Shown in pieces: positions 1 to 64,000 of a DNA stretch of 64,000 bases. Source of the DNA: an uncultured Pelagibacteraceae bacterium (GTDB taxonomy: Bacteria; Pseudomonadota; Alphaproteobacteria; Pelagibacterales; Pelagibacteraceae); assembly GCA_902596515.1 (NCBI GenBank), contig CACJUF010000005.1, positions 1-64,000 on the forward strand, given 5' to 3'. Under the pieces are notes generated by a model. The model was not told the DNA's origin and searched no databases. It saw nothing but the letters and a program-made list of their open reading frames with translations. The translations under genes and the position numbers were made by a program. Each line of letters begins with the position of its first letter. Position 1 is the stretch's first letter.

Positions 1-1847
1 ATAAAGCGGCAAAAGAAATGCAAAACAGAGTAAGTAAAATTTTGGGATCATCTGCTGTTGGTTTGTCTTGGCTGGGAACATTTCACTCAATATGTGCAAA
101 ATTGCTTAGGAAACATGCACCAGCTGTAAACCTAAATTCAAATTTTACAATTATTGATGCAGATGATCAAATCAGATTGATTAAGAATATTTGTAAAGCA
201 GAAAATATTGATGTCAAACAGCTTGCACCAAGATACATTATTGCAATTATTGATAAGTGGAAAAATAAAGGCTTATATCCAAGTGAAGTGAAAATTAATT
301 CTAAAGATATTTATGAAAAAACGATTTTACCTGTTTATAAAATTTACCAACAGAAGTTAATTGAGTTGAATGCTTGTGATTTTGGAGATCTAATCTTACA
401 TTCAGTTAAAATTTTAGAAAAAAATAAAGATATTAGGGATATCTATTCTAAAAATTTTAAATACATTCTTGTTGATGAATATCAAGATACAAATTTTATA
501 CAAAGTCGATGGCTTAATTTATTAGCAGAAAAAAATAAGAATATATGTTGTGTAGGGGATGACGATCAATCAATTTATAGTTGGAGAGGAGCTGAAATTA
601 AAAATTTTCTAGATTTTGACAAGATTTACGAAAATACAAAAATAATAAGACTGGAGAAAAATTATAGATCCTCAAAAAATATTTTATCTGTTGCATCATC
701 ATTAATTTCCAACAACGAAAATAGAGTCGGTAAGACACTAATATCTACGATGGATGATGGAGATTTAATTAAATTAAATTGTTTTAAAAATGGAAAAGAT
801 GAGGCAATAGGGATTTCAGATGAAATAGAGAATATAAAAAAAAAATATTCACTTAATAATATTGCAATTTTGGTAAGAGCTATCTTTCAAACAAGAGAAT
901 TTGAAGAAAGATTTTTAAAAATCGGTATGCCTTATCGAATTTTAGGGGGAATTAAATTTTATGAGAGAGCTGAAATCAAAGATTGTGTAGCTTATTTAAG
1001 ATTAATTAAACAGGAAAATGATGATTTAGCTTTTGAAAGAATAGTAAATAATCCAAAAAGGTCAATCGGTGAAAGCACAATTAAAACCATACACGAATTC
1101 TCTAAAAAAAATAAGATTAGTTTAGAGAGTTCATCAAGAAAAATGATCGGGGAAAATTTAATAAAACCGAAGGCAAAAATAGGTTTAAATTTATTTTTAG
1201 ATTTAATTTCCAAGTGGAGAAATGATTTTAAAATTAAAAAATTTAATCATGTAAAATTATTACAAATTCTTTTGGATGAATCTGGATATTCTGGAATGTT
1301 AAAAAATAAAAAAGATCTTGAAAATGAAAATCGTTTAGAAAATATTAAAGAATTACTTAGTGCTATGAAAGAATTTGATAACTTAGAAAGTTTTTTAGAT
1401 CACGTATCTCTCGCAACTTCTATTGATCAAGATTGGGAAGGTGAAAAAATAAATATGATGACAATGCATGCTGCCAAAGGATTAGAGTTTGATGTGGTAT
1501 TTTTACCCGGATGGGAAGAAGGACTATTTCCACACCAAAAATCAATAGAGGAAAAAGGGCACAATGGTTTAGAAGAAGAGAGAAGATTAGCTTATGTAGG
1601 AATCACAAGAGCTAAAAGAAATGCAATTATCTCGTTTTCGATGAATAGGTTTTATCAAGGTGATTGGATAGATAGTATGGCATCAAGATTTATTGATGAA
1701 CTTCCAGAGAATAATTTAGAGAAAAATTCATATTTTGACGAAAGCAAAGATACATTTGAGGAATTTGAATTTAATCAAGATTTTGAATTAGAAGACGATT
1801 CTAAAAGAAGCCCTGGTTGGATTCGATATCAAAAAAGAATTAAATGA
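1..1847 (+). CDS. uvrD: UvrD/PcrA/Rep-like superfamily I DNA helicase (5' end outside window)
   Basis: Frame is open to the window start (KAAKEMQNRV precedes the listed Met); motifs DEYQDTN, GDDDQSIYSWRGA, MTMHAAKGLEF, EEERRLAYVGITRAK. Confidence 0.93.
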   Translation, partial: KAAKEMQNRVSKILGSSAVGLSWLGTFHSICAKLLRKHAPAVNLNSNFTIIDADDQIRLIKNICKAENIDVKQLAPRYIIAIIDKWKNKGLYPSEVKINSKDIYEKTILPVYKIYQQKLIELNACDFGDLILHSVKILEKNKDIRDIYSKNFKYILVDEYQDTNFIQSRWLNLLAEKNKNICCVGDDDQSIYSWRGAEIKNFLDFDKIYENTKIIRLEKNYRSSKNILSVASSLISNNENRVGKTLISTMDDGDLIKLNCFKNGKDEAIGISDEIENIKKKYSLNNIAILVRAIFQTREFEERFLKIGMPYRILGGIKFYERAEIKDCVAYLRLIKQENDDLAFERIVNNPKRSIGESTIKTIHEFSKKNKISLESSSRKMIGENLIKPKAKIGLNLFLDLISKWRNDFKIKKFNHVKLLQILLDESGYSGMLKNKKDLENENRLENIKELLSAMKEFDNLESFLDHVSLATSIDQDWEGEKINMMTMHAAKGLEFDVVFLPGWEEGLFPHQKSIEEKGHNGLEEERRLAYVGITRAKRNAIISFSMNRFYQGDWIDSMASRFIDELPENNLEKNSYFDESKDTFEEFEFNQDFELEDDSKRSPGWIRYQKRIK

Positions 1848-3541
1848 TAAAAAAGAGAATAAGCAAACTCAGAAGTAAATTTTTAAAATATGGAATTGAT
1901 GGGTATGTCATACCGAAAAATGATGAATTTTTTTCTGAATACTCCAATAAAGATAGGCTCAAGTTTATTTCAAATTTCACAGGTTCTGCGGGTTATGCAA
2001 TAATTTTGAAAGATAGAAACTACCTTTTTGTTGACGGAAGATATACGATCCAAAGTAAAATTGAGAGTGGTAAGCATTTTAAAATTTTAGATTATTTAAA
2101 AATTATTAACACAAGTGTTTTTAAAAATTTGAATTTAGGAATTGATCCCACATTGTTTACCTCAAAACAAATTAAGAATTTTTTTTTAAAAAATAATAAA
2201 ATTACCATCATAAAAGAAAATCTTGTTGATAAAATTTCCAAAATACAGAATATTAAAAAATCCTCTTTTTATTCTATTGATAAAACTATTGCTGGTGAGA
2301 GCCATCACAAAAAAATCTCTAAAGTTTCTTCTTTTTTGAAAAGAAATAAATACGATTATCTATTTATTACTGCACCAGAGAACATTGCATGGTTGTTGAA
2401 TATTAGGGGATACGATAGTCCAACAAGCCCAATACCAAATAGTAATCTTTTACTTACAAAAGAAAAACAAGTTTTTCTAATTGTTGAAAAAAATAAGACA
2501 AAAAAACTTTTGAGTGAAAAAAAACTTAAAAAAAACCAGATTATTGATCCGAAGTATATCTTGGATTTTTTTGTCAAATTAAAAAAAGGAAGTATTTTAT
2601 TAGATGAGAAAACATGTTCTCTATATCTAGAGCAATTAATAGAGAAGAAATTCAAAGTGATTAAGAAAGAAGACCCAATTTATATTCTTAAGTCCATAAA
2701 AAATAATATTGAAATCAAAAATATGATCAATGCTCATATAATAGATGGAGTAGCGTTAACAAAATTTATCTACTGGATAAAAAATTTAAAAAAATTAAAT
2801 ATAACTGAGGTTGATGCTCAAAATAAGTTAGAGAAAATTAGAAGAATGAGTCCGAAATATTTATTTCCAAGTTTTGACACTATAGCTGGTAGTGGAAAAA
2901 ATGGAGCAATAGTTCATTATAGAGCTACAAATAATAATACAAAACTCTTAAAAAGAAATGAATTATTCCTATGTGACTCTGGGGGTCAATATAAATTTGG
3001 TACAACAGATGTAACAAGAACTATCTGTTTTGGAAATCAAAATAAGAATATAAAAAATATTTTTACAAATGTTTTAAAAGGACATATTGCTGTTGCTCAA
3101 ACTGACCTTAATAGAAAAAAAACCGGAAAAATAATTGACAAAGATGCAAGAAAATTTCTTAAAAAAGACCGCCTAAATTATAGTCATGGAACAGGACATG
3201 GAGTTGGTTTTTTTCTTAATGTTCATGAAGGACCTCAAGCTATCTCAAAATCTAATTCAGTAAAAATTCAAAAAGGTATGATACTTAGTAATGAACCAGG
3301 TTATTATAAAAAAGATAAATTTGGAATTCGTATTGAAAACTTAGTTTATGTAAAAAAAATTGGAAGAAAATTAGGTTTTGAAAATTTAACTTTAGCCCCA
3401 ATAGAAAAAGAGTTAATCAATTTTAATCTCTTAACCAAGCAAGAAAAGAACTATCTTTTTAATTATCATTTAAAAGTTTACTCTAAAATATCTCCATTTT
3501 TAAATAGAAATGAAAAAAAATGGTTAGCAAGTTTTATTTAA
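1844..3541 (+). CDS. pepP: Xaa-Pro aminopeptidase (M24B)
   Basis: M24 motifs GTTDVTRT, HGTGHGVGFFLNVHEGPQ, NEPGYYKKDKFGIRIENL. Confidence 0.93.
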   Translation: MIKKRISKLRSKFLKYGIDGYVIPKNDEFFSEYSNKDRLKFISNFTGSAGYAIILKDRNYLFVDGRYTIQSKIESGKHFKILDYLKIINTSVFKNLNLGIDPTLFTSKQIKNFFLKNNKITIIKENLVDKISKIQNIKKSSFYSIDKTIAGESHHKKISKVSSFLKRNKYDYLFITAPENIAWLLNIRGYDSPTSPIPNSNLLLTKEKQVFLIVEKNKTKKLLSEKKLKKNQIIDPKYILDFFVKLKKGSILLDEKTCSLYLEQLIEKKFKVIKKEDPIYILKSIKNNIEIKNMINAHIIDGVALTKFIYWIKNLKKLNITEVDAQNKLEKIRRMSPKYLFPSFDTIAGSGKNGAIVHYRATNNNTKLLKRNELFLCDSGGQYKFGTTDVTRTICFGNQNKNIKNIFTNVLKGHIAVAQTDLNRKKTGKIIDKDARKFLKKDRLNYSHGTGHGVGFFLNVHEGPQAISKSNSVKIQKGMILSNEPGYYKKDKFGIRIENLVYVKKIGRKLGFENLTLAPIEKELINFNLLTKQEKNYLFNYHLKVYSKISPFLNRNEKKWLASFI

Positions 3542-5555
3542 GCATTTTTAACCAAGAAGACTGGTCTAAAATTTTTACACCCAAATTTTTTGCTTGATTA
3601 ACTTTTCTATTAGTTGGTTTTTCACCAACGATAAGATAATTGAGTTTTTTTGTAACATTGCTAACTATTGATCCTGAATTTTGCTCTATTAGAGATTTTG
3701 CCTCAGAACGGCTCATATTTAATAGTTTACCTGTAAACATAAATGTTTGATTGTTTAACCGGCCACCAACTTTGGGTGTTTCTGCATCTTTTACTTCAAG
3801 TAATTCATCCAAATTTTTCAACACCTTTAAATTTGTATCGTTGTAAAAAAAATTTTTAATTGAATTAATCTGAGTTTCACCTATTCCATCAATATCCATT
3901 AAATCATCAAAATTACTTTTTTTTGAGAGTGCTAGAAAATTTTTTAATGATTTTAAGTTCTTAGATATGATTTTAGCATTTTCTAAACCAATGTGCCTAA
4001 TACCTAAAGAGTAGACAAATTTTTCAAAAGAAATTTTTTTTCTTAAATTTATCGAATATTTTAAATTAGCAACTGATTGTTTGCCCCATCCATCCAAACT
4101 TTCAATTTTCTTAAAATCAAGTTTAAATATATCTTGTGGAAGTCTTATTAAATTCAAATTCCAAAAATTCTCAACTATCTTTTTACCAAAACCCTCGATG
4201 TTAAAAGCTTCTTTTGAAACAAAATGTTTAATTTTTTCTATAGACATTTTTTCACACTCATATCCCTCACTAGAGCATCTTCTTACTGCATCTTCTTTTT
4301 TTGTTGTAAAGTTAAAATCTTTAATTGTTTTTGATCCACAAGATGGACATTTAAGAGGAAAATTAAATTTTTTTGAATCTTTATTCCTCATTTTTAGATC
4401 TACAGAAATTACATGTGGTATTACATCGCCAGCTCTTTCAATTAAAACGGTATCATTTACCCTTATATCTTTTCTATTTATTTCTTCTTCATTATGTAAA
4501 GTTGCATTAGAAACAACTACTCCTCCAATATTTACAGGATTGATTTTTGCTACCGGTGTTAATGCACCAGTTCTTCCAATTTGAATCTCAATATCATTTA
4601 TCTTTGAAATTCCACTATTGGCTGAAAATTTATGAGCAATAGCCCATCTTGGTGCATTAGCAACATTCCCTAATCTTTTTTGTAATTGAAAATTATTAAC
4701 TTTGTAGACGATCCCATCAATATCAAAATCAATATCACCTCTTTTTTTTTCGATTTCGTGATAATTACTCATTAAATTCTGTATTTTTTCTAAAGTTTTA
4801 TTCAAAGGATTGGTTTTGAAACCCCATTCCTTTAAATTTTTTAAAAATTCATTTTGTGATGAAGCTTTCAAACCTTTTTCGTATCCAAATGTATAAGCAA
4901 TGAATTTTAAAGGAATTTTTTTTGTTTCTTTAGGGTCTTTTTGTCTTAAAGATCCAGAGGCTGCATTTCTTGGATTTGCAAACTTATTTTTTAATTTTTC
5001 AAAATCACTATTTTGTATGAATACTTCACCTCTTATATCGATTTCTTTTGGAAAGTTTTTTGACTCTATAAAATATGGAATATCTTTAATGGTTTTCAAG
5101 TTCTCAGTTATATCCTCTCCTTCTTTTCCGTCACCTCTGGATAAACCAGTAATAAATTTTCCATTTTTGTAAATTAAAGAAGCTGATATTCCATCAATTT
5201 TAGGCTCAGCGCTGTAAATTATATTAAAATTCTTATCTTCATTTAGAAAATTTAAAATTTTTTTTTCGAAATTTATCAAATCATTTTCATCAAAAGCATT
5301 ACCCAAAGAAAGCATTGGAACTGAATGTTTAACTTTTTTAAAAACTTTAGATGGTTTAAAGCCTACCGAATTAGATGGAGAATTAATATTATTTAAATGT
5401 TTATATTTTTTTTCTAATTTAAGAATTTCTAACTTAAGTTTATCAAATTCTTTATCACTTACTAAAGGATTATTTAGATCATAATAATGCTTATTATACT
5501 TTTGAAATAATTTTATCTTTTTTAAGTAATCTTGACTAATTTTAACATCAGGCAT
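3534..5555 (-). CDS. ligA: NAD-dependent DNA ligase
   Basis: EPKIDGISASLIYKNGKF (KxDG), Zn-finger CPSCGS, HhH and C-terminal BRCT-like region. Confidence 0.96.
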   Translation of the reverse strand: MPDVKISQDYLKKIKLFQKYNKHYYDLNNPLVSDKEFDKLKLEILKLEKKYKHLNNINSPSNSVGFKPSKVFKKVKHSVPMLSLGNAFDENDLINFEKKILNFLNEDKNFNIIYSAEPKIDGISASLIYKNGKFITGLSRGDGKEGEDITENLKTIKDIPYFIESKNFPKEIDIRGEVFIQNSDFEKLKNKFANPRNAASGSLRQKDPKETKKIPLKFIAYTFGYEKGLKASSQNEFLKNLKEWGFKTNPLNKTLEKIQNLMSNYHEIEKKRGDIDFDIDGIVYKVNNFQLQKRLGNVANAPRWAIAHKFSANSGISKINDIEIQIGRTGALTPVAKINPVNIGGVVVSNATLHNEEEINRKDIRVNDTVLIERAGDVIPHVISVDLKMRNKDSKKFNFPLKCPSCGSKTIKDFNFTTKKEDAVRRCSSEGYECEKMSIEKIKHFVSKEAFNIEGFGKKIVENFWNLNLIRLPQDIFKLDFKKIESLDGWGKQSVANLKYSINLRKKISFEKFVYSLGIRHIGLENAKIISKNLKSLKNFLALSKKSNFDDLMDIDGIGETQINSIKNFFYNDTNLKVLKNLDELLEVKDAETPKVGGRLNNQTFMFTGKLLNMSRSEAKSLIEQNSGSIVSNVTKKLNYLIVGEKPTNRKVNQAKNLGVKILDQSSWLKMLK

Positions 5556-5559
5556 TTTT

Positions 5560-6393
5560 TTAAAAAAGACTCTTAATTTTACTTAAAATTTTACTTTTTT
5601 CTTTTTTCTTTTCAGGAACTGAAATTTCATATTTCCTATTAAAAATTTTATAAGTTTCTTTATACCATTCTCCTGAATTGTAATTATAACCTAATAATGA
5701 AGCATATTTTAGAGACTCTTTCTCCATGCCTAATTTGTAATAAATTTCTACTAATCTATGTATCGACTCTTCTGCGTGAATTGTAGTTTCGTATTCTTTT
5801 AAAACATTCTTGAATCTATTAAGAGCAGGTATCCATTTTTTTTTTTTTATATAATGTCTACCAATATAGACCTCTTTTGCAGCGAGTATATCGTTAATTA
5901 AATCGATCTTAAATTTTGCATCATAAGCATAATCAGTATTGGGAAAATTTTCAATTACAAAATTAAATTCTTTTTTAGATAGAAGAAGTGGAGCTAGATC
6001 TTTTTTTTCACCTTCAATTGTCTCATAATAACAAATCGCTAAAAGATAATGTGCATAAGCCTTATTTTTATCATTAGGATAAGTTTTGAAATATCTTTTT
6101 ATATTTTCAATAGCCAAACTGTAATAACTTTGCATATAATAAGAATAAGAAGCCATTAAAACCGATTTAGGTGCCCATTCTGATTGTGGGAACAAAATTT
6201 CAGCCTCTAAAAATTTTTTACTTGAAGCAAAGTAATCACCTATTTCAAATAAATTCATACCCTTTTCATAAGCTGAGATCATCTCTATTTTTTGATCAGT
6301 CTCTTTTATTACCTTAATGTTTTCAGTTTTTTTACTGCATGAATGAAAAAATATAAGAGAAAAAATAATTAAAACGATTTTAAATTTATACAT
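5560..6393 (-). CDS. bamD: Outer membrane assembly lipoprotein BamD (ComL)
   Basis: N-terminal lipobox-like FFHSCS, TPR-like repeats, position next to lpxC/ligA. Confidence 0.85.
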   Translation of the reverse strand: MYKFKIVLIIFSLIFFHSCSKKTENIKVIKETDQKIEMISAYEKGMNLFEIGDYFASSKKFLEAEILFPQSEWAPKSVLMASYSYYMQSYYSLAIENIKRYFKTYPNDKNKAYAHYLLAICYYETIEGEKKDLAPLLLSKKEFNFVIENFPNTDYAYDAKFKIDLINDILAAKEVYIGRHYIKKKKWIPALNRFKNVLKEYETTIHAEESIHRLVEIYYKLGMEKESLKYASLLGYNYNSGEWYKETYKIFNRKYEISVPEKKKEKSKILSKIKSLF

Positions 6394-6438
6394 TTCCTAA
6401 ACTATATAGATTTTAGTTAAAATTATAAGAAATTTTAT

Positions 6439-7359
6439 TTAAGCTATTGATCTTAGCAAACTTCTATTTATTAATGTATGGGGTAGTGTTCTTTCCTGAA
6501 TTTCAATGATAGAAAAATTATTTTTATTGCTAAATACTTCTCTTAACAAGCTATTAGTTAAATAGTGTCCACCTTGAGAACATTTTATACTAGCTATCAT
6601 TCTGTATCCAGACGTGTAAAGATCACCAATACAATCTAGTATCTTATGATTAACGAATTCTTTTGAATTTCTTAAACCCTCTGAATTTAACACTTCCTCA
6701 CCTTTAACAACAACAGCGTTTTCTAAACTTCCACCTTTTGCAAGACCATTTTTTTTGATTTTCTCTATGTCTTCGTAAAGACAGAAAGTTCTTGATTCAA
6801 AAATCTCTGTCAGATCATCCTCATAAACATTTTTTTTGTTTCTTTGATTGCCTATTATCTGATTTTGATACTTTAACTTAAAATCGATATCCAAACTTAA
6901 TTTTGAAGGCTCAATTGAAATATATTTATCACCATTTTTAAATTCAATTTTTTTATTAATCTTAATTATTTTAATAGGTTTATTGCTCAGCTCTAAACCT
7001 GCTGTTAATATTTCCTCAATAAAAACTTTCGCTGAACCATCTAAAATTGGTACTTCCTCATTATTAATTTCAATCAATGCATTATCAATTCCAATTCCAA
7101 ATAAAGCCCCCATTAAATGCTCAATAGTTGAAACTTTCACGCCATTACTATTACTTATAGTGGTATTCAAAGCCGTGTTACTCACATTCATAAAATTTGG
7201 GTAAATTAAGTTGTTATCTTTTAAATCAATTCTTTTAAATACAATGCCAGTATCTGGGCTTGATGGTTTGACGCAAATCTTAGTTGGTTTTCCAGAGTGA
7301 AGACCGATTCCACTAAAAGATACAGACTTTTTAATAGTTTTTTGGTTTAGTAAAGACAC
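6439..7359 (-). CDS. lpxC: UDP-3-O-acyl-N-acetylglucosamine deacetylase
   Basis: KKSVSFSGIGLHSGK, VSTIEHLMGAL, NHKILDCIGDLY motifs. Confidence 0.96.
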   Translation of the reverse strand: MSLLNQKTIKKSVSFSGIGLHSGKPTKICVKPSSPDTGIVFKRIDLKDNNLIYPNFMNVSNTALNTTISNSNGVKVSTIEHLMGALFGIGIDNALIEINNEEVPILDGSAKVFIEEILTAGLELSNKPIKIIKINKKIEFKNGDKYISIEPSKLSLDIDFKLKYQNQIIGNQRNKKNVYEDDLTEIFESRTFCLYEDIEKIKKNGLAKGGSLENAVVVKGEEVLNSEGLRNSKEFVNHKILDCIGDLYTSGYRMIASIKCSQGGHYLTNSLLREVFSNKNNFSIIEIQERTLPHTLINRSLLRSIA

Positions 7360-7422
7360 CTAGAACTTTTAATCTGCAAATGTATAAATTTGAAAACAAC
7401 TAATATTACAAGAAAATACAAA

Positions 7423-8125
7423 TTAATTGAAAAAATCAAAAAATCTCTCAAAAAATCCTAATTTTTTTGAGTATTTATTTGTAATATGTACCTCATTTTC
7501 ATTAAAACCATCTAAGATTTTTTGCGCCATTACATACAGATTATCATTGTTATCATCTAAAAAACTATTCAAGTAATCTAAGCTCAATGTCTTATCCAAA
7601 GATATCTGATATTTTTTAAGAACATCCTCAATCGTTTTTGAGATCCTTTTAGGTATGCATATAAAACTGACTTCAATAGAAAGATTATTACAATTTTTTT
7701 TTTCTGGTAAAATTTCAAAGTAAGTTCCATCAATATAAAACTTATCAATTTTCATATGAAGAATATCAAGATCTTCTAGAGTTTTGTTACAGCAACTTTT
7801 TGCCTCTAATATTAATTTATCTATGGAATTAGAATTAATAATAATATTATTAAATTTATTTTTGATAGATAATCGAATTGGAAAAATATTCCGATGATCA
7901 ATAATCAAAAAAATATTTTTGACAAATTCTTTAAGTTTTTTTTTCTATCTTAAAAATATTTTCATTAAGGAAATTATCTAAAAGAGCTAACTCAATTTGA
8001 TTATTTTGATTATTTGTTAATGTTTCTCCTTTATAAACAAACTCATTAGCAGAATTAATTGCAACAATTGAAAATTTATTAACCCCTAAAAAAAGAAAAA
8101 TCTTATTTTCTAAATTATTTACCAT
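7423..8125 (-). pseudogene. ftsA: Short FtsA-like gene in two frames (ORFs 7931-8125 and 7423-7908)
   Basis: Located between ftsQ and lpxC (usual ftsA locus). The frames join if the A9 run (T9 on + strand near 7936-7944) loses one base, giving ~233 aa. FtsA-like region FYIDGTYFEILPE and C-terminal GFFERFFDFFN resembling a membrane-targeting helix. Confidence 0.55.
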
Positions 8126-8789
8126 CTAATATTATTTGACCTTTTTGACGGAAATCAATTACTATTTCATTCTTGAATTTATCTTCATCAGATAAACGAA
8201 CAAACAAGTTTAGATCTTTTTTTACATCATTTCTCGATAATTTTATCAAATATCCCTCTGATGTTTCAATATCCCATCTTTTTGATTTAAAATAATATAG
8301 CTTTATTATTTTTTTAAAATCAAAGTTTGATTTATCAACTTCATTCTTAAAATTTAGAAATTCTTCAACATTTAAATCACCAAACACAAATGGCAGACTA
8401 GAACTTGAAAAATCATTCAGAATTAATTTTCCATTTGATCCAATAAAATAATTGGAACCATTTTTTTTTGTTTGTGCAAGTATTTTTGTTTTCTTTATAA
8501 ATATTTTTAAAGTTGAAGGATAATTTTTAAAAATTTCAAAATGCTCAATAATATCAATAGAATCAATATTTTTTTTTAAATATTGTTTATCTATATGAAA
8601 AATATTTTTAAAATTTGCATCATTAATAATACTTTCAATTTTTTTTCTTTCATTTAGATTGAGACCAATAATCTCTATTTTATTGATTTTTGGAAAATTA
8701 AAATTCATCAATGAAATATTGTTTATCGATACAAGGAAACAAAATAGTAATAAGTAAATTATAATTTTTTTACTTATTAATAGATGCAT
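8115..8789 (-). CDS. ftsQ: Cell division protein FtsQ
   Basis: Single N-terminal TM, POTRA-like region (INKIEIIGLNLNERKKIESII), position between ddl and the ftsA-like gene. Confidence 0.85.
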   Translation of the reverse strand: MHLLISKKIIIYLLLFCFLVSINNISLMNFNFPKINKIEIIGLNLNERKKIESIINDANFKNIFHIDKQYLKKNIDSIDIIEHFEIFKNYPSTLKIFIKKTKILAQTKKNGSNYFIGSNGKLILNDFSSSSLPFVFGDLNVEEFLNFKNEVDKSNFDFKKIIKLYYFKSKRWDIETSEGYLIKLSRNDVKKDLNLFVRLSDEDKFKNEIVIDFRQKGQIILDGK

Positions 8790-9684
8790 CTTTTAAAATT
8801 AACTTAATTAGATTTATGAAATTAATTCCAATATACGCTGATATCTCTGGAACTAAAGATAGTTTTGTCATACCAGGCTGTGTATTAATTTCTAAAAGAT
8901 AAAATTTACCCTTAAAATATTTAAAATCTGATCTTGTAACTCCTCTACACCCCATCAAATTATGTGCTTTTAAAGTTATATTCATAAGAGCTTTGTATTT
9001 TTTTTTTGGTAAATCTACTGGAATAATATGTTCTGTCTTAGCATTAGAGTTATACTTTGCTTGATAATCATAAAATTTTCTCTTAGGTTTTAGTTCGATC
9101 GCTCCAAGTTTTTTCTTACCAATTATGGCTGATTGAATTTCTCGTCCAGGAATAAATTGTTCAATCATTACTTTTTTGTAATCTTTTAAGAATTTTAAGT
9201 TTTTTAACAAATTATTTTTAGTGCAGATGTACACATTCACACTAGAGCCTTCATTAATTGGTTTTATTACAACTGGAAAATTGAATTTTTTTTTTACAAA
9301 ACTTATGAGTTCTTTATTCGTTTTATTAAAATTATAAATAAAATATTTAGGTGTCAAAATTTTATTTTTTAAAAATATTTTTTTCGAAATTTCTTTATCC
9401 ATTGCCTTGGCAGAGGCAATAACACCCGAATGAGTATAAGGTATTCCTATTGTTTCTAAGATTGTTTGTATGTATCCATCTTCACCAAACTGACCATGTA
9501 GAGCATTAAAGATGCAATTAGGTTTAAAGTCTTTTATTGCAGATAGTAAATCTTTATCTGGTTCACATGATCTTACCAGATAATTATTTTTTTTTAGTTC
9601 TTTAGCAACCTGCTTTCCAGTCTCTAAGCTAATAATTCTTTCCTTAGAAATACCGCCGGAAATTATCAAAATTTTTTTTTTCAA
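8770..9684 (-). CDS. ddl: D-alanine--D-alanine ligase
   Basis: ISGGISKERIISLETG, ALHGQFGEDGYIQ, LLEINTQPGMT motifs. Confidence 0.95.
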   Translation of the reverse strand: MKKKILIISGGISKERIISLETGKQVAKELKKNNYLVRSCEPDKDLLSAIKDFKPNCIFNALHGQFGEDGYIQTILETIGIPYTHSGVIASAKAMDKEISKKIFLKNKILTPKYFIYNFNKTNKELISFVKKKFNFPVVIKPINEGSSVNVYICTKNNLLKNLKFLKDYKKVMIEQFIPGREIQSAIIGKKKLGAIELKPKRKFYDYQAKYNSNAKTEHIIPVDLPKKKYKALMNITLKAHNLMGCRGVTRSDFKYFKGKFYLLEINTQPGMTKLSLVPEISAYIGINFINLIKLILKDASINK

Positions 9685-9685
9685 A

Positions 9686-10594
9686 TTATTCCAATATCTT
9701 AATTTCTTTATCTAATTTTATACCAGTTTTTTCTAAAACTTTTTTGGAAACAAAATCAATTAAATTTTTCATATCATTAAATGTTGCATTGCCATTATTT
9801 ACAAAAAAATTTGAGTGTTTTTCTGATATATGTGCATCACCAAATTTAGTATCAGTAGAAACTGACTCTCTTATCAACTCCCAAACTTTTTTATTCGTTT
9901 GATTTATTGGATTTTTAAAAGTGCTTCCACCAGTTTTAATTTTCATTGGCTGATTTTTCTCTTTCAAAGATTTCATTTTTTTTACTTCACTGTTTACTTT
10001 GCTATAATCACTTTTTACCCCCTTAAAAGAAGCACTTAAAAAAATTAGGTCCTCAGGCAAATCGTTGTTTCTATAATCAAAATTAATTTCATTTGACGGA
10101 ATAGTTAATAAATTCCCTTTTTTATTAATTGCTTGAATTGAGAGGAGAATATCTTTGAATTCTTTACCAAAACATCCAGCATTCATCTTAATTCCTCCTC
10201 CGATTGACCCAGGAATACAGGATAAAAATTCAAACCCACTCAAATGATTCTCAGTGGCAAACTCAGATAAACTTTTATCTAAAACGGCACTACCAGAAAT
10301 AATTACATCTTCCTTCAATAAAGATATTCGATTAAAATTTTTACTGAGCTTTATTACAACTCCATCGAAAATATTATCTGAAATTAAAGTATTAGATCCC
10401 GCACCGATAACAAATATTTTTTCTTTATTATCGAGCAATTTTAAAAATTTTATTAATTCCTTTAAATTTTCAGCCTTATAAAAAACTTTTGACTTTCCTC
10501 CAATATTAAACCAATTTTTTTTCTTTAAATCTTGACCATAAATTATATTTTTATCAAAATCTTTTAGTAAGTTCTTTAGCTGAGGTATTTGCAT
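9686..10594 (-). CDS. murB: UDP-N-acetylenolpyruvoylglucosamine reductase
   Basis: VIGAGSNTLISD, IPGSIGGGIKMNAGC, GGSTFKNP. Confidence 0.95.
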   Translation of the reverse strand: MQIPQLKNLLKDFDKNIIYGQDLKKKNWFNIGGKSKVFYKAENLKELIKFLKLLDNKEKIFVIGAGSNTLISDNIFDGVVIKLSKNFNRISLLKEDVIISGSAVLDKSLSEFATENHLSGFEFLSCIPGSIGGGIKMNAGCFGKEFKDILLSIQAINKKGNLLTIPSNEINFDYRNNDLPEDLIFLSASFKGVKSDYSKVNSEVKKMKSLKEKNQPMKIKTGGSTFKNPINQTNKKVWELIRESVSTDTKFGDAHISEKHSNFFVNNGNATFNDMKNLIDFVSKKVLEKTGIKLDKEIKILE

Positions 10595-11988
10595 TACATT
10601 AATTCAGGTAATTTTTTCATCCAATTTGAGATTGAGCCAGCACCCATTCCTACGACGATTTTTTTTCCATAAATATTTTGTTTAAGAAATTTAGCTAATT
10701 CAATATTATTTTTAATCATAAATAGTTTTACTTTTGAATTTTTTATTATTCCTTTTGCAAAATCATTATAATTAAAACCTAATTTTATTTTTTCTCCAGC
10801 TGTAAAAATGGGGCATAATATAATTGTGTCTGCATCTCTGAAGCAATGAGTAAATTCATTTCTTAAATCTTTTAATCTTGATATTCTATGTGGTTGAAAA
10901 ATACACACTCTTTCAAAGTTATCAAAAACTTTTTTTACTCCCTCTAACACAGATTTTATTTCAGTTGGATGATGAGCATAATCATCATAAAAATCAACTC
11001 CATTGAATGTAAATATCTTATTAAATCTTCGCTGGACACCTTTAAAATTTTTAAGACCTTTTTTAATATTAGACACTGGAATTCCAACAGTAAGAGCAAC
11101 TGCAATTGCAGCTGTAGAATTTCTTATATTATGAACACCTAATAACGGGATTTGAAAGTTTTTTAAGATAGTTTTTTTTTTATTTGGTAAATTAATAGAT
11201 AAATCAAATTTTGAGAAAAGTTTTTCTTGAATTATATTTTTGATAAGAAAATTAGCCTTAGACTTGATTCCATAAGTAAAAAAATTTGTATTTTTGATAT
11301 CTTTTATTAATTCATTGTTAATTTTATCATCAATACAAATAAAAGATTTTCCAAATGATGGAACTTTTTTTACAAAGTGTAGAAAATGATTTTTTAAATC
11401 CTTCATAGATTTATAAAAATCCATGTGTTCTCTATCGATGTTGGTTATAATTGAATATGTAGGAGAGATATGAGTAAAGCTTCCATCTGACTCATCTGCC
11501 TCTAATATAGACCAGTCACTCTTACCTAATTTTGCAGTACTCTTAATTGAATTTATTACGCCTCCATTGATTATTGTAGGATCTAATTTTGTGTTTTCAA
11601 AAATAGAACTTACTAAAGATGTCGTTGTTGTTTTGCCGTGGGAGCCAACTACAACAATATTTTTCATTAAAGAAACAAGATTCGCTAACATCTTCCCTCT
11701 TTTAATTACTGGTAATTTTTTTCTTTTAGCTTCTAGTAATTCTGGATTACTTTTTTTTATCGCAGAGGAAGTCACTACAATTGTAACATCTTTTATATTT
11801 TGCTTTTTGTGACCAATAAAAATTCTGACACCCTGTTTTTTTAATTTTTCAATATTTTTATTCTTATTAATATCGCTTCCTTGAATTTGAAAACCTTTTG
11901 CCTTCATAATCAATGCAAGACCGCTCATACCTATTCCACCAATACCTATAAAATGGATAATTTCTTTTTTAGCTAATTCAATTTTCAT
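10594..11988 (-). CDS. murC: UDP-N-acetylmuramate--L-alanine ligase
   Basis: FIGIGGIGMSGLA, GSHGKTTTTSL, DDYAHHPTEI. Confidence 0.97.
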   Translation of the reverse strand: MKIELAKKEIIHFIGIGGIGMSGLALIMKAKGFQIQGSDINKNKNIEKLKKQGVRIFIGHKKQNIKDVTIVVTSSAIKKSNPELLEAKRKKLPVIKRGKMLANLVSLMKNIVVVGSHGKTTTTSLVSSIFENTKLDPTIINGGVINSIKSTAKLGKSDWSILEADESDGSFTHISPTYSIITNIDREHMDFYKSMKDLKNHFLHFVKKVPSFGKSFICIDDKINNELIKDIKNTNFFTYGIKSKANFLIKNIIQEKLFSKFDLSINLPNKKKTILKNFQIPLLGVHNIRNSTAAIAVALTVGIPVSNIKKGLKNFKGVQRRFNKIFTFNGVDFYDDYAHHPTEIKSVLEGVKKVFDNFERVCIFQPHRISRLKDLRNEFTHCFRDADTIILCPIFTAGEKIKLGFNYNDFAKGIIKNSKVKLFMIKNNIELAKFLKQNIYGKKIVVGMGAGSISNWMKKLPELM

Positions 11989-13042
11989 TTATAATTTCCA
12001 ATATTTTTTGATTTATATTATTCCATGAGTTTTGGGAATTATGTTTTTCTAAGTTATTTTTTTTTATATTATATTCGGACTTATTCATAATTATATGATT
12101 TAAAAATTTTTCTAAATTAACGTCATTGAAGTCTTTTTGATTCATAATCCAGCAGCAACCTAAATTTCGATAAAAATTTGCGTTTTCAAATTGATGATTA
12201 TCTTTTGCTGAAACTAAAGGGATTGTTAGGAACGGTTTATTCATGATTGATAATTCTGCTAAGGTAGATGCACCAGCACGCGTAATACATAGGTCTGATT
12301 GATTTATCAAATCTGCCAAATTTTCCTCAAAATCAAAAATGGTATTTTCAATTTTAGCCTCATCATAAATACTTCTTAATTGATCAGTATTACTTTTATG
12401 AGTTTGTTGAATGATTTTGATTTTATTTTTTTTCGACAAATTAACGATTACATTTTTTACCACATTTTCAAAAATCTTTGCTCCTTGACTGCCACCAACA
12501 ACCAAAAGACAGAATGCTTTATTTTCTGTTTTAATTTCTCTTTTCTCATAAAAATTTTTTTTAACTAGTGGAGTTATTATTTGAATTTTATGTTTAAGTT
12601 TTTCGGGAAAGTTTTTTAAGTTTTCTGTATAAGTAAAAATTTTTTTACAAAAACCTAAAAAGAGTCTGTTTGCTCTACCTAAAACAATATTGGGTTCAAG
12701 TAGGTATATCTTTATTCCCAATAATTTTGCACCAAAACAAACAGGTAATGACATATACCCTCCTGTTGAAAAAACGACATTAATCTTATTTTTTTTTAAT
12801 AATAAAACTGTTTTAATCACCAAATAAATTACTTGGAATATTTTAAATATAAAAAATATATTAAGATTTAATTTAGGAGTATTTATCAAAATAATATCAT
12901 TTTTTTCACCATCTAGATATTTCAGCCCTCTTGAGTCAGAAGAAATAAAAACCTTAAAATTTGAATGCAAATGTTCACTTAGAATTTTTGCTGGCACTAC
13001 ATGTCCCCCTGATCCTCCTGTTGAAATTAATATATTTTTCAT
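11978..13042 (-). CDS. murG: Undecaprenyldiphospho-muramoylpentapeptide beta-N-acetylglucosaminyltransferase
   Basis: STGGSGGHVVPA, VVGGSQGAKIFE, CITRAGASTLAEL. Confidence 0.95.
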   Translation of the reverse strand: MKNILISTGGSGGHVVPAKILSEHLHSNFKVFISSDSRGLKYLDGEKNDIILINTPKLNLNIFFIFKIFQVIYLVIKTVLLLKKNKINVVFSTGGYMSLPVCFGAKLLGIKIYLLEPNIVLGRANRLFLGFCKKIFTYTENLKNFPEKLKHKIQIITPLVKKNFYEKREIKTENKAFCLLVVGGSQGAKIFENVVKNVIVNLSKKNKIKIIQQTHKSNTDQLRSIYDEAKIENTIFDFEENLADLINQSDLCITRAGASTLAELSIMNKPFLTIPLVSAKDNHQFENANFYRNLGCCWIMNQKDFNDVNLEKFLNHIIMNKSEYNIKKNNLEKHNSQNSWNNINQKILEIINEN

Positions 13043-14166
13043 TCAGTTATTTTTCTTTTTGTTAAATTCAAAATTATACCAGACATTATAGAAATACTTA
13101 TAATCGATGAACCCCCATAACTTAAAAATGGTAAAGTCATTCCTGTAGTTGGGAATAATCTAATATTTACTCCTATATGAATCATTGCTTGCATGAGTAT
13201 TAAGCTAATAGATCCAGTTAGGATTAGTTTGATCTTTTTGTCGTTTTCTTTGTAAACTTTTTTCAGAACTGAAAATATTAATACTAGGTAGGTTAATAAA
13301 ATTAACATTATGAAGATTACTCCAAACTCTTCCGAAATTACTGAAATAATGTAATCTGTATGAGCTTCAGGGACTCTGTTTTTTAATGTTCCCTCTCCAA
13401 TGCCTTTTCCAAAAAAACCTCCACTTATTATAGCTTCTAATGCTTTATCTGATTGAAAGTTATGAGTACCCATTTCAGGATTAAAAAAAGAAAATAATCT
13501 ATCTTTTATGTATTTAAATTGTGGAAGGTAACTAATGATAGATGCTATCGTGGCTAGAGAGATAAAAAAAACTAAGCTCAAAAAAAATATACTAATACCA
13601 GAAATAAAAATCAAAACTAACCAACTAAAACCAATTAAAAGAGTTTGACCAATATCTGGTTGAAGTATCAAAAGACTCGATATCAATATAGTTAACAAAA
13701 AAGATATGAAGTATTTTAAATTAAAATTAGTATATTTTTGAGAGCAAATTATCATACTCATTATCACTATTAAAAAAGGCTTTACAAACTCAATAGGTTG
13801 TATTCTTGGCAAGACCAACAAATCAATCCATCTCTTGGAACCCTTAATCTCTACTCCAATTATAGGAACCAGGAATAACAAAACTAATGATAAACAGAAA
13901 AATATTAGTGAAATTCTATAAATTTCTTTTTCAGGTATAAAGGATAAAATAAAAATTAAAAAAAAGCCAAAAAAAACAAAAACTGTATGTTTAAAAAAAA
14001 AGAAATAAGTATTCGTATCTAATTTATCAGATGCAATTAGGGAAGTTGATACTAATGAGAAGAATAAACCCGCCAAAAACAAAATTAAGATCAATGATAG
14101 AATAGGTTTATCAATACTTTTCCACCATTGATAAAAAGAAATATAACTAAATAATTTTTCTTTCAT
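13039..14166 (-). CDS. ftsW: Peptidoglycan glycosyltransferase FtsW (SEDS family)
   Basis: Polytopic; QPDIGQTLL, PEAHTDYIISVISEEFG, LPFLSYGGSS. Confidence 0.95.
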   Translation of the reverse strand: MKEKLFSYISFYQWWKSIDKPILSLILILFLAGLFFSLVSTSLIASDKLDTNTYFFFFKHTVFVFFGFFLIFILSFIPEKEIYRISLIFFCLSLVLLFLVPIIGVEIKGSKRWIDLLVLPRIQPIEFVKPFLIVIMSMIICSQKYTNFNLKYFISFLLTILISSLLILQPDIGQTLLIGFSWLVLIFISGISIFFLSLVFFISLATIASIISYLPQFKYIKDRLFSFFNPEMGTHNFQSDKALEAIISGGFFGKGIGEGTLKNRVPEAHTDYIISVISEEFGVIFIMLILLTYLVLIFSVLKKVYKENDKKIKLILTGSISLILMQAMIHIGVNIRLFPTTGMTLPFLSYGGSSIISISIMSGIILNLTKRKITE

Positions 14167-15457
14167 TAATATATCTTTTTATCAACTTATTAAAATATGA
14201 ACCTCTTTCCTCAAAATTTTTAAAACTATCAAATGAGGCGGAAGCTGGACTAAATAAGATTGTATTATTTGAGTTTTTCTTTTTATGAATATTCTTAAAA
14301 ATTGCTGATACTGCAAGATTTAAATTTTTAAAACTTTTAAGTTCCGCATTTTTCTTTAAATCTTTTGAAAATTTTTTAAAATTTTTACCAAAGACATAAA
14401 TCTTAATATTTCTAAAATATTTTTTTGATAACGATATTTTGTCATCTTTTTTTGGAATACCACCAATTAACCAATGAATATTCTTGTACATTTCTAATAA
14501 TTCTTTTGAGGAAGAATAACTTGTTGATTTAGAATCATTAATGATGATTAATTTATTTTTGTTATAAATAATTTTCTGCCTATAATTCAATCCTTTGAAT
14601 TTATTTACGCTTTCTAATAATTTATTTGATTTTACATTAAATTTTTTTATCATTTCTAAAACAAATGAGAGGTTTGCTTGATTTGATCTTGATAAAAAAT
14701 ATTTGTTTCTAATTTTTTTCAAAATTAGATTGTTCAATTTTGTATCTACATTTACCAGTTTTAATTTAGGCTTTATTGTTTTAATTCTTTTTTGAATTAA
14801 ATGATCATTTTTATTTACAAATCCAATTGCTCCTCTTTTTCGATTATTAAAAATTTTAAATTTTGCCTCTATATAATTTTTTAAATTACCATGTCTCTCC
14901 AAATGATCTGGCGCAATATTAAGGATAGCGGCAAATTTTGATGAAAAAATTTTACTATATTCTAATTGGTAGGATGAGGCCTCAATAACGAAAATTGTTT
15001 TTTTTGAGATCTTATTTATAGATAGTATTGGTGTACCAATATTTCCTACTAATCTTACGTCTTTTTTTTGATCTTTTAAGATATCATATAGAAGTTTGCA
15101 TGTGGTGGACTTTCCGTTTGTGCCAGTTATTGTTAATGAGACATTTTTATAAAATGAGTAAAAAACATCTAGATCTGTATAGATATTCTTATTTTTTTTT
15201 CTAAGTAAATTTTTTAACTTACATTTTTTTATATCAATTCCTGGGCTTAATATAATTATATCAAATTTGGTTTTTAATAATTTTTTAAAATTGAGAGTTT
15301 TTTTTTTAATCGACTTATTTGTTTTAAGATTTGGGTTATCATCAAATAAATAAACATCATTTTTATTTCTTAAAAAATTGAATGACGAAAGTCCACTTTT
15401 TCCTAATCCATAAATTAAAATTTTTTTATTAAAGAAAATTTGTGAATTATCACTCAT
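14147..15457 (-). CDS. murD: UDP-N-acetylmuramoylalanine--D-glutamate ligase
   Basis: GTNGKSTTCKLL, NIAPDHLERHG; likely start is the internal MSDNSQIFF overlapping the mraY stop (ORF track extends to 15514). Confidence 0.93.
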   Translation of the reverse strand: MSDNSQIFFNKKILIYGLGKSGLSSFNFLRNKNDVYLFDDNPNLKTNKSIKKKTLNFKKLLKTKFDIIILSPGIDIKKCKLKNLLRKKNKNIYTDLDVFYSFYKNVSLTITGTNGKSTTCKLLYDILKDQKKDVRLVGNIGTPILSINKISKKTIFVIEASSYQLEYSKIFSSKFAAILNIAPDHLERHGNLKNYIEAKFKIFNNRKRGAIGFVNKNDHLIQKRIKTIKPKLKLVNVDTKLNNLILKKIRNKYFLSRSNQANLSFVLEMIKKFNVKSNKLLESVNKFKGLNYRQKIIYNKNKLIIINDSKSTSYSSSKELLEMYKNIHWLIGGIPKKDDKISLSKKYFRNIKIYVFGKNFKKFSKDLKKNAELKSFKNLNLAVSAIFKNIHKKKNSNNTILFSPASASFDSFKNFEERGSYFNKLIKRYINERKII

Positions 15458-16542
15458 TATCTTAGTTTTAATGTAGCAAGTCCTATCACTGCTAAAATAA
15501 TAGAAATTATCCAAAATCTAATTACAACTGTTGATTCAGGCCAACCTTTCTTCTCAAAATGATGATGGATTGGTGCCATTTTAAAAACTCTTTTACCAGT
15601 AAGTTTAAATGATATTACTTGCACAATCACTGAAACTGCTTCAAGAACAAATAAACCTCCAGTAATTGCTAAAACTATTTCATGTTTTGTTATTATACCA
15701 ACTGCTCCTAAAGAGCCACCCAAAGACAAAGATCCAGTGTCTCCCATAAAAATTTTTGCTGGAGGTGCGTTGAACCATAAAAAGCCTAAGCAAGAGCCAA
15801 TGATTGCTCCACAAAAAATTGAAACTTCCCCAGTTCCCTCTATGTAAGGAATTTGCAAATAATTTGAGAATACAATGTTTCCTGTAACATAACTTATAAA
15901 TGCAAAACAAGCTGCAACAAGTATAACAGGCACTGTTGCTAACCCATCTAATCCATCAGTGAGATTTACAGCATTCGATGAACCAATAATTACAAATATT
16001 GAAAATGGTATAAAAAACCATCCAAGATTAATGATTAGGTTTTTAAAAAAAGGAAAGTATAGATTTGTTAAATCTTGATAGTCATTAAAGTAAACATAAA
16101 AACTAACACCAATTATTGCTAGTATTATTTGAAAAATTAATTTTAACTTTGATGAGATACCTGAAGAGTTACTATACTTTATTTTTTTATAATCATCGAA
16201 TGCCCCAAGCAAACCAAAAGTAATTGCGATATATAAACAAAATAAAACATTTAAATTCGATAAATCAGCCCAGAATAGTGCTGATATTAACAAACCAATT
16301 AAAATAATTACTCCACCCATAGTCGGAGTTCCTATTTTCTTAACTATATGATCTTCTGGACCATCATTACGGATAGGATTTAAAATTTTTTGTTTTGAAA
16401 AAAGTTTTATAAAAGCTCCTCCAATAATTAAAACAATAATTAATGAAGTAAAAAAAGATAAACCAGTCCTAAATGTTAGATATTTAAATACATTTAAAAA
16501 ACTAAAACTATCAACAAAATTTAGTAAAAATTGATAAAGCAT
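15457..16542 (-). CDS. mraY: Phospho-N-acetylmuramoyl-pentapeptide-transferase
   Basis: GTPTMGGVIIL, NAVNLTDGLDGLA, FMGDTGSLSLGG, PIHHHFEKKGWPE. Confidence 0.97.
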   Translation of the reverse strand: MLYQFLLNFVDSFSFLNVFKYLTFRTGLSFFTSLIIVLIIGGAFIKLFSKQKILNPIRNDGPEDHIVKKIGTPTMGGVIILIGLLISALFWADLSNLNVLFCLYIAITFGLLGAFDDYKKIKYSNSSGISSKLKLIFQIILAIIGVSFYVYFNDYQDLTNLYFPFFKNLIINLGWFFIPFSIFVIIGSSNAVNLTDGLDGLATVPVILVAACFAFISYVTGNIVFSNYLQIPYIEGTGEVSIFCGAIIGSCLGFLWFNAPPAKIFMGDTGSLSLGGSLGAVGIITKHEIVLAITGGLFVLEAVSVIVQVISFKLTGKRVFKMAPIHHHFEKKGWPESTVVIRFWIISIILAVIGLATLKLR

Positions 16543-19386
16543 TTAATTTAAACTCTTCAAGTTATTTACTATACTGTTAAAACCTGTCGCATTTGAGGCT
16601 TTAATCATTAAATAATCATTATTATTGAAATCTTTCTTAATTAATTCAAAAATTCCTGATTTATTTTCTAAAATTCTTCCTCTTTTTACTTTCACAATAT
16701 TATAGAATATTTCTCTTACCATTTTTCCCATAACAAATACTTTATCAATATTTGTCTCGTTTATTATAGGAACTATTGATTGGTGAAGTTTTTTTGAATG
16801 TGAACCAAGTTCCATCATATCTCCAAGCAAAAGATATTTACGATATTTTTTTGTATCTATATTGTCATAATTTTTTAAGGCTGATTTTAAAGATAGAGGA
16901 TTAGAATTATAACTTTCATCAATTAAGTTTATTTTTTTGTTACCTATCTTTATTGTAGAATGATCTCCTCTTCCTGCTGGACTTCTAAAATCTAAGAAAA
17001 TTTTTTCATTAAGTTTAAGCACATCTTTGTAAATACTTATTACACTTAAAGCGCTTAAAATATTATAAATATTACTTTGAAAATTATTAGAAATTATAAA
17101 ATATTTAAACTTATCATTAAGTTTAACTTTAATTTTAAATGCTTTTTTAACTTTTTTAATATTAAACAACTGAACATTTGCTTTTTTATTTTTAATCCCA
17201 AAAGAAATCACATTAATATTATTATTTTCAGCAATTTTTTTATGTAATTTGAAAAAACTATCATCAGCATTCAAGACAACAAAACCATTGGGTAATATAT
17301 TTTTAATTATCTCTGCTTTAGCTAAAGCAATTTGTTTGATATTTTTGAAATTTTTTGCATGTGCATAATTTATGTTAGTTATCAAGCCAACATTCGGTTT
17401 TATAATATTTGTTAAATTATCTATTTCCCCTTTTTTATCCATACCAACCTCTAAAACTCCAAATTCATCACTATGTTTTAAATTAAGTAAACTTAATGGA
17501 ACTCCAAATTTATTGTTATATGATTTTGGAGAAATACTAACACTAGAAATCTTTCCTAACACATTGCCCAATAATTCTTTGAGAGTAGTTTTTCCACAAC
17601 TTCCTGTAATAGCTATAATATTTGTATCGATATTTTGTCTAAATATTTTTGAAATTTCAGTCATAAATTTTAATGTATTTCTTACTTTTATCTGACGTTT
17701 GCTATTAAATTTATTTTGAACTTTATTTACTACAACTAATGATGCTTTATTTTTAAATGCCTCTCCAATATATTTATTTCCATCATTTTTTTTTCCTTTA
17801 ATAGCAAAAAAGATATCATTCTTATTTACCTCTTTGGAGTTAATTCTTACTTTATCTACTTTTACTAAAGGAATTTTATTTTTGATTTTTGATAATTCTT
17901 TAATAATATTTATCTTAAAGTTTTTTGATAAGCTTGTATTCTTAAGTTTAATACAATCTAAAATAATTTTTTTGTCTGAAAAATAAATTTTCTTTTTACC
18001 AAAATCTTGGGTTTTCTCATGACCTTTTCCAGCAACCAACAAAATATCACCTGTATTTAAATTTTTGACAGCCTCAGATATAGCTTGTTTTCTATTTGGA
18101 ATTTCCTTTATCAAAGTGTCATGAATACCCTTTTTAATATCATCTCTTATTTTTCTTGGATCTTCAAATCTAGGATTATCATCTGTTAAATAAATTTCGT
18201 TAGAATAATCACATGCAATCTTTCCCATTTTAAATCTTTTATTTTGATCTCTATTTCCACCACAACCAAAGAGTAAAATTATTTTTTTATTTGGAAATTG
18301 CTCTTTAAGGTTTGAAAGACATATTCTAAGTGCATCGGGTGTATGTGCATAATCAAGTATTACTTTAGACCTATTTTTGATTTTACCTATTTTTTCAAGT
18401 CTTCCATCTATTGGCTTAAGTTGTGATAAAACATTTAGAATCTTGATTAAACTTATATTGCTATTTTTTGCTGCAATAATCGCCATTAAAATATTTTTTA
18501 ATTGTATTTTTCCAATAAGATTTAAATTTATTTCTCTTGTTAGATTATAGTATCTAATTTTTAATATTTGTTTCTCGCCTCTATAACTATGAGATAAAAT
18601 TTGAAATTGATTTTTGCTATTATTTAAAACCTGCAATTTCAATTTTCTAGAAATTGCGATTTTTTTTATTCTTTTAAATTCTGGTAATGTTTCATCTGTT
18701 ATTACATTTCCTTTTTTTCTTATCAAATTTTCAAATAAGTACTGTTTTGCTTTAAAGTAATCTTTAAAATTTTTATGATAATCTAGGTGATCTTGAGATA
18801 AATTTGTGAAAATACCAGATGAAAACTTTAGACCATCCAACCTATGTTGAGTTAGACCATGGCTGGATGCTTCCATAATTACATTATTAATTTTTTGAGA
18901 TTTTAATTTAGATAATATTTGTCCCATTCGAATTGGGTCTATCGTAGTATTTTGTAAATTTCGTCTTATATTTTTCGATTTTATACCTAATGTTCCGATT
19001 GAGGCGACTTTTATTTTATTAAGTTTTAACAATTGAAAATAAAAATCTGAAACAGATGATTTTCCATTTGTTCCAGTTACAGCAATTAAATTATTTGGTT
19101 TATTCTTATAAATTTTAAAAGCGATTTCTGCTAAAAGTTTTCTTATATTTTTAGTATGAATGAATAAAATATCCTTTTGAGGATTTGTTATTCTTTTCTC
19201 GCTTATAATAATTTTAGAGCCTTTTTTTATGGCAATAGAAATGAATTTATTTCCATCGAAATGGTTACCTTTTATGGCAAAAAAAATATTATCTTTTTTA
19301 ATATCTTTTGAATTGAATGAAATCCCTGAGAAAAAAATTTTTTTTTTACTATTATTTATATTGGTAAAATAATTGCCTAATAACAT
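16543..19386 (-). CDS. murE-murF: Fused MurE-MurF ligase (947 aa)
   Basis: One ORF with two Mur ligase modules: GTNGKSSVSDF...DHLDYHKNFKDYF...DYAHTPDALRICL (MurE) then GSCGKTTLKELLG...DESYNSNPLSLKSAL (MurF). Confidence 0.93.
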   Translation of the reverse strand: MLLGNYFTNINNSKKKIFFSGISFNSKDIKKDNIFFAIKGNHFDGNKFISIAIKKGSKIIISEKRITNPQKDILFIHTKNIRKLLAEIAFKIYKNKPNNLIAVTGTNGKSSVSDFYFQLLKLNKIKVASIGTLGIKSKNIRRNLQNTTIDPIRMGQILSKLKSQKINNVIMEASSHGLTQHRLDGLKFSSGIFTNLSQDHLDYHKNFKDYFKAKQYLFENLIRKKGNVITDETLPEFKRIKKIAISRKLKLQVLNNSKNQFQILSHSYRGEKQILKIRYYNLTREINLNLIGKIQLKNILMAIIAAKNSNISLIKILNVLSQLKPIDGRLEKIGKIKNRSKVILDYAHTPDALRICLSNLKEQFPNKKIILLFGCGGNRDQNKRFKMGKIACDYSNEIYLTDDNPRFEDPRKIRDDIKKGIHDTLIKEIPNRKQAISEAVKNLNTGDILLVAGKGHEKTQDFGKKKIYFSDKKIILDCIKLKNTSLSKNFKINIIKELSKIKNKIPLVKVDKVRINSKEVNKNDIFFAIKGKKNDGNKYIGEAFKNKASLVVVNKVQNKFNSKRQIKVRNTLKFMTEISKIFRQNIDTNIIAITGSCGKTTLKELLGNVLGKISSVSISPKSYNNKFGVPLSLLNLKHSDEFGVLEVGMDKKGEIDNLTNIIKPNVGLITNINYAHAKNFKNIKQIALAKAEIIKNILPNGFVVLNADDSFFKLHKKIAENNNINVISFGIKNKKANVQLFNIKKVKKAFKIKVKLNDKFKYFIISNNFQSNIYNILSALSVISIYKDVLKLNEKIFLDFRSPAGRGDHSTIKIGNKKINLIDESYNSNPLSLKSALKNYDNIDTKKYRKYLLLGDMMELGSHSKKLHQSIVPIINETNIDKVFVMGKMVREIFYNIVKVKRGRILENKSGIFELIKKDFNNNDYLMIKASNATGFNSIVNNLKSLN

Positions 19387-19388
19387 TG

Positions 19389-21059
19389 TTAATTAATTTG
19401 CGCGTATTTTGTGGCTAAAATAGGCCCAATCTTTTCTATAATTTGACCAACAACTTCAACTGAAGTCCAACCTGCAGTATTAAAAGGAGTTCCTTTGTAT
19501 TTTATTCCTGATCCATCTCTATAATTATAAACGTACTCACTATTTGTTTTAGGCTCATCCAACATCACAACTAAGCTATACTTAGGATTTGAGGCTGGAA
19601 ATACTGAAGCAAAAGTATTAATCTTTTTACGAGAGTATCCACTCTCTAAAATTTTTTCTGCGGTACCAGTTTTTCCTGCAACCTCATAACCTTCTACATT
19701 AGCTAGAGTTGCTGTACCTTCTTTTGTAGTTACAATTTTTCTTAATATTGAAACAAGATTTGATGAAACATTTTCCTCTAAAATTCTTTCTCCTTTAACA
19801 TACTTTTCTTTTTTTATAAGAGTTGGATTGATCCTAAAACCACCGTTAGCAATAGTAGAGTAAGCGCTAGTCAATTGTAAAATTGTAGTAGTTATTCCAT
19901 GTCCATATGAAGTTGTTGCAAGCTTACACTTTCCCCAATTAAAGGGTATTGGTTTACCCATTTCCTCTATGTCAAATTGTATTGAGTTAATTAAGTCAAG
20001 ATCATTTAAAAATTTTTTATATTTTTCAATCCCAATTGCTTGGCCGATTCTTACCGAACCTATGTTGCCTGAGCGGATTAATATTTCTTCAGCAGTTAAG
20101 TTCGAGGGAATTTTTTTGTCATATTCACTTATTTTATTTTTTCCACAAGTAATATTTTTTTCTAAATTTTTAAATTCAGTATTTGGCTCTATTATCTTTT
20201 CATTTAAGGCTGCTGCCAAGGTAAAAGTTTTAAAAACAGAACCTAATTCATAAACACCTTTAGTTGCTCTATTAATATAATTTACATCTGTAATATTTTC
20301 TCTTTGATTAGGGTCAAAATCAGGCAGCGAAATAATCGATAATATCTCACCATTATCAATATCCATTAAAATTGAGGCACTACCTTTAGTTTTAAATATT
20401 TTATTAAACCTTATTAACTCTTCTCTTATCAGGAACTGAATATCTTTATCGACAGTAAGTTGAATAGATTTATCGTTTTTTTTTAAATCTACATCTAATG
20501 ATTTCTCTAACCCAGAAATCCCCAAGTTATCATCATCTATTTGTCCTATTATATGACTAAATAAATTTTTTTGTGGATAAACTCTTATAAGATTTTCATG
20601 TGGTTTTATTGATTTATCACCCAACATCATAATTTTTTCATAATTCTCATCTGAAATTTTTTTTTCAAACCAAAAAAATTTATCTTTTGAAAGTTTTGAA
20701 TTAATTAATTCAAAATCTTTATCAGGAAAAATGTATTTTAGATTAAGTAGCAATTTTTTTTTATCTATCGCTTCAACTGGATTTATTCCAATATCAATAG
20801 AATTAACAGTTTTTGCTAAAAAATGATTGTTTCGGTCTAAAATATTTGCTCTCTGAATTTTATTAAAAGAGCCATAATTCTTTGAAATATTAGAATTTAA
20901 ATCTCTAGATCCCAGATGAGTAAGATGAATGCAATAAATTATAGAAATAAGGAAAAAAATAAAAAAAATAAATGCAATTCTATTAAATCTAATATCAAAA
21001 TTTTTTTTGTCACTTTTAAATTCAAATTCCTCTTTGTTTTCTTGGAGAATAAACTTCAT
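19389..21059 (-). CDS. ftsI: Penicillin-binding protein 3, transpeptidase
   Basis: YELGSVFKTFTLAAAL (SxxK), RSGNIGS, AGKTGTAEK (KTG). Confidence 0.95.
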   Translation of the reverse strand: MKFILQENKEEFEFKSDKKNFDIRFNRIAFIFFIFFLISIIYCIHLTHLGSRDLNSNISKNYGSFNKIQRANILDRNNHFLAKTVNSIDIGINPVEAIDKKKLLLNLKYIFPDKDFELINSKLSKDKFFWFEKKISDENYEKIMMLGDKSIKPHENLIRVYPQKNLFSHIIGQIDDDNLGISGLEKSLDVDLKKNDKSIQLTVDKDIQFLIREELIRFNKIFKTKGSASILMDIDNGEILSIISLPDFDPNQRENITDVNYINRATKGVYELGSVFKTFTLAAALNEKIIEPNTEFKNLEKNITCGKNKISEYDKKIPSNLTAEEILIRSGNIGSVRIGQAIGIEKYKKFLNDLDLINSIQFDIEEMGKPIPFNWGKCKLATTSYGHGITTTILQLTSAYSTIANGGFRINPTLIKKEKYVKGERILEENVSSNLVSILRKIVTTKEGTATLANVEGYEVAGKTGTAEKILESGYSRKKINTFASVFPASNPKYSLVVMLDEPKTNSEYVYNYRDGSGIKYKGTPFNTAGWTSVEVVGQIIEKIGPILATKYAQIN

Positions 21060-21063
21060 ATCA

Positions 21064-21375
21064 TTATTTTTCGCTATCTATAATTTTGACATTGTTTGTA
21101 AGAATTTTTTCCTTTGTTAAGTCAATAATTTCAATTTCATTTATACTCTTTTGCGTTAATTTATTTTCAAAATAAAGATTTTGATAACTAATCAGCTTTT
21201 CTGGAGAGCTTAAATAATCAAATTCAAGTTTCACATTATTTAGTTCTAAAATTAAATCTGATATATTCTCTTTTAAACTAAATAATTCCTCATCAATTTT
21301 CTTTGTAGAATTTTTTATAAAAGAGGTGATTACAATAAGTGAAAAAATTAAACTAATAGTTAGAATTTTTTTCAT
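21064..21375 (-). CDS. ftsL: FtsL-like small TM/coiled-coil division protein
   Basis: 103 aa, N-terminal TM, coiled coil, located between rsmH and ftsI. Confidence 0.7.
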
Positions 21376-22382
21376 AAGTTAAGTCCAAGATTTTCAATTT
21401 TGATTAAATCTTTAAATTTGTCTAAAATATCAGTTTTAAAATCATAAAAATTTTCCTTTTTAATTAAGCACCTTAATTTTGCAGACCTGGAGGGAGGGTT
21501 TTCTTTTAGTTCTAGACTTGATGGCACTATTGGCTTTTTTTGAAGTAAGTTAAATAAGATTTCTTCATGTATTTCCTCAGGTTGGTATCTAGATACACTT
21601 TTATGTTCTGAGAGACTTCTAAAGAAATATTTTACAATTTTATCCTCTAAAGAATGAAAAGTTACAATAACCAAAATACCATCTTTTTTTAAAACTTTAG
21701 CTGCATGGATCATTCCATAAATTAACTCACTTATTTCTTTATTAACAAAAATTCTTAATGCCTGGAAAACTTTAGTAGCAGAATGAATTTTTTTATTATT
21801 TCCTTTTTTTGATTTTTCAATAATTTTTACTAAATGAGGGGTATCTATTTCTTTTACCAATCTATCTTTAATAATATTCTTAACGATTAGTTTTGCATCT
21901 CTTTCATCACCAAAAGATTTGAAAATTTTAATAAGACTTTTTCCATCTAATTTATTTATTGCCTCTTTAGCTGAAAATTCATTAAAACCCATTCTCATAT
22001 CTAATGATCCAGTAGAATTAAAGGATAATCCTTTTTTTGAATCTTTAATTTGAGTGAATGAATAACCTAAATCAAATAATACACCTCTGATATTTTCATT
22101 TTTGAGTTTTAAATTTCCTAATTTACTAAAACTTAAATTCTTAAAGATAAATTGATTTGGAAATTCTTTTTCAATTTTTTTTGCAGCTTTTAAACTTTCA
22201 GAATCTCTGTCAATTCCAATAACTTTGTTGTTTTTATTTTTAAGAATTTCTCGAGTGTAACCACCTTGACCAAAAGTACAGTCAATAAATGTGCCACCAT
22301 ATTGAGGGGAAATAATGCTAATAATTTCTTTTAGCAGTACTGGATAATGTTTTGTTTTATCCTGTACTATGGTGGCTTCCAT
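21372..22382 (-). CDS. rsmH: 16S rRNA m4C1402 methyltransferase
   Basis: [46 protein letters not shown]. Confidence 0.96.
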
Positions 22383-22400
22383 TTATTTTTACGAAGACCA

Positions 22401-23867
22401 TTAATTTTTTTGTCTTCTTAAAAATGCTGGTATCTCTAAGTCGTCCTCTTCATCTTCATTTTCTTGGGACAAAAGATTTTCTGTTGAAGAGGTCTCGTTT
22501 TCAGAGCTAAATAAGTCTGGTGCATCACTATCTACTCCAAACTCTTTTAAATCATTTTTTATCTCATCTTCATTAGTTGAATCGCTTAAAGCTTCTTGTG
22601 TAAAAGAACTTTCCTCATCTTTACTAGTGTTTTCAACTAAACTTTCAGCTTGTTGATTTTTTAATAATTCCTCGTGATATTGATCATTAATTTGATTAAT
22701 ATTTTCATTCGCAACAGTCTCACTAATATTTTCAGTTGATACTTCATTCTCTAATTTTAAAGCATTAGCGCCACTTGAGATTGGGGTGCTAGTTGAAAAA
22801 TTAAAAGAGGTATTAGATCCTAAATTTGAAAAATCAGAGTATCCAGGATTTCTATTTTGGATCCTATGAACCATATTAATTACTGATTTTGTCTCAGGTT
22901 GTTGTCCATCTAAAGCCGTTGCAACAATTGATACTCTAATTTTTCCTTCAAGAGATGGATCAGTTATTGCACCTATAATTACCTCTGCATCTGCCTCAAC
23001 TTCAGATCTTATTTTGTTAACCACTTCATCAACTTCAAATAACTTAAGATCTTTTCCGCCTGTAATATTGACAAGTAATCCTTTTGCACCTTTTAGAGTA
23101 TAATCATCAATTAAAGGATTGCTAATTGCCATCTCAGTAGCTTTCATAGATCTACCTTCGCCTTCAGCTTCCCCTGTTCCCATCATAGCTTTACCCATTG
23201 ATGCCATAACTGTTTCAACATCAGCAAAATCTAAATTAATGATCCCAGGTCTTACCATCAGATCCGTTACACTTTGAACCCCATGCATTAAAACATTATT
23301 TGATAGATTGAAAGACTCCTCAAATGTAGTTTGCTCATTTGCTATTTTAAATAAATTTTGATTGGGAATAACTATTATAGTATCAACATGTTTTCTTAAT
23401 TCCTCAAGACCGATTTGAGCTCTCCTCATTCTTGAAGGACCCTCATATAAAAATGGTAGTGTCACTACGCCAACAGTTAAAATATTTAATTCTTTTGCAG
23501 CTCTTGCAATTACGTGTGCAGCCCCAGTTCCGGTTCCACCACCCATTCCAGCAGCTATAAAAACCATATTTGCACCTTGTAAAACATTGACGATATCATT
23601 TAAAGACTCATCAGCTGCGGCTTGACCTATGTCAATTTTTGCACCCGCTCCTAGACCTTTGGTTAAATTTAAACCAATTTGAATTTTTGATTTTGCTTTA
23701 CTATGTTTAAGATCTTGTGCATCAGTATTAACAGCAATGAATTCCACTCCTTGCATTCCATTTTCAATCATCTCATTAATTGCATTTCCACCTGCACCAC
23801 CCACTCCCATTACCAAAAGTCTTGGTTGTAACTCTCTAATCTCTGGAGTTTTAAAGTTAATTGTCAT
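22401..23867 (-). CDS. ftsZ: Cell division GTPase FtsZ
   Basis: [28 protein letters not shown] tubulin signature, C-terminal IPAFLRRQ. Confidence 0.98.
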
Positions 23868-23885
23868 CTTGTTATCCCCCTCTTT

Positions 23886-24341
23886 TTATTTATTTAATTG
23901 ATTCTCCCATTTAAGACTTGCACGATTTAAATTTGCTTTTCTTCTTGCAGTGACCTTAAATTTTTCAAAAATTGTTGGTTCCCATATCTGAAAAGTCTTG
24001 CCTTGACCAACAAACACCATGCTATTTTTAATTTTTGCATGTTTTAGTAATTTTGGTGTAAGTGAAATTCTTCCTTCGCTGTCAAATTGTAAATTTATAC
24101 TTTCTGATAATATTGATGTAGCAAAAAAGTCTCTTTTTTCTTCAAATGGATTCAAAGTGTCTATTGAATTTGAAATTTTTTCGACTCTATCTTGGGGCCA
24201 TGCCTCTATTGATTGATTGTTAAATGATGGATAACAAATCACTCCATTGTAACCTAAATTAGATAAGTAAGATCTAAAACTTGCCGGCACCGACACCCTT
24301 CCTTTTTTGTCTAATTTGTTTTCGTAGGTTGATAAAAACAT
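23886..24341 (-). CDS. mraZ: MraZ transcriptional regulator
   Basis: NKLDKKGRVSVPASFR, DSEGRISLTPKLLKHA (AbrB-like repeats), head of dcw cluster. Confidence 0.93.
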   Translation of the reverse strand: MFLSTYENKLDKKGRVSVPASFRSYLSNLGYNGVICYPSFNNQSIEAWPQDRVEKISNSIDTLNPFEEKRDFFATSILSESINLQFDSEGRISLTPKLLKHAKIKNSMVFVGQGKTFQIWEPTIFEKFKVTARRKANLNRASLKWENQLNK

Positions 24342-24369
24342 AAAACATAAATTCCTTTATTCCCATTAT

Positions 24370-24396
24370 ATGGGAATATATGGGATATTATGGGTT
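24370..24396 (-). promoter_or_regulatory. Candidate MraZ-binding box upstream of mraZ
   Basis: + strand TGGGA-ATATA-TGGGA-TATTA-TGGGT: three TGGG units exactly 10 bp apart (24371, 24381, 24391), matching the established TGGGN-N5 MraZ operator architecture. Confidence 0.75.
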
Positions 24397-24494
24397 TTTA
24401 AGCTAGGTGTCAATACATACAATTTATAGTTTAAATGAGCAAATTTGAATAATTTATTTCATAAATTTTTGATGGTTAGAATTAAGAAAAGTTT

Positions 24495-24848
24495 GCCAGA
24501 TAAACTATAAGCCGGGTTCTGTCATTTAAACCTATCATTTCTCTAGGTTTGAAATCACTTCCAAACTCAAGCGACTAACCCAGGTGACTAGCCAAGGATG
24601 GCTTTTAGTTTTTCAACAATGTCACCTCTACTTAGTCTTGCTCCCAGTGGGGTTTTCCAGCGTTCATTGTTACCAATAGAACCGGTGTGCTCTTACCACA
24701 CCTTTTCACCCTTGCCATGTTATGGCGGTTTATTTTCTGTGGCACTATCCCTAGGGTTGCCCCCGCCAGGTATTACCTGGCACTGTATCCTTGCGGAGCC
24801 CGGACTTTCCTCTTTAATTGCTTAAAGCGATAAGTCGTTTATCTGGCT
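24495..24848 (-). ncRNA. rnpB: RNase P RNA
   Basis: Minus strand GCCAGATAAACGACT...GAGGAAAGTCCGGGCTCC...AACCCGGCTTATAGTTTATCTGGC; the ends pair as P1. Confidence 0.93.
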
Positions 24849-24891
24849 AGTACAATTTATTACTAAATTAAATTTTATCAACAATAATTAG

Positions 24892-25623
24892 TTAGGACTT
24901 TATCAAATTTTTACTTAGAATTAGGCATTCCTGGTCAGAAATCCCGTTAATTAATCCCTGCCGAAATCTTCGCTGGAAGGCTTTAATTAAAAGTCTTTTT
25001 TTAGAAATAGAGCTTTTTGATTGAACTTTTATATACCCAATCTTGTGTAGATTGATAAATAAATTTTTTTCCTCTAAAAAATTAATTTTTTTGAGCCTAT
25101 ATTTGATAAGTTCTTTTTCATTTAATTGATGCCAATGTGCAAGTTTAACTTTTGCTAGTTCTTTCCAAGGGAATTTTTCACCTGGATCTTTTTTACGATT
25201 AGGAGCAATATCTGAATGTCCTAAAATATTCTTAAAATTTACTTTGTATCTTTTCGTTAAAAACCTTAAGAGTTTTTTAACTGAATTCATTTGCTTATTA
25301 GAGTATTTCTCATATAAGTTTTCATGACCGGAATTTTGTATTTCAACACCAATTGAATAACGATTTAGAGATTGAATATTTTTCCAATTTGATTTTCCTG
25401 CATGCCAAGCCTCATAAAGATCTGGAACTAAATTAATTATTTGTCCATTTTTTTTAATGAAGTAATGAGCGCTAACTTTTGATTTATAATCGGTTAACCT
25501 ATTTAAAGCTGACAGCTCGTTTTTCATTCCTGTATAATGGATAATTATATATTTAATGTTTTTTTTTTGTCTTTTAGGCGTATTAAAATTTGGAGAATAA
25601 TTTTGTGTTATTTTAAGCCACAT
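24892..25623 (-). CDS. N-acetylmuramoyl-L-alanine amidase (AmpD/AmiD-like, Amidase_2)
   Basis: IIIHYTGM, SAHYFIKKNGQIINLVPD, ILGHSDIAPNRKKDPGEKFPW. Confidence 0.88.
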   Translation of the reverse strand: MWLKITQNYSPNFNTPKRQKKNIKYIIIHYTGMKNELSALNRLTDYKSKVSAHYFIKKNGQIINLVPDLYEAWHAGKSNWKNIQSLNRYSIGVEIQNSGHENLYEKYSNKQMNSVKKLLRFLTKRYKVNFKNILGHSDIAPNRKKDPGEKFPWKELAKVKLAHWHQLNEKELIKYRLKKINFLEEKNLFINLHKIGYIKVQSKSSISKKRLLIKAFQRRFRQGLINGISDQECLILSKNLIKS

Positions 25624-25688
25624 TTAAGCTATAATTCTGATTAATTCTTATTTTATTTTGTTTCTCATTGTAATATACAAGATCAACA

Positions 25689-26477
25689 ATGATTAAGAAA
25701 ATTATAGTTATAATAATTACAACTTTTACGTTAGTTTCGAATTTACATGCCAGTTCAGATGGCGAATTACTTTTAAAAAAAAATGAACCATCTGAAATAA
25801 AAGATTGTTCTGAAACTTTTAACAAAGCTTCATTTGCAATCAATCAAGGCTTGGACAAAGTTATTTTTAAACCTGTCGCAAGCGTTTACAGATTAATGCC
25901 CTCTCCTGTTAAGACTGGTGTGAGCAATTCATTAAACAATTTATCAAATTTAGTTACAGTTCCAAATAATCTTCTTCAAGGAGAGTTTGCTTTAGCAGGG
26001 ATAAATGCAGGAAGATTTGTAATCAATACAACGGTGGGAATTTTAGGTTTATTAGATGTTGCATCATATTTAGGATTTGAAGAGTACACAAAAGAGGATT
26101 ATGGACAAAGCCTTGCTGTACACGGTGTTGGGCCAGGATGCTATTTAGTGCTTCCAGTATTAGGTCCTACTACTGCCAGAGACACTATTGCTTCACTGGC
26201 TAACTTTTTTGGGGGTGATGCATGGTATAATGTAACTGTAAAAAATGACACTCACTACTTTAGAGATGTAGATTATTATTCATCCAAGGTTACGAGTGGG
26301 GTTGATTTTAGGGCTAAAAACTTTGACTCTCTTGAAAATCTAGAAAAAAACTCACTTGATTTTTACGCATCTGTAAAAAGTCTTTATTTACAAGATAGAC
26401 AACAAAAAATCTTGAACAGTCAAAAGGTAGTTGAGACTCAAGATGATAGTGATTGGGAAGAAATAGAAACACAATAA
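25689..26477 (+). CDS. mlaA: MlaA/VacJ-family phospholipid transport protein
   Basis: FNKASFAINQGLDKVIFKPVASVYR, EDYGQSLAVHGVGPGCYLVLPVLGPTTARD. Confidence 0.92.
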   Translation: MIKKIIVIIITTFTLVSNLHASSDGELLLKKNEPSEIKDCSETFNKASFAINQGLDKVIFKPVASVYRLMPSPVKTGVSNSLNNLSNLVTVPNNLLQGEFALAGINAGRFVINTTVGILGLLDVASYLGFEEYTKEDYGQSLAVHGVGPGCYLVLPVLGPTTARDTIASLANFFGGDAWYNVTVKNDTHYFRDVDYYSSKVTSGVDFRAKNFDSLENLEKNSLDFYASVKSLYLQDRQQKILNSQKVVETQDDSDWEEIETQ

Positions 26478-26489
26478 TTTCATTACCAA

Positions 26490-27080
26490 ATGATAAAAAA
26501 AAACTTGTTAGTATTTTCAATTGTTTTTTTTTCAATAACATTGAATTCATTTTCCATAGAACCTGACATTTTTGTGCAATCCACTGTTAATAGAGCATCC
26601 AAATTACTTGGAGAAGATATTACAAAAAATGAAAAAATTGAGAAATTAAAGGTAATTGCAAAAGAAACTGTGGATATCAAAGGGATTGGATTTTATACGC
26701 TTGGAAAAAAAAGAAAATCTTTAAACGAACAGGAAAAAAAAAGATATGCTGAATTATTTGAGGAATATTTTTTAAAAAGTTTTTCTAGTAGACTAGCAGA
26801 ATATACTAATCCAGAAATTGATGTCCAAGGTAAAGAGAGGCTTAACGAAAATTACACTATCGTAAACAGTATTTTAAAAGCTACTAACGAAAGACCTGAA
26901 ATAAAAATTGATTGGAGAATCTATACTAAAAATCCAGAAAACCCGTTAATTAGAGATTTAATAATAGAAGGCCTAAGTTTAGCAAGAACTCAAAAAGAGG
27001 AATTCGCCTCTGTTTTAAATTCAAATAATGATGACATTGAAGCTTTATTTAAAGTTTTAGAGGAATTTTCAAAAAATTAA
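26490..27080 (+). CDS. mlaC: MlaC/Ttg2D-family ABC transporter auxiliary component
   Basis: Signal peptide, MlaC-like composition, directly after mlaA. Confidence 0.82.
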   Translation: MIKKNLLVFSIVFFSITLNSFSIEPDIFVQSTVNRASKLLGEDITKNEKIEKLKVIAKETVDIKGIGFYTLGKKRKSLNEQEKKRYAELFEEYFLKSFSSRLAEYTNPEIDVQGKERLNENYTIVNSILKATNERPEIKIDWRIYTKNPENPLIRDLIIEGLSLARTQKEEFASVLNSNNDDIEALFKVLEEFSKN

Positions 27081-27091
27081 TATTGATGAAA

Positions 27092-27136
27092 TGGTGGGCC
27101 CGCCAGGACTCGAACCTGGGACCAATACATTATGAG
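27092..27136 (-). repeat. 3'-half fragment of tRNA(CAU) (att-like)
   Basis: 45 bp identical to 29407..29451 (CCA end through anticodon loop); homology then stops. Confidence 0.9.
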
Positions 27137-27431
27137 AGATCTGAGAGAACTAAAATTAACATTCAAATGATTGACTTATTACTAAAGTGTAAATTCGTTT
27201 ACACAATTTGGTATACAATCATTTAGAAAAAATTTCTTTTTTTAAACAAATTTGAGTCCAAATAAAAACAACAAGACTTGATTTTAATAGAATCATGCGT
27301 TGGATTTCATTCCTTTTCTCACGTTTACGTTTTTTTTTATTATTTCCCTTCCTTCGTAAACCTCTTGATAAGAAGAGGAGTGAAACTATTACCAATTACA
27401 AATTATTAACCACAAAAAAGGAGCCAAAACC

Positions 27432-28007
27432 ATGAAGCGTTTTCTTGTCTTTATTTCATTACATCTATTTTTATTTTTATTAATAATTGCTTATCAGGCT
27501 CAAGCAAATGAAGATGATTGGAATGTAATAACTTCCAATGAATTTATAGTAACAACTAAACCTGGTGAAGTTATATGGGGTGATAAATTAAGTTTAATTA
27601 TTAGAAAAAATGATTGTGCGAGAATGAACATTGTTTTTTCTTTTTCAACCAAAAAAGAAAATGAAAATATCAAAAATTTACAAAATAAATTAATTCCTAT
27701 TAAAATTAATGGACATGAGGAAGATCTTGAGGTTGAGGTTATTATGGTTCAGCCCATGTTCAATTATATGAATCTAGTTTTAATGCAAGCACCAGGACTT
27801 AAAAATATTGAGAAAATGATCAGCTCAATGATGGCATGGTATAATAATGATAATTTTTTTGGAATTGAGCTCGTGAATAGTCCTAATTTTAATCCAAAAG
27901 AGTATTTTGATATTTTGAATAATAATTGGAAATTAGATGGGCTGCCTGAAAAAATCACTGAAGCACAATCAATTTGCTACGGACCAGAAGTTATTGAATT
28001 AGGTTAA
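27432..28007 (+). CDS. Hypothetical secreted protein (191 aa)
   Basis: ORF with AAGGAG just upstream and N-terminal signal peptide (MKRFLVFISLHLFLFLLIIAYQAQA). Confidence 0.7.
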   Translation: MKRFLVFISLHLFLFLLIIAYQAQANEDDWNVITSNEFIVTTKPGEVIWGDKLSLIIRKNDCARMNIVFSFSTKKENENIKNLQNKLIPIKINGHEEDLEVEVIMVQPMFNYMNLVLMQAPGLKNIEKMISSMMAWYNNDNFFGIELVNSPNFNPKEYFDILNNNWKLDGLPEKITEAQSICYGPEVIELG

Positions 28008-28017
28008 ATCTACATGG

Positions 28018-29196
28018 TTAATCATTTTCTTTTTTGAATTCTTCCACGGCCTTATCAATTAACTTAAATGCCTCTCTCTTATTAACTAATAAGATTCTTC
28101 TTATTCTTTGGAGTAGCTCAATTTTTTTATTATTGATGTTAAAATGATCAATTGGTGGTAAATCCGATAATTGTCTTAAAGTTTTTACAAATTCATCTAT
28201 AGAATAATATGATGCCTTAGAAATAGAAAATCTTAGAGCGCGCTCATGTTGATGTTGATTAGTATTCCTAAAAAAACTTCTCATTTTTCGCGAAAATGGT
28301 AAGCTTTTGTGAGCATTACTCATTGAATATCCATAAATATTTTTAGCCTTATACTTGTATCCCTTTACTAAATTTGGAAAATTTTTTTTAATACAATCAT
28401 AAATATAATCTTTAAAATATGATCGAGCCACGTTATCTGATTTAAATGATCTTTTTTTGTAATTATCCTCTATAAATTTATTAAATAGCAAACTTTGCTC
28501 TTTATACGTTTTTTGTTCGTAATATTTTCTAATAAATATTGCTTTTTTGACTTTGAATTCACTGAATTTTTTTTTGGAACTTAAATCAACAAAATAAAGG
28601 ATATATTTTTTACTTTTTTCAATAATATTATTTTTCTTATCAAATTTAAAATCCTCTCTTAACTGACAGAGGGGAAAAAAATTGTCTAACATGTGCCAGC
28701 GATATATTTGATTATCAGATAGTTCATAACCGTTAACCAAAGGACTGTTATATTCATATTTGAAATCTTTGGACGATCTATTGCCTAAAAAATCTAAACT
28801 TTCATACCCTTGATCCAAATAATAATTAGAAACATAAAGGCAGTCCATTCTCCAAATACTAAAAAGTCTTTTATAAGTTACAGTTTTTTTTCTAATAAAT
28901 TTATCTTTTCTAATAACATTTTCTAACTCATCTCTATGAATAAATCTTAATACATGACTAAATATAATATCTGCTCTTAAATTATAGCATTCGGATCTTC
29001 CAATTCTTTGATAAGAAAACTTATTTTTAAATGATCTTTCTAATTCTTCAGCTGATAAAACTTCTGTAAAAAACAAGATTTTAGTGTGTGGAGCTGCCGA
29101 TCTATATGTTGTTAATCTTTTTTTAACTCCAGATAATGAACTTGAAATACCTATTTTGTGATGTCCATCTATTTGGGTTGTGCAATAAAAAATCAC
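28018..29196 (-). CDS. GIY-YIG/T5orf172-like N-terminal domain protein (392 aa)
   Basis: FYCTTQIDGHHKIGISSSLSGVKKRLTTYRSAAPHTKILFFTEV...ELERSFKNKF resembles T5orf172/GIY-YIG cores; rest unrecognised. Confidence 0.6.
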   Translation of the reverse strand: MIFYCTTQIDGHHKIGISSSLSGVKKRLTTYRSAAPHTKILFFTEVLSAEELERSFKNKFSYQRIGRSECYNLRADIIFSHVLRFIHRDELENVIRKDKFIRKKTVTYKRLFSIWRMDCLYVSNYYLDQGYESLDFLGNRSSKDFKYEYNSPLVNGYELSDNQIYRWHMLDNFFPLCQLREDFKFDKKNNIIEKSKKYILYFVDLSSKKKFSEFKVKKAIFIRKYYEQKTYKEQSLLFNKFIEDNYKKRSFKSDNVARSYFKDYIYDCIKKNFPNLVKGYKYKAKNIYGYSMSNAHKSLPFSRKMRSFFRNTNQHQHERALRFSISKASYYSIDEFVKTLRQLSDLPPIDHFNINNKKIELLQRIRRILLVNKREAFKLIDKAVEEFKKEND

Positions 29197-29406
29197 TTAA
29201 TTTTAGGTCTAAATTTTGTTTTAATATCATATATATTAGATGATAAGCTTAATGCCAAAATCCCGAAATGCTTTTTCATTCTCATAAGACTAGTACATTC
29301 CTAAAAAAAACTCGACTCAATCTCGTACACAATGAAAAAATTTTTAGAGGGTTTTTTGACAAAATTTCAAAAAATCAAAACTTCTAAACGTTGATTTTAC
29401 TGGATT

Positions 29407-29483
29407 TGGTGGGCCCGCCAGGACTCGAACCTGGGACCAATACATTATGAGTGTACTGCTCTAACCAACTGAGCTACAGGCCC
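29407..29483 (-). tRNA. tRNA(CAU), probably tRNA-Ile2 (lysidine type)
   Basis: 77-nt cloverleaf GGGCCTGTAGCTCAGTTGGTTAGAGCAGTACACTCATAATGTATTGGTCCCAGGTTCGAGTCCTGGCGGGCCCACCA, anticodon loop CTCATAA. Confidence 0.95.
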
Positions 29484-29577
29484 TTGAAATTAATTAGGTA
29501 TTATACCAATTTTAAAATTCATACAAGTTAACTTTACAAACAATAGATTGTATTTTTCTAAGATTTTAGTCACAAAC

Positions 29578-29603
29578 TTTGCATTCGTTGGTAAATCCGT
29601 TGG
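29578..29603. repeat. 26-bp repeat TTTGCATTCGTTGGTAAATCCGTTGG, copy 1
   Basis: Identical to 41725..41750; both lie about 80-95 bp beyond a tRNA 5'-half end. Confidence 0.9.
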
Positions 29604-29629
29604 TAAGAAAATTATCGTAAATTTTAATT

Positions 29630-30241
29630 TTAGATTATTGAATGATCCTTTAAAATTTCTAATTCAGTTTTACCAAGATGAATAAAATCAAATTTAATAC
29701 TAGGATCTATATTTTTCCTAATAAATTTTATATCATTTAAATCATTAGGATCAGCAGGATCAAACATTGCTATTTCCCAATTAGGATTTTTCAACCCATC
29801 TTTAATCCAATTATCTTCCTCTATATCAAAAACAGAAGGTTCCATTGAATTAATTGAAATATTAACCTTTTTTAAACCATCTAACTTATTTATAAAATCA
29901 GAAATTAATTTAGGCTCAAATAATAAAACATCACTAATAATATTTAAGTTTGTTGAATTAAATTCAACATTTTTTGAAAAAAATTTATTATCTTTTTTAA
30001 CCTTATATTCTTGATTTGGTCCTAAACCATCTATTTGAATAGCATAAGGAATTGTATAATTAATTTTCCACAAGAAATTTCTAATATTATTGGTGTTCTT
30101 TATAAAATCTACAATATCACTATTCCAACAAATTTCTTGGTCATCCCAAAATGATACATCTTCTCTAACCCAAAGATCTCCCCCATCATATTCAAAAGAA
30201 TTATTTTTAAGATCTTTATTTATAAGCTTTGGATAAGTCAT
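29630..30241 (-). CDS. Hypothetical protein (203 aa)
   Basis: Intact ORF in a co-directional run 32837->29630; no recognised domain. Confidence 0.6.
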   Translation of the reverse strand: MTYPKLINKDLKNNSFEYDGGDLWVREDVSFWDDQEICWNSDIVDFIKNTNNIRNFLWKINYTIPYAIQIDGLGPNQEYKVKKDNKFFSKNVEFNSTNLNIISDVLLFEPKLISDFINKLDGLKKVNISINSMEPSVFDIEEDNWIKDGLKNPNWEIAMFDPADPNDLNDIKFIRKNIDPSIKFDFIHLGKTELEILKDHSII

Positions 30242-30263
30242 AATTAATTTTATATAAAGTTAC

Positions 30264-31160
30264 TTAAGTCTTGCTTTCTTCAATATATTCTGTTGTCAGA
30301 TCAATATAAATTTTTTGATTATCAAGATATTTCTTTTTATTTTTATCAAAACTTAAATAAGTATTTACTTCTGTAAAAATTTTAGCAGTGTCATCTGTCT
30401 TCAAAACTTTTTTTACTAAGGAAATATATTGCTCTAAAAACATAAAAAAATGCTTTTTATCCATATACTCAGCTTCTTTTCCTGCCAGTACATAAAACTT
30501 ACATTCATGCAATTTCTTAGCCACTATCTCTAAGTTATATTTATCGTAAGAAGCAAATATATTTTGATAACTGAAAGCTCTTCTAGAAAAATAATCTTTT
30601 GACTTAATGGCTTTTTTAGATAATATTTTAAAAGATTTTATTAAGTTTGTTTTATTCAATTTCTTTTTAATATTTGATGGAAGTAAATAAAATATATCAT
30701 CTGTTTTTTTTTCATTTATTAAATCAAAATGCACAAAGGTTTCCCCATATAACTTTAATTCTTTGTTTTTTTTACCTGCATAATGAAAAGTACTATTTGT
30801 TAACGATTTATCAGTCTCATCGTAAGTTAACTTTGACACGTTATATGACTGAGTTTCCAAGAACATAGGATCTTTTTCCTCAACTTGAAAAAGTTCTTTA
30901 TGCTCTTTATTTCTAAAAAGGTTAATCCCACCTCTTGTCCAAATTTGTGGATATGGATCTAAACGTTCAAATGAATACCAATCTTTACCCTTGTTAACCT
31001 TGACTATAAACTCCGATTTTTTTATATCAATTTTAGGATGATAAAATATGTTTGGTTTTTTATTTTCAGGATATTGATGATAAACATGACTCGGTAATTT
31101 GAGAGTTTTAGGAATTTTAGATTTTTTAATATTTATCTTATAAATATATACATTCGTCAT
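30264..31160 (-). CDS. Hypothetical protein (298 aa)
   Basis: Intact ORF in the same run; no recognised domain. Confidence 0.65.
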   Translation of the reverse strand: MTNVYIYKINIKKSKIPKTLKLPSHVYHQYPENKKPNIFYHPKIDIKKSEFIVKVNKGKDWYSFERLDPYPQIWTRGGINLFRNKEHKELFQVEEKDPMFLETQSYNVSKLTYDETDKSLTNSTFHYAGKKNKELKLYGETFVHFDLINEKKTDDIFYLLPSNIKKKLNKTNLIKSFKILSKKAIKSKDYFSRRAFSYQNIFASYDKYNLEIVAKKLHECKFYVLAGKEAEYMDKKHFFMFLEQYISLVKKVLKTDDTAKIFTEVNTYLSFDKNKKKYLDNQKIYIDLTTEYIEESKT

Positions 31161-31165
31161 TTCTA

Positions 31166-31612
31166 TCAGTCTATTTCAGTTAACCATTTAGGCCAAGACC
31201 TTGATTCTAATTTTCTATCAAGCTTAAATTCGTTGATAATCATCCTTAAAATCTCAGACTTTGAATACCCTTCTTTATAAAGATCTTTTGCTCTTTTAAT
31301 TTTAGCATTTTTTAGTTTTTGAACTTCTGAGCTAAATTGAACTAAATTAGATTGATCTCCACCTGAGTTTCCTTGAGCTCTTTTATTTCCTTGCATAGAC
31401 TTAGCTCTTTTTTCTTCAAGAATTTTAGTAAGCTTTTTTCTTTTCCTTAATGCTTCCTCAGCTAAAAATTTACTATTATAAATTTGTAATCCTCTAAACT
31501 CCATCGGGATATTACTGTTTTTAGTCTGGGGTGTAGAAAATAAAATTTTATATTTTCCATTTGGGTTATTTTTATCTACAGGTCTGATTTTATTATGATT
31601 ACTCATCCTCAT
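31166..31612 (-). CDS. Hypothetical basic protein (148 aa)
   Basis: ORF overlaps upstream gene; C-terminal AKDLYKEGYSKSEILRMIINEF is HTH-like. Confidence 0.6.
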   Translation of the reverse strand: MRMSNHNKIRPVDKNNPNGKYKILFSTPQTKNSNIPMEFRGLQIYNSKFLAEEALRKRKKLTKILEEKRAKSMQGNKRAQGNSGGDQSNLVQFSSEVQKLKNAKIKRAKDLYKEGYSKSEILRMIINEFKLDRKLESRSWPKWLTEID

Positions 31613-31877
31613 CCCCTCTAGCTTTTTTAAGCATTTTTATTTCATTTTCAATCATTTGAAATTTATGTCGATCACACAAATAGCTAAAATACTTCAAGGT
31701 ATTATATGGAAGAAAATAAAGTTTTAAAATTAGGTTAAGAATAAACTTATCTTTGTAAAATTCTTTTTTTGCCTGCATTTGAAGTTCTTTATGAGTTAAT
31801 AGCCACCCAAGGTAATTTTTCCATTCATATCTGTTTTCTAATCTTTCTTTAATTATTTCATCAAGATTATTTTTCAT
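31599..31877 (-). CDS. Hypothetical protein (probable start MKNNLDEII)
   Basis: Internal Met at 31877 overlaps the stop of the Cas4-like gene (ORF track extends to 31952); translational coupling. Confidence 0.55.
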   Translation of the reverse strand: MKNNLDEIIKERLENRYEWKNYLGWLLTHKELQMQAKKEFYKDKFILNLILKLYFLPYNTLKYFSYLCDRHKFQMIENEIKMLKKARGDEDE

Positions 31878-32646
31878 TAGCCATCCTTCCTGCGGACACA
31901 AAATAATTACAAGTTTCACATGTTCCATTAGGTTCAGGTGGTTTATTGTCATGGAGAATATCTAAATATTTTGTGAGAACTTTCATAAAGTTTTTAAGAT
32001 CATATTTTACCTCAGTAAATTTAAATGAAAAATCTATAGAAATATTATCTGTATTTTTTAGTTCTTCAGGATAGATAAATACAAGACCTAATAAACTTGT
32101 TTTATTTATAGTAATTTTCTTTATCTTTTTTAAAGTTTCCTCAACACTTTTTTTAATTGAATCAGGTTTTTTAGCCCTACTATGTTCAGCTAAAAATTTT
32201 TCATCAGTTTCTAAATTTGAATATAATAGACTGTACCCATGAAGTTGAGGTTCGTACTCATTAATTTTTTTCTCTAGATCCTTGCTAAAATCTTTACCAT
32301 TTTTTTCTTTAAACTTAGATGTCTTATAATCAATAATACCCGAGGTTCCATCCTCGAATTTAATAATAGCATCTCCTTTTCCTTTAATTCTAAAAGGTCT
32401 ATTTTTATCATCTTTTAAAACTTTAGAAAAAAATGAAATATTAAATGGATCAATTGTTTCACCTCCTTTAATATTTTTATCGATTTTTTTTACATCTCCC
32501 AAAAAATATTCTTTTTCCATGCTGTCTAATGTTTGTGTCACTCCAGCAGAAATCATTTTAGGATAAAGATTAAAGTTTTTACCTACGTAAGCACAATGAT
32601 CACACACATATGATAATTCGCTCGGGCTAATGATGTAAGTTTTCAT
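31867..32646 (-). CDS. PD-(D/E)XK nuclease-like protein with Cas4/AddB-like cysteines
   Basis: IKGKGDAIIKFEDGTSGIIDYKTSK (D...D-Y-K nuclease core), N-terminal CDHC and C-terminal GTCETCNYF. Confidence 0.75.
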   Translation of the reverse strand: MKTYIISPSELSYVCDHCAYVGKNFNLYPKMISAGVTQTLDSMEKEYFLGDVKKIDKNIKGGETIDPFNISFFSKVLKDDKNRPFRIKGKGDAIIKFEDGTSGIIDYKTSKFKEKNGKDFSKDLEKKINEYEPQLHGYSLLYSNLETDEKFLAEHSRAKKPDSIKKSVEETLKKIKKITINKTSLLGLVFIYPEELKNTDNISIDFSFKFTEVKYDLKNFMKVLTKYLDILHDNKPPEPNGTCETCNYFVSAGRMANEK

Positions 32647-32837
32647 TAGTTTAAACTCCCATTATAATGATAATGATCTTTTTCCTCTTCACCAGATTTA
32701 AAATTATTAACTAAAAATCTAACAACTTCAGCTCTGGACAACTTAATACCAGGAGTTAGTTCTGTTGTTAGCTCTTCTATTTTTTTATAGCAATTATTGT
32801 CTATCGCTACGGATTTGTACTTTGTTTTGTCAGTCAT
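32646..32837 (-). CDS. Ribbon-helix-helix (CopG/Arc-like) small regulator
   Basis: 63 aa KYKSVAIDNNCYKKIEELTTEL...LSRAEVVRFLVNNF, RHH pattern; first gene of the run. Confidence 0.6.
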   Translation of the reverse strand: MTDKTKYKSVAIDNNCYKKIEELTTELTPGIKLSRAEVVRFLVNNFKSGEEEKDHYHYNGSLN

Positions 32838-32876
32838 TTACATCTCTTTCCGAACTAAAAGTTCATTTTATATTTT

Positions 32877-32965
32877 GGTAAAATTTGAGATGAAGTTAAT
32901 GTTGCACTTGGCAACAAAATGAAGGTAAAGGCTTCAACCAATTTGTGGGCTTCACAAAATTTACC
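32877..32965. other. Candidate structured leader RNA / three-way-junction fold
   Basis: 32877-32895 pairs with 32950-32965 (about 15 bp, one A-A mismatch, AGA bulge), enclosing GTTGC-ACTTG-GCAAC and TGAAG-N7-CTTCA hairpins. Confidence 0.45.
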
Positions 32966-33086
32966 GTTAGTCAAATTATAATGATTCTTACAAGCCTTTT
33001 CAATATCAAAAAAAATTATTTTCAGGGCTGTGCTCTATCCTATACTCTCCTATAAAATTTTGGAGCTTTTCAGGGCACTGCTCTAG

Positions 33087-33260
33087 CTATTTTTTATTCT
33101 TAATTTTAAATCCATTTTTTTCTAAGACTTTTATTAAATTTTTTAGTCTTTCATCTCTTGAAGTATTTTGATCTCCTATACTTTCAAAAAATATAGGTTT
33201 TAAACCTTTTTTTTCTTTTGATTTAAAAAAGTCTCTAATTGATTGTATTTTTATTTTCAT
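33087..33260 (-). CDS. Small ORF, 57 aa (MKIKIQSIRDFFKSKEKKGLKPIFFESIGDQNTSRDERLKNLIKVLEKNGFKIKNKK)
   Basis: Below ORF-track cutoff; strong SD (AAAGGAGAAAC-ATG), fills an otherwise empty interval. Confidence 0.55.
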   Translation of the reverse strand: MKIKIQSIRDFFKSKEKKGLKPIFFESIGDQNTSRDERLKNLIKVLEKNGFKIKNKK

Positions 33261-33407
33261 GTTTCTCCTTTAGCGTTTTATTTTAAGTCCTAGCAAGTAG
33301 AGTTATGTTCTAAATCAGGACTAATTAATCTTATCATACTTAAGACATAATTAAAAATTATATTATTAATTGTTAATCAATTTTCTTAATTTAAATACTT
33401 CAAAAAT

Positions 33408-33746
33408 ATGCAGCAATTAGAACTGTTTGATTACAGAAAAGATTATCTTTTTGATAATAAAAATCAGGTTGCTCACTGGTACGATATCCTTAAAGAAACT
33501 GAAGACACCATTAGTTATGCAGAACACATAGATCCTAATAAAGGCTATGCAATAGCAGCTATGGAATATGAGGAATATGTGGATGTGAAAAAAGATAGGT
33601 TGAAAGGATTGACCTATGATCAAATTCTCACATATTTAAAAAGTGCAAAAAAAGAAGACAGACTTAAAAAATATAAAGCACTATTGAAATTTAGAAACAT
33701 TCCTTTTGAAGCTGATCTTTTTACCTGGCATAATTCAGATTTATAA
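33408..33746 (+). CDS. Hypothetical protein (112 aa) preceding the GHKL ATPase
   Basis: Intact ORF, co-directional with the following three genes. Confidence 0.6.
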   Translation: MQQLELFDYRKDYLFDNKNQVAHWYDILKETEDTISYAEHIDPNKGYAIAAMEYEEYVDVKKDRLKGLTYDQILTYLKSAKKEDRLKKYKALLKFRNIPFEADLFTWHNSDL

Positions 33747-33800
33747 ACGATTTATTTATTCAGAAAATCATTATAGGTTCAAAAGAATTAGAAATTCTTT

Positions 33801-35351
33801 ATGTCAAATAATACGATTAATATTAGACCTGGAGTAGGATATTTATCAATATTATCAGCCATCAATTATACTCCTTGGCATGCAACAGCAGAGTTTGTAG
33901 ACAATTCTATTCAAAGTTACATAGACAACAAACCTAAACTTAGAAGACTTCACAGTAATTATAAACTTAAAATTGATATTACTGTCAACGCAGCAACAAT
34001 TGAAATAAAAGATAACGCCGTAGGAATTGGTGCAGAAAATTATGAGAGAGCCTTCCAAGCAGCAATGCGACCCAAAAAACAAACAGGTTTATCAGAATTT
34101 GGAATGGGTATGAAAACAGCTGCTTGTTGGTTTTCTAATCTTTGGACTGTAAAATCAAAAGCAGTTGGTGAAGATTTTGCAACAGAAGCAAAATTTGACA
34201 TAGAAAAAATCACTAAAGAGAAGAATGACAGATTGTCTTACAAAACTTCAAAGATGAATAAAAATTCTCATTATACAATTGTTACTCTCAAAGATCTTAA
34301 CCATAATCCAAGAGGAAAAAGTGTAGAGAGAATTAAAGATCATTTAGCCTCAATGTATAGAGCTTTCATTAATAAAGATGAAATTGAAATTAGATACAAT
34401 GGTTCATCACTAAAATACAAAGAACCAAAAATTTTAAAAGCAGTAGATATGAGAGATGTGGACGATGAGGTAATCAATCCTAAAAAAAAGATTTGGAAGA
34501 AAAAATTTGATTTCACATTCCAATGTGGGAATAAAAAACGCAAAGTCCATGGTAAAATAGGAATAAGGGAAACTATGGATGGAAAAAGAGCTGGGTTTGC
34601 TGTTTTTAGAAGAGATAGATTAATATTTGGCAGTGATGATCAACCATGGAGACCTTTGAAAATTGTAAGGCAAGAAGGTTCTGCTATTGCAAAAAGATTA
34701 TATGGAGAGTTGTATTTTGATGATGAAATGGAAGTTACTCACACAAAAGATAATTTGAATTGGTCAGAGTCAGATCAAGAATCTTTTCTTAATAAATTAA
34801 AATCTGTAATTAATTCAGATGAATTACCTATAATAAGTCAGGCCGATAGATTCAAAAAAAATGATCCAACAAATGAAAATTCTAAAGCTCAAGAAAAAGC
34901 TACTGAGTCTGCTGTCGAAAAGATAAGCAAAGCTATGAGAGCCTTAGAAGATGTTGAGGCCCCTAAAAGTGTAGAGATACCTAAGGAACTTCCAAAAACA
35001 AAAAGTAAACCTATAGTGAAAAGAAAAAAAATTCACTTTGAGGATCAAATTTGGACAGTTTATATAAAACTTAACAGAGATAAAGAAACTCATAATCAAG
35101 ATTGGTTACAGATAAGCCTTGATCCAAAGAGTAGAAAAAATAAAACTATCGAAATACAAATTATGATGAACAAGGGTTACACATCTCAATATTTTGGAGA
35201 TCAAGAGCATGAGTTAGAAGGATTGGAGTTATTAGCTTCTTATATAGCTTTAGCTGAAATAATCAGTAAAGAAAGAGGAGAAAGAAATACTCACCTAACA
35301 AGGTATTATATTAATAAGATTATTGATAGTGTGCCTCCAACAATAGATTAA
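33801..35351 (+). CDS. MORC/MutL/HSP90-like GHKL ATPase
   Basis: N-box EFVDNSIQ, G1 IKDNAVGIG, G2 GLSEFGMGMKTA. Confidence 0.85.
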   Translation: MSNNTINIRPGVGYLSILSAINYTPWHATAEFVDNSIQSYIDNKPKLRRLHSNYKLKIDITVNAATIEIKDNAVGIGAENYERAFQAAMRPKKQTGLSEFGMGMKTAACWFSNLWTVKSKAVGEDFATEAKFDIEKITKEKNDRLSYKTSKMNKNSHYTIVTLKDLNHNPRGKSVERIKDHLASMYRAFINKDEIEIRYNGSSLKYKEPKILKAVDMRDVDDEVINPKKKIWKKKFDFTFQCGNKKRKVHGKIGIRETMDGKRAGFAVFRRDRLIFGSDDQPWRPLKIVRQEGSAIAKRLYGELYFDDEMEVTHTKDNLNWSESDQESFLNKLKSVINSDELPIISQADRFKKNDPTNENSKAQEKATESAVEKISKAMRALEDVEAPKSVEIPKELPKTKSKPIVKRKKIHFEDQIWTVYIKLNRDKETHNQDWLQISLDPKSRKNKTIEIQIMMNKGYTSQYFGDQEHELEGLELLASYIALAEIISKERGERNTHLTRYYINKIIDSVPPTID

Positions 35352-35354
35352 TCT

Positions 35355-37898
35355 ATGAGTGAAAAAACTGTTATTTTGGAAACTAATTCGAAAAGTAAAA
35401 AAAAAAATATAACATGGCAACCAATCCGAAATGGAAAAACTTTTTCAAAATATTTAAATCTAAACAATAAATTGGAGGAAATTGATAGAAAGAATCTTAC
35501 AGACGACTCTGTAAATCTAATTGGGCAAACTATAAATCCTAGCATAATTGATAAAGTAGGAATGAATTCAACAGGTTTATGTTTTGGTCAAATTCAAAGT
35601 GGTAAAACAACTTCTATGGAAGCAATTAGTGCTTTGGCCCATGACAATAAATTCAAAATAATCATTTTATTAACTGGTAATGTAACTCCATTAGCTAGAC
35701 AGAATACTTCAAGAGTTGATCAAGCATTACAAGGAAGAGAATGGCTGGTAATAAAGAATCTACCAAAACCTGCAGCTTGGAATAAATCTGAAAATATTAA
35801 AGAAATAAGATCGGTATTAAATTCGTATACCAGTAAAAATAAGGTAATAGCTGAAACATTTAATAAAACAATATTGATATTATCAATGAAAAATCCCTCA
35901 AAAATAAATAGGGTCACAAATTTATTTTTAGAGGCATCTTCTTGGGATAACTCGTTATATAACAAGATTCCAACCATCATAATTGATGATGAGGCAGATC
36001 ACCATTCATTAAATTCCAAAGCTAGTAAAAATACTGCTGAGGACAAAGAGGATGAAGAACTTTATAAAGTTGAAGAAGGAGAAACTTGGGAAACTTTAGC
36101 TGAAAAATTTGAAAAAAGTGTTCGAGAACTAAGGGAAATAAATCCTGATTATAAAGAGGATGAAGAATTAACATTAGGTGATTTAATTAATACAGAATAC
36201 GAAGATATTAGAACCCATAGGGCTATTAAAGATTTAAGATCAGTATTTAATTTTCATTCTTTTCTAGGATATACAGCTACACCAAATGCAAATTTGCTAA
36301 CTAATACACTAAATTTTCTTTCACCAAATTTCAGCCAAATCTTGGAGCCAGGAAGTCAATATACAGGGCTTGAATATTTTTTCGGTGAACAAAAAAGTAT
36401 TGATAGATTTATTAGTTCCATGGGAAGCCAAAAAAAGATAAAAGAGTTAGAGGACTCAGACGAGAGGCCAAAGGCTTTGGAAAATGCTTTTATGCATTTT
36501 GTTGTTAGCGTTGCATGTGGATATATTTCAGGACATTCCTCAGGAGAAAATAATAGATCCATGTTCATTCATCCAGATAGACTTCATGAGTCTCACGATC
36601 AGTACATAAGATGGATTAACGGTCTAAAAATGAAATGGGATGGAGAACTTAACGCAGATAAAAATTCAGAAGAATATAAAGATCTTATCCAATATATTAA
36701 AAAAACTCTCGAAGGTATAAGAAATAATTCAGATGACAAAAATGAGGTACCAGAATTTACAGATGAATTTATTGATTTTTTTAAACAATCTTTAAATGTA
36801 ATTAATCCAATAAGATTTAATTCGAAAGAAAGTAGTATTGAGGCTCCAGAGTGGGATAGAAAATATCCACACTTATTAGTTGGTGGTGAAGGCTTAAACA
36901 GAGGTTTCACTGTTGAGGGTATTACAGTAAGTTATTTAAGCCGAGCAGTTGGAACAAGACAACAAGATACTCTTTTGCAAAGAGCACGTTTTTTTGGGTA
37001 TCATAAAAAAAATAGAAATTTTATTAAAATTTTTTTAACTGATGAATTATCTGATTTTTTTAGAGATACATTTCATAGTGATAGAGAATTGAGAATGTCC
37101 TTAAAAAGACATTCAGAAAATCCAGAAAATAATCTTAAAGATTGGCCAAGAGTATGGATAAGCAGAAACATTGGTAATTATAAATTAACAAGACCCGGTA
37201 TAAACAATAGTTGGTCTATTGTAAGTAGAAATGTTCCCCCTCCTCCAGCAAGACAAGCTTTTGCAGCAAAAATGAGAACAGTGGACTTAGATACAAACAG
37301 AGAAATTTATAGAATTCTTAGATCAAAATATGACAATAATTTAAAAAAAATCAGTTCGATAGAGCCTGTAACAAATAACAATCCATGGGCAAAAAAGGAT
37401 GAAGCTTTAATTGTAGAAAATGTAACTCTTAAATCTATATATGAAGATGTTATATCTAAAATAAAGCATGAGGCTAGAGATATAAGACCTTTTTTCATAG
37501 CCGAACAAATTATTTCTTATTATTTGAATTCAGGAAAAGATGATCTCAATTGCCCAATAATTTTTATGGATGGTAGAAATTTCCGATCACCGGATAAAAA
37601 AGATCTAGACAGAATACAAACTGCTGGGGGTCGTGATACTAAATTAAAAAACAATCCAAATGATAAAAGCTTATTTCCAGGTGATAGACTTGTGCATTAT
37701 GAATACTTGTTTGGTCAATCTAATAATGAAAGGGCTAATTATTATCCTACCTTACAAATTTATAATCTTAAAATTTATCCCAAACCGAAGCAAGAAGGAA
37801 AACCATTAGAAAATGTACCTTATTTTAATTTTTATATGCCAAATGAATGTTGGACTGATATAATTACAGGAATTAAGAAAAGTGATATTCCTAGATAA
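35355..37898 (+). CDS. Z1-domain SF2-like ATPase (R-M associated) with internal LysM-like insert
   Basis: Walker A GQIQSGKTTS, Walker B TIIIDDEADHH, GYTATPNANLL, GGEGLNRGFTVEG, DTLLQRARFFGY. Confidence 0.85.
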   Translation: MSEKTVILETNSKSKKKNITWQPIRNGKTFSKYLNLNNKLEEIDRKNLTDDSVNLIGQTINPSIIDKVGMNSTGLCFGQIQSGKTTSMEAISALAHDNKFKIIILLTGNVTPLARQNTSRVDQALQGREWLVIKNLPKPAAWNKSENIKEIRSVLNSYTSKNKVIAETFNKTILILSMKNPSKINRVTNLFLEASSWDNSLYNKIPTIIIDDEADHHSLNSKASKNTAEDKEDEELYKVEEGETWETLAEKFEKSVRELREINPDYKEDEELTLGDLINTEYEDIRTHRAIKDLRSVFNFHSFLGYTATPNANLLTNTLNFLSPNFSQILEPGSQYTGLEYFFGEQKSIDRFISSMGSQKKIKELEDSDERPKALENAFMHFVVSVACGYISGHSSGENNRSMFIHPDRLHESHDQYIRWINGLKMKWDGELNADKNSEEYKDLIQYIKKTLEGIRNNSDDKNEVPEFTDEFIDFFKQSLNVINPIRFNSKESSIEAPEWDRKYPHLLVGGEGLNRGFTVEGITVSYLSRAVGTRQQDTLLQRARFFGYHKKNRNFIKIFLTDELSDFFRDTFHSDRELRMSLKRHSENPENNLKDWPRVWISRNIGNYKLTRPGINNSWSIVSRNVPPPPARQAFAAKMRTVDLDTNREIYRILRSKYDNNLKKISSIEPVTNNNPWAKKDEALIVENVTLKSIYEDVISKIKHEARDIRPFFIAEQIISYYLNSGKDDLNCPIIFMDGRNFRSPDKKDLDRIQTAGGRDTKLKNNPNDKSLFPGDRLVHYEYLFGQSNNERANYYPTLQIYNLKIYPKPKQEGKPLENVPYFNFYMPNECWTDIITGIKKSDIPR
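36058..36205 (+). other. LysM-like segment within the Z1 ATPase
   Basis: YKVEEGETWETLAEKFEKSVRELREINPDYKEDEELTLGDLINTE vs LysM pattern Y-x-V-x-x-G-[DE]-T-[LW]-x-x-[IL]-A-x-K-F-x-x-S-V-x-x-L-x-x-x-N-P. Confidence 0.6.
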
Positions 37899-38853
37899 AA
37901 TAACGAAATTAAAACCACCGATTTCTAAAGATCTTAATACATATTCTGTAAAAGAAATAAAAAAAAATTCAAATCATTTAATTGGAATTAATTTTAACAG
38001 AGAAATTGCTTTATTATTTGATACAACAAAACCATACGCAAAAGGTGATGCGCTTGAATATATTCAATTAGTACACAATCAAAAGTGCATAGTAAAAGAG
38101 GACAAAAAAGAAAAAAATAAGAATTACAGTGTACTCAAATGTAGTATTGATAATCAAAAGTTAAAAGAACTTTTTTTAAAACTTTTAGAGAATATAATCT
38201 TAGAAATTCCAGATAAAATTTCTCAAAAAGATATAACGGATTTAACAAGAGATATTTTTGATTTATTCGAAAAGATTTCTAAGCCATCAAGAGAAACGCT
38301 TATTGGCTTATGGGGAGAACTGTTTGTAATTAATTCCTCTAAAAATGCTGACGTTTTAATTCAAGCATGGCACCCTGAGACTACAGACAAATTTGATTTT
38401 TTTAATCAAAATCAAGCTTTGGAAATCAAAACAACTACCTCAAATGATAGAATTCATAATTTTTCTTATGAACAATTATACGTAGGAAATGAAAAATTAC
38501 TTATATGCTCCATAATGTTGAGACAAAACCGAGATGGTAAATCACTGGATGATTTAAGAAATGAGATTTTGGGTCGAATAAAGAATAAAAATTTAAAAGA
38601 TCAATTTGAGTTAGTTTATTATAAAACAATCGGAGAAATCTCAGAAGAAGATATCAATGAATATAAATTTGATTATTCTTATGCTGAGGAAAATATTAGA
38701 TATTTTGATCTAATTAATGTTCCAAGACTAAAAGAAAAACCAATGGCAGGTGTAAAAAAGATTAAATTTCAATCAGATCTCACTGGTATAAAGTCTGTAA
38801 ATCAATTTGATGAGGACTCCTTCTATTCAAATTTATTTCTCGAAGTTAATTAA
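37882..38853 (+). CDS. DUF4420-like PD-(D/E)XK nuclease
   Basis: GLWGELFVI...TTDKFDFFNQNQALEIKTTTS (E, D, ExK core); overlaps Z1 gene. Confidence 0.75.
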   Translation: MIFLDKITKLKPPISKDLNTYSVKEIKKNSNHLIGINFNREIALLFDTTKPYAKGDALEYIQLVHNQKCIVKEDKKEKNKNYSVLKCSIDNQKLKELFLKLLENIILEIPDKISQKDITDLTRDIFDLFEKISKPSRETLIGLWGELFVINSSKNADVLIQAWHPETTDKFDFFNQNQALEIKTTTSNDRIHNFSYEQLYVGNEKLLICSIMLRQNRDGKSLDDLRNEILGRIKNKNLKDQFELVYYKTIGEISEEDINEYKFDYSYAEENIRYFDLINVPRLKEKPMAGVKKIKFQSDLTGIKSVNQFDEDSFYSNLFLEVN

Positions 38854-39871
38854 AAAACTGCTTTTTAATTTCTCTTGATATAACTTTAGCTAATAAAGGT
38901 GGCACTGCATTTCCTATTAATCTCCATTGATCTCTAAAATCACCAACTAATTTATAATTATCTGGAAAAGTTTGAATTCTTTTTATCTCGTTAATTCTTA
39001 AAAATCTATTTCTCCAATGGAATGGGCCCATGTTATTTGAAAAGCTAGCTTGAATAGTCCAAGAAGGTTCTTTTGGAGAAAGCTTTAATAAGAAAGACCA
39101 ATATCTTGATCGCCATTTAAACTCAGGTTTAGGATGCCCTCTTTCTTTGGTAAAAAAAAGATAATTCTCTCCGGGAGGTATTAATTTAAGTAAATGTTTA
39201 TGCTTTGAACCAGCTAAATTATTTTTGTCTTCGGGTAACTTTGTATCTAAGTCACCAATAGCTACTTTACAATTAACCCATTTTGCTTTCTTAAAAAGTA
39301 AATTATTTTCTTTTACTTTTGAATGAGTTGACTCGGGGAAATCAAATTTCCCTAATTCCTTTAACGTTCCAACACATATAAACCTTTGTCGAATTTGTGG
39401 AACACCATAATCTGCACAATTTATAACTTGATGAGATAAATTATAACCTGCTTTTTTACATTCACTTTCAAAAAAATCTAAAGCTGGTTTATGAGGTTTA
39501 AAAAAGAAACCATGAACATTTTCGAAAAAAAATACTTTTGGTTTTATTATTTTTAAAGCCTTACAAAAATACACTAGAGTATAAGAGTCTTCATCTTCTA
39601 AAGCTCTTTTCTTCTCTTTGATATAAAATCTTGATTTTGAATAGGGAGGACAAGGAGGTCCGCCAACAACAATATCAACCTTACCTTTAAATTTTGAGAA
39701 ATTTATATCTTTGATATCAGAACAAATTACATTTTTTGAAATCTTATTTTTCTTAAGTGTATCACAGGCTATATTCCAATTATCTACAGCTGCATATGTT
39801 TCAAATGAATTACTTTTAAAACCGATATCAATTCCACCTGCCCCAGAAAATAAACTTAAGATTTTATTCAT
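38846..39871 (-). CDS. DNA (cytosine-5) methyltransferase, Dcm type, copy 1
   Basis: LSLFSGAGGIDIGF, VVGGPPCPPYSKSRF, FFENVHGF, GNAVPPLLAKVI. Confidence 0.92.
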   Translation of the reverse strand: MNKILSLFSGAGGIDIGFKSNSFETYAAVDNWNIACDTLKKNKISKNVICSDIKDINFSKFKGKVDIVVGGPPCPPYSKSRFYIKEKKRALEDEDSYTLVYFCKALKIIKPKVFFFENVHGFFFKPHKPALDFFESECKKAGYNLSHQVINCADYGVPQIRQRFICVGTLKELGKFDFPESTHSKVKENNLLFKKAKWVNCKVAIGDLDTKLPEDKNNLAGSKHKHLLKLIPPGENYLFFTKERGHPKPEFKWRSRYWSFLLKLSPKEPSWTIQASFSNNMGPFHWRNRFLRINEIKRIQTFPDNYKLVGDFRDQWRLIGNAVPPLLAKVISREIKKQFFN

Positions 39872-39904
39872 TTACTTATAACAATTTAATATTACAATTA
39901 GACT

Positions 39905-40420
39905 ATGTTGGCTAGCTCGATTTTTGATTACTTAAAAAATAAAAAATCTATATTAAAGGTTGAAAAAAACTCTAACCCATTCAAATTTAGCTATAAACAC
40001 AATAAATTTTCTTTATGTCTCAAAAATATTGGTTTTGCCTACAGAACAAATTTAGATGAATACAGAGTTCAAATAGGGGAAAAATTTAGAGAACAATTAA
40101 AAAGTTATCATCTTCAGGGTTATTGGGCTTTAATTTTAGGTTACCATAAAAAATCAAATACATATGTTGCTTGGGACAATAAACTTTTATTTAGCTCTAA
40201 AGCAAAAAATAGATCACTTTATACAAGATCAAGCATTTGTGATAGGACTGCAGAATCTTGTTTTGAGCACTATAGATATAAAGATAATCTAATTAAAGAG
40301 GAGACTGTCTCAATTAATTTTAAAGGCAAACATCTTGGACTGTACTTAGATCAAATCAAAACTTTAAATATTCATGAGTATAAAAGTTTTATAAATTTTT
40401 ACAGGAACTTAGATATTTGA
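39905..40420 (+). CDS. Small R-M-associated protein of unknown function (171 aa)
   Basis: Intact ORF between two methyltransferases; RVQIGEKFRE...GYWALILGYHKKSNTYVAWDNKLLF. Confidence 0.65.
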   Translation: MLASSIFDYLKNKKSILKVEKNSNPFKFSYKHNKFSLCLKNIGFAYRTNLDEYRVQIGEKFREQLKSYHLQGYWALILGYHKKSNTYVAWDNKLLFSSKAKNRSLYTRSSICDRTAESCFEHYRYKDNLIKEETVSINFKGKHLGLYLDQIKTLNIHEYKSFINFYRNLDI

Positions 40421-41470
40421 AACTAAATATTTTACCATTGCCTTACCCATCAATGGAGGTACTGCATTACCTATCTGTCTTTGTATAGATCTTCTATTAC
40501 CAAAAAATTTATAATTTTTAGGAAAAGTTTGTATAGCTGCTATCTCAGGAACTCTCAGTCTTCTATTAGTCCAGTGGAAAGGGCCAACCCAAGGACCAGG
40601 TTGCGCAGCTATTGTCCAAGATGGAAGATCTGCTTTTAACTTTAATAAGAAATTCCAAAATCTTGTATTTTTTTTAAAATTTGATTTTTTACCATCACAT
40701 AATGCAAGGTAGTTTTCACCAGGTTTTACCTTTTTTAATTCTTTATAATAAGTTCCAAGATTTGTTTTTTCATGCTCTTCCTCATAAATATCTTGATCAA
40801 ATTCTTCAATATGTTTACCGACTGTTTCGTAAGGTTTTAAGTTTTTATTAAATAAGTCTGGTTTATTAGGATCATAGTGAGTTTTTTGAGGCTCTTCATT
40901 ATTGAATTCTTTTTTGGAACCCATAAAAAAAACTCTTTTTCTTTTTTGAGGAACACCATAGTCCAAAGCATTGGCTTTAACCATTTTAAAATTATAATTA
41001 AATTTTTTTGTTTTTCTTAAAATAGTCTCTACTGCTTTTTTATTTGTAGGATGTAAAATACTTTCAACATTTTCAATCAAAAAGCCATCAGGATTTATTT
41101 CATCAATAAATTTGAAAAAATCATCAATACAATTTCTTGGATCCTTAGTAATTTTTCTATTTTCATTGGTTATCCAGTAACCATTTTTGGAAAAAGGCTG
41201 GCAAGGTGGACCACCTATAATTATAGTCTTGTTGCCATTTAAATATTTTTCTATTTCTTTAATTTTTGTCTTTTTAATATCATCTTTGATTATTTTTGTT
41301 TCTTTGAATTCTGAATTTAATTCGAGTGTTCTCACAGAATCTTCATCATTATCTATCGATACTTTCAATTTGATATTATTTTGTTTAGCGCCTATATCTA
41401 AACCTCCTGCACCAGAAAATAAACTAATAGCTTGTATATTTGTATTTTTCATAATGAGTCGTTTTATCAT
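40409..41470 (-). CDS. DNA (cytosine-5) methyltransferase, Dcm type, copy 2
   Basis: ISLFSGAGGLDIGA, IIGGPPCQPFSKNGYW, LIENVESI, RQIGNAVPPLMGKAM. Confidence 0.93.
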   Translation of the reverse strand: MIKRLIMKNTNIQAISLFSGAGGLDIGAKQNNIKLKVSIDNDEDSVRTLELNSEFKETKIIKDDIKKTKIKEIEKYLNGNKTIIIGGPPCQPFSKNGYWITNENRKITKDPRNCIDDFFKFIDEINPDGFLIENVESILHPTNKKAVETILRKTKKFNYNFKMVKANALDYGVPQKRKRVFFMGSKKEFNNEEPQKTHYDPNKPDLFNKNLKPYETVGKHIEEFDQDIYEEEHEKTNLGTYYKELKKVKPGENYLALCDGKKSNFKKNTRFWNFLLKLKADLPSWTIAAQPGPWVGPFHWTNRRLRVPEIAAIQTFPKNYKFFGNRRSIQRQIGNAVPPLMGKAMVKYLVSNI

Positions 41471-41507
41471 TATACCACAAATTATAATTGCCCTGATAAT
41501 TAGGTTT

Positions 41508-41527
41508 GTTGGTAAATGGTTGGTAAA
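41508..41527. repeat. Tandem GTTGGTAAA motif (GTTGGTAAATGGTTGGTAAA)
   Basis: Related to the core of the 26-bp repeats, about 75 bp from the 41602 tRNA fragment. Confidence 0.6.
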
Positions 41528-41601
41528 TTTTTATAGAAAAAAAAGTCCTCTAATGGAGGTTTATTTTAAACACTTATTTAGGATATTTTTTTTAGTCGTA
41601 A

Positions 41602-41643
41602 ATTATGAGTGTACTGCTCTAACCAACTGAGCTACAGGCCCTT
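41602..41643 (-). repeat. 5'-half fragment of tRNA(CAU) (att-like)
   Basis: 42 bp identical to 29444..29485 (anticodon loop to the tRNA 5' end and 2 bp beyond). Confidence 0.9.
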
Positions 41644-41724
41644 TAATAAATTTAGGTTTTATAGCAAATTACAGGTTAATCAATACTAATGTTTTTGTTT
41701 TGTTTCAATTTGTTTCCTTTTGTG

Positions 41725-41750
41725 TTTGCATTCGTTGGTAAATCCGTTGG
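41725..41750. repeat. 26-bp repeat TTTGCATTCGTTGGTAAATCCGTTGG, copy 2
   Basis: Identical to 29578..29603. Confidence 0.9.
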
Positions 41751-41890
41751 CAATTAAATTCCAAATCTTTCATTTTCATTCAATTTAAGATTAAAAAAAT
41801 TGAATATTATTTGATTGATTTTCTATTTACAAAGATTGGACAAGCTATTTAAGATCTATTAAAAATAAATTACTTAAAATTCATCAATAA

Positions 41891-42976
41891 ATGAAAAAAA
41901 ATATTTTTTTTTTACTACCAGTATTCACCTACGGAGCTGGCCAATCTATTAAGAGAATTATATTAGATCTCAACCATAAAAAGTATAATAAAAACATAAT
42001 TTGTTTAGGAAAATGTCAGTTTAAAAAAGAACTTTTAAAGAAAAAAGTAAAAGTTTATGAATTAAATCATAAAAAATTATTATTTGCTATTACTGATATA
42101 AGAAAAATTTTAGAAAGTAATAAAATCAATAAAAAAATACTAATATCAAATATTCATTACACTAATGTTTTAAGTCTGTTATTTTTTTCTAAAATTAAAG
42201 AATTAAAAATTATTGTAACAGAAAGAACTGCGATAAGAGAATTAGATATTTATTTTGGTTTAATAGATTTTTTTAAAAAGAAGATAATAAAATTATTAGT
42301 TAAAATCTTATATAAAAAAGCTGACGCTATAATTACTAACTCTACAAAATCATCAAAAGATTTAGCTAAAATTGTAAAATTGAAAATTAACACAATATTT
42401 TCCCCATCTTATATTCCAAGTAATTTTAAAGTGAGAAAAAATAGAAATAGAAATAAAATAATAATCGTAGTATCCAGACTTTCTCAGGAAAAAAATATAA
42501 TATATATATTAAAGGCAATAAATTTAATCAAAGATAAAAAATTTATTTTAAAAATAATTGGTGACGGGGAACAAAAAAAAGAGTTGGTAAATTTTGTATA
42601 CAGAAATCAATTATCAAAAAAAGTAAAATTTTTGGATTATAAAAAAAATGTAAAAAAATTTTTTTTAGAGTCTGATCTCTTTATTAATAGCTCATTTTTT
42701 GAAGGTTTTCCTAATGCAGTTGTGGAATCCTTAAAGTATAATGTTCCTGTGATTTGTTCAAAAAGCCATGGAGGTATATTTGATATTTTAAAAAATAATA
42801 GATATGGATATTTATTTGATTTACATAAAATTGAAAATTTATCATCCATAATCTTAAAATTTTTAAATAATAGCAGTAATTTTTTAAAAAAAACTAAAAA
42901 TGCTCAAAATAATTTAAAACGATTTTCAATTAAAAAATCTGTTTTAGATTACGAAAAATTATTAGATAAACTATAA
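41891..42976 (+). CDS. Glycosyltransferase family 4/group 1
   Basis: VVSRLSQEKNI, NSSFFEGFPNAVVESLKYNVPVICS. Confidence 0.88.
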   Translation: MKKNIFFLLPVFTYGAGQSIKRIILDLNHKKYNKNIICLGKCQFKKELLKKKVKVYELNHKKLLFAITDIRKILESNKINKKILISNIHYTNVLSLLFFSKIKELKIIVTERTAIRELDIYFGLIDFFKKKIIKLLVKILYKKADAIITNSTKSSKDLAKIVKLKINTIFSPSYIPSNFKVRKNRNRNKIIIVVSRLSQEKNIIYILKAINLIKDKKFILKIIGDGEQKKELVNFVYRNQLSKKVKFLDYKKNVKKFFLESDLFINSSFFEGFPNAVVESLKYNVPVICSKSHGGIFDILKNNRYGYLFDLHKIENLSSIILKFLNNSSNFLKKTKNAQNNLKRFSIKKSVLDYEKLLDKL

Positions 42977-43026
42977 CTATTACTTCCAAACAAAGGGTGA
43001 TTTTAACGAATGATCTTTATTGATAC

Positions 43027-43968
43027 TCACTTTTTGAATTTAAAAATTTTCATTATTTTTTTATAAAAATTTAATGTAATTCTTCCAAAAAAAATAAATA
43101 GTATTGCACCTGTGCTCTGTTTGTTATGAAGTCGAATTTTTAACTCATTTATTAATGCAGAAAAAAAGCTAACTTTACTTGAGAAATTACTGTTTCCAAG
43201 ATCCCCAAAAACCTCATCACTCTTGGTTCTTATTCCTTTCATTTTATTTGTAACAATAATTCTATATAGCCAGTCATAATCAGATTGTATTTTATAATTA
43301 ATATTTAAAAGTCCTACTTTCCGAAGTGATGTTGACCTAATATAAAAACCTACTACTGTAGAAGGTATAATATTAAATTGTCTTGATATATCCTCGGGTC
43401 TAAAACCTGCGTAAATTTTATTATCTTTTTTGACAGTTCCACATAAAAAATCCATATCTATATTTTCAAAAATATATTTTTTTAATATATCTAATGAATT
43501 TGGATATAAAATATTCGAGGAGTCTACTATGCCCACAAAATCTCCTCGAGCTAATACAAAACCTTTATTCCAAGCGTCCCAGAGATTTTTATCTTTTTCA
43601 CTTACCCAAATATCAATCTCATCACCGTATTCTTTAAAGATGTTTATAGTTTCGTCCCCAGAATTTCCATCAATAATAATCAATTCAATATTGGAATAAT
43701 TTTGATTTAAAATAGAGTCAATCGATTTTGATATATTTTTTTCTTTAAAATTTGGCATTACAATTGAAATTAAAGGAAACCCATTTAATGAGTTTTTAAA
43801 ATGACCGTTATATCTTGCACCTCCGCAAACTTTCTTATTTTCAGATAATTTTTCTGGAAATAACATACTAGAAAATCTATCATCTTGACGGGCTGATAAA
43901 ATTTTGGCTTCCTTAAAAAAAAATTTAATTTTTCCAAATTTATTAGTCTTTTTTATAATGTTTTCCAC
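43027..43968 (-). CDS. Glycosyltransferase family 2
   Basis: PLISIVMPNFKEKNISKSIDSILNQNYSNIELIIIDGNSGDET. Confidence 0.9.
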   Translation of the reverse strand: MENIIKKTNKFGKIKFFFKEAKILSARQDDRFSSMLFPEKLSENKKVCGGARYNGHFKNSLNGFPLISIVMPNFKEKNISKSIDSILNQNYSNIELIIIDGNSGDETINIFKEYGDEIDIWVSEKDKNLWDAWNKGFVLARGDFVGIVDSSNILYPNSLDILKKYIFENIDMDFLCGTVKKDNKIYAGFRPEDISRQFNIIPSTVVGFYIRSTSLRKVGLLNINYKIQSDYDWLYRIIVTNKMKGIRTKSDEVFGDLGNSNFSSKVSFFSALINELKIRLHNKQSTGAILFIFFGRITLNFYKKIMKIFKFKK

Positions 43969-44087
43969 AGGCTTAAAAATTTAGCGAATAATTATATTAA
44001 CTATTTTACTCTTACTATCCTACTAATACACTAAATATATAATTTGTAAAAATATTATGAAAAATGTGTTAAATCATTTAATTAGAT

Positions 44088-44996
44088 ATGAAAAAAATTC
44101 TTGTTACGGGTTCAACTGGTTTAGTAGGTAAATATCTTAAAAAAATTATACCTAATGCAAATTATGTCTCTTCAAAAGATTATAATTTGCTTATTCAAAA
44201 TGATGTGAAAAAAATGTTTAAAGAGTTAAGACCAGAAATAGTAATTCACTTAGCTGCTAGAGTTGGGGGTGTACATCATAACATAATTGAACCTGTAAAA
44301 TATTTTGAGGAAAATATAATAATGAATACACAAATGATTAATGAATCATTCAATAATAACGTAAAAAAATTTTTGGGCTTACTAAGTTCTTGTATATATC
44401 CAGATAATATAGATGTTTATCCCATAAAGGAAGATTGCTTGTTTGATGGGGCACCACATTCAGATTTATTTTCATATTCATATTCAAAGAGATGTATGGC
44501 CATACAAATAAATGCTTATAGAAAAAAGCATAAATCAAATTTCAGCTATTTAATTCCATGTAATCTTTATGGAGAATTTGATAAGTTTGATGAGATACAA
44601 GGTCATTTCGTTGGGGCATTAATTAACAAGATTTTAATTGCAAAAAAAAATAGACAAAAATCAATTCAGCTGTTTGGGGATGGCGCCCCTCTTAGACAAT
44701 TTATGCATGCAAAGGACTTAGCTTTTATAATTAAAGAGGTAATTGATAAAGACATAAAAGAAAATTTTAATGTTGGGAACAATGAAAATTTTTCAATTTT
44801 AAAAATTGCAAAACTAGCATTAAGTGTTTGTGATGCGGAAAATTTAAAAATAGAATTTGACAAAAACAAACCAAATGGACAAATGAGAAAAGACATTGAC
44901 TTAAGTTTAATGAAGTCTTTACTTCCTGATTTTAAACCTACGCTTCTTAAAGATGGTTTAAAAGAAGTTTACGAAAAATTAGGTAAAAATGAGTAA
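44088..44996 (+). CDS. GDP-L-fucose synthase-like NAD-dependent epimerase/reductase
   Basis: KILVTGSTGLVGKYL, HLAARVGGVHHN, YSYSKR, CNLYGEFDKFDEIQGHFVGALI. Confidence 0.85.
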   Translation: MKKILVTGSTGLVGKYLKKIIPNANYVSSKDYNLLIQNDVKKMFKELRPEIVIHLAARVGGVHHNIIEPVKYFEENIIMNTQMINESFNNNVKKFLGLLSSCIYPDNIDVYPIKEDCLFDGAPHSDLFSYSYSKRCMAIQINAYRKKHKSNFSYLIPCNLYGEFDKFDEIQGHFVGALINKILIAKKNRQKSIQLFGDGAPLRQFMHAKDLAFIIKEVIDKDIKENFNVGNNENFSILKIAKLALSVCDAENLKIEFDKNKPNGQMRKDIDLSLMKSLLPDFKPTLLKDGLKEVYEKLGKNE

Positions 44997-45870
44997 AACA
45001 ATTCTTTTAGGTGGAAGTGGATTTCTTGGACCCGTTATATTGTCAAAAGATCCAGGAATAATTTCAATAGGAAGATCACCAATAGACTCCTCTTTGAAAA
45101 ACAAACATCTCAATATACCTAGTTTAGATAACTTAGAAAAATTAGATAATTTGGAGTTTGATAAAGTAATTTTTTTAATTGGAAGCTCAAATCATCATGA
45201 AATTAACAAAAAAATAACAATGGGTATTGATTACAATGTTTATCCACTTCAAAAAATTTTAAAATATTTATCAAATAGAAAATTGAAAAAATTTATCTGT
45301 TTTACAAGCATGCTTTTGTATGACCAGAGTAAATTGCAAAATCCTGTTGATGAAAAACAAGTTATAGATCCATATACTAATGATTACATATTTAGTAAAT
45401 TCTTATCTGAGGAAATAGTAAGATATTATAAAAAAAAAGTACCTTCAATAATAGTAAGATTAAGTAATATTTATGGTTACACAAAACTAATTAGGCCAGA
45501 TCTTGTTCCAACACTTATGCAAAATGTACTAAACAAAGATGAGGTTACGATATGGAATGATAAACCAAAAAGAGACTTTATTTTTACTGAAGACGCAGCT
45601 GATGCAATATTAAAGTTAATAAATACAAATTATACTGGAGTAATAAATTTAGGAACAGGTGAAATGAACTCAATCAAAACTATTACAAATGAAGTAAAAA
45701 AACTCTCTGGAAAAAATATTAGATCTCTTGACAAACCTGTTAGTGGGCCAATGGAGCTTTCTGTTGACACTACACTGACTAAGAATTTAATTGATTGGAG
45801 CCCTAAATTCACTCTAAAGGAGGGCTTAAAAAAAACTTATGATATTATGAAGAGCTATCATCAAAAATAA
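44989..45870 (+). CDS. NAD-dependent epimerase/dehydratase (SDR)
   Basis: GGSGFLGP N-terminus, RLSNIYGY, KRDFIFTEDAADAIL, INLGTGE. Confidence 0.82.
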   Translation: MSKTILLGGSGFLGPVILSKDPGIISIGRSPIDSSLKNKHLNIPSLDNLEKLDNLEFDKVIFLIGSSNHHEINKKITMGIDYNVYPLQKILKYLSNRKLKKFICFTSMLLYDQSKLQNPVDEKQVIDPYTNDYIFSKFLSEEIVRYYKKKVPSIIVRLSNIYGYTKLIRPDLVPTLMQNVLNKDEVTIWNDKPKRDFIFTEDAADAILKLINTNYTGVINLGTGEMNSIKTITNEVKKLSGKNIRSLDKPVSGPMELSVDTTLTKNLIDWSPKFTLKEGLKKTYDIMKSYHQK

Positions 45871-46055
45871 TAATAGCATAATAGAGAGAAAACCTCATTC
45901 AATACATATAAATATTTTACAATTTCAAAACTATTAAATAAAAATATGAAGAAGTAAAATTAGATATGATAACAAAGAAAATATATTTATAATTATATTT
46001 ATTTTTTTTGGACGATGTTATAAACAAATTCTATAAATACATTAATAATTAAAAA

Positions 46056-47309
46056 ATGAGCTTATTTAAAAAATCTCTTATTAGGAAAAATTACCAATAT
46101 AAACTTTTAGAAGATGGGATTTCTAAAGAAGACATTTTAAAAGCAAAAAATGTTCTTGACTCAAAACAAATCACAATGGCATCCAAAACAAGAAAATTCG
46201 AGGAGATATTTGCCAAAAAAATGGGTGTTAAATATGCATTAATGGTTAACTCAGGTTCATCAGCTAATCTTTTAGCAATTTTTGCCGCTGGAAATCCATT
46301 AAGACAAAATAGGTTAAAACCAGGTGATGAAGTTATTATCCCAGTTTTATGTTGGTCCACATCACTTTGGCCGCTAGTTCAGTTTGGTTTAAAGCCTGTA
46401 TTTATTGATATTGACCCAAAAACATTAAATGTAAATGAGGATGAATTAATTAAGAAAATTACTCCAAAAACTAAATGCATATTTTTAATTAATGTTCATG
46501 GAAACTCTTGCAATCTTTTTAAAGTAAAAAGGATAGCAACAAAAAAAAAGATAATTTTAATTGAAGATAGTTGTGAGTCACTAGGATCTAAACTTAAAGA
46601 CAAATATCTAGGAACATTTGGAGATTTCGGAACCTTTTCTTTTTTTTATTCCCATCAAATTACATCGGGTGAGGGAGGGATGATCGTTTGTCACAATGAT
46701 GAAGATTATGAAATTTTATTTGCTCTAAGGTCTCACGGATGGCTCGGTGGAACAAGATTTTATACTAGACGACTTAAAAGTTACAACCATTATGCAAAGA
46801 AATATCCTTCTTTAGACCCCAGATATATTTTTGTTAATTCTGGATTTAATTTAAGACCAACTGATATTCAAGCAGCTATTGGATTAAATCAATTCATAAG
46901 GTTAAAAAAATTAATAAGAAATAGAAATCAAAATAGAAAATTAATCATGAATTCTCTTAAAAAAGACAAAAGATGGAAAAATCAATTTCAGTTTGTTGAG
47001 CCTGCAAAAAATATAGATCCAAGCTGGATGGGTATTCCTATCATTATAGATGAAAAATATAAAAGAAAAAAAATGAAGTTTTTGAGTTATTTAGATTCAA
47101 AAGGAATTGAAACTCGACCAATTATAAGTGGAGCCTTTACTAATCAACCAGCCACAAAGTTATATAATTTAAATCCAACTAGAAAAAAATTTGCTAAAGC
47201 ACAGAGTGTGCAAGAACTAGGTTTTTTAATTGGTTTACACCAAAAAAAAATATCCAAAAATAATCTATCTTTAATCAGAGATAGCTTTTTAAACATAGAT
47301 AAAATTTAG
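46056..47309 (+). CDS. DegT/DnrJ/EryC1-family enzyme, RfbH/ColD-like 3-dehydratase (His replacing PLP Lys)
   Basis: LMVNSGSSANLLAIFA, EDSCESLGSKLKDKYLGTFGDFGTFSFFYSHQITSGEGGMIV, LRSHGWLGGTRF. Confidence 0.8.
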   Translation: MSLFKKSLIRKNYQYKLLEDGISKEDILKAKNVLDSKQITMASKTRKFEEIFAKKMGVKYALMVNSGSSANLLAIFAAGNPLRQNRLKPGDEVIIPVLCWSTSLWPLVQFGLKPVFIDIDPKTLNVNEDELIKKITPKTKCIFLINVHGNSCNLFKVKRIATKKKIILIEDSCESLGSKLKDKYLGTFGDFGTFSFFYSHQITSGEGGMIVCHNDEDYEILFALRSHGWLGGTRFYTRRLKSYNHYAKKYPSLDPRYIFVNSGFNLRPTDIQAAIGLNQFIRLKKLIRNRNQNRKLIMNSLKKDKRWKNQFQFVEPAKNIDPSWMGIPIIIDEKYKRKKMKFLSYLDSKGIETRPIISGAFTNQPATKLYNLNPTRKKFAKAQSVQELGFLIGLHQKKISKNNLSLIRDSFLNIDKI

Positions 47310-47310
47310 T

Positions 47311-47385
47311 TGGTGGGCCGTGTTGGTTACGCTCCAACTACCCCTGCAATGTCAATGCAGTACTCTACTATTGAGCTAACGGCCC
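47311..47385 (-). tRNA. tRNA-Val(GAC) with non-canonical D- and T-loops
   Basis: GGGCCGTTAGCTCAATAGTAGAGTACTGCATTGACATTGCAGGGGTAGTTGGAGCGTAACCAACACGGCCCACCA; all stems pair (one G-U in the D stem), anticodon loop TTGACAT. Confidence 0.82.
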
Positions 47386-47394
47386 CCTAATGAA

Positions 47395-49221
47395 TTAACT
47401 TTCTAAAAAGCTTTTTAGTTGTTTTGATCTACTAGGATGTTTTAGCTTTCTAAGAGCTTTAGCTTCAATCTGTCGAATTCTCTCTCTTGTCACAGAAAAC
47501 TGTAATCCTACTTCTTCTAAGGTGTGGTCAGTATTCATTCCAACTCCAAACCTCATTCTTAAAACTCTTTCTTCTCTTGGTGTTAAAGTCGATAATATTT
47601 TAGTTGTTGCCTCACCTAAATTAGATTTAATCGCCTGCTCTAATGGAGCCAAAGCTTTTGTATCTTCAATAAAGTCGCCTAAACTGCTATCTTCTTCATC
47701 TCCAACTGGTTTTTCTAAAGAAACAGGCTCTTTTGAGATTTTTAAAACTTTTCTTACCTTATCCAAAGGCATGCGAAGTTTTTTTGCTAATTCCTCTGGA
47801 GTTGCCTCTCTGCCAAATTCACTAAGGATTAATCTCTGTGTTCTTACAATTTTATTAATTGTTTCAATCATGTGAACTGGAATTCTAATTGTTCTTGCCT
47901 GATCAGCAATTGATCTTGTAATAGCTTGTCTTATCCACCATGTTGCATAAGTCGAAAATTTATAACCTCTTCGATATTCAAACTTATCAACTGCCTTCAT
48001 TAATCCGATATTCCCTTCCTGAATTAAATCTAAAAATTGAAGACCTCTGTTCGTATATTTTTTTGCAATAGAAATCACGAGCCTTAGATTGGCTTCTACC
48101 ATTTCTTTTTTAGCAATCCTAGACTCTTTCTCCCCTTTTTGAACTCTGCTTACTAACTTTTTAAAGTCAGTTACCGACATTCCGAGTTTATGACTAATTT
48201 CAATTAATCTTTCTCTTATATTTCTAAATTCTTCTTTATTTTTACTAAAAAATTGTTTCCATAATGAATTAGAATCTAAAAACTTTTTCAAATTAGGATT
48301 AATTTCATTTCCTATATAAAACTTAATAAATTCATTTCGAGGTATTTTTTGATCCATCGCAAGCCTTAAAAGATTTCCCTCTAAAGAAATGATTTTTTTA
48401 TTTTCAACATAATGTTTTTGTACAAGTTCCTCTAATACTGATGGGGATAATTGCAAAGATTTAATATTTTCCAAAATATCATTTACAATTTTTGTGTATC
48501 CTTTTTCTTTTGATGGAGAAAAAGTTTGTGAATTAAGAACACAATCTAGTTTCTCTTTTTGATATTTTATTAACTTACGATATTCTTTTGTAAGTATATG
48601 AACAGTTTGTAAAATTTTTGGTTTAATTTCGGACTCCATTGCTGCAAGTGTAGGATTAAAATCATCATCACTTTCATCATTAGAATTATCCTCTTTCTCA
48701 TCTTCTCCAGCATTTTTTTGTTTTGCGCTAGGACCTGTATTTTCATCCTCCATATAATTTGTGTCAATATCAATAATTTCTCTGACTAATATCTCATCCT
48801 TTTGTAATTTTTCATCCCATTCAAATAATTGTTGTGCAGTAATAGGACTTTGAGATAAAGCAATTAACATTACATCTTTTCCAGCTTCAATTCTTTTTGC
48901 GATTGCAATTTCACCTTCTCTAGAAAGTAATTCAACACCACCCATCTCTCTTAAATACATTCTAATTGGGTCGTCACTTTTTTCGATCGTTTTGCCCTCT
49001 TCTTTAGAGGAATTTTCTTTTTTTCTTAAGACTTTAAAGTCTGACTTTTTTTCGACTAATACTATTCCCTCATTTAATATATGAATAAAAGCTTGTGATA
49101 AATTTTCATCTGATAGATTTCTCTTACCAAGAGATTTGCTTAATTCCTCGTGAGTAATAAAACCTCTATGAGTCCCTCGACCCATTAATCTAGCAAATGA
49201 TTTAGTAATAATTCTTTCCAC
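47395..49221 (-). CDS. rpoD: RNA polymerase primary sigma factor
   Basis: [81 protein letters not shown]. Confidence 0.98.
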
Positions 49222-49288
49222 AACAATTAGAGTTAGATTGACTTATATAATATCAAATTCGCAAAAATCCATTGATAATTTATTCAGA

Positions 49289-51064
49289 TTAGTTGATTTT
49301 TCTCTCGTTTTTAAGCTCTTTTAGCTGATTAAAAGTCGTTTCACTTAAATCTTCTGAAAACTTCGATTCTAATTCTTGGATTCTTAGTTCCAAATCATGA
49401 TTAAATAAATCTTTCGAAATATCATCTAGTAGCTCTATCACTTGATTATCATTTTTAGGTTTATTTTTTAGAATATGTTTAATTGGCGCAAACTTATATA
49501 TCTTATCTAACAATTGTTTATCAATATTAAGTTTTTCAATATCAATATTTTCATTAGATTTTAATTTATTAATTGCCGAACTTAATATTTGCTTATTAAT
49601 TTCTGAGAATAATTTGATATTTTCTACTAAATGAATATTTGACTGAAAAAGAGATAAGTTATTTAAGAGCAAATATAATAAAGAAAATTCTTTTAACTCA
49701 ACAGCAGTAATTCCCTTACTTTCATTATAAAATTTTTTTGTTGATTCAAGTGATCTTGTTTTCTTAAAAGAAAACTTATTCTTATTTTGATTGGAATGAG
49801 GTGTTAATTCTGTAATTTTCTCTAAAAAAAATTCAAGAACATATTTTTTAATAAAATTATCTTTAATTGTATTTGCTATGGATCTAAGTTTTTTTTCAAA
49901 TATTGCCATAGAAGAGGGATTATTTTTAGTTTGTTTTTTATAATGGCTGAAAATAAATTGGTGAATTGGTAATTTGTTCTGTTTCATAAAATCTAAAAAA
50001 TAGTTTTTACCATTTTTATTCACAAAACTATCAGGGTCTTCTTTATCTGGAAAAAGTAAAAAAGATATTTGTTTTTCAGGTTTCAATTCTTTAATAGAAT
50101 TTTCTGCTGCTCTTAAAGCAGCTTTATAGCCACTTTCATCTCCATCGAAACAGATTATAATGTCATCAAAGAACTGATTTAATGTTAAAATTTGTTTATC
50201 AGTTAAAGAAGTACCAAGATTTGCAACAACATTTTCAACTCCATTTTTGCTTAAACCAACTACATCCATATAACCTTCAACTAAAAAAATATGATCTAAC
50301 TTATTAGATAATTTTCTTGCTTGATCTAAATTATAAAGATTTGAACCCTTTTTAAAAAAGTAAGTTTCTGGTGAATTAATATATTTTGCTAAATAATCTA
50401 AATTTTCAATTATTCTACCACCCAAAGCAATCGGCTGTCCTGAAATATTGTTTATCGGAAATATCAATCTCCCTTTGAATCTCTCTACACATTTTTTTTT
50501 CTTTTCATCAAAATAAAATAAACCACTTTCTAATAAAGTTTTTTCATCAAATTCTTTTTTAAGTTCATCAAAAAAACTTGGATTTTTTTCAACAAAACCA
50601 ATTTTAAATTTTTTAACTTCATTTTTACCTAATGATCTATTCTTTAAATAATCTCTGGCATTTGAAAATTTTTCATTTTTTAATAGCTGATCATGATAAT
50701 AATCAACATATTTGCTATAAATTGATAAATACTCTTTCCAATTTTTTTCTCTCTCTTCATCTTGTTTTGTAAATAGATATGGTTGCATTCCTGCAATATT
50801 AGCAAGATATTTTACTGCTTCTCCAAACCTTAAGTTTTGAGTTTTCATAACAAAATCAAAAATATTTCCATGCTCTGAAGTTGCGAAGCAATGATAAAAT
50901 TCTTTTTCATCATTAACTGTAAAGGAAGGAGTTTTCTCATTTTTAAAAGGTGATAGTCCAACAAACTCCTTTCCTCTTTTTTTTAAAGCTACAACTTTTG
51001 AAACAACGCTAGAAACTTTAAGACGAGTTTTAATTTCATCTAGATATTCTTTTGGATATTTCAT
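49289..51064 (-). CDS. dnaG: DNA primase
   Basis: GLSPFKNEKTPSFTV, FLVEGYMDVVGLSKNG, TOPRIM CFDGDESGYKAALRA. Confidence 0.96.
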   Translation of the reverse strand: MKYPKEYLDEIKTRLKVSSVVSKVVALKKRGKEFVGLSPFKNEKTPSFTVNDEKEFYHCFATSEHGNIFDFVMKTQNLRFGEAVKYLANIAGMQPYLFTKQDEEREKNWKEYLSIYSKYVDYYHDQLLKNEKFSNARDYLKNRSLGKNEVKKFKIGFVEKNPSFFDELKKEFDEKTLLESGLFYFDEKKKKCVERFKGRLIFPINNISGQPIALGGRIIENLDYLAKYINSPETYFFKKGSNLYNLDQARKLSNKLDHIFLVEGYMDVVGLSKNGVENVVANLGTSLTDKQILTLNQFFDDIIICFDGDESGYKAALRAAENSIKELKPEKQISFLLFPDKEDPDSFVNKNGKNYFLDFMKQNKLPIHQFIFSHYKKQTKNNPSSMAIFEKKLRSIANTIKDNFIKKYVLEFFLEKITELTPHSNQNKNKFSFKKTRSLESTKKFYNESKGITAVELKEFSLLYLLLNNLSLFQSNIHLVENIKLFSEINKQILSSAINKLKSNENIDIEKLNIDKQLLDKIYKFAPIKHILKNKPKNDNQVIELLDDISKDLFNHDLELRIQELESKFSEDLSETTFNQLKELKNERKIN

Positions 51065-51525
51065 TATTTATTTAATATTTGTTTTAACAAGGCACCAGCT
51101 TTTGAAAAATCAATTTCATCAGCATGCTTTTTTTTTAATTCACCCATTACTTTTCCCATGTCTTTAATAGAGCTTGCACCTAATTTAGAAATAGTTTCCT
51201 CACATATCTTTTTAGTATCTTCATCATTCAGCTGCTTAGGTAAAAAACTTGATAGAATATTAAATTCGTTTTGCTCAATTTCTAAAAGGTCAGAGCGATT
51301 ATTCTTTTTATAAATATCGATTGATTCGGTTCTTTGCTTCATCATTTTTTTTAATAATTTTTTAATATCTTCATCATCTGTTTCTTTTTTGTTAGGACCA
51401 GACCTATTTGAAATATCGAGATCCTTAATTGATGATAAAATTAACCTGTAAGTTGAGATTTTAGTTTTATCTTTAGATTTAAGGGCATTTTTATATTCTG
51501 TTTCAATTGTTACTTTTAACGACAT
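51064..51525 (-). CDS. yqeY: GatB/YqeY domain protein
   Basis: YqeY-like sequence and usual position beside dnaG. Confidence 0.88.
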   Translation of the reverse strand: MSLKVTIETEYKNALKSKDKTKISTYRLILSSIKDLDISNRSGPNKKETDDEDIKKLLKKMMKQRTESIDIYKKNNRSDLLEIEQNEFNILSSFLPKQLNDEDTKKICEETISKLGASSIKDMGKVMGELKKKHADEIDFSKAGALLKQILNK

Positions 51526-51652
51526 AATTTTTTTAATCTACTTTAAAGAAAAAATTCTTCAAAAGAAAAATTGTTTTTTTACAATTTTATAATACATCTC
51601 TGTTGCGATAATAAATCAATTATTGTATTAACCTTTAACTTATGAGTTGTAA

Positions 51653-52846
51653 TTGATCAAAAAAGTAAAAAAAGCTCACTTAACAAATTCTCAAAAAGAC
51701 ACTGGTATTTTAGTTTTAGAAAATAAAAAAGTTTTTAGAGGTATCGGAATTGGACACCAGGGAGAGGCTACTGGTGAAGTTTGCTTTAACACCTCATTAA
51801 CAGGATACCAAGAAATAATATCAGATCCATCTTATGCTGGGCAAATAATAAATTTTACCTTTCCTCACATTGGAAATGTAGGGACAAACCAAGAAGATTT
51901 CGAGTCTGATAAGATATGGACTAAAGGGGTTATTTTTAATTCTGAGATAACATCACCATCAAACTATAGATCTTTTCAACATTTAGATGCTTGGTTAAAA
52001 AAAAATAAAATAGTTGGAATTACTGGACTTGATACAAGAAGTTTAACAAATTTTATTAGGGATAAAGGTGCTCCAAAAGGAACTATTGCTCACTCAAAAA
52101 AAAATAAATTTCATGTTAACAAACTTACTAATTCTACAATTAGATGGAGTGGGCTAAAAAATTTAGATTTAGCAGAAAAAGTTACTACACAAAAAAATTA
52201 TATTTGGAAGGGACTTAAGACTTGGAAAAAAGAGTATGGTTATAGAAAAAACAATCAAAATTCATTTCATGTAGTTGCTATAGATTATGGAATAAAAAAA
52301 AATATTCTAAGATATTTTTCTGATTTTAAATGTAAAGTGACTGTGGTTTCTTGTAAAACACCTGCAGAAAAAATTTTATCTCTTAAACCTGATGGTGTCT
52401 TTTTGTCTAATGGTCCTGGAGATCCAGCTGCGACAGGAAAATATGCAATCAAAATTATTCAAAATCTTATTAAAAAGAAAATGCCATTATTTGGTATCTG
52501 CCTTGGTCATCAGATACTCGCTCTTGCATTAGGTGGTAAAACAAAAAAAATGAAATTAGGTCACAGAGGAGCAAATCATCCTGTAAAAAATATGATTAAA
52601 GACAATGTAGAAATTACTAGCCAAAATCATGGCTTTGAAGTTGTGAGAGAAAGTTTACCAAAAAATATTCAAATTACCCATAAATCTTTGTTCGATAATA
52701 GTATAGAGGGAATAAGATTAAAGAATAATCCTGTATTCTCAGTTCAATATCACCCAGAGTCGAACCCAGGACCACAAGATAGTGTCTATTTATTCCAAGA
52801 ATTTATTAACAATATGAAAAAAAATGCCAAAAAGAAAAGATCTTAA
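51653..52846 (+). CDS. carA: Carbamoyl-phosphate synthase small subunit
   Basis: [55 protein letters not shown]; start codon uncertain. Confidence 0.96.
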
Positions 52847-55800
52847 AAAAATTTTAGTTATAGGTGCTGGACCAATTATCATTGGCCAAGCTTGTGAATT
52901 TGATTATTCAGGAACCCAGGCTTGTAAAGCTTTAAAAGATGAGGGTTATAAAGTTATTTTAATTAATTCGAATCCAGCAACAATTATGACAGATCCAGAT
53001 GTTGCTGATAAAACTTACATTGAGCCTATTACTTTAGAGGTTCTAGAAAAAATTCTTAAAAAAGAAAAACCAGATGCAATTCTTCCAACCATGGGTGGCC
53101 AAACCGCTCTTAATCTTGCAATGAAGGCAGAAAAAAAAGGAATTTTAAAAAAATATAAAATCGAATTAATTGGAGCAAATTCAAAAGCTATTTCCAATGC
53201 AGAAGATAGAAAGAAATTTAGAAAAAACATGATAGATATTGGGTTAGATCTTCCAAAATCTGAGATCGTAAACAATGTAAATCAAGTATCAAAAGTTTTG
53301 AATAAAATTGGTTTGCCAGCAATAATTAGGCCAGCTTTTACGCTTGGAGGCTTAGGAGGAGGAATAGCCAAAAATAAAAAGGATTACCTAAAAATTATCA
53401 AAAATGGTTTACACGAGTCTCCGGTAAGCCAAGTACTTGTAGAGGAGTGCTTAGAGGGTTGGAAAGAATTTGAAATGGAGGTTGTTAGAGATAAAAAAGA
53501 TAATTGTATAATTATTTGTTCAATAGAAAATGTAGATCCAATGGGAATACATACGGGAGACTCAGTTACAGTTGCTCCAGCATTGACATTAACTGACAAA
53601 GAATATCAAGTAATGCGAAATGCTTCTATTGCATGTTTAAGAAAAATTGGAGTTGAGACAGGTGGTTCAAATGTTCAATTTGCAATAAATCCTAAAAATG
53701 GGCGAATGGTAATAATTGAGATGAACCCTAGAGTATCAAGATCATCAGCCCTTGCATCAAAAGCAACTGGATTTCCCATAGCTAAAGTTGCTGCAAAACT
53801 TGCAGTCGGATATACATTGGATGAATTAAAGAATGAAATTACTAAAGTTACTCCAGCATCATTTGAACCAAGTATAGATTATGTAGTAACCAAAATTCCA
53901 AGATTTACTTTTGAAAAATTTTCAACCTCTCCAGCAATTTTAGGCACATCAATGAAATCAGTTGGGGAAGCAATGGCAATTGGAAGAAACTTTAAAGAAT
54001 CTCTTCAAAAAGCATTGATCTCTCTTGAGACTGGTTTCTCAGGATTAGACAGAATATTTGATCTAAACAAAAAACAAACTGAAAAAAAACTAAGAGAAAA
54101 TATTCCAAATAAAATCTTACTTGTTGCTGAAGCAATGAGGAAAAAAATCAATATAAAAAGAATTTATAGTTTATCAAAAATCGACCCTTGGTTCTTAAAC
54201 CAAATTAAAGAAATAATAGATAATGAGATTAAGATCAAAAACAATGGATTACCTAAAAATTTTGATGATTTTAACCAAATAAAATCAATAGGTTTTTCAG
54301 ATAAAAAGCTTTCTGAGCTGTCAAATTTATCTGAAGATATTGTGAGAAAAAAAAGAACTGCACTTAAAATTTTACCAGTATTTAAAAAAGTTGATACTTG
54401 TGCCGCAGAATTCAAATCTTTTACACCATACATGTACTCAACATATCAAAGAAATTTCTCAATAAATTCAGAGTGTGAAGCTGACCCATCTGTTAAGAAA
54501 AAAATTATAATATTAGGTGGAGGGCCTAATAGAATAGGACAAGGAATAGAATTTGATTATTGCTGTTGTCAAGCCAGTTTTGCTTTAAAAGCCGCTGGTT
54601 TTGAGACTGTAATGGTTAATTGTAATCCAGAGACTGTCTCAACAGATTATGACACTAGCGATAGATTATATTTTGAGCCTTTAAAGGAAGAATATGTGTT
54701 CAACATTATAAAGAGAGAAAAGGATAAAGGGAATTTAGTCGGTATCATTACGCAATTTGGTGGGCAAACTCCAATTAAATTAGCAAAATTTTTACATGAT
54801 AATAATCTCCCAATTTTAGGAACTCAATACTCATCTATTGATCTAGCAGAAGATAGAGATAGATTTAGAAAACTTTTAGAAAAATTAAATTTAAATCAAG
54901 CTGAAAGTGGAATTGCAAAAAATTTCAAACAAGCAATTGAAATATCTGAAGAAATTGGTTTACCTTTAATGGTTAGACCCTCTTATGTTCTTGGAGGAAG
55001 AGCAATGGAAATTGTTTATGAAAAAAGCCAATTAAAAAATTTTGTTGATGAAGCCTTTAAAGCAGCAGATAAAAATCCAATTCTTATTGACAAATTTTTA
55101 GATCATGCAATGGAAGTGGATGTTGATGCTATATCCGATGGTAAAGAAGTGCATGTGGCTGGGATAATGCAGCATATAGAGGAAGCAGGAATTCATTCTG
55201 GGGACTCGGCTTGTAGCTTACCACCAGTTTCAATAAAACCTTTTTTAATAAAAGAAATTGAGAAACAAACAAAAAATTTAGCCCTAGCCCTAAAAGTAAA
55301 AGGTTTCATGAATGTTCAATTCGCAATAAAGAAAGATGAAATTTTTGTTATTGAGGTAAATCCAAGAGCTAGTCGGACTGTTCCTTTTGTCTCAAAAGCT
55401 AAAGGAGTACCGTTGGCAAAGATAGCCTCGAGAGTTATGGCCGGTGAGAAACTTTCAAAATTTAATTTAAAAGATAAATCTAAAGGCATGTTTGCTGTAA
55501 AAGAGGCCGTTTTTCCATTTAATAAATTTCCTAATAGTGATTTATTGTTAGGTCCAGAAATGAAATCAACTGGGGAAGTGATGGGATTTGACAAAAATTT
55601 TGGAATGGCGTACGCAAAAAGCCAGATAGCATCGTCTAATTCCCTACCTATTAAAGGATTAGCTTTTTTATCATTAAAAGACTCTCATAAAGATGAAGGA
55701 TTAGGGCTTGCAAAAGAACTTTTAAAACTAAATTTTAGTTTGTGTGCCACAAAAGGGACTGCTGAATATATTCAAAAACATGGCATGAGTTGTAAAATTA

Positions 55801-56048
55801 TAAATAAAGTAAGTAGTGGATCACCTCATATCGTTGATGTTCTCGACTCCAAAAAAATTGCATTAGTTATAAACACTGGTGGGGGCAATACAGAACACAG
55901 ATTAAGCGATGCTATTGCTTTAAGAAGAGCAACACTTAAAAACAAAGTGCCCTACTGCACAAATATGTCAACAGCACTAGCATGTATTGAGGGTATTAAA
56001 TCACTTAAAACAAAAAAATTAGAGGTGACGTCTCTACAAAATATTTAA
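52824..56048 (+). CDS. carB: Carbamoyl-phosphate synthase large subunit
   Basis: Duplicated ATP-grasp; [44 protein letters not shown] domain. Confidence 0.98.
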
Positions 56049-56707
56049 TCAACCTTCCAATCAGTTTTAAATGTAACATAATTGACTTGAATACATCGTC
56101 TTTCTTTAACAATTTTTTTCTTTTCCATTCCGTGCCATGTATTTGGACCGCTTGTAAATAAATAACCATAATTATGTTTGTAGGGAACTGTTTTAACTTT
56201 TTCTAATTTTTCATTATAAAAATCAGTGCCTAGTTCCTCTGACTCATTTGCATTATTTACAAAAATAAGTCCTGACATTAATTTTTCTTTAATGTCACAG
56301 TGGGGCTTTAACCAAAAACCTTCACGATCACAAATAACTTCAAGTCTGACATATGAACCAGATAAATCTTTATTAATCATTTTGGAGATCGTTTCGCATG
56401 TTTCTTTAGATTGAAGTTCATTAATGAATTTTGCTAAATGTGGAAATTGAGAAGCATTTTCTTTTGTAACAAAACATCTAAATTTTATTGCCTTACCACC
56501 TGAGGCTATGCCTTCTCTGAATTCGGCGGCACCGCCATCAATTGCTCTTGTACCATCATAATTGAGATTATGTTTGCTTACATCAGGAATATCTGCACCT
56601 TCTATTTCTTTAATAGCTTCTTCACTTAAAGCATTATTATATTCCCAGTGATTAAATGGGAATTCATACTTTTTTGAGTTTTTCAATATTGAATTAAGAA
56701 AAGTCAT
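56045..56707 (-). CDS. 2OG-Fe(II) oxygenase-like protein
   Basis: [30 protein letters not shown] (HxD) ... [15 protein letters not shown] (distal H, R). Confidence 0.6.
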
Positions 56708-57644
56708 AATCTTTAAATTGTTTCTCTATATATCCCGATATTCTATCAGTTTCATTAAGTTTTTTATAATTCCATTCTTCTACTCCATCCCCTAAGTTTT
56801 TAATTATTTCTAAGGATTTAAAAAGCTCAAAAAAATTTTTGAAACGAATATTTTTTTTAATAGCTGGCATTTGAGCCACATATATTGGTCTCCCCGACAT
56901 AGCTGCCTCAGATATCATAGATGTAGAATCGCAAGTTACAATAATATGATTAGCTAGTTTAAGTGATGACAAATAGGCTTTCTTATCAATATCTTGAATT
57001 ATAATCTGATCATCATCAAAAAAATTTCGAGCTTTATCTATAATTCTTTGCGGTGTTCTCATTGAAGGTATAAAAATTAGCTGATAACCTTGATTTATGA
57101 AATTTTTTTTGGTTTTGACAAAAATTTCCTCAATTATTTCATCACTAAAATCATAATACTTATTTGGACCACCGGCGATAAAAGCAATTACTTTTTCTTT
57201 TTTAATTCTAGGTTTTAAATAATTAACATTTTCCTCCAACTCTTTTTCGGTAAGATAATGAATTGCTCCTTTGGTTTTAAGAACATTTTTTCCCTCAAGT
57301 CCGTCGTGTTCTGGCGCAATAACAAAATCAAAATTATTTAATGATACTTTTGGATCTTGAATATGAATGTTCATAATTTTACTTCCAAATTTTTTTTTTA
57401 AAAAGATGGATGGGACTACACTTTTTCTCCCACATGAAATTACTACATTAAATTTTTCTGATATATTGTTTTTGAAAACAAAATCTTTCACAGGTGTAAT
57501 TTTTGGAGGAAACATTTTCCAAAAATTATTTAGTTCAATTTTTTCGTGTATAAATTCAAGATTAAGAGCTTTAGCAAGCCCCTCAACTTGGCTAATCATG
57601 CCATGCATACCCTCGGTCAATAATAAACCTTTTAATTTAGTCAT
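56694..57644 (-). CDS. ELM1-like (mitochondrial fission ELM1 family) protein
   Basis: LLLTEGMHGMISQVEGLAKAL, VISCGRKSVVPSIFLKKKFG, TCDSTSMISEAAMSGRPIYV. Confidence 0.78.
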   Translation of the reverse strand: MTKLKGLLLTEGMHGMISQVEGLAKALNLEFIHEKIELNNFWKMFPPKITPVKDFVFKNNISEKFNVVISCGRKSVVPSIFLKKKFGSKIMNIHIQDPKVSLNNFDFVIAPEHDGLEGKNVLKTKGAIHYLTEKELEENVNYLKPRIKKEKVIAFIAGGPNKYYDFSDEIIEEIFVKTKKNFINQGYQLIFIPSMRTPQRIIDKARNFFDDDQIIIQDIDKKAYLSSLKLANHIIVTCDSTSMISEAAMSGRPIYVAQMPAIKKNIRFKNFFELFKSLEIIKNLGDGVEEWNYKKLNETDRISGYIEKQFKDYDFS

Positions 57645-57665
57645 TTATCACTATATAGCTTTCAT

Positions 57666-58610
57666 ATGAGTCAAAATCCAACTAAACACACAAAAGTGTT
57701 AATAATTGGGTCTGGTCCTGCTGGATATACTGCTGCAGTTTATGCGGCGAGAGCAATGTTGAGTCCAATTTTAGTTTACGGGGCGGAGCCTGGAGGCCAA
57801 TTAACCACAACAACAGATGTTGAAAACTTTCCTGGATTTGCTGATGTTATTCAAGGTCCATGGCTTATGGATCAAATGAAAGAACAAGCAAAAGCAGTTG
57901 GAACAGAAATGATTGAAGATCATATAAGTTCAGTAAACTTAAAAACAACACCTTTTGAGGCTATAGGTGACACTGGTCAAAAATATACTGCTGATAGCAT
58001 AATAATTTCCACAGGTGCCCAAGCAAGATGGTTAAATATTAAATCTGAACAAGAGTTTAGAGGATTTGGTGTATCGGCATGTGCAACATGTGATGGTTTT
58101 TTCTTTAAAGATAAGGAAGTTGCTGTTGTAGGTGGAGGTAATGCGGCTGTTGAGGAAGCAATGTTTCTTACAAAATTTGCGTCAAAAGTAAAATTAATTC
58201 ACAGAAGAGATAGTTTAAGAGCTGAAAAAATGCTTCAAAAAAAACTTATGGAAAATAAAAAAATTGAAATCATTTGGGATACAGTTGTTGAGGATGTAAT
58301 TGGAGATAAAGATCCAAAAAATGTTAAAGGAATTAAAGTTAAGAATGTGAAAACCAATAAAATTGATGAAATAAAATTAGACGGTGTTTTCATTGCTATT
58401 GGTCATGACCCTGCAACTCAATTATTTAAAGATCAACTTAGTATGGATAATGAGGGTTATTTGATAACAAAACCAGATTCAACAGAGACTAATGTACCAG
58501 GTGTTTATGCAGCTGGAGACGTAAAGGATAAAACATTTAGGCAAGCCGTAACTGCTGCTGGTATGGGGTGTATGGCAGCACTAGAGGCTGAAAAATTTTT
58601 ATCTCATTAA
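57666..58610 (+). CDS. trxB: Thioredoxin reductase
   Basis: GSGPAGYTAAVYAARA, CATCDGFFFKD, GGGNAAVEEAMFL, GVYAAGDVKDKTFRQAVTAAGMG. Confidence 0.97.
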   Translation: MSQNPTKHTKVLIIGSGPAGYTAAVYAARAMLSPILVYGAEPGGQLTTTTDVENFPGFADVIQGPWLMDQMKEQAKAVGTEMIEDHISSVNLKTTPFEAIGDTGQKYTADSIIISTGAQARWLNIKSEQEFRGFGVSACATCDGFFFKDKEVAVVGGGNAAVEEAMFLTKFASKVKLIHRRDSLRAEKMLQKKLMENKKIEIIWDTVVEDVIGDKDPKNVKGIKVKNVKTNKIDEIKLDGVFIAIGHDPATQLFKDQLSMDNEGYLITKPDSTETNVPGVYAAGDVKDKTFRQAVTAAGMGCMAALEAEKFLSH

Positions 58611-58611
58611 A

Positions 58612-59559
58612 GTGAAAAATAATCTTCATGTTTTCTTAGGCGCTACAGTTGCTGATGCGGCAGCCAGGCCATTACATTGGGTATATAATCAAAAAAAATT
58701 AGGTATTTATATTAAAGGAAAAAAGGACTTTTCTTTCTTAAAAAAAAATAGAAGCCCTTTCTATGATATAAAAACTGGTAAAGTCTCTGGTTACAATGAA
58801 ATTAGCCAAGTCATGTTTCACACACTACTAGATGGACATGAAAATATAGAGAAACGTTTCAAAAAAAAAATCCTTAAAAACTTTGGCCCTGGAAGTAAAT
58901 ATTGGAAAAATTTAAAACTGAGATCTAAATATAAAAAAGTCAAAGATTGGCGTGGTATAGTCAAAGGACCGTGGATACACCAAAATATTATTGAGGCGGT
59001 AAAAAATATCAAATTAAAAAAGAAGATCTCTGGTGGTGTAAAAGTCAATGAGTCAGATGGTTTTTGTGCTACTCTTCCATATTTTCTTTATGGCTTTGAT
59101 TTTAAAAGTTTAGAAAAAATTTTCAAAATTGTAACAGTTTCAAAAATAAGTTTTAAATATGCTATGGCAAAATTTTATTTAATAGATTTTGCGTTAAAGG
59201 GAGCTGATGACCCAATCAAAGAATTCACAAAAAAATTCAATAGAAATTCTTTTTTTAAAGGAATTGTTAATGACATTAAAAAAATAAGAAAATTTGGAAC
59301 AAGGTTTGATCCAACTACGATAAAGAAACTAGGTATGGCTTGTAGCTATCCAGGAACTTTTAACAGCTCAATATATACAATTATTAATTCAAAAAATTAT
59401 AAAGATGCTATTTTAAAAACAATAAAGGCAGGTGGGTGCAATTGTTCAAGAGCAAATTTTACTGGAGCATATTTTGCAGCTTTAAAAGGTATAAATTCTA
59501 TTCCAAATAATTGGATTAAAAAAACAATCCCAGCAAAAAAAATTTTAAATCAAAAATAA
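58612..59559 (+). CDS. ADP-ribosylglycohydrolase/crystallin J1-like protein
   Basis: FLGATVADAAARPLHWVYN; KAGGCNCSRANFTGAYFAALKGINSIPNNW; first codon GTG. Confidence 0.7.
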   Translation: MKNNLHVFLGATVADAAARPLHWVYNQKKLGIYIKGKKDFSFLKKNRSPFYDIKTGKVSGYNEISQVMFHTLLDGHENIEKRFKKKILKNFGPGSKYWKNLKLRSKYKKVKDWRGIVKGPWIHQNIIEAVKNIKLKKKISGGVKVNESDGFCATLPYFLYGFDFKSLEKIFKIVTVSKISFKYAMAKFYLIDFALKGADDPIKEFTKKFNRNSFFKGIVNDIKKIRKFGTRFDPTTIKKLGMACSYPGTFNSSIYTIINSKNYKDAILKTIKAGGCNCSRANFTGAYFAALKGINSIPNNWIKKTIPAKKILNQK

Positions 59560-62942
<3,383 letters not shown>

Positions 62943-62961
<19 letters not shown>

Positions 62962-63695
62962 TCATCACAGGTGGAGCAACAAGAATAGGTGCTGCAATTG
63001 CAAAAAAACTTTCAGGTCCAAATAAAGAGTTAGTTCTTCATTTTAATAAATCAAAATCTAAAGCACTAATTCTCAAAAAAAAATTAGAAGGCAATGGAAC
63101 TAAAGTTTATTTAGTCAAAGGTGATTTAAGTAAAGAAAAAGATATTATCAAAATTATCAAATTAGCAAAATCTAAATTAAAGTATTTTGATTGTCTTGTT
63201 AATAATGCTTCGTTATTTGAGAATGATAAATTAGCAAATTTTAATAACAAAAGTTGGGAGAAACATATATCAACCAATTTAAAAGCACCTGCACTTTTAA
63301 CTAAAGAATTTTCTAAAAATATTAGAGGAAATAATAACAATATTATTAACATTATTGATCAAAGAATTTTTAAACTAACTCCATATTTCTTTTCTTACAC
63401 TATTAGTAAATCCGGTCTTTATACTTTGACAAAAACGAGTGCTATGAGCCTTTCTCCTAAAATAAGGGTAAATGGTATTGCCCCAGGACCTACTATCAAA
63501 AATCAAAGGCAGACTGAAAAACATTTTAAAAAACAATATCTTGCTACTCCTTTAAAAAGACAGGTTGATGTTAATGAGATTTGTAATGCTGTTGACTTTT
63601 TTATAAAAAGCAGATCTATTACTGGTCAAGTGCTGGCAATTGATAGTGGCCAAAGTTTAAACTGGCAAACACCAGATGTTCTAGGTAAGGAATGA
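62943..63695 (+). CDS. SDR oxidoreductase, pteridine reductase/FolM-like
   Basis: [43 protein letters not shown]; overlaps the following folB-like gene. Confidence 0.8.
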
Positions 63696-64000
63696 AAAAA
63701 AATAACTTTAAAATTGTTAAAATTGATAAAGAAAAATCTCTTTTCAATTACGAAAAAAAAATCCTTATAAACGAGTTAATACTAGATTTAAAACTTGGAT
63801 ATTATGATTTTGAAAGAGAAAATGCTCAAAAAGTAAAATTTAGCCTTGAAATAGATTATCAAGATAAAAAACCGTCAAATGATAAAGATTTAAAATCAAT
63901 AGTTAATTATGGAACTATTGTTAAACTGATAAGAAAACTGGTTAAGAAAAAACATTATAATTTTTTAGAAACTCTTGCAGAGGCTGTCTTTGACGAATTA
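63692..64000 (+). CDS. folB: Dihydroneopterin aldolase-like (3' end outside window)
   Basis: Not in ORF track; [56 protein letters not shown]...VNYGTIVKLIRKLVKKKHYNFLETLAEAVFDEL. Confidence 0.75.
   Translation, partial: MKKNNFKIVKIDKEKSLFNYEKKILINELILDLKLGYYDFERENAQKVKFSLEIDYQDKKPSNDKDLKSIVNYGTIVKLIRKLVKKKHYNFLETLAEAVFDEL

What the first reader, a model, noticed from the sequence alone, without database searches (positions are those of the whole stretch)
35355..37898. LysM-like domain embedded in a Z1 ATPase of a restriction-type system
Between Walker B (IIDDEADHH) and the TATP motif, the protein contains YKVEEGETWETLAEKFEKSVRELREINPDYKEDEELTLGDLINTE (about 36063-36200). It matches the LysM pattern (YxVxxGxTxxxLAxKFxxSVxxLxxxNP) far better than random acidic linker. 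LysM normally binds GlcNAc-containing glycans outside the cytoplasm, so one inside a DNA-directed ATPase suggests a different ligand (modified or glycosylated DNA, nucleotide sugar, phage glycan) or a repurposed protein-interaction module. I do not know of a described Z1-LysM architecture, but could not search.
Basis: partly seen in the sequence, partly recalled or inferred. Interest (0 to 1): 0.72.

Follow-up and report, generated by a model that had tools for sequence, protein, structure and literature searches.

The report
Cell-wall-binding fold inside a defence motor
In ocean SAR11 bacteria, the DNA motor protein of a restriction-type defence operon carries a small LysM domain, a fold normally used outside the cell to grip cell-wall sugars, in the middle of its ATP-driven engine; it was probably gained once, is kept across the lineage, and most likely works as a docking part.

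Summary
Residues 237-282 of the Z1 ATPase (36063-36200) form a LysM domain inserted into the first RecA lobe, between Walker B (DDEADHH) and TATP. Evidence: Pfam LysM matches in 13 of 15 insert-bearing relatives (best 3.9e-7) and in 0 of 55 relatives without the insert; the insert profile finds almost only LysM proteins in the PDB (LytE 1.8e-20); AlphaFold2 gives a confident beta-alpha-alpha-beta unit. All insert-bearing proteins are from SAR11 (Pelagibacterales) plus one other alphaproteobacterial genome, and group together (92/76) in a tree built without the insert. Relatives from many other phyla run straight across the empty site. The operon (MORC ATPase, Z1 ATPase, DUF4420 nuclease, cytosine methylases) is the known third type of MORC restriction system (Iyer 2008), in which no LysM was described. 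The protein has no signal peptide or membrane segment, no glycosyltransferase recurs nearby, and the domain is acidic, so sugar or DNA binding is not supported. I favour a protein-docking module on the motor lobe that, in the homologous CglI system, binds the nuclease. Partner and effect are inferred. Verdict: a real, lineage-specific variant of a known system; mechanism open.

The parts
33801..35351 (+). MORC-family GHKL ATPase (HATPase_c_3 + S5 region), 516 aa; carries the MORC signature GFAVFRRDRLI
   Evidence: Pfam HATPase_c_3 5.4e-17, Morc6_S5 0.037; motif read from the translation
35334..35348 (+). C-terminal PPTID tail of the MORC protein; a PP motif near the C-terminus is found in all LysM-bearing systems and in no LysM-free one examined
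   Evidence: one apparent exception there, L001, is the window itself mislabelled; confounded by shared ancestry
35355..37898 (+). Z1-type SF2 ATPase, 847 aa, LysM domain inserted in the first RecA lobe
35586..35609 (+). Walker A, GQIQSGKT (residues 78-85)
   Evidence: invariant in alignments
35979..36002 (+). Walker B / motif II, IIDDEADH (residues 209-216)
   Evidence: invariant core DDExD
36018..36206 (+). whole insert (about residues 222-284): charged linker plus LysM, absent from LysM-free relatives
   Evidence: alignment with the empty site
36063..36200 (+). LysM domain (residues 237-282), beta-alpha-alpha-beta
36273..36284 (+). motif III, TATP (residues 307-310)
   Evidence: invariant
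36477..37121 (+). Z1 domain proper (residues 375-589), including the signature DTLLQRARFFG at 36966-36998
   Evidence: Pfam Z1 5.4e-33; motif DThhQXuRhFG of Iyer 2008
37882..38853 (+). DUF4420 PD-(D/E)XK nuclease candidate, overlaps the end of the Z1 gene by 17 bases
   Evidence: Pfam DUF4420 4e-33; LEIKT motif in the translation
38846..39871 (-). C5-cytosine DNA methyltransferase 1
   Evidence: Pfam DNA_methylase 1.7e-62
39905..40420 (+). MTaX1 (methylase-associated X1) protein, 171 aa
   Evidence: Pfam MTaX1 7.4e-11
40409..41470 (-). C5-cytosine DNA methyltransferase 2
   Evidence: Pfam DNA_methylase 2.9e-56

Best explanation
This is a MORC-Z1 restriction-type defence operon of SAR11 bacteria in which a LysM domain was inserted, probably once, into the first RecA lobe of the Z1 ATPase, between motif II and motif III. 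The system probably works as proposed for its relatives: the methylases mark host DNA, and on unmarked DNA the MORC and Z1 ATPases remodel and translocate DNA and license the nuclease. The LysM part is most likely an intracellular docking module that protrudes from the motor lobe and holds a partner of the complex (MORC, nuclease or a second Z1) in step with the ATPase cycle. Shown here: the domain, its site, its single-clade distribution, purifying selection, operon content. Inferred: defence function, docking, and which partner.
For: LysM identity. Clean insertion: LysM-free relatives run from ...NTRAKQNE straight to ESTTYSRI... where the LysM-bearing ones hold about 55-70 extra residues. 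Insert-bearing proteins group together in a tree built without the insert (92/76; label changes = 1). Other Z1 subfamilies of the same order lack it, so it belongs to the subfamily, not to host composition. Present in all 8 SAR11-order genomes with a close homologue out of 397 searched. Domain under purifying selection: finite dN/dS estimates 0.09-0.35. No signal peptide or membrane segment (best 19-residue hydropathy 1.2). In CglI, the DEAD lobe of the homologous Z1 ATPase binds the nuclease and the Z1 part dimerises (PMC4267653). The insert stays while the nuclease gene changes (DUF4420 in some loci, a large MTaX1 protein in others), with MORC constant; MORC partners of LysM-bearing systems all end in a PP-containing tail, LysM-free ones do not. 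Position 246, in the first cleft loop, is Glu or Asp in 16 of 16, as a fixed salt bridge would need. Solved intracellular LysM units exist, e.g. mitoribosomal uS10m.
Against: No partner was shown. The PP tail and the acidic residue track one clade, so common descent alone could explain them. LysM evolves faster than the motor core (53% versus 81% identity for the closest pair), which a tightly held interface need not do. The model's coordinates could not be inspected, so it is unknown whether the domain protrudes or which surface it shows. Defence activity of this operon is untested.
Confidence: 0.5

Rival explanations
1. The LysM domain is a ligand sensor: it binds GlcNAc-containing material, nucleotide sugar, or sugar-modified phage DNA in the cytoplasm and switches the ATPase on or off.
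For: Cleft-lining positions G242 and T244, equivalent to contact residues G24 and T26 of P60_tth, are kept in 13/16 and 12/16, and V239 (V21) is hydrophobic in 16/16. The insert sits next to motifs II and III, where binding could gate ATP hydrolysis.
Against: Those residues also define the fold. The Gly is lost in 3 of 16, the equivalent of contact Arg32 is mostly acidic (10 of 16) and that of Tyr28 is always acidic. The domain is net negative in all members, -1 to -11. No homologue of the window's two glycosyltransferases lies in the other 16 insert-bearing loci. Known sugar-binding LysM proteins usually carry several copies; here there is one.
Confidence: 0.12
2. The insert is a neutral or purely structural decoration tolerated at a permissive loop, without a specific partner.
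For: Fast evolution relative to the core; only fold-defining residues (L259, N263) are near-invariant; L108 has a degenerate copy that lacks the Gly.
Against: Kept in every homologue of the clade found, at 30-35% overall identity; finite dN/dS estimates are below 0.4; SAR11 genomes are strongly streamlined (established knowledge), which argues against 60 useless codons.
Confidence: 0.2
3. The LysM domain mediates self-association of the Z1 ATPase, for example head-on contact of two translocating complexes.
For: LysM dimerisation occurs in P60_tth, there induced by ligand; in CglI two complexes are proposed to meet before cleavage.
Against: In CglI the Z1 domain itself dimerises, and LysM-free relatives manage without the insert.
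Confidence: 0.13
4. The match is a chance acidic, coiled or disordered linker that only resembles LysM.
For: The window's own copy scores just under the Pfam cut-off in the whole protein.
Against:: independent relatives match, controls do not, and the model is confident.
Confidence: 0.02

Closest known systems
Third type of MORC restriction-modification operon (Iyer, Abhiman and Aravind 2008, PMC2292703)
   Same: MORC GHKL-S5 ATPase with its GhXhhpXXRhl signature, SFII helicase with the DThhQXuRhFG domain (Z1), RE-fold nuclease (DUF4420), cytosine methylases, X1 protein
   Different: the Z1 ATPase carries a LysM insert between motifs II and III; the paper's main text does not mention LysM
CglI / NgoAVII / BceSIV restriction systems (PMC4267653)
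   Same: Z1-type N-protein ATPase working with a nuclease and a cytosine methylase; its DEAD lobe, the lobe that holds the insert here, contacts the nuclease
   Different: no MORC gene and no LysM described; nuclease is PLD-B3, not DUF4420
MZA anti-phage system (MzaABCDE)
   Same: distant similarity of the ATPase to MzaB, the Z1 protein to MzaC and the nuclease to MzaD
   Different: scores far below the equivalog cut-offs (84 versus 1500 bits for MzaC); gene set differs; no LysM
Canonical LysM domains (P60_tth 4uz2/4uz3, LytE 8i2e, Ecp6 4b8v; SAR11 M23-peptidase and multi-LysM proteins)
   Same: fold, motif spacing, profile
   Different: those are exported or cell-wall proteins; this one is an internal insert in a predicted cytoplasmic ATPase, and acidic
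Intracellular LysM modules (kinetoplastid mitoribosomal uS10m; eukaryotic OXR1/NCOA7; bacterial Kbp)
   Same: LysM inside the cell, as part of protein assemblies or with a non-glycan ligand
   Different: none is inserted into a helicase core; known here from PDB rows, abstracts and general knowledge

Membership tests
LysM domain (PF01476) | significant profile match | tested here: met
   13 of 15 relatives match at E<=0.1, best 3.9e-7; window copy 21.8 bits scored alone, over the 20.9 cut-off, 19.7 in the whole protein; controls 0 of 55
LysM domain (PF01476) | beta-alpha-alpha-beta fold | tested here: met
   AlphaFold2 model, mean pLDDT 90.2, E-H-H-E at 237-278; not compared by structure superposition
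LysM domain (PF01476) | binds GlcNAc-containing glycans | not testable with these tools
   contact positions only partly kept
LysM domain (PF01476) | exported / cell-wall location | tested here: not met
   no signal peptide or membrane segment by hydropathy; in a DNA-ATPase operon. This is usual for the family but not required
MORC restriction-modification operon, third type (Iyer 2008) | MORC ATPase with GhXhhpXXRhl motif | tested here: met
   GFAVFRRDRLI in 33801-35351; HATPase_c_3 5.4e-17
MORC restriction-modification operon, third type (Iyer 2008) | SFII helicase with DThhQXuRhFG domain | tested here: met
   DTLLQRARFFG; Z1 5.4e-33; Foldseek best hits are SF2 translocases, FANCM 8.5e-7
MORC restriction-modification operon, third type (Iyer 2008) | adjacent RE-fold nuclease with E-D-ExK | tested here: met
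   DUF4420 4e-33, LEIKT in the translation; catalytic residues not aligned to a solved nuclease
MORC restriction-modification operon, third type (Iyer 2008) | restricts unmethylated foreign DNA | not testable with these tools
   needs an experiment
MZA system | NCBIfam MzaB, MzaC and MzaD equivalog cut-offs | tested here: not met
   22.6/850, 84.2/1500 and 30.5/420 bits
CglI/NgoAVII type | PLD-B3 nuclease partner | tested here: not met
   the neighbouring nuclease is DUF4420

The most novel reading that the evidence does not exclude
The LysM insert is a cytoplasmic sensor that reads a sugar-bearing or cell-wall-derived signal of infection (glycosylated phage DNA, muropeptide or nucleotide sugar) and gates the Z1 motor through motifs II and III, which would be a restriction-type system switched on by a LysM ligand.
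Probability: 0.07. Interest if true: 0.88.

Novelty: new variant of a known kind. Interest (0 to 1): 0.52.

Why it matters
A fold known mainly for gripping cell-wall sugars outside the cell has been placed inside the ATPase lobe of a DNA motor, in some of the most abundant bacteria in the ocean, and kept. It offers a small, deletable module with natural LysM-free relatives as controls, in a family of MORC-linked restriction systems whose internal wiring is unknown and which are related to eukaryotic MORC chromatin ATPases. If the domain docks MORC or the nuclease, it gives a handle on how these ATPases are coupled.

Tried and rejected
Single-protein scan of genome contigs with the window protein found nothing; an alignment query was needed. 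First AlphaFold2 run with 7 sequences was poor overall (mean pLDDT 51), though the insert was its best part; replaced by a 98-sequence run. Tested a tie between the insert and one nuclease type: none, both DUF4420 and MTaX1 types occur. Searched the MORC partners for a matching new domain: none, only a short PP tail. Tested DNA-binding by charge: the domain is acidic, so unlikely. Considered an origin from SAR11's own exported LysM proteins: profile match is strong, but domains of about 45 residues do not resolve the source. Considered MZA membership: rejected on curated cut-offs.

Full report
What is there. The window lies in a SAR11 genome: it shares a genus with genomes whose public records are titled Pelagibacteraceae. 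At 33801-41470 stands a restriction-type operon: MORC ATPase, Z1-type SF2 ATPase, DUF4420 nuclease candidate, two C5-cytosine methylases and an MTaX1 protein. This matches the third operon type of Iyer and colleagues (PMC2292703): the MORC signature GFAVFRRDRLI and the Z1 signature DTLLQRARFFG are both present. PADLOC and NCBIfam know only distant relatives.

The observation. Residues 237-282 of the Z1 protein are a LysM domain. The window copy is borderline for Pfam in the whole protein (19.7 bits, cut-off 20.9, E=8e-4) and above the cut-off when the genome search scores it alone (21.8 bits). The case rests on relatives: the same insert occurs in SAR11 homologues only 30-35% identical overall, of which 13 of 15 match LysM at E<=0.1, the best at 3.9e-7. 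Fifty-five insert-free Z1 proteins give no LysM match. The insert profile against the PDB returns mostly LysM proteins, led by LytE (1.8e-20) and P60_tth (6.1e-14), and aligns to the LysM repeats of SAR11's own exported proteins with 98.4% probability. A 98-sequence AlphaFold2 model has mean pLDDT 90.2 and pTM 0.88; the insert shows strand-helix-helix-strand at pLDDT 82-96 per ten-residue block. Foldseek places the whole protein among SF2 translocases, FANCM first, 8.5e-7.

The site. In LysM-free relatives motif II runs on as DDEGDQAGINTRAKQNE-ESTTYSRILELR...YTATP. In the LysM-bearing proteins a charged linker and the LysM unit stand exactly between the equivalents of NTRAK and ESTT. Both halves of the lobe keep their invariant motifs. 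From general knowledge, XPD-family helicases also carry an accessory (arch) domain in the first RecA lobe; I did not test that comparison.

Distribution. Of the loci examined, every protein with at least 100 residues between motifs II and III belongs to this group: SAR11 plus L108, from an uncultured alphaproteobacterium with a degenerate copy. In a tree built without the insert they form one side of a branch, 92/76 support, one change of label. That supports one gain, with moderate strength; L108 and L175 are long branches. Other Z1 subfamilies in the same order lack the insert. Elsewhere in the class only the stretch after the insert matches. Of 397 order-level genomes, 8 (the window's included) have a close homologue, and all 8 carry the insert. 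Only the best 80 of 391 relatives in genome contigs were kept, so an independent insertion elsewhere could have been missed.

Constraint. For the pairs where it could be estimated, dN/dS in the LysM core is about 0.09-0.35; synonymous changes are often near saturation and the core is short, so these are rough, but they speak against neutral drift. Identity in the core is lower than in the motor (53% against 81% between the window and L170).

What it does. The protein has no signal peptide or membrane segment by hydropathy and sits in a DNA operon, so the domain should be cytoplasmic. Sugar contacts in P60_tth use the two cleft loops (PMC4356369). Here the first loop is largely kept (G242 13/16, T244 12/16), but these residues also shape the fold; the position of contact Arg32 is mostly acidic and position 246, where P60_tth has Tyr28, is Glu or Asp in all 16. 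The core is acidic in every member (-1 to -11), while canonical SAR11 LysM repeats range from -7 to +6. Homologues of the window's glycosyltransferases are absent from the other insert-bearing loci. Neither sugar nor DNA binding is therefore favoured, though neither is excluded.

The best-supported reading is docking. In CglI the DEAD lobe of the Z1 protein binds the nuclease, and the Z1 part dimerises (PMC4267653); the insert stands in that lobe. It persists while the nuclease gene switches between DUF4420 and a large MTaX1 protein, with MORC constant. MORC partners in LysM-bearing systems all end in a PP-containing tail (14 of 14 in the checked set; 0 of 15 LysM-free). Because all LysM-bearing systems are one clade, this is a lead, not proof. 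I give docking in general 0.5, a ligand sensor 0.12, self-association 0.13, and a structural or neutral insert 0.2.

Novelty. The operon is known. A LysM insert in its Z1 ATPase was not found in the papers searched; domain-architecture databases could not be queried, so absence of a description is not certain. I file it as a new variant of a known kind.

Noticed in passing
window 33408-33746 (+) and 31867-32646 (-): A 112-aa ORF of unknown function and a PD-(D/E)XK nuclease-like gene upstream recur near other LysM-bearing operons (L061, L064, L074, L172; the ORF also in L067 and L122) at varying positions, possibly parts of a shared variable island.
   Followed up: partly
window 35334-35348; other MORC genes in loci L061-L175: MORC proteins paired with LysM-bearing Z1 ATPases all end in a PP-containing tail; those paired with LysM-free Z1 do not.
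   Followed up: partly
L063-L067, L122, L173, L174, L038: In one SAR11 subgroup DUF4420 was not detected and a roughly 500-aa protein with an N-terminal MTaX1 domain follows, perhaps a different nuclease; its C-terminal part has no Pfam match.
   Followed up: partly
window 38846-41470: Two C5-cytosine methylase genes on the minus strand flank the MTaX1 gene, suggesting an asymmetric recognition site that needs two methylases.
   Followed up: no
window 41891-43968: Glycosyltransferase genes follow the operon, as in a surface-polysaccharide variable region; they do not recur near other LysM-bearing operons.
   Followed up: partly
L177-L182 and L181-L204: Ordinary SAR11 LysM domains lie in exported-looking three-LysM proteins of 400-427 aa and in M23-peptidase-like proteins; most SAR11 genomes sampled have no LysM hit at E<=0.001 (31 of 197 do).
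   Followed up: partly
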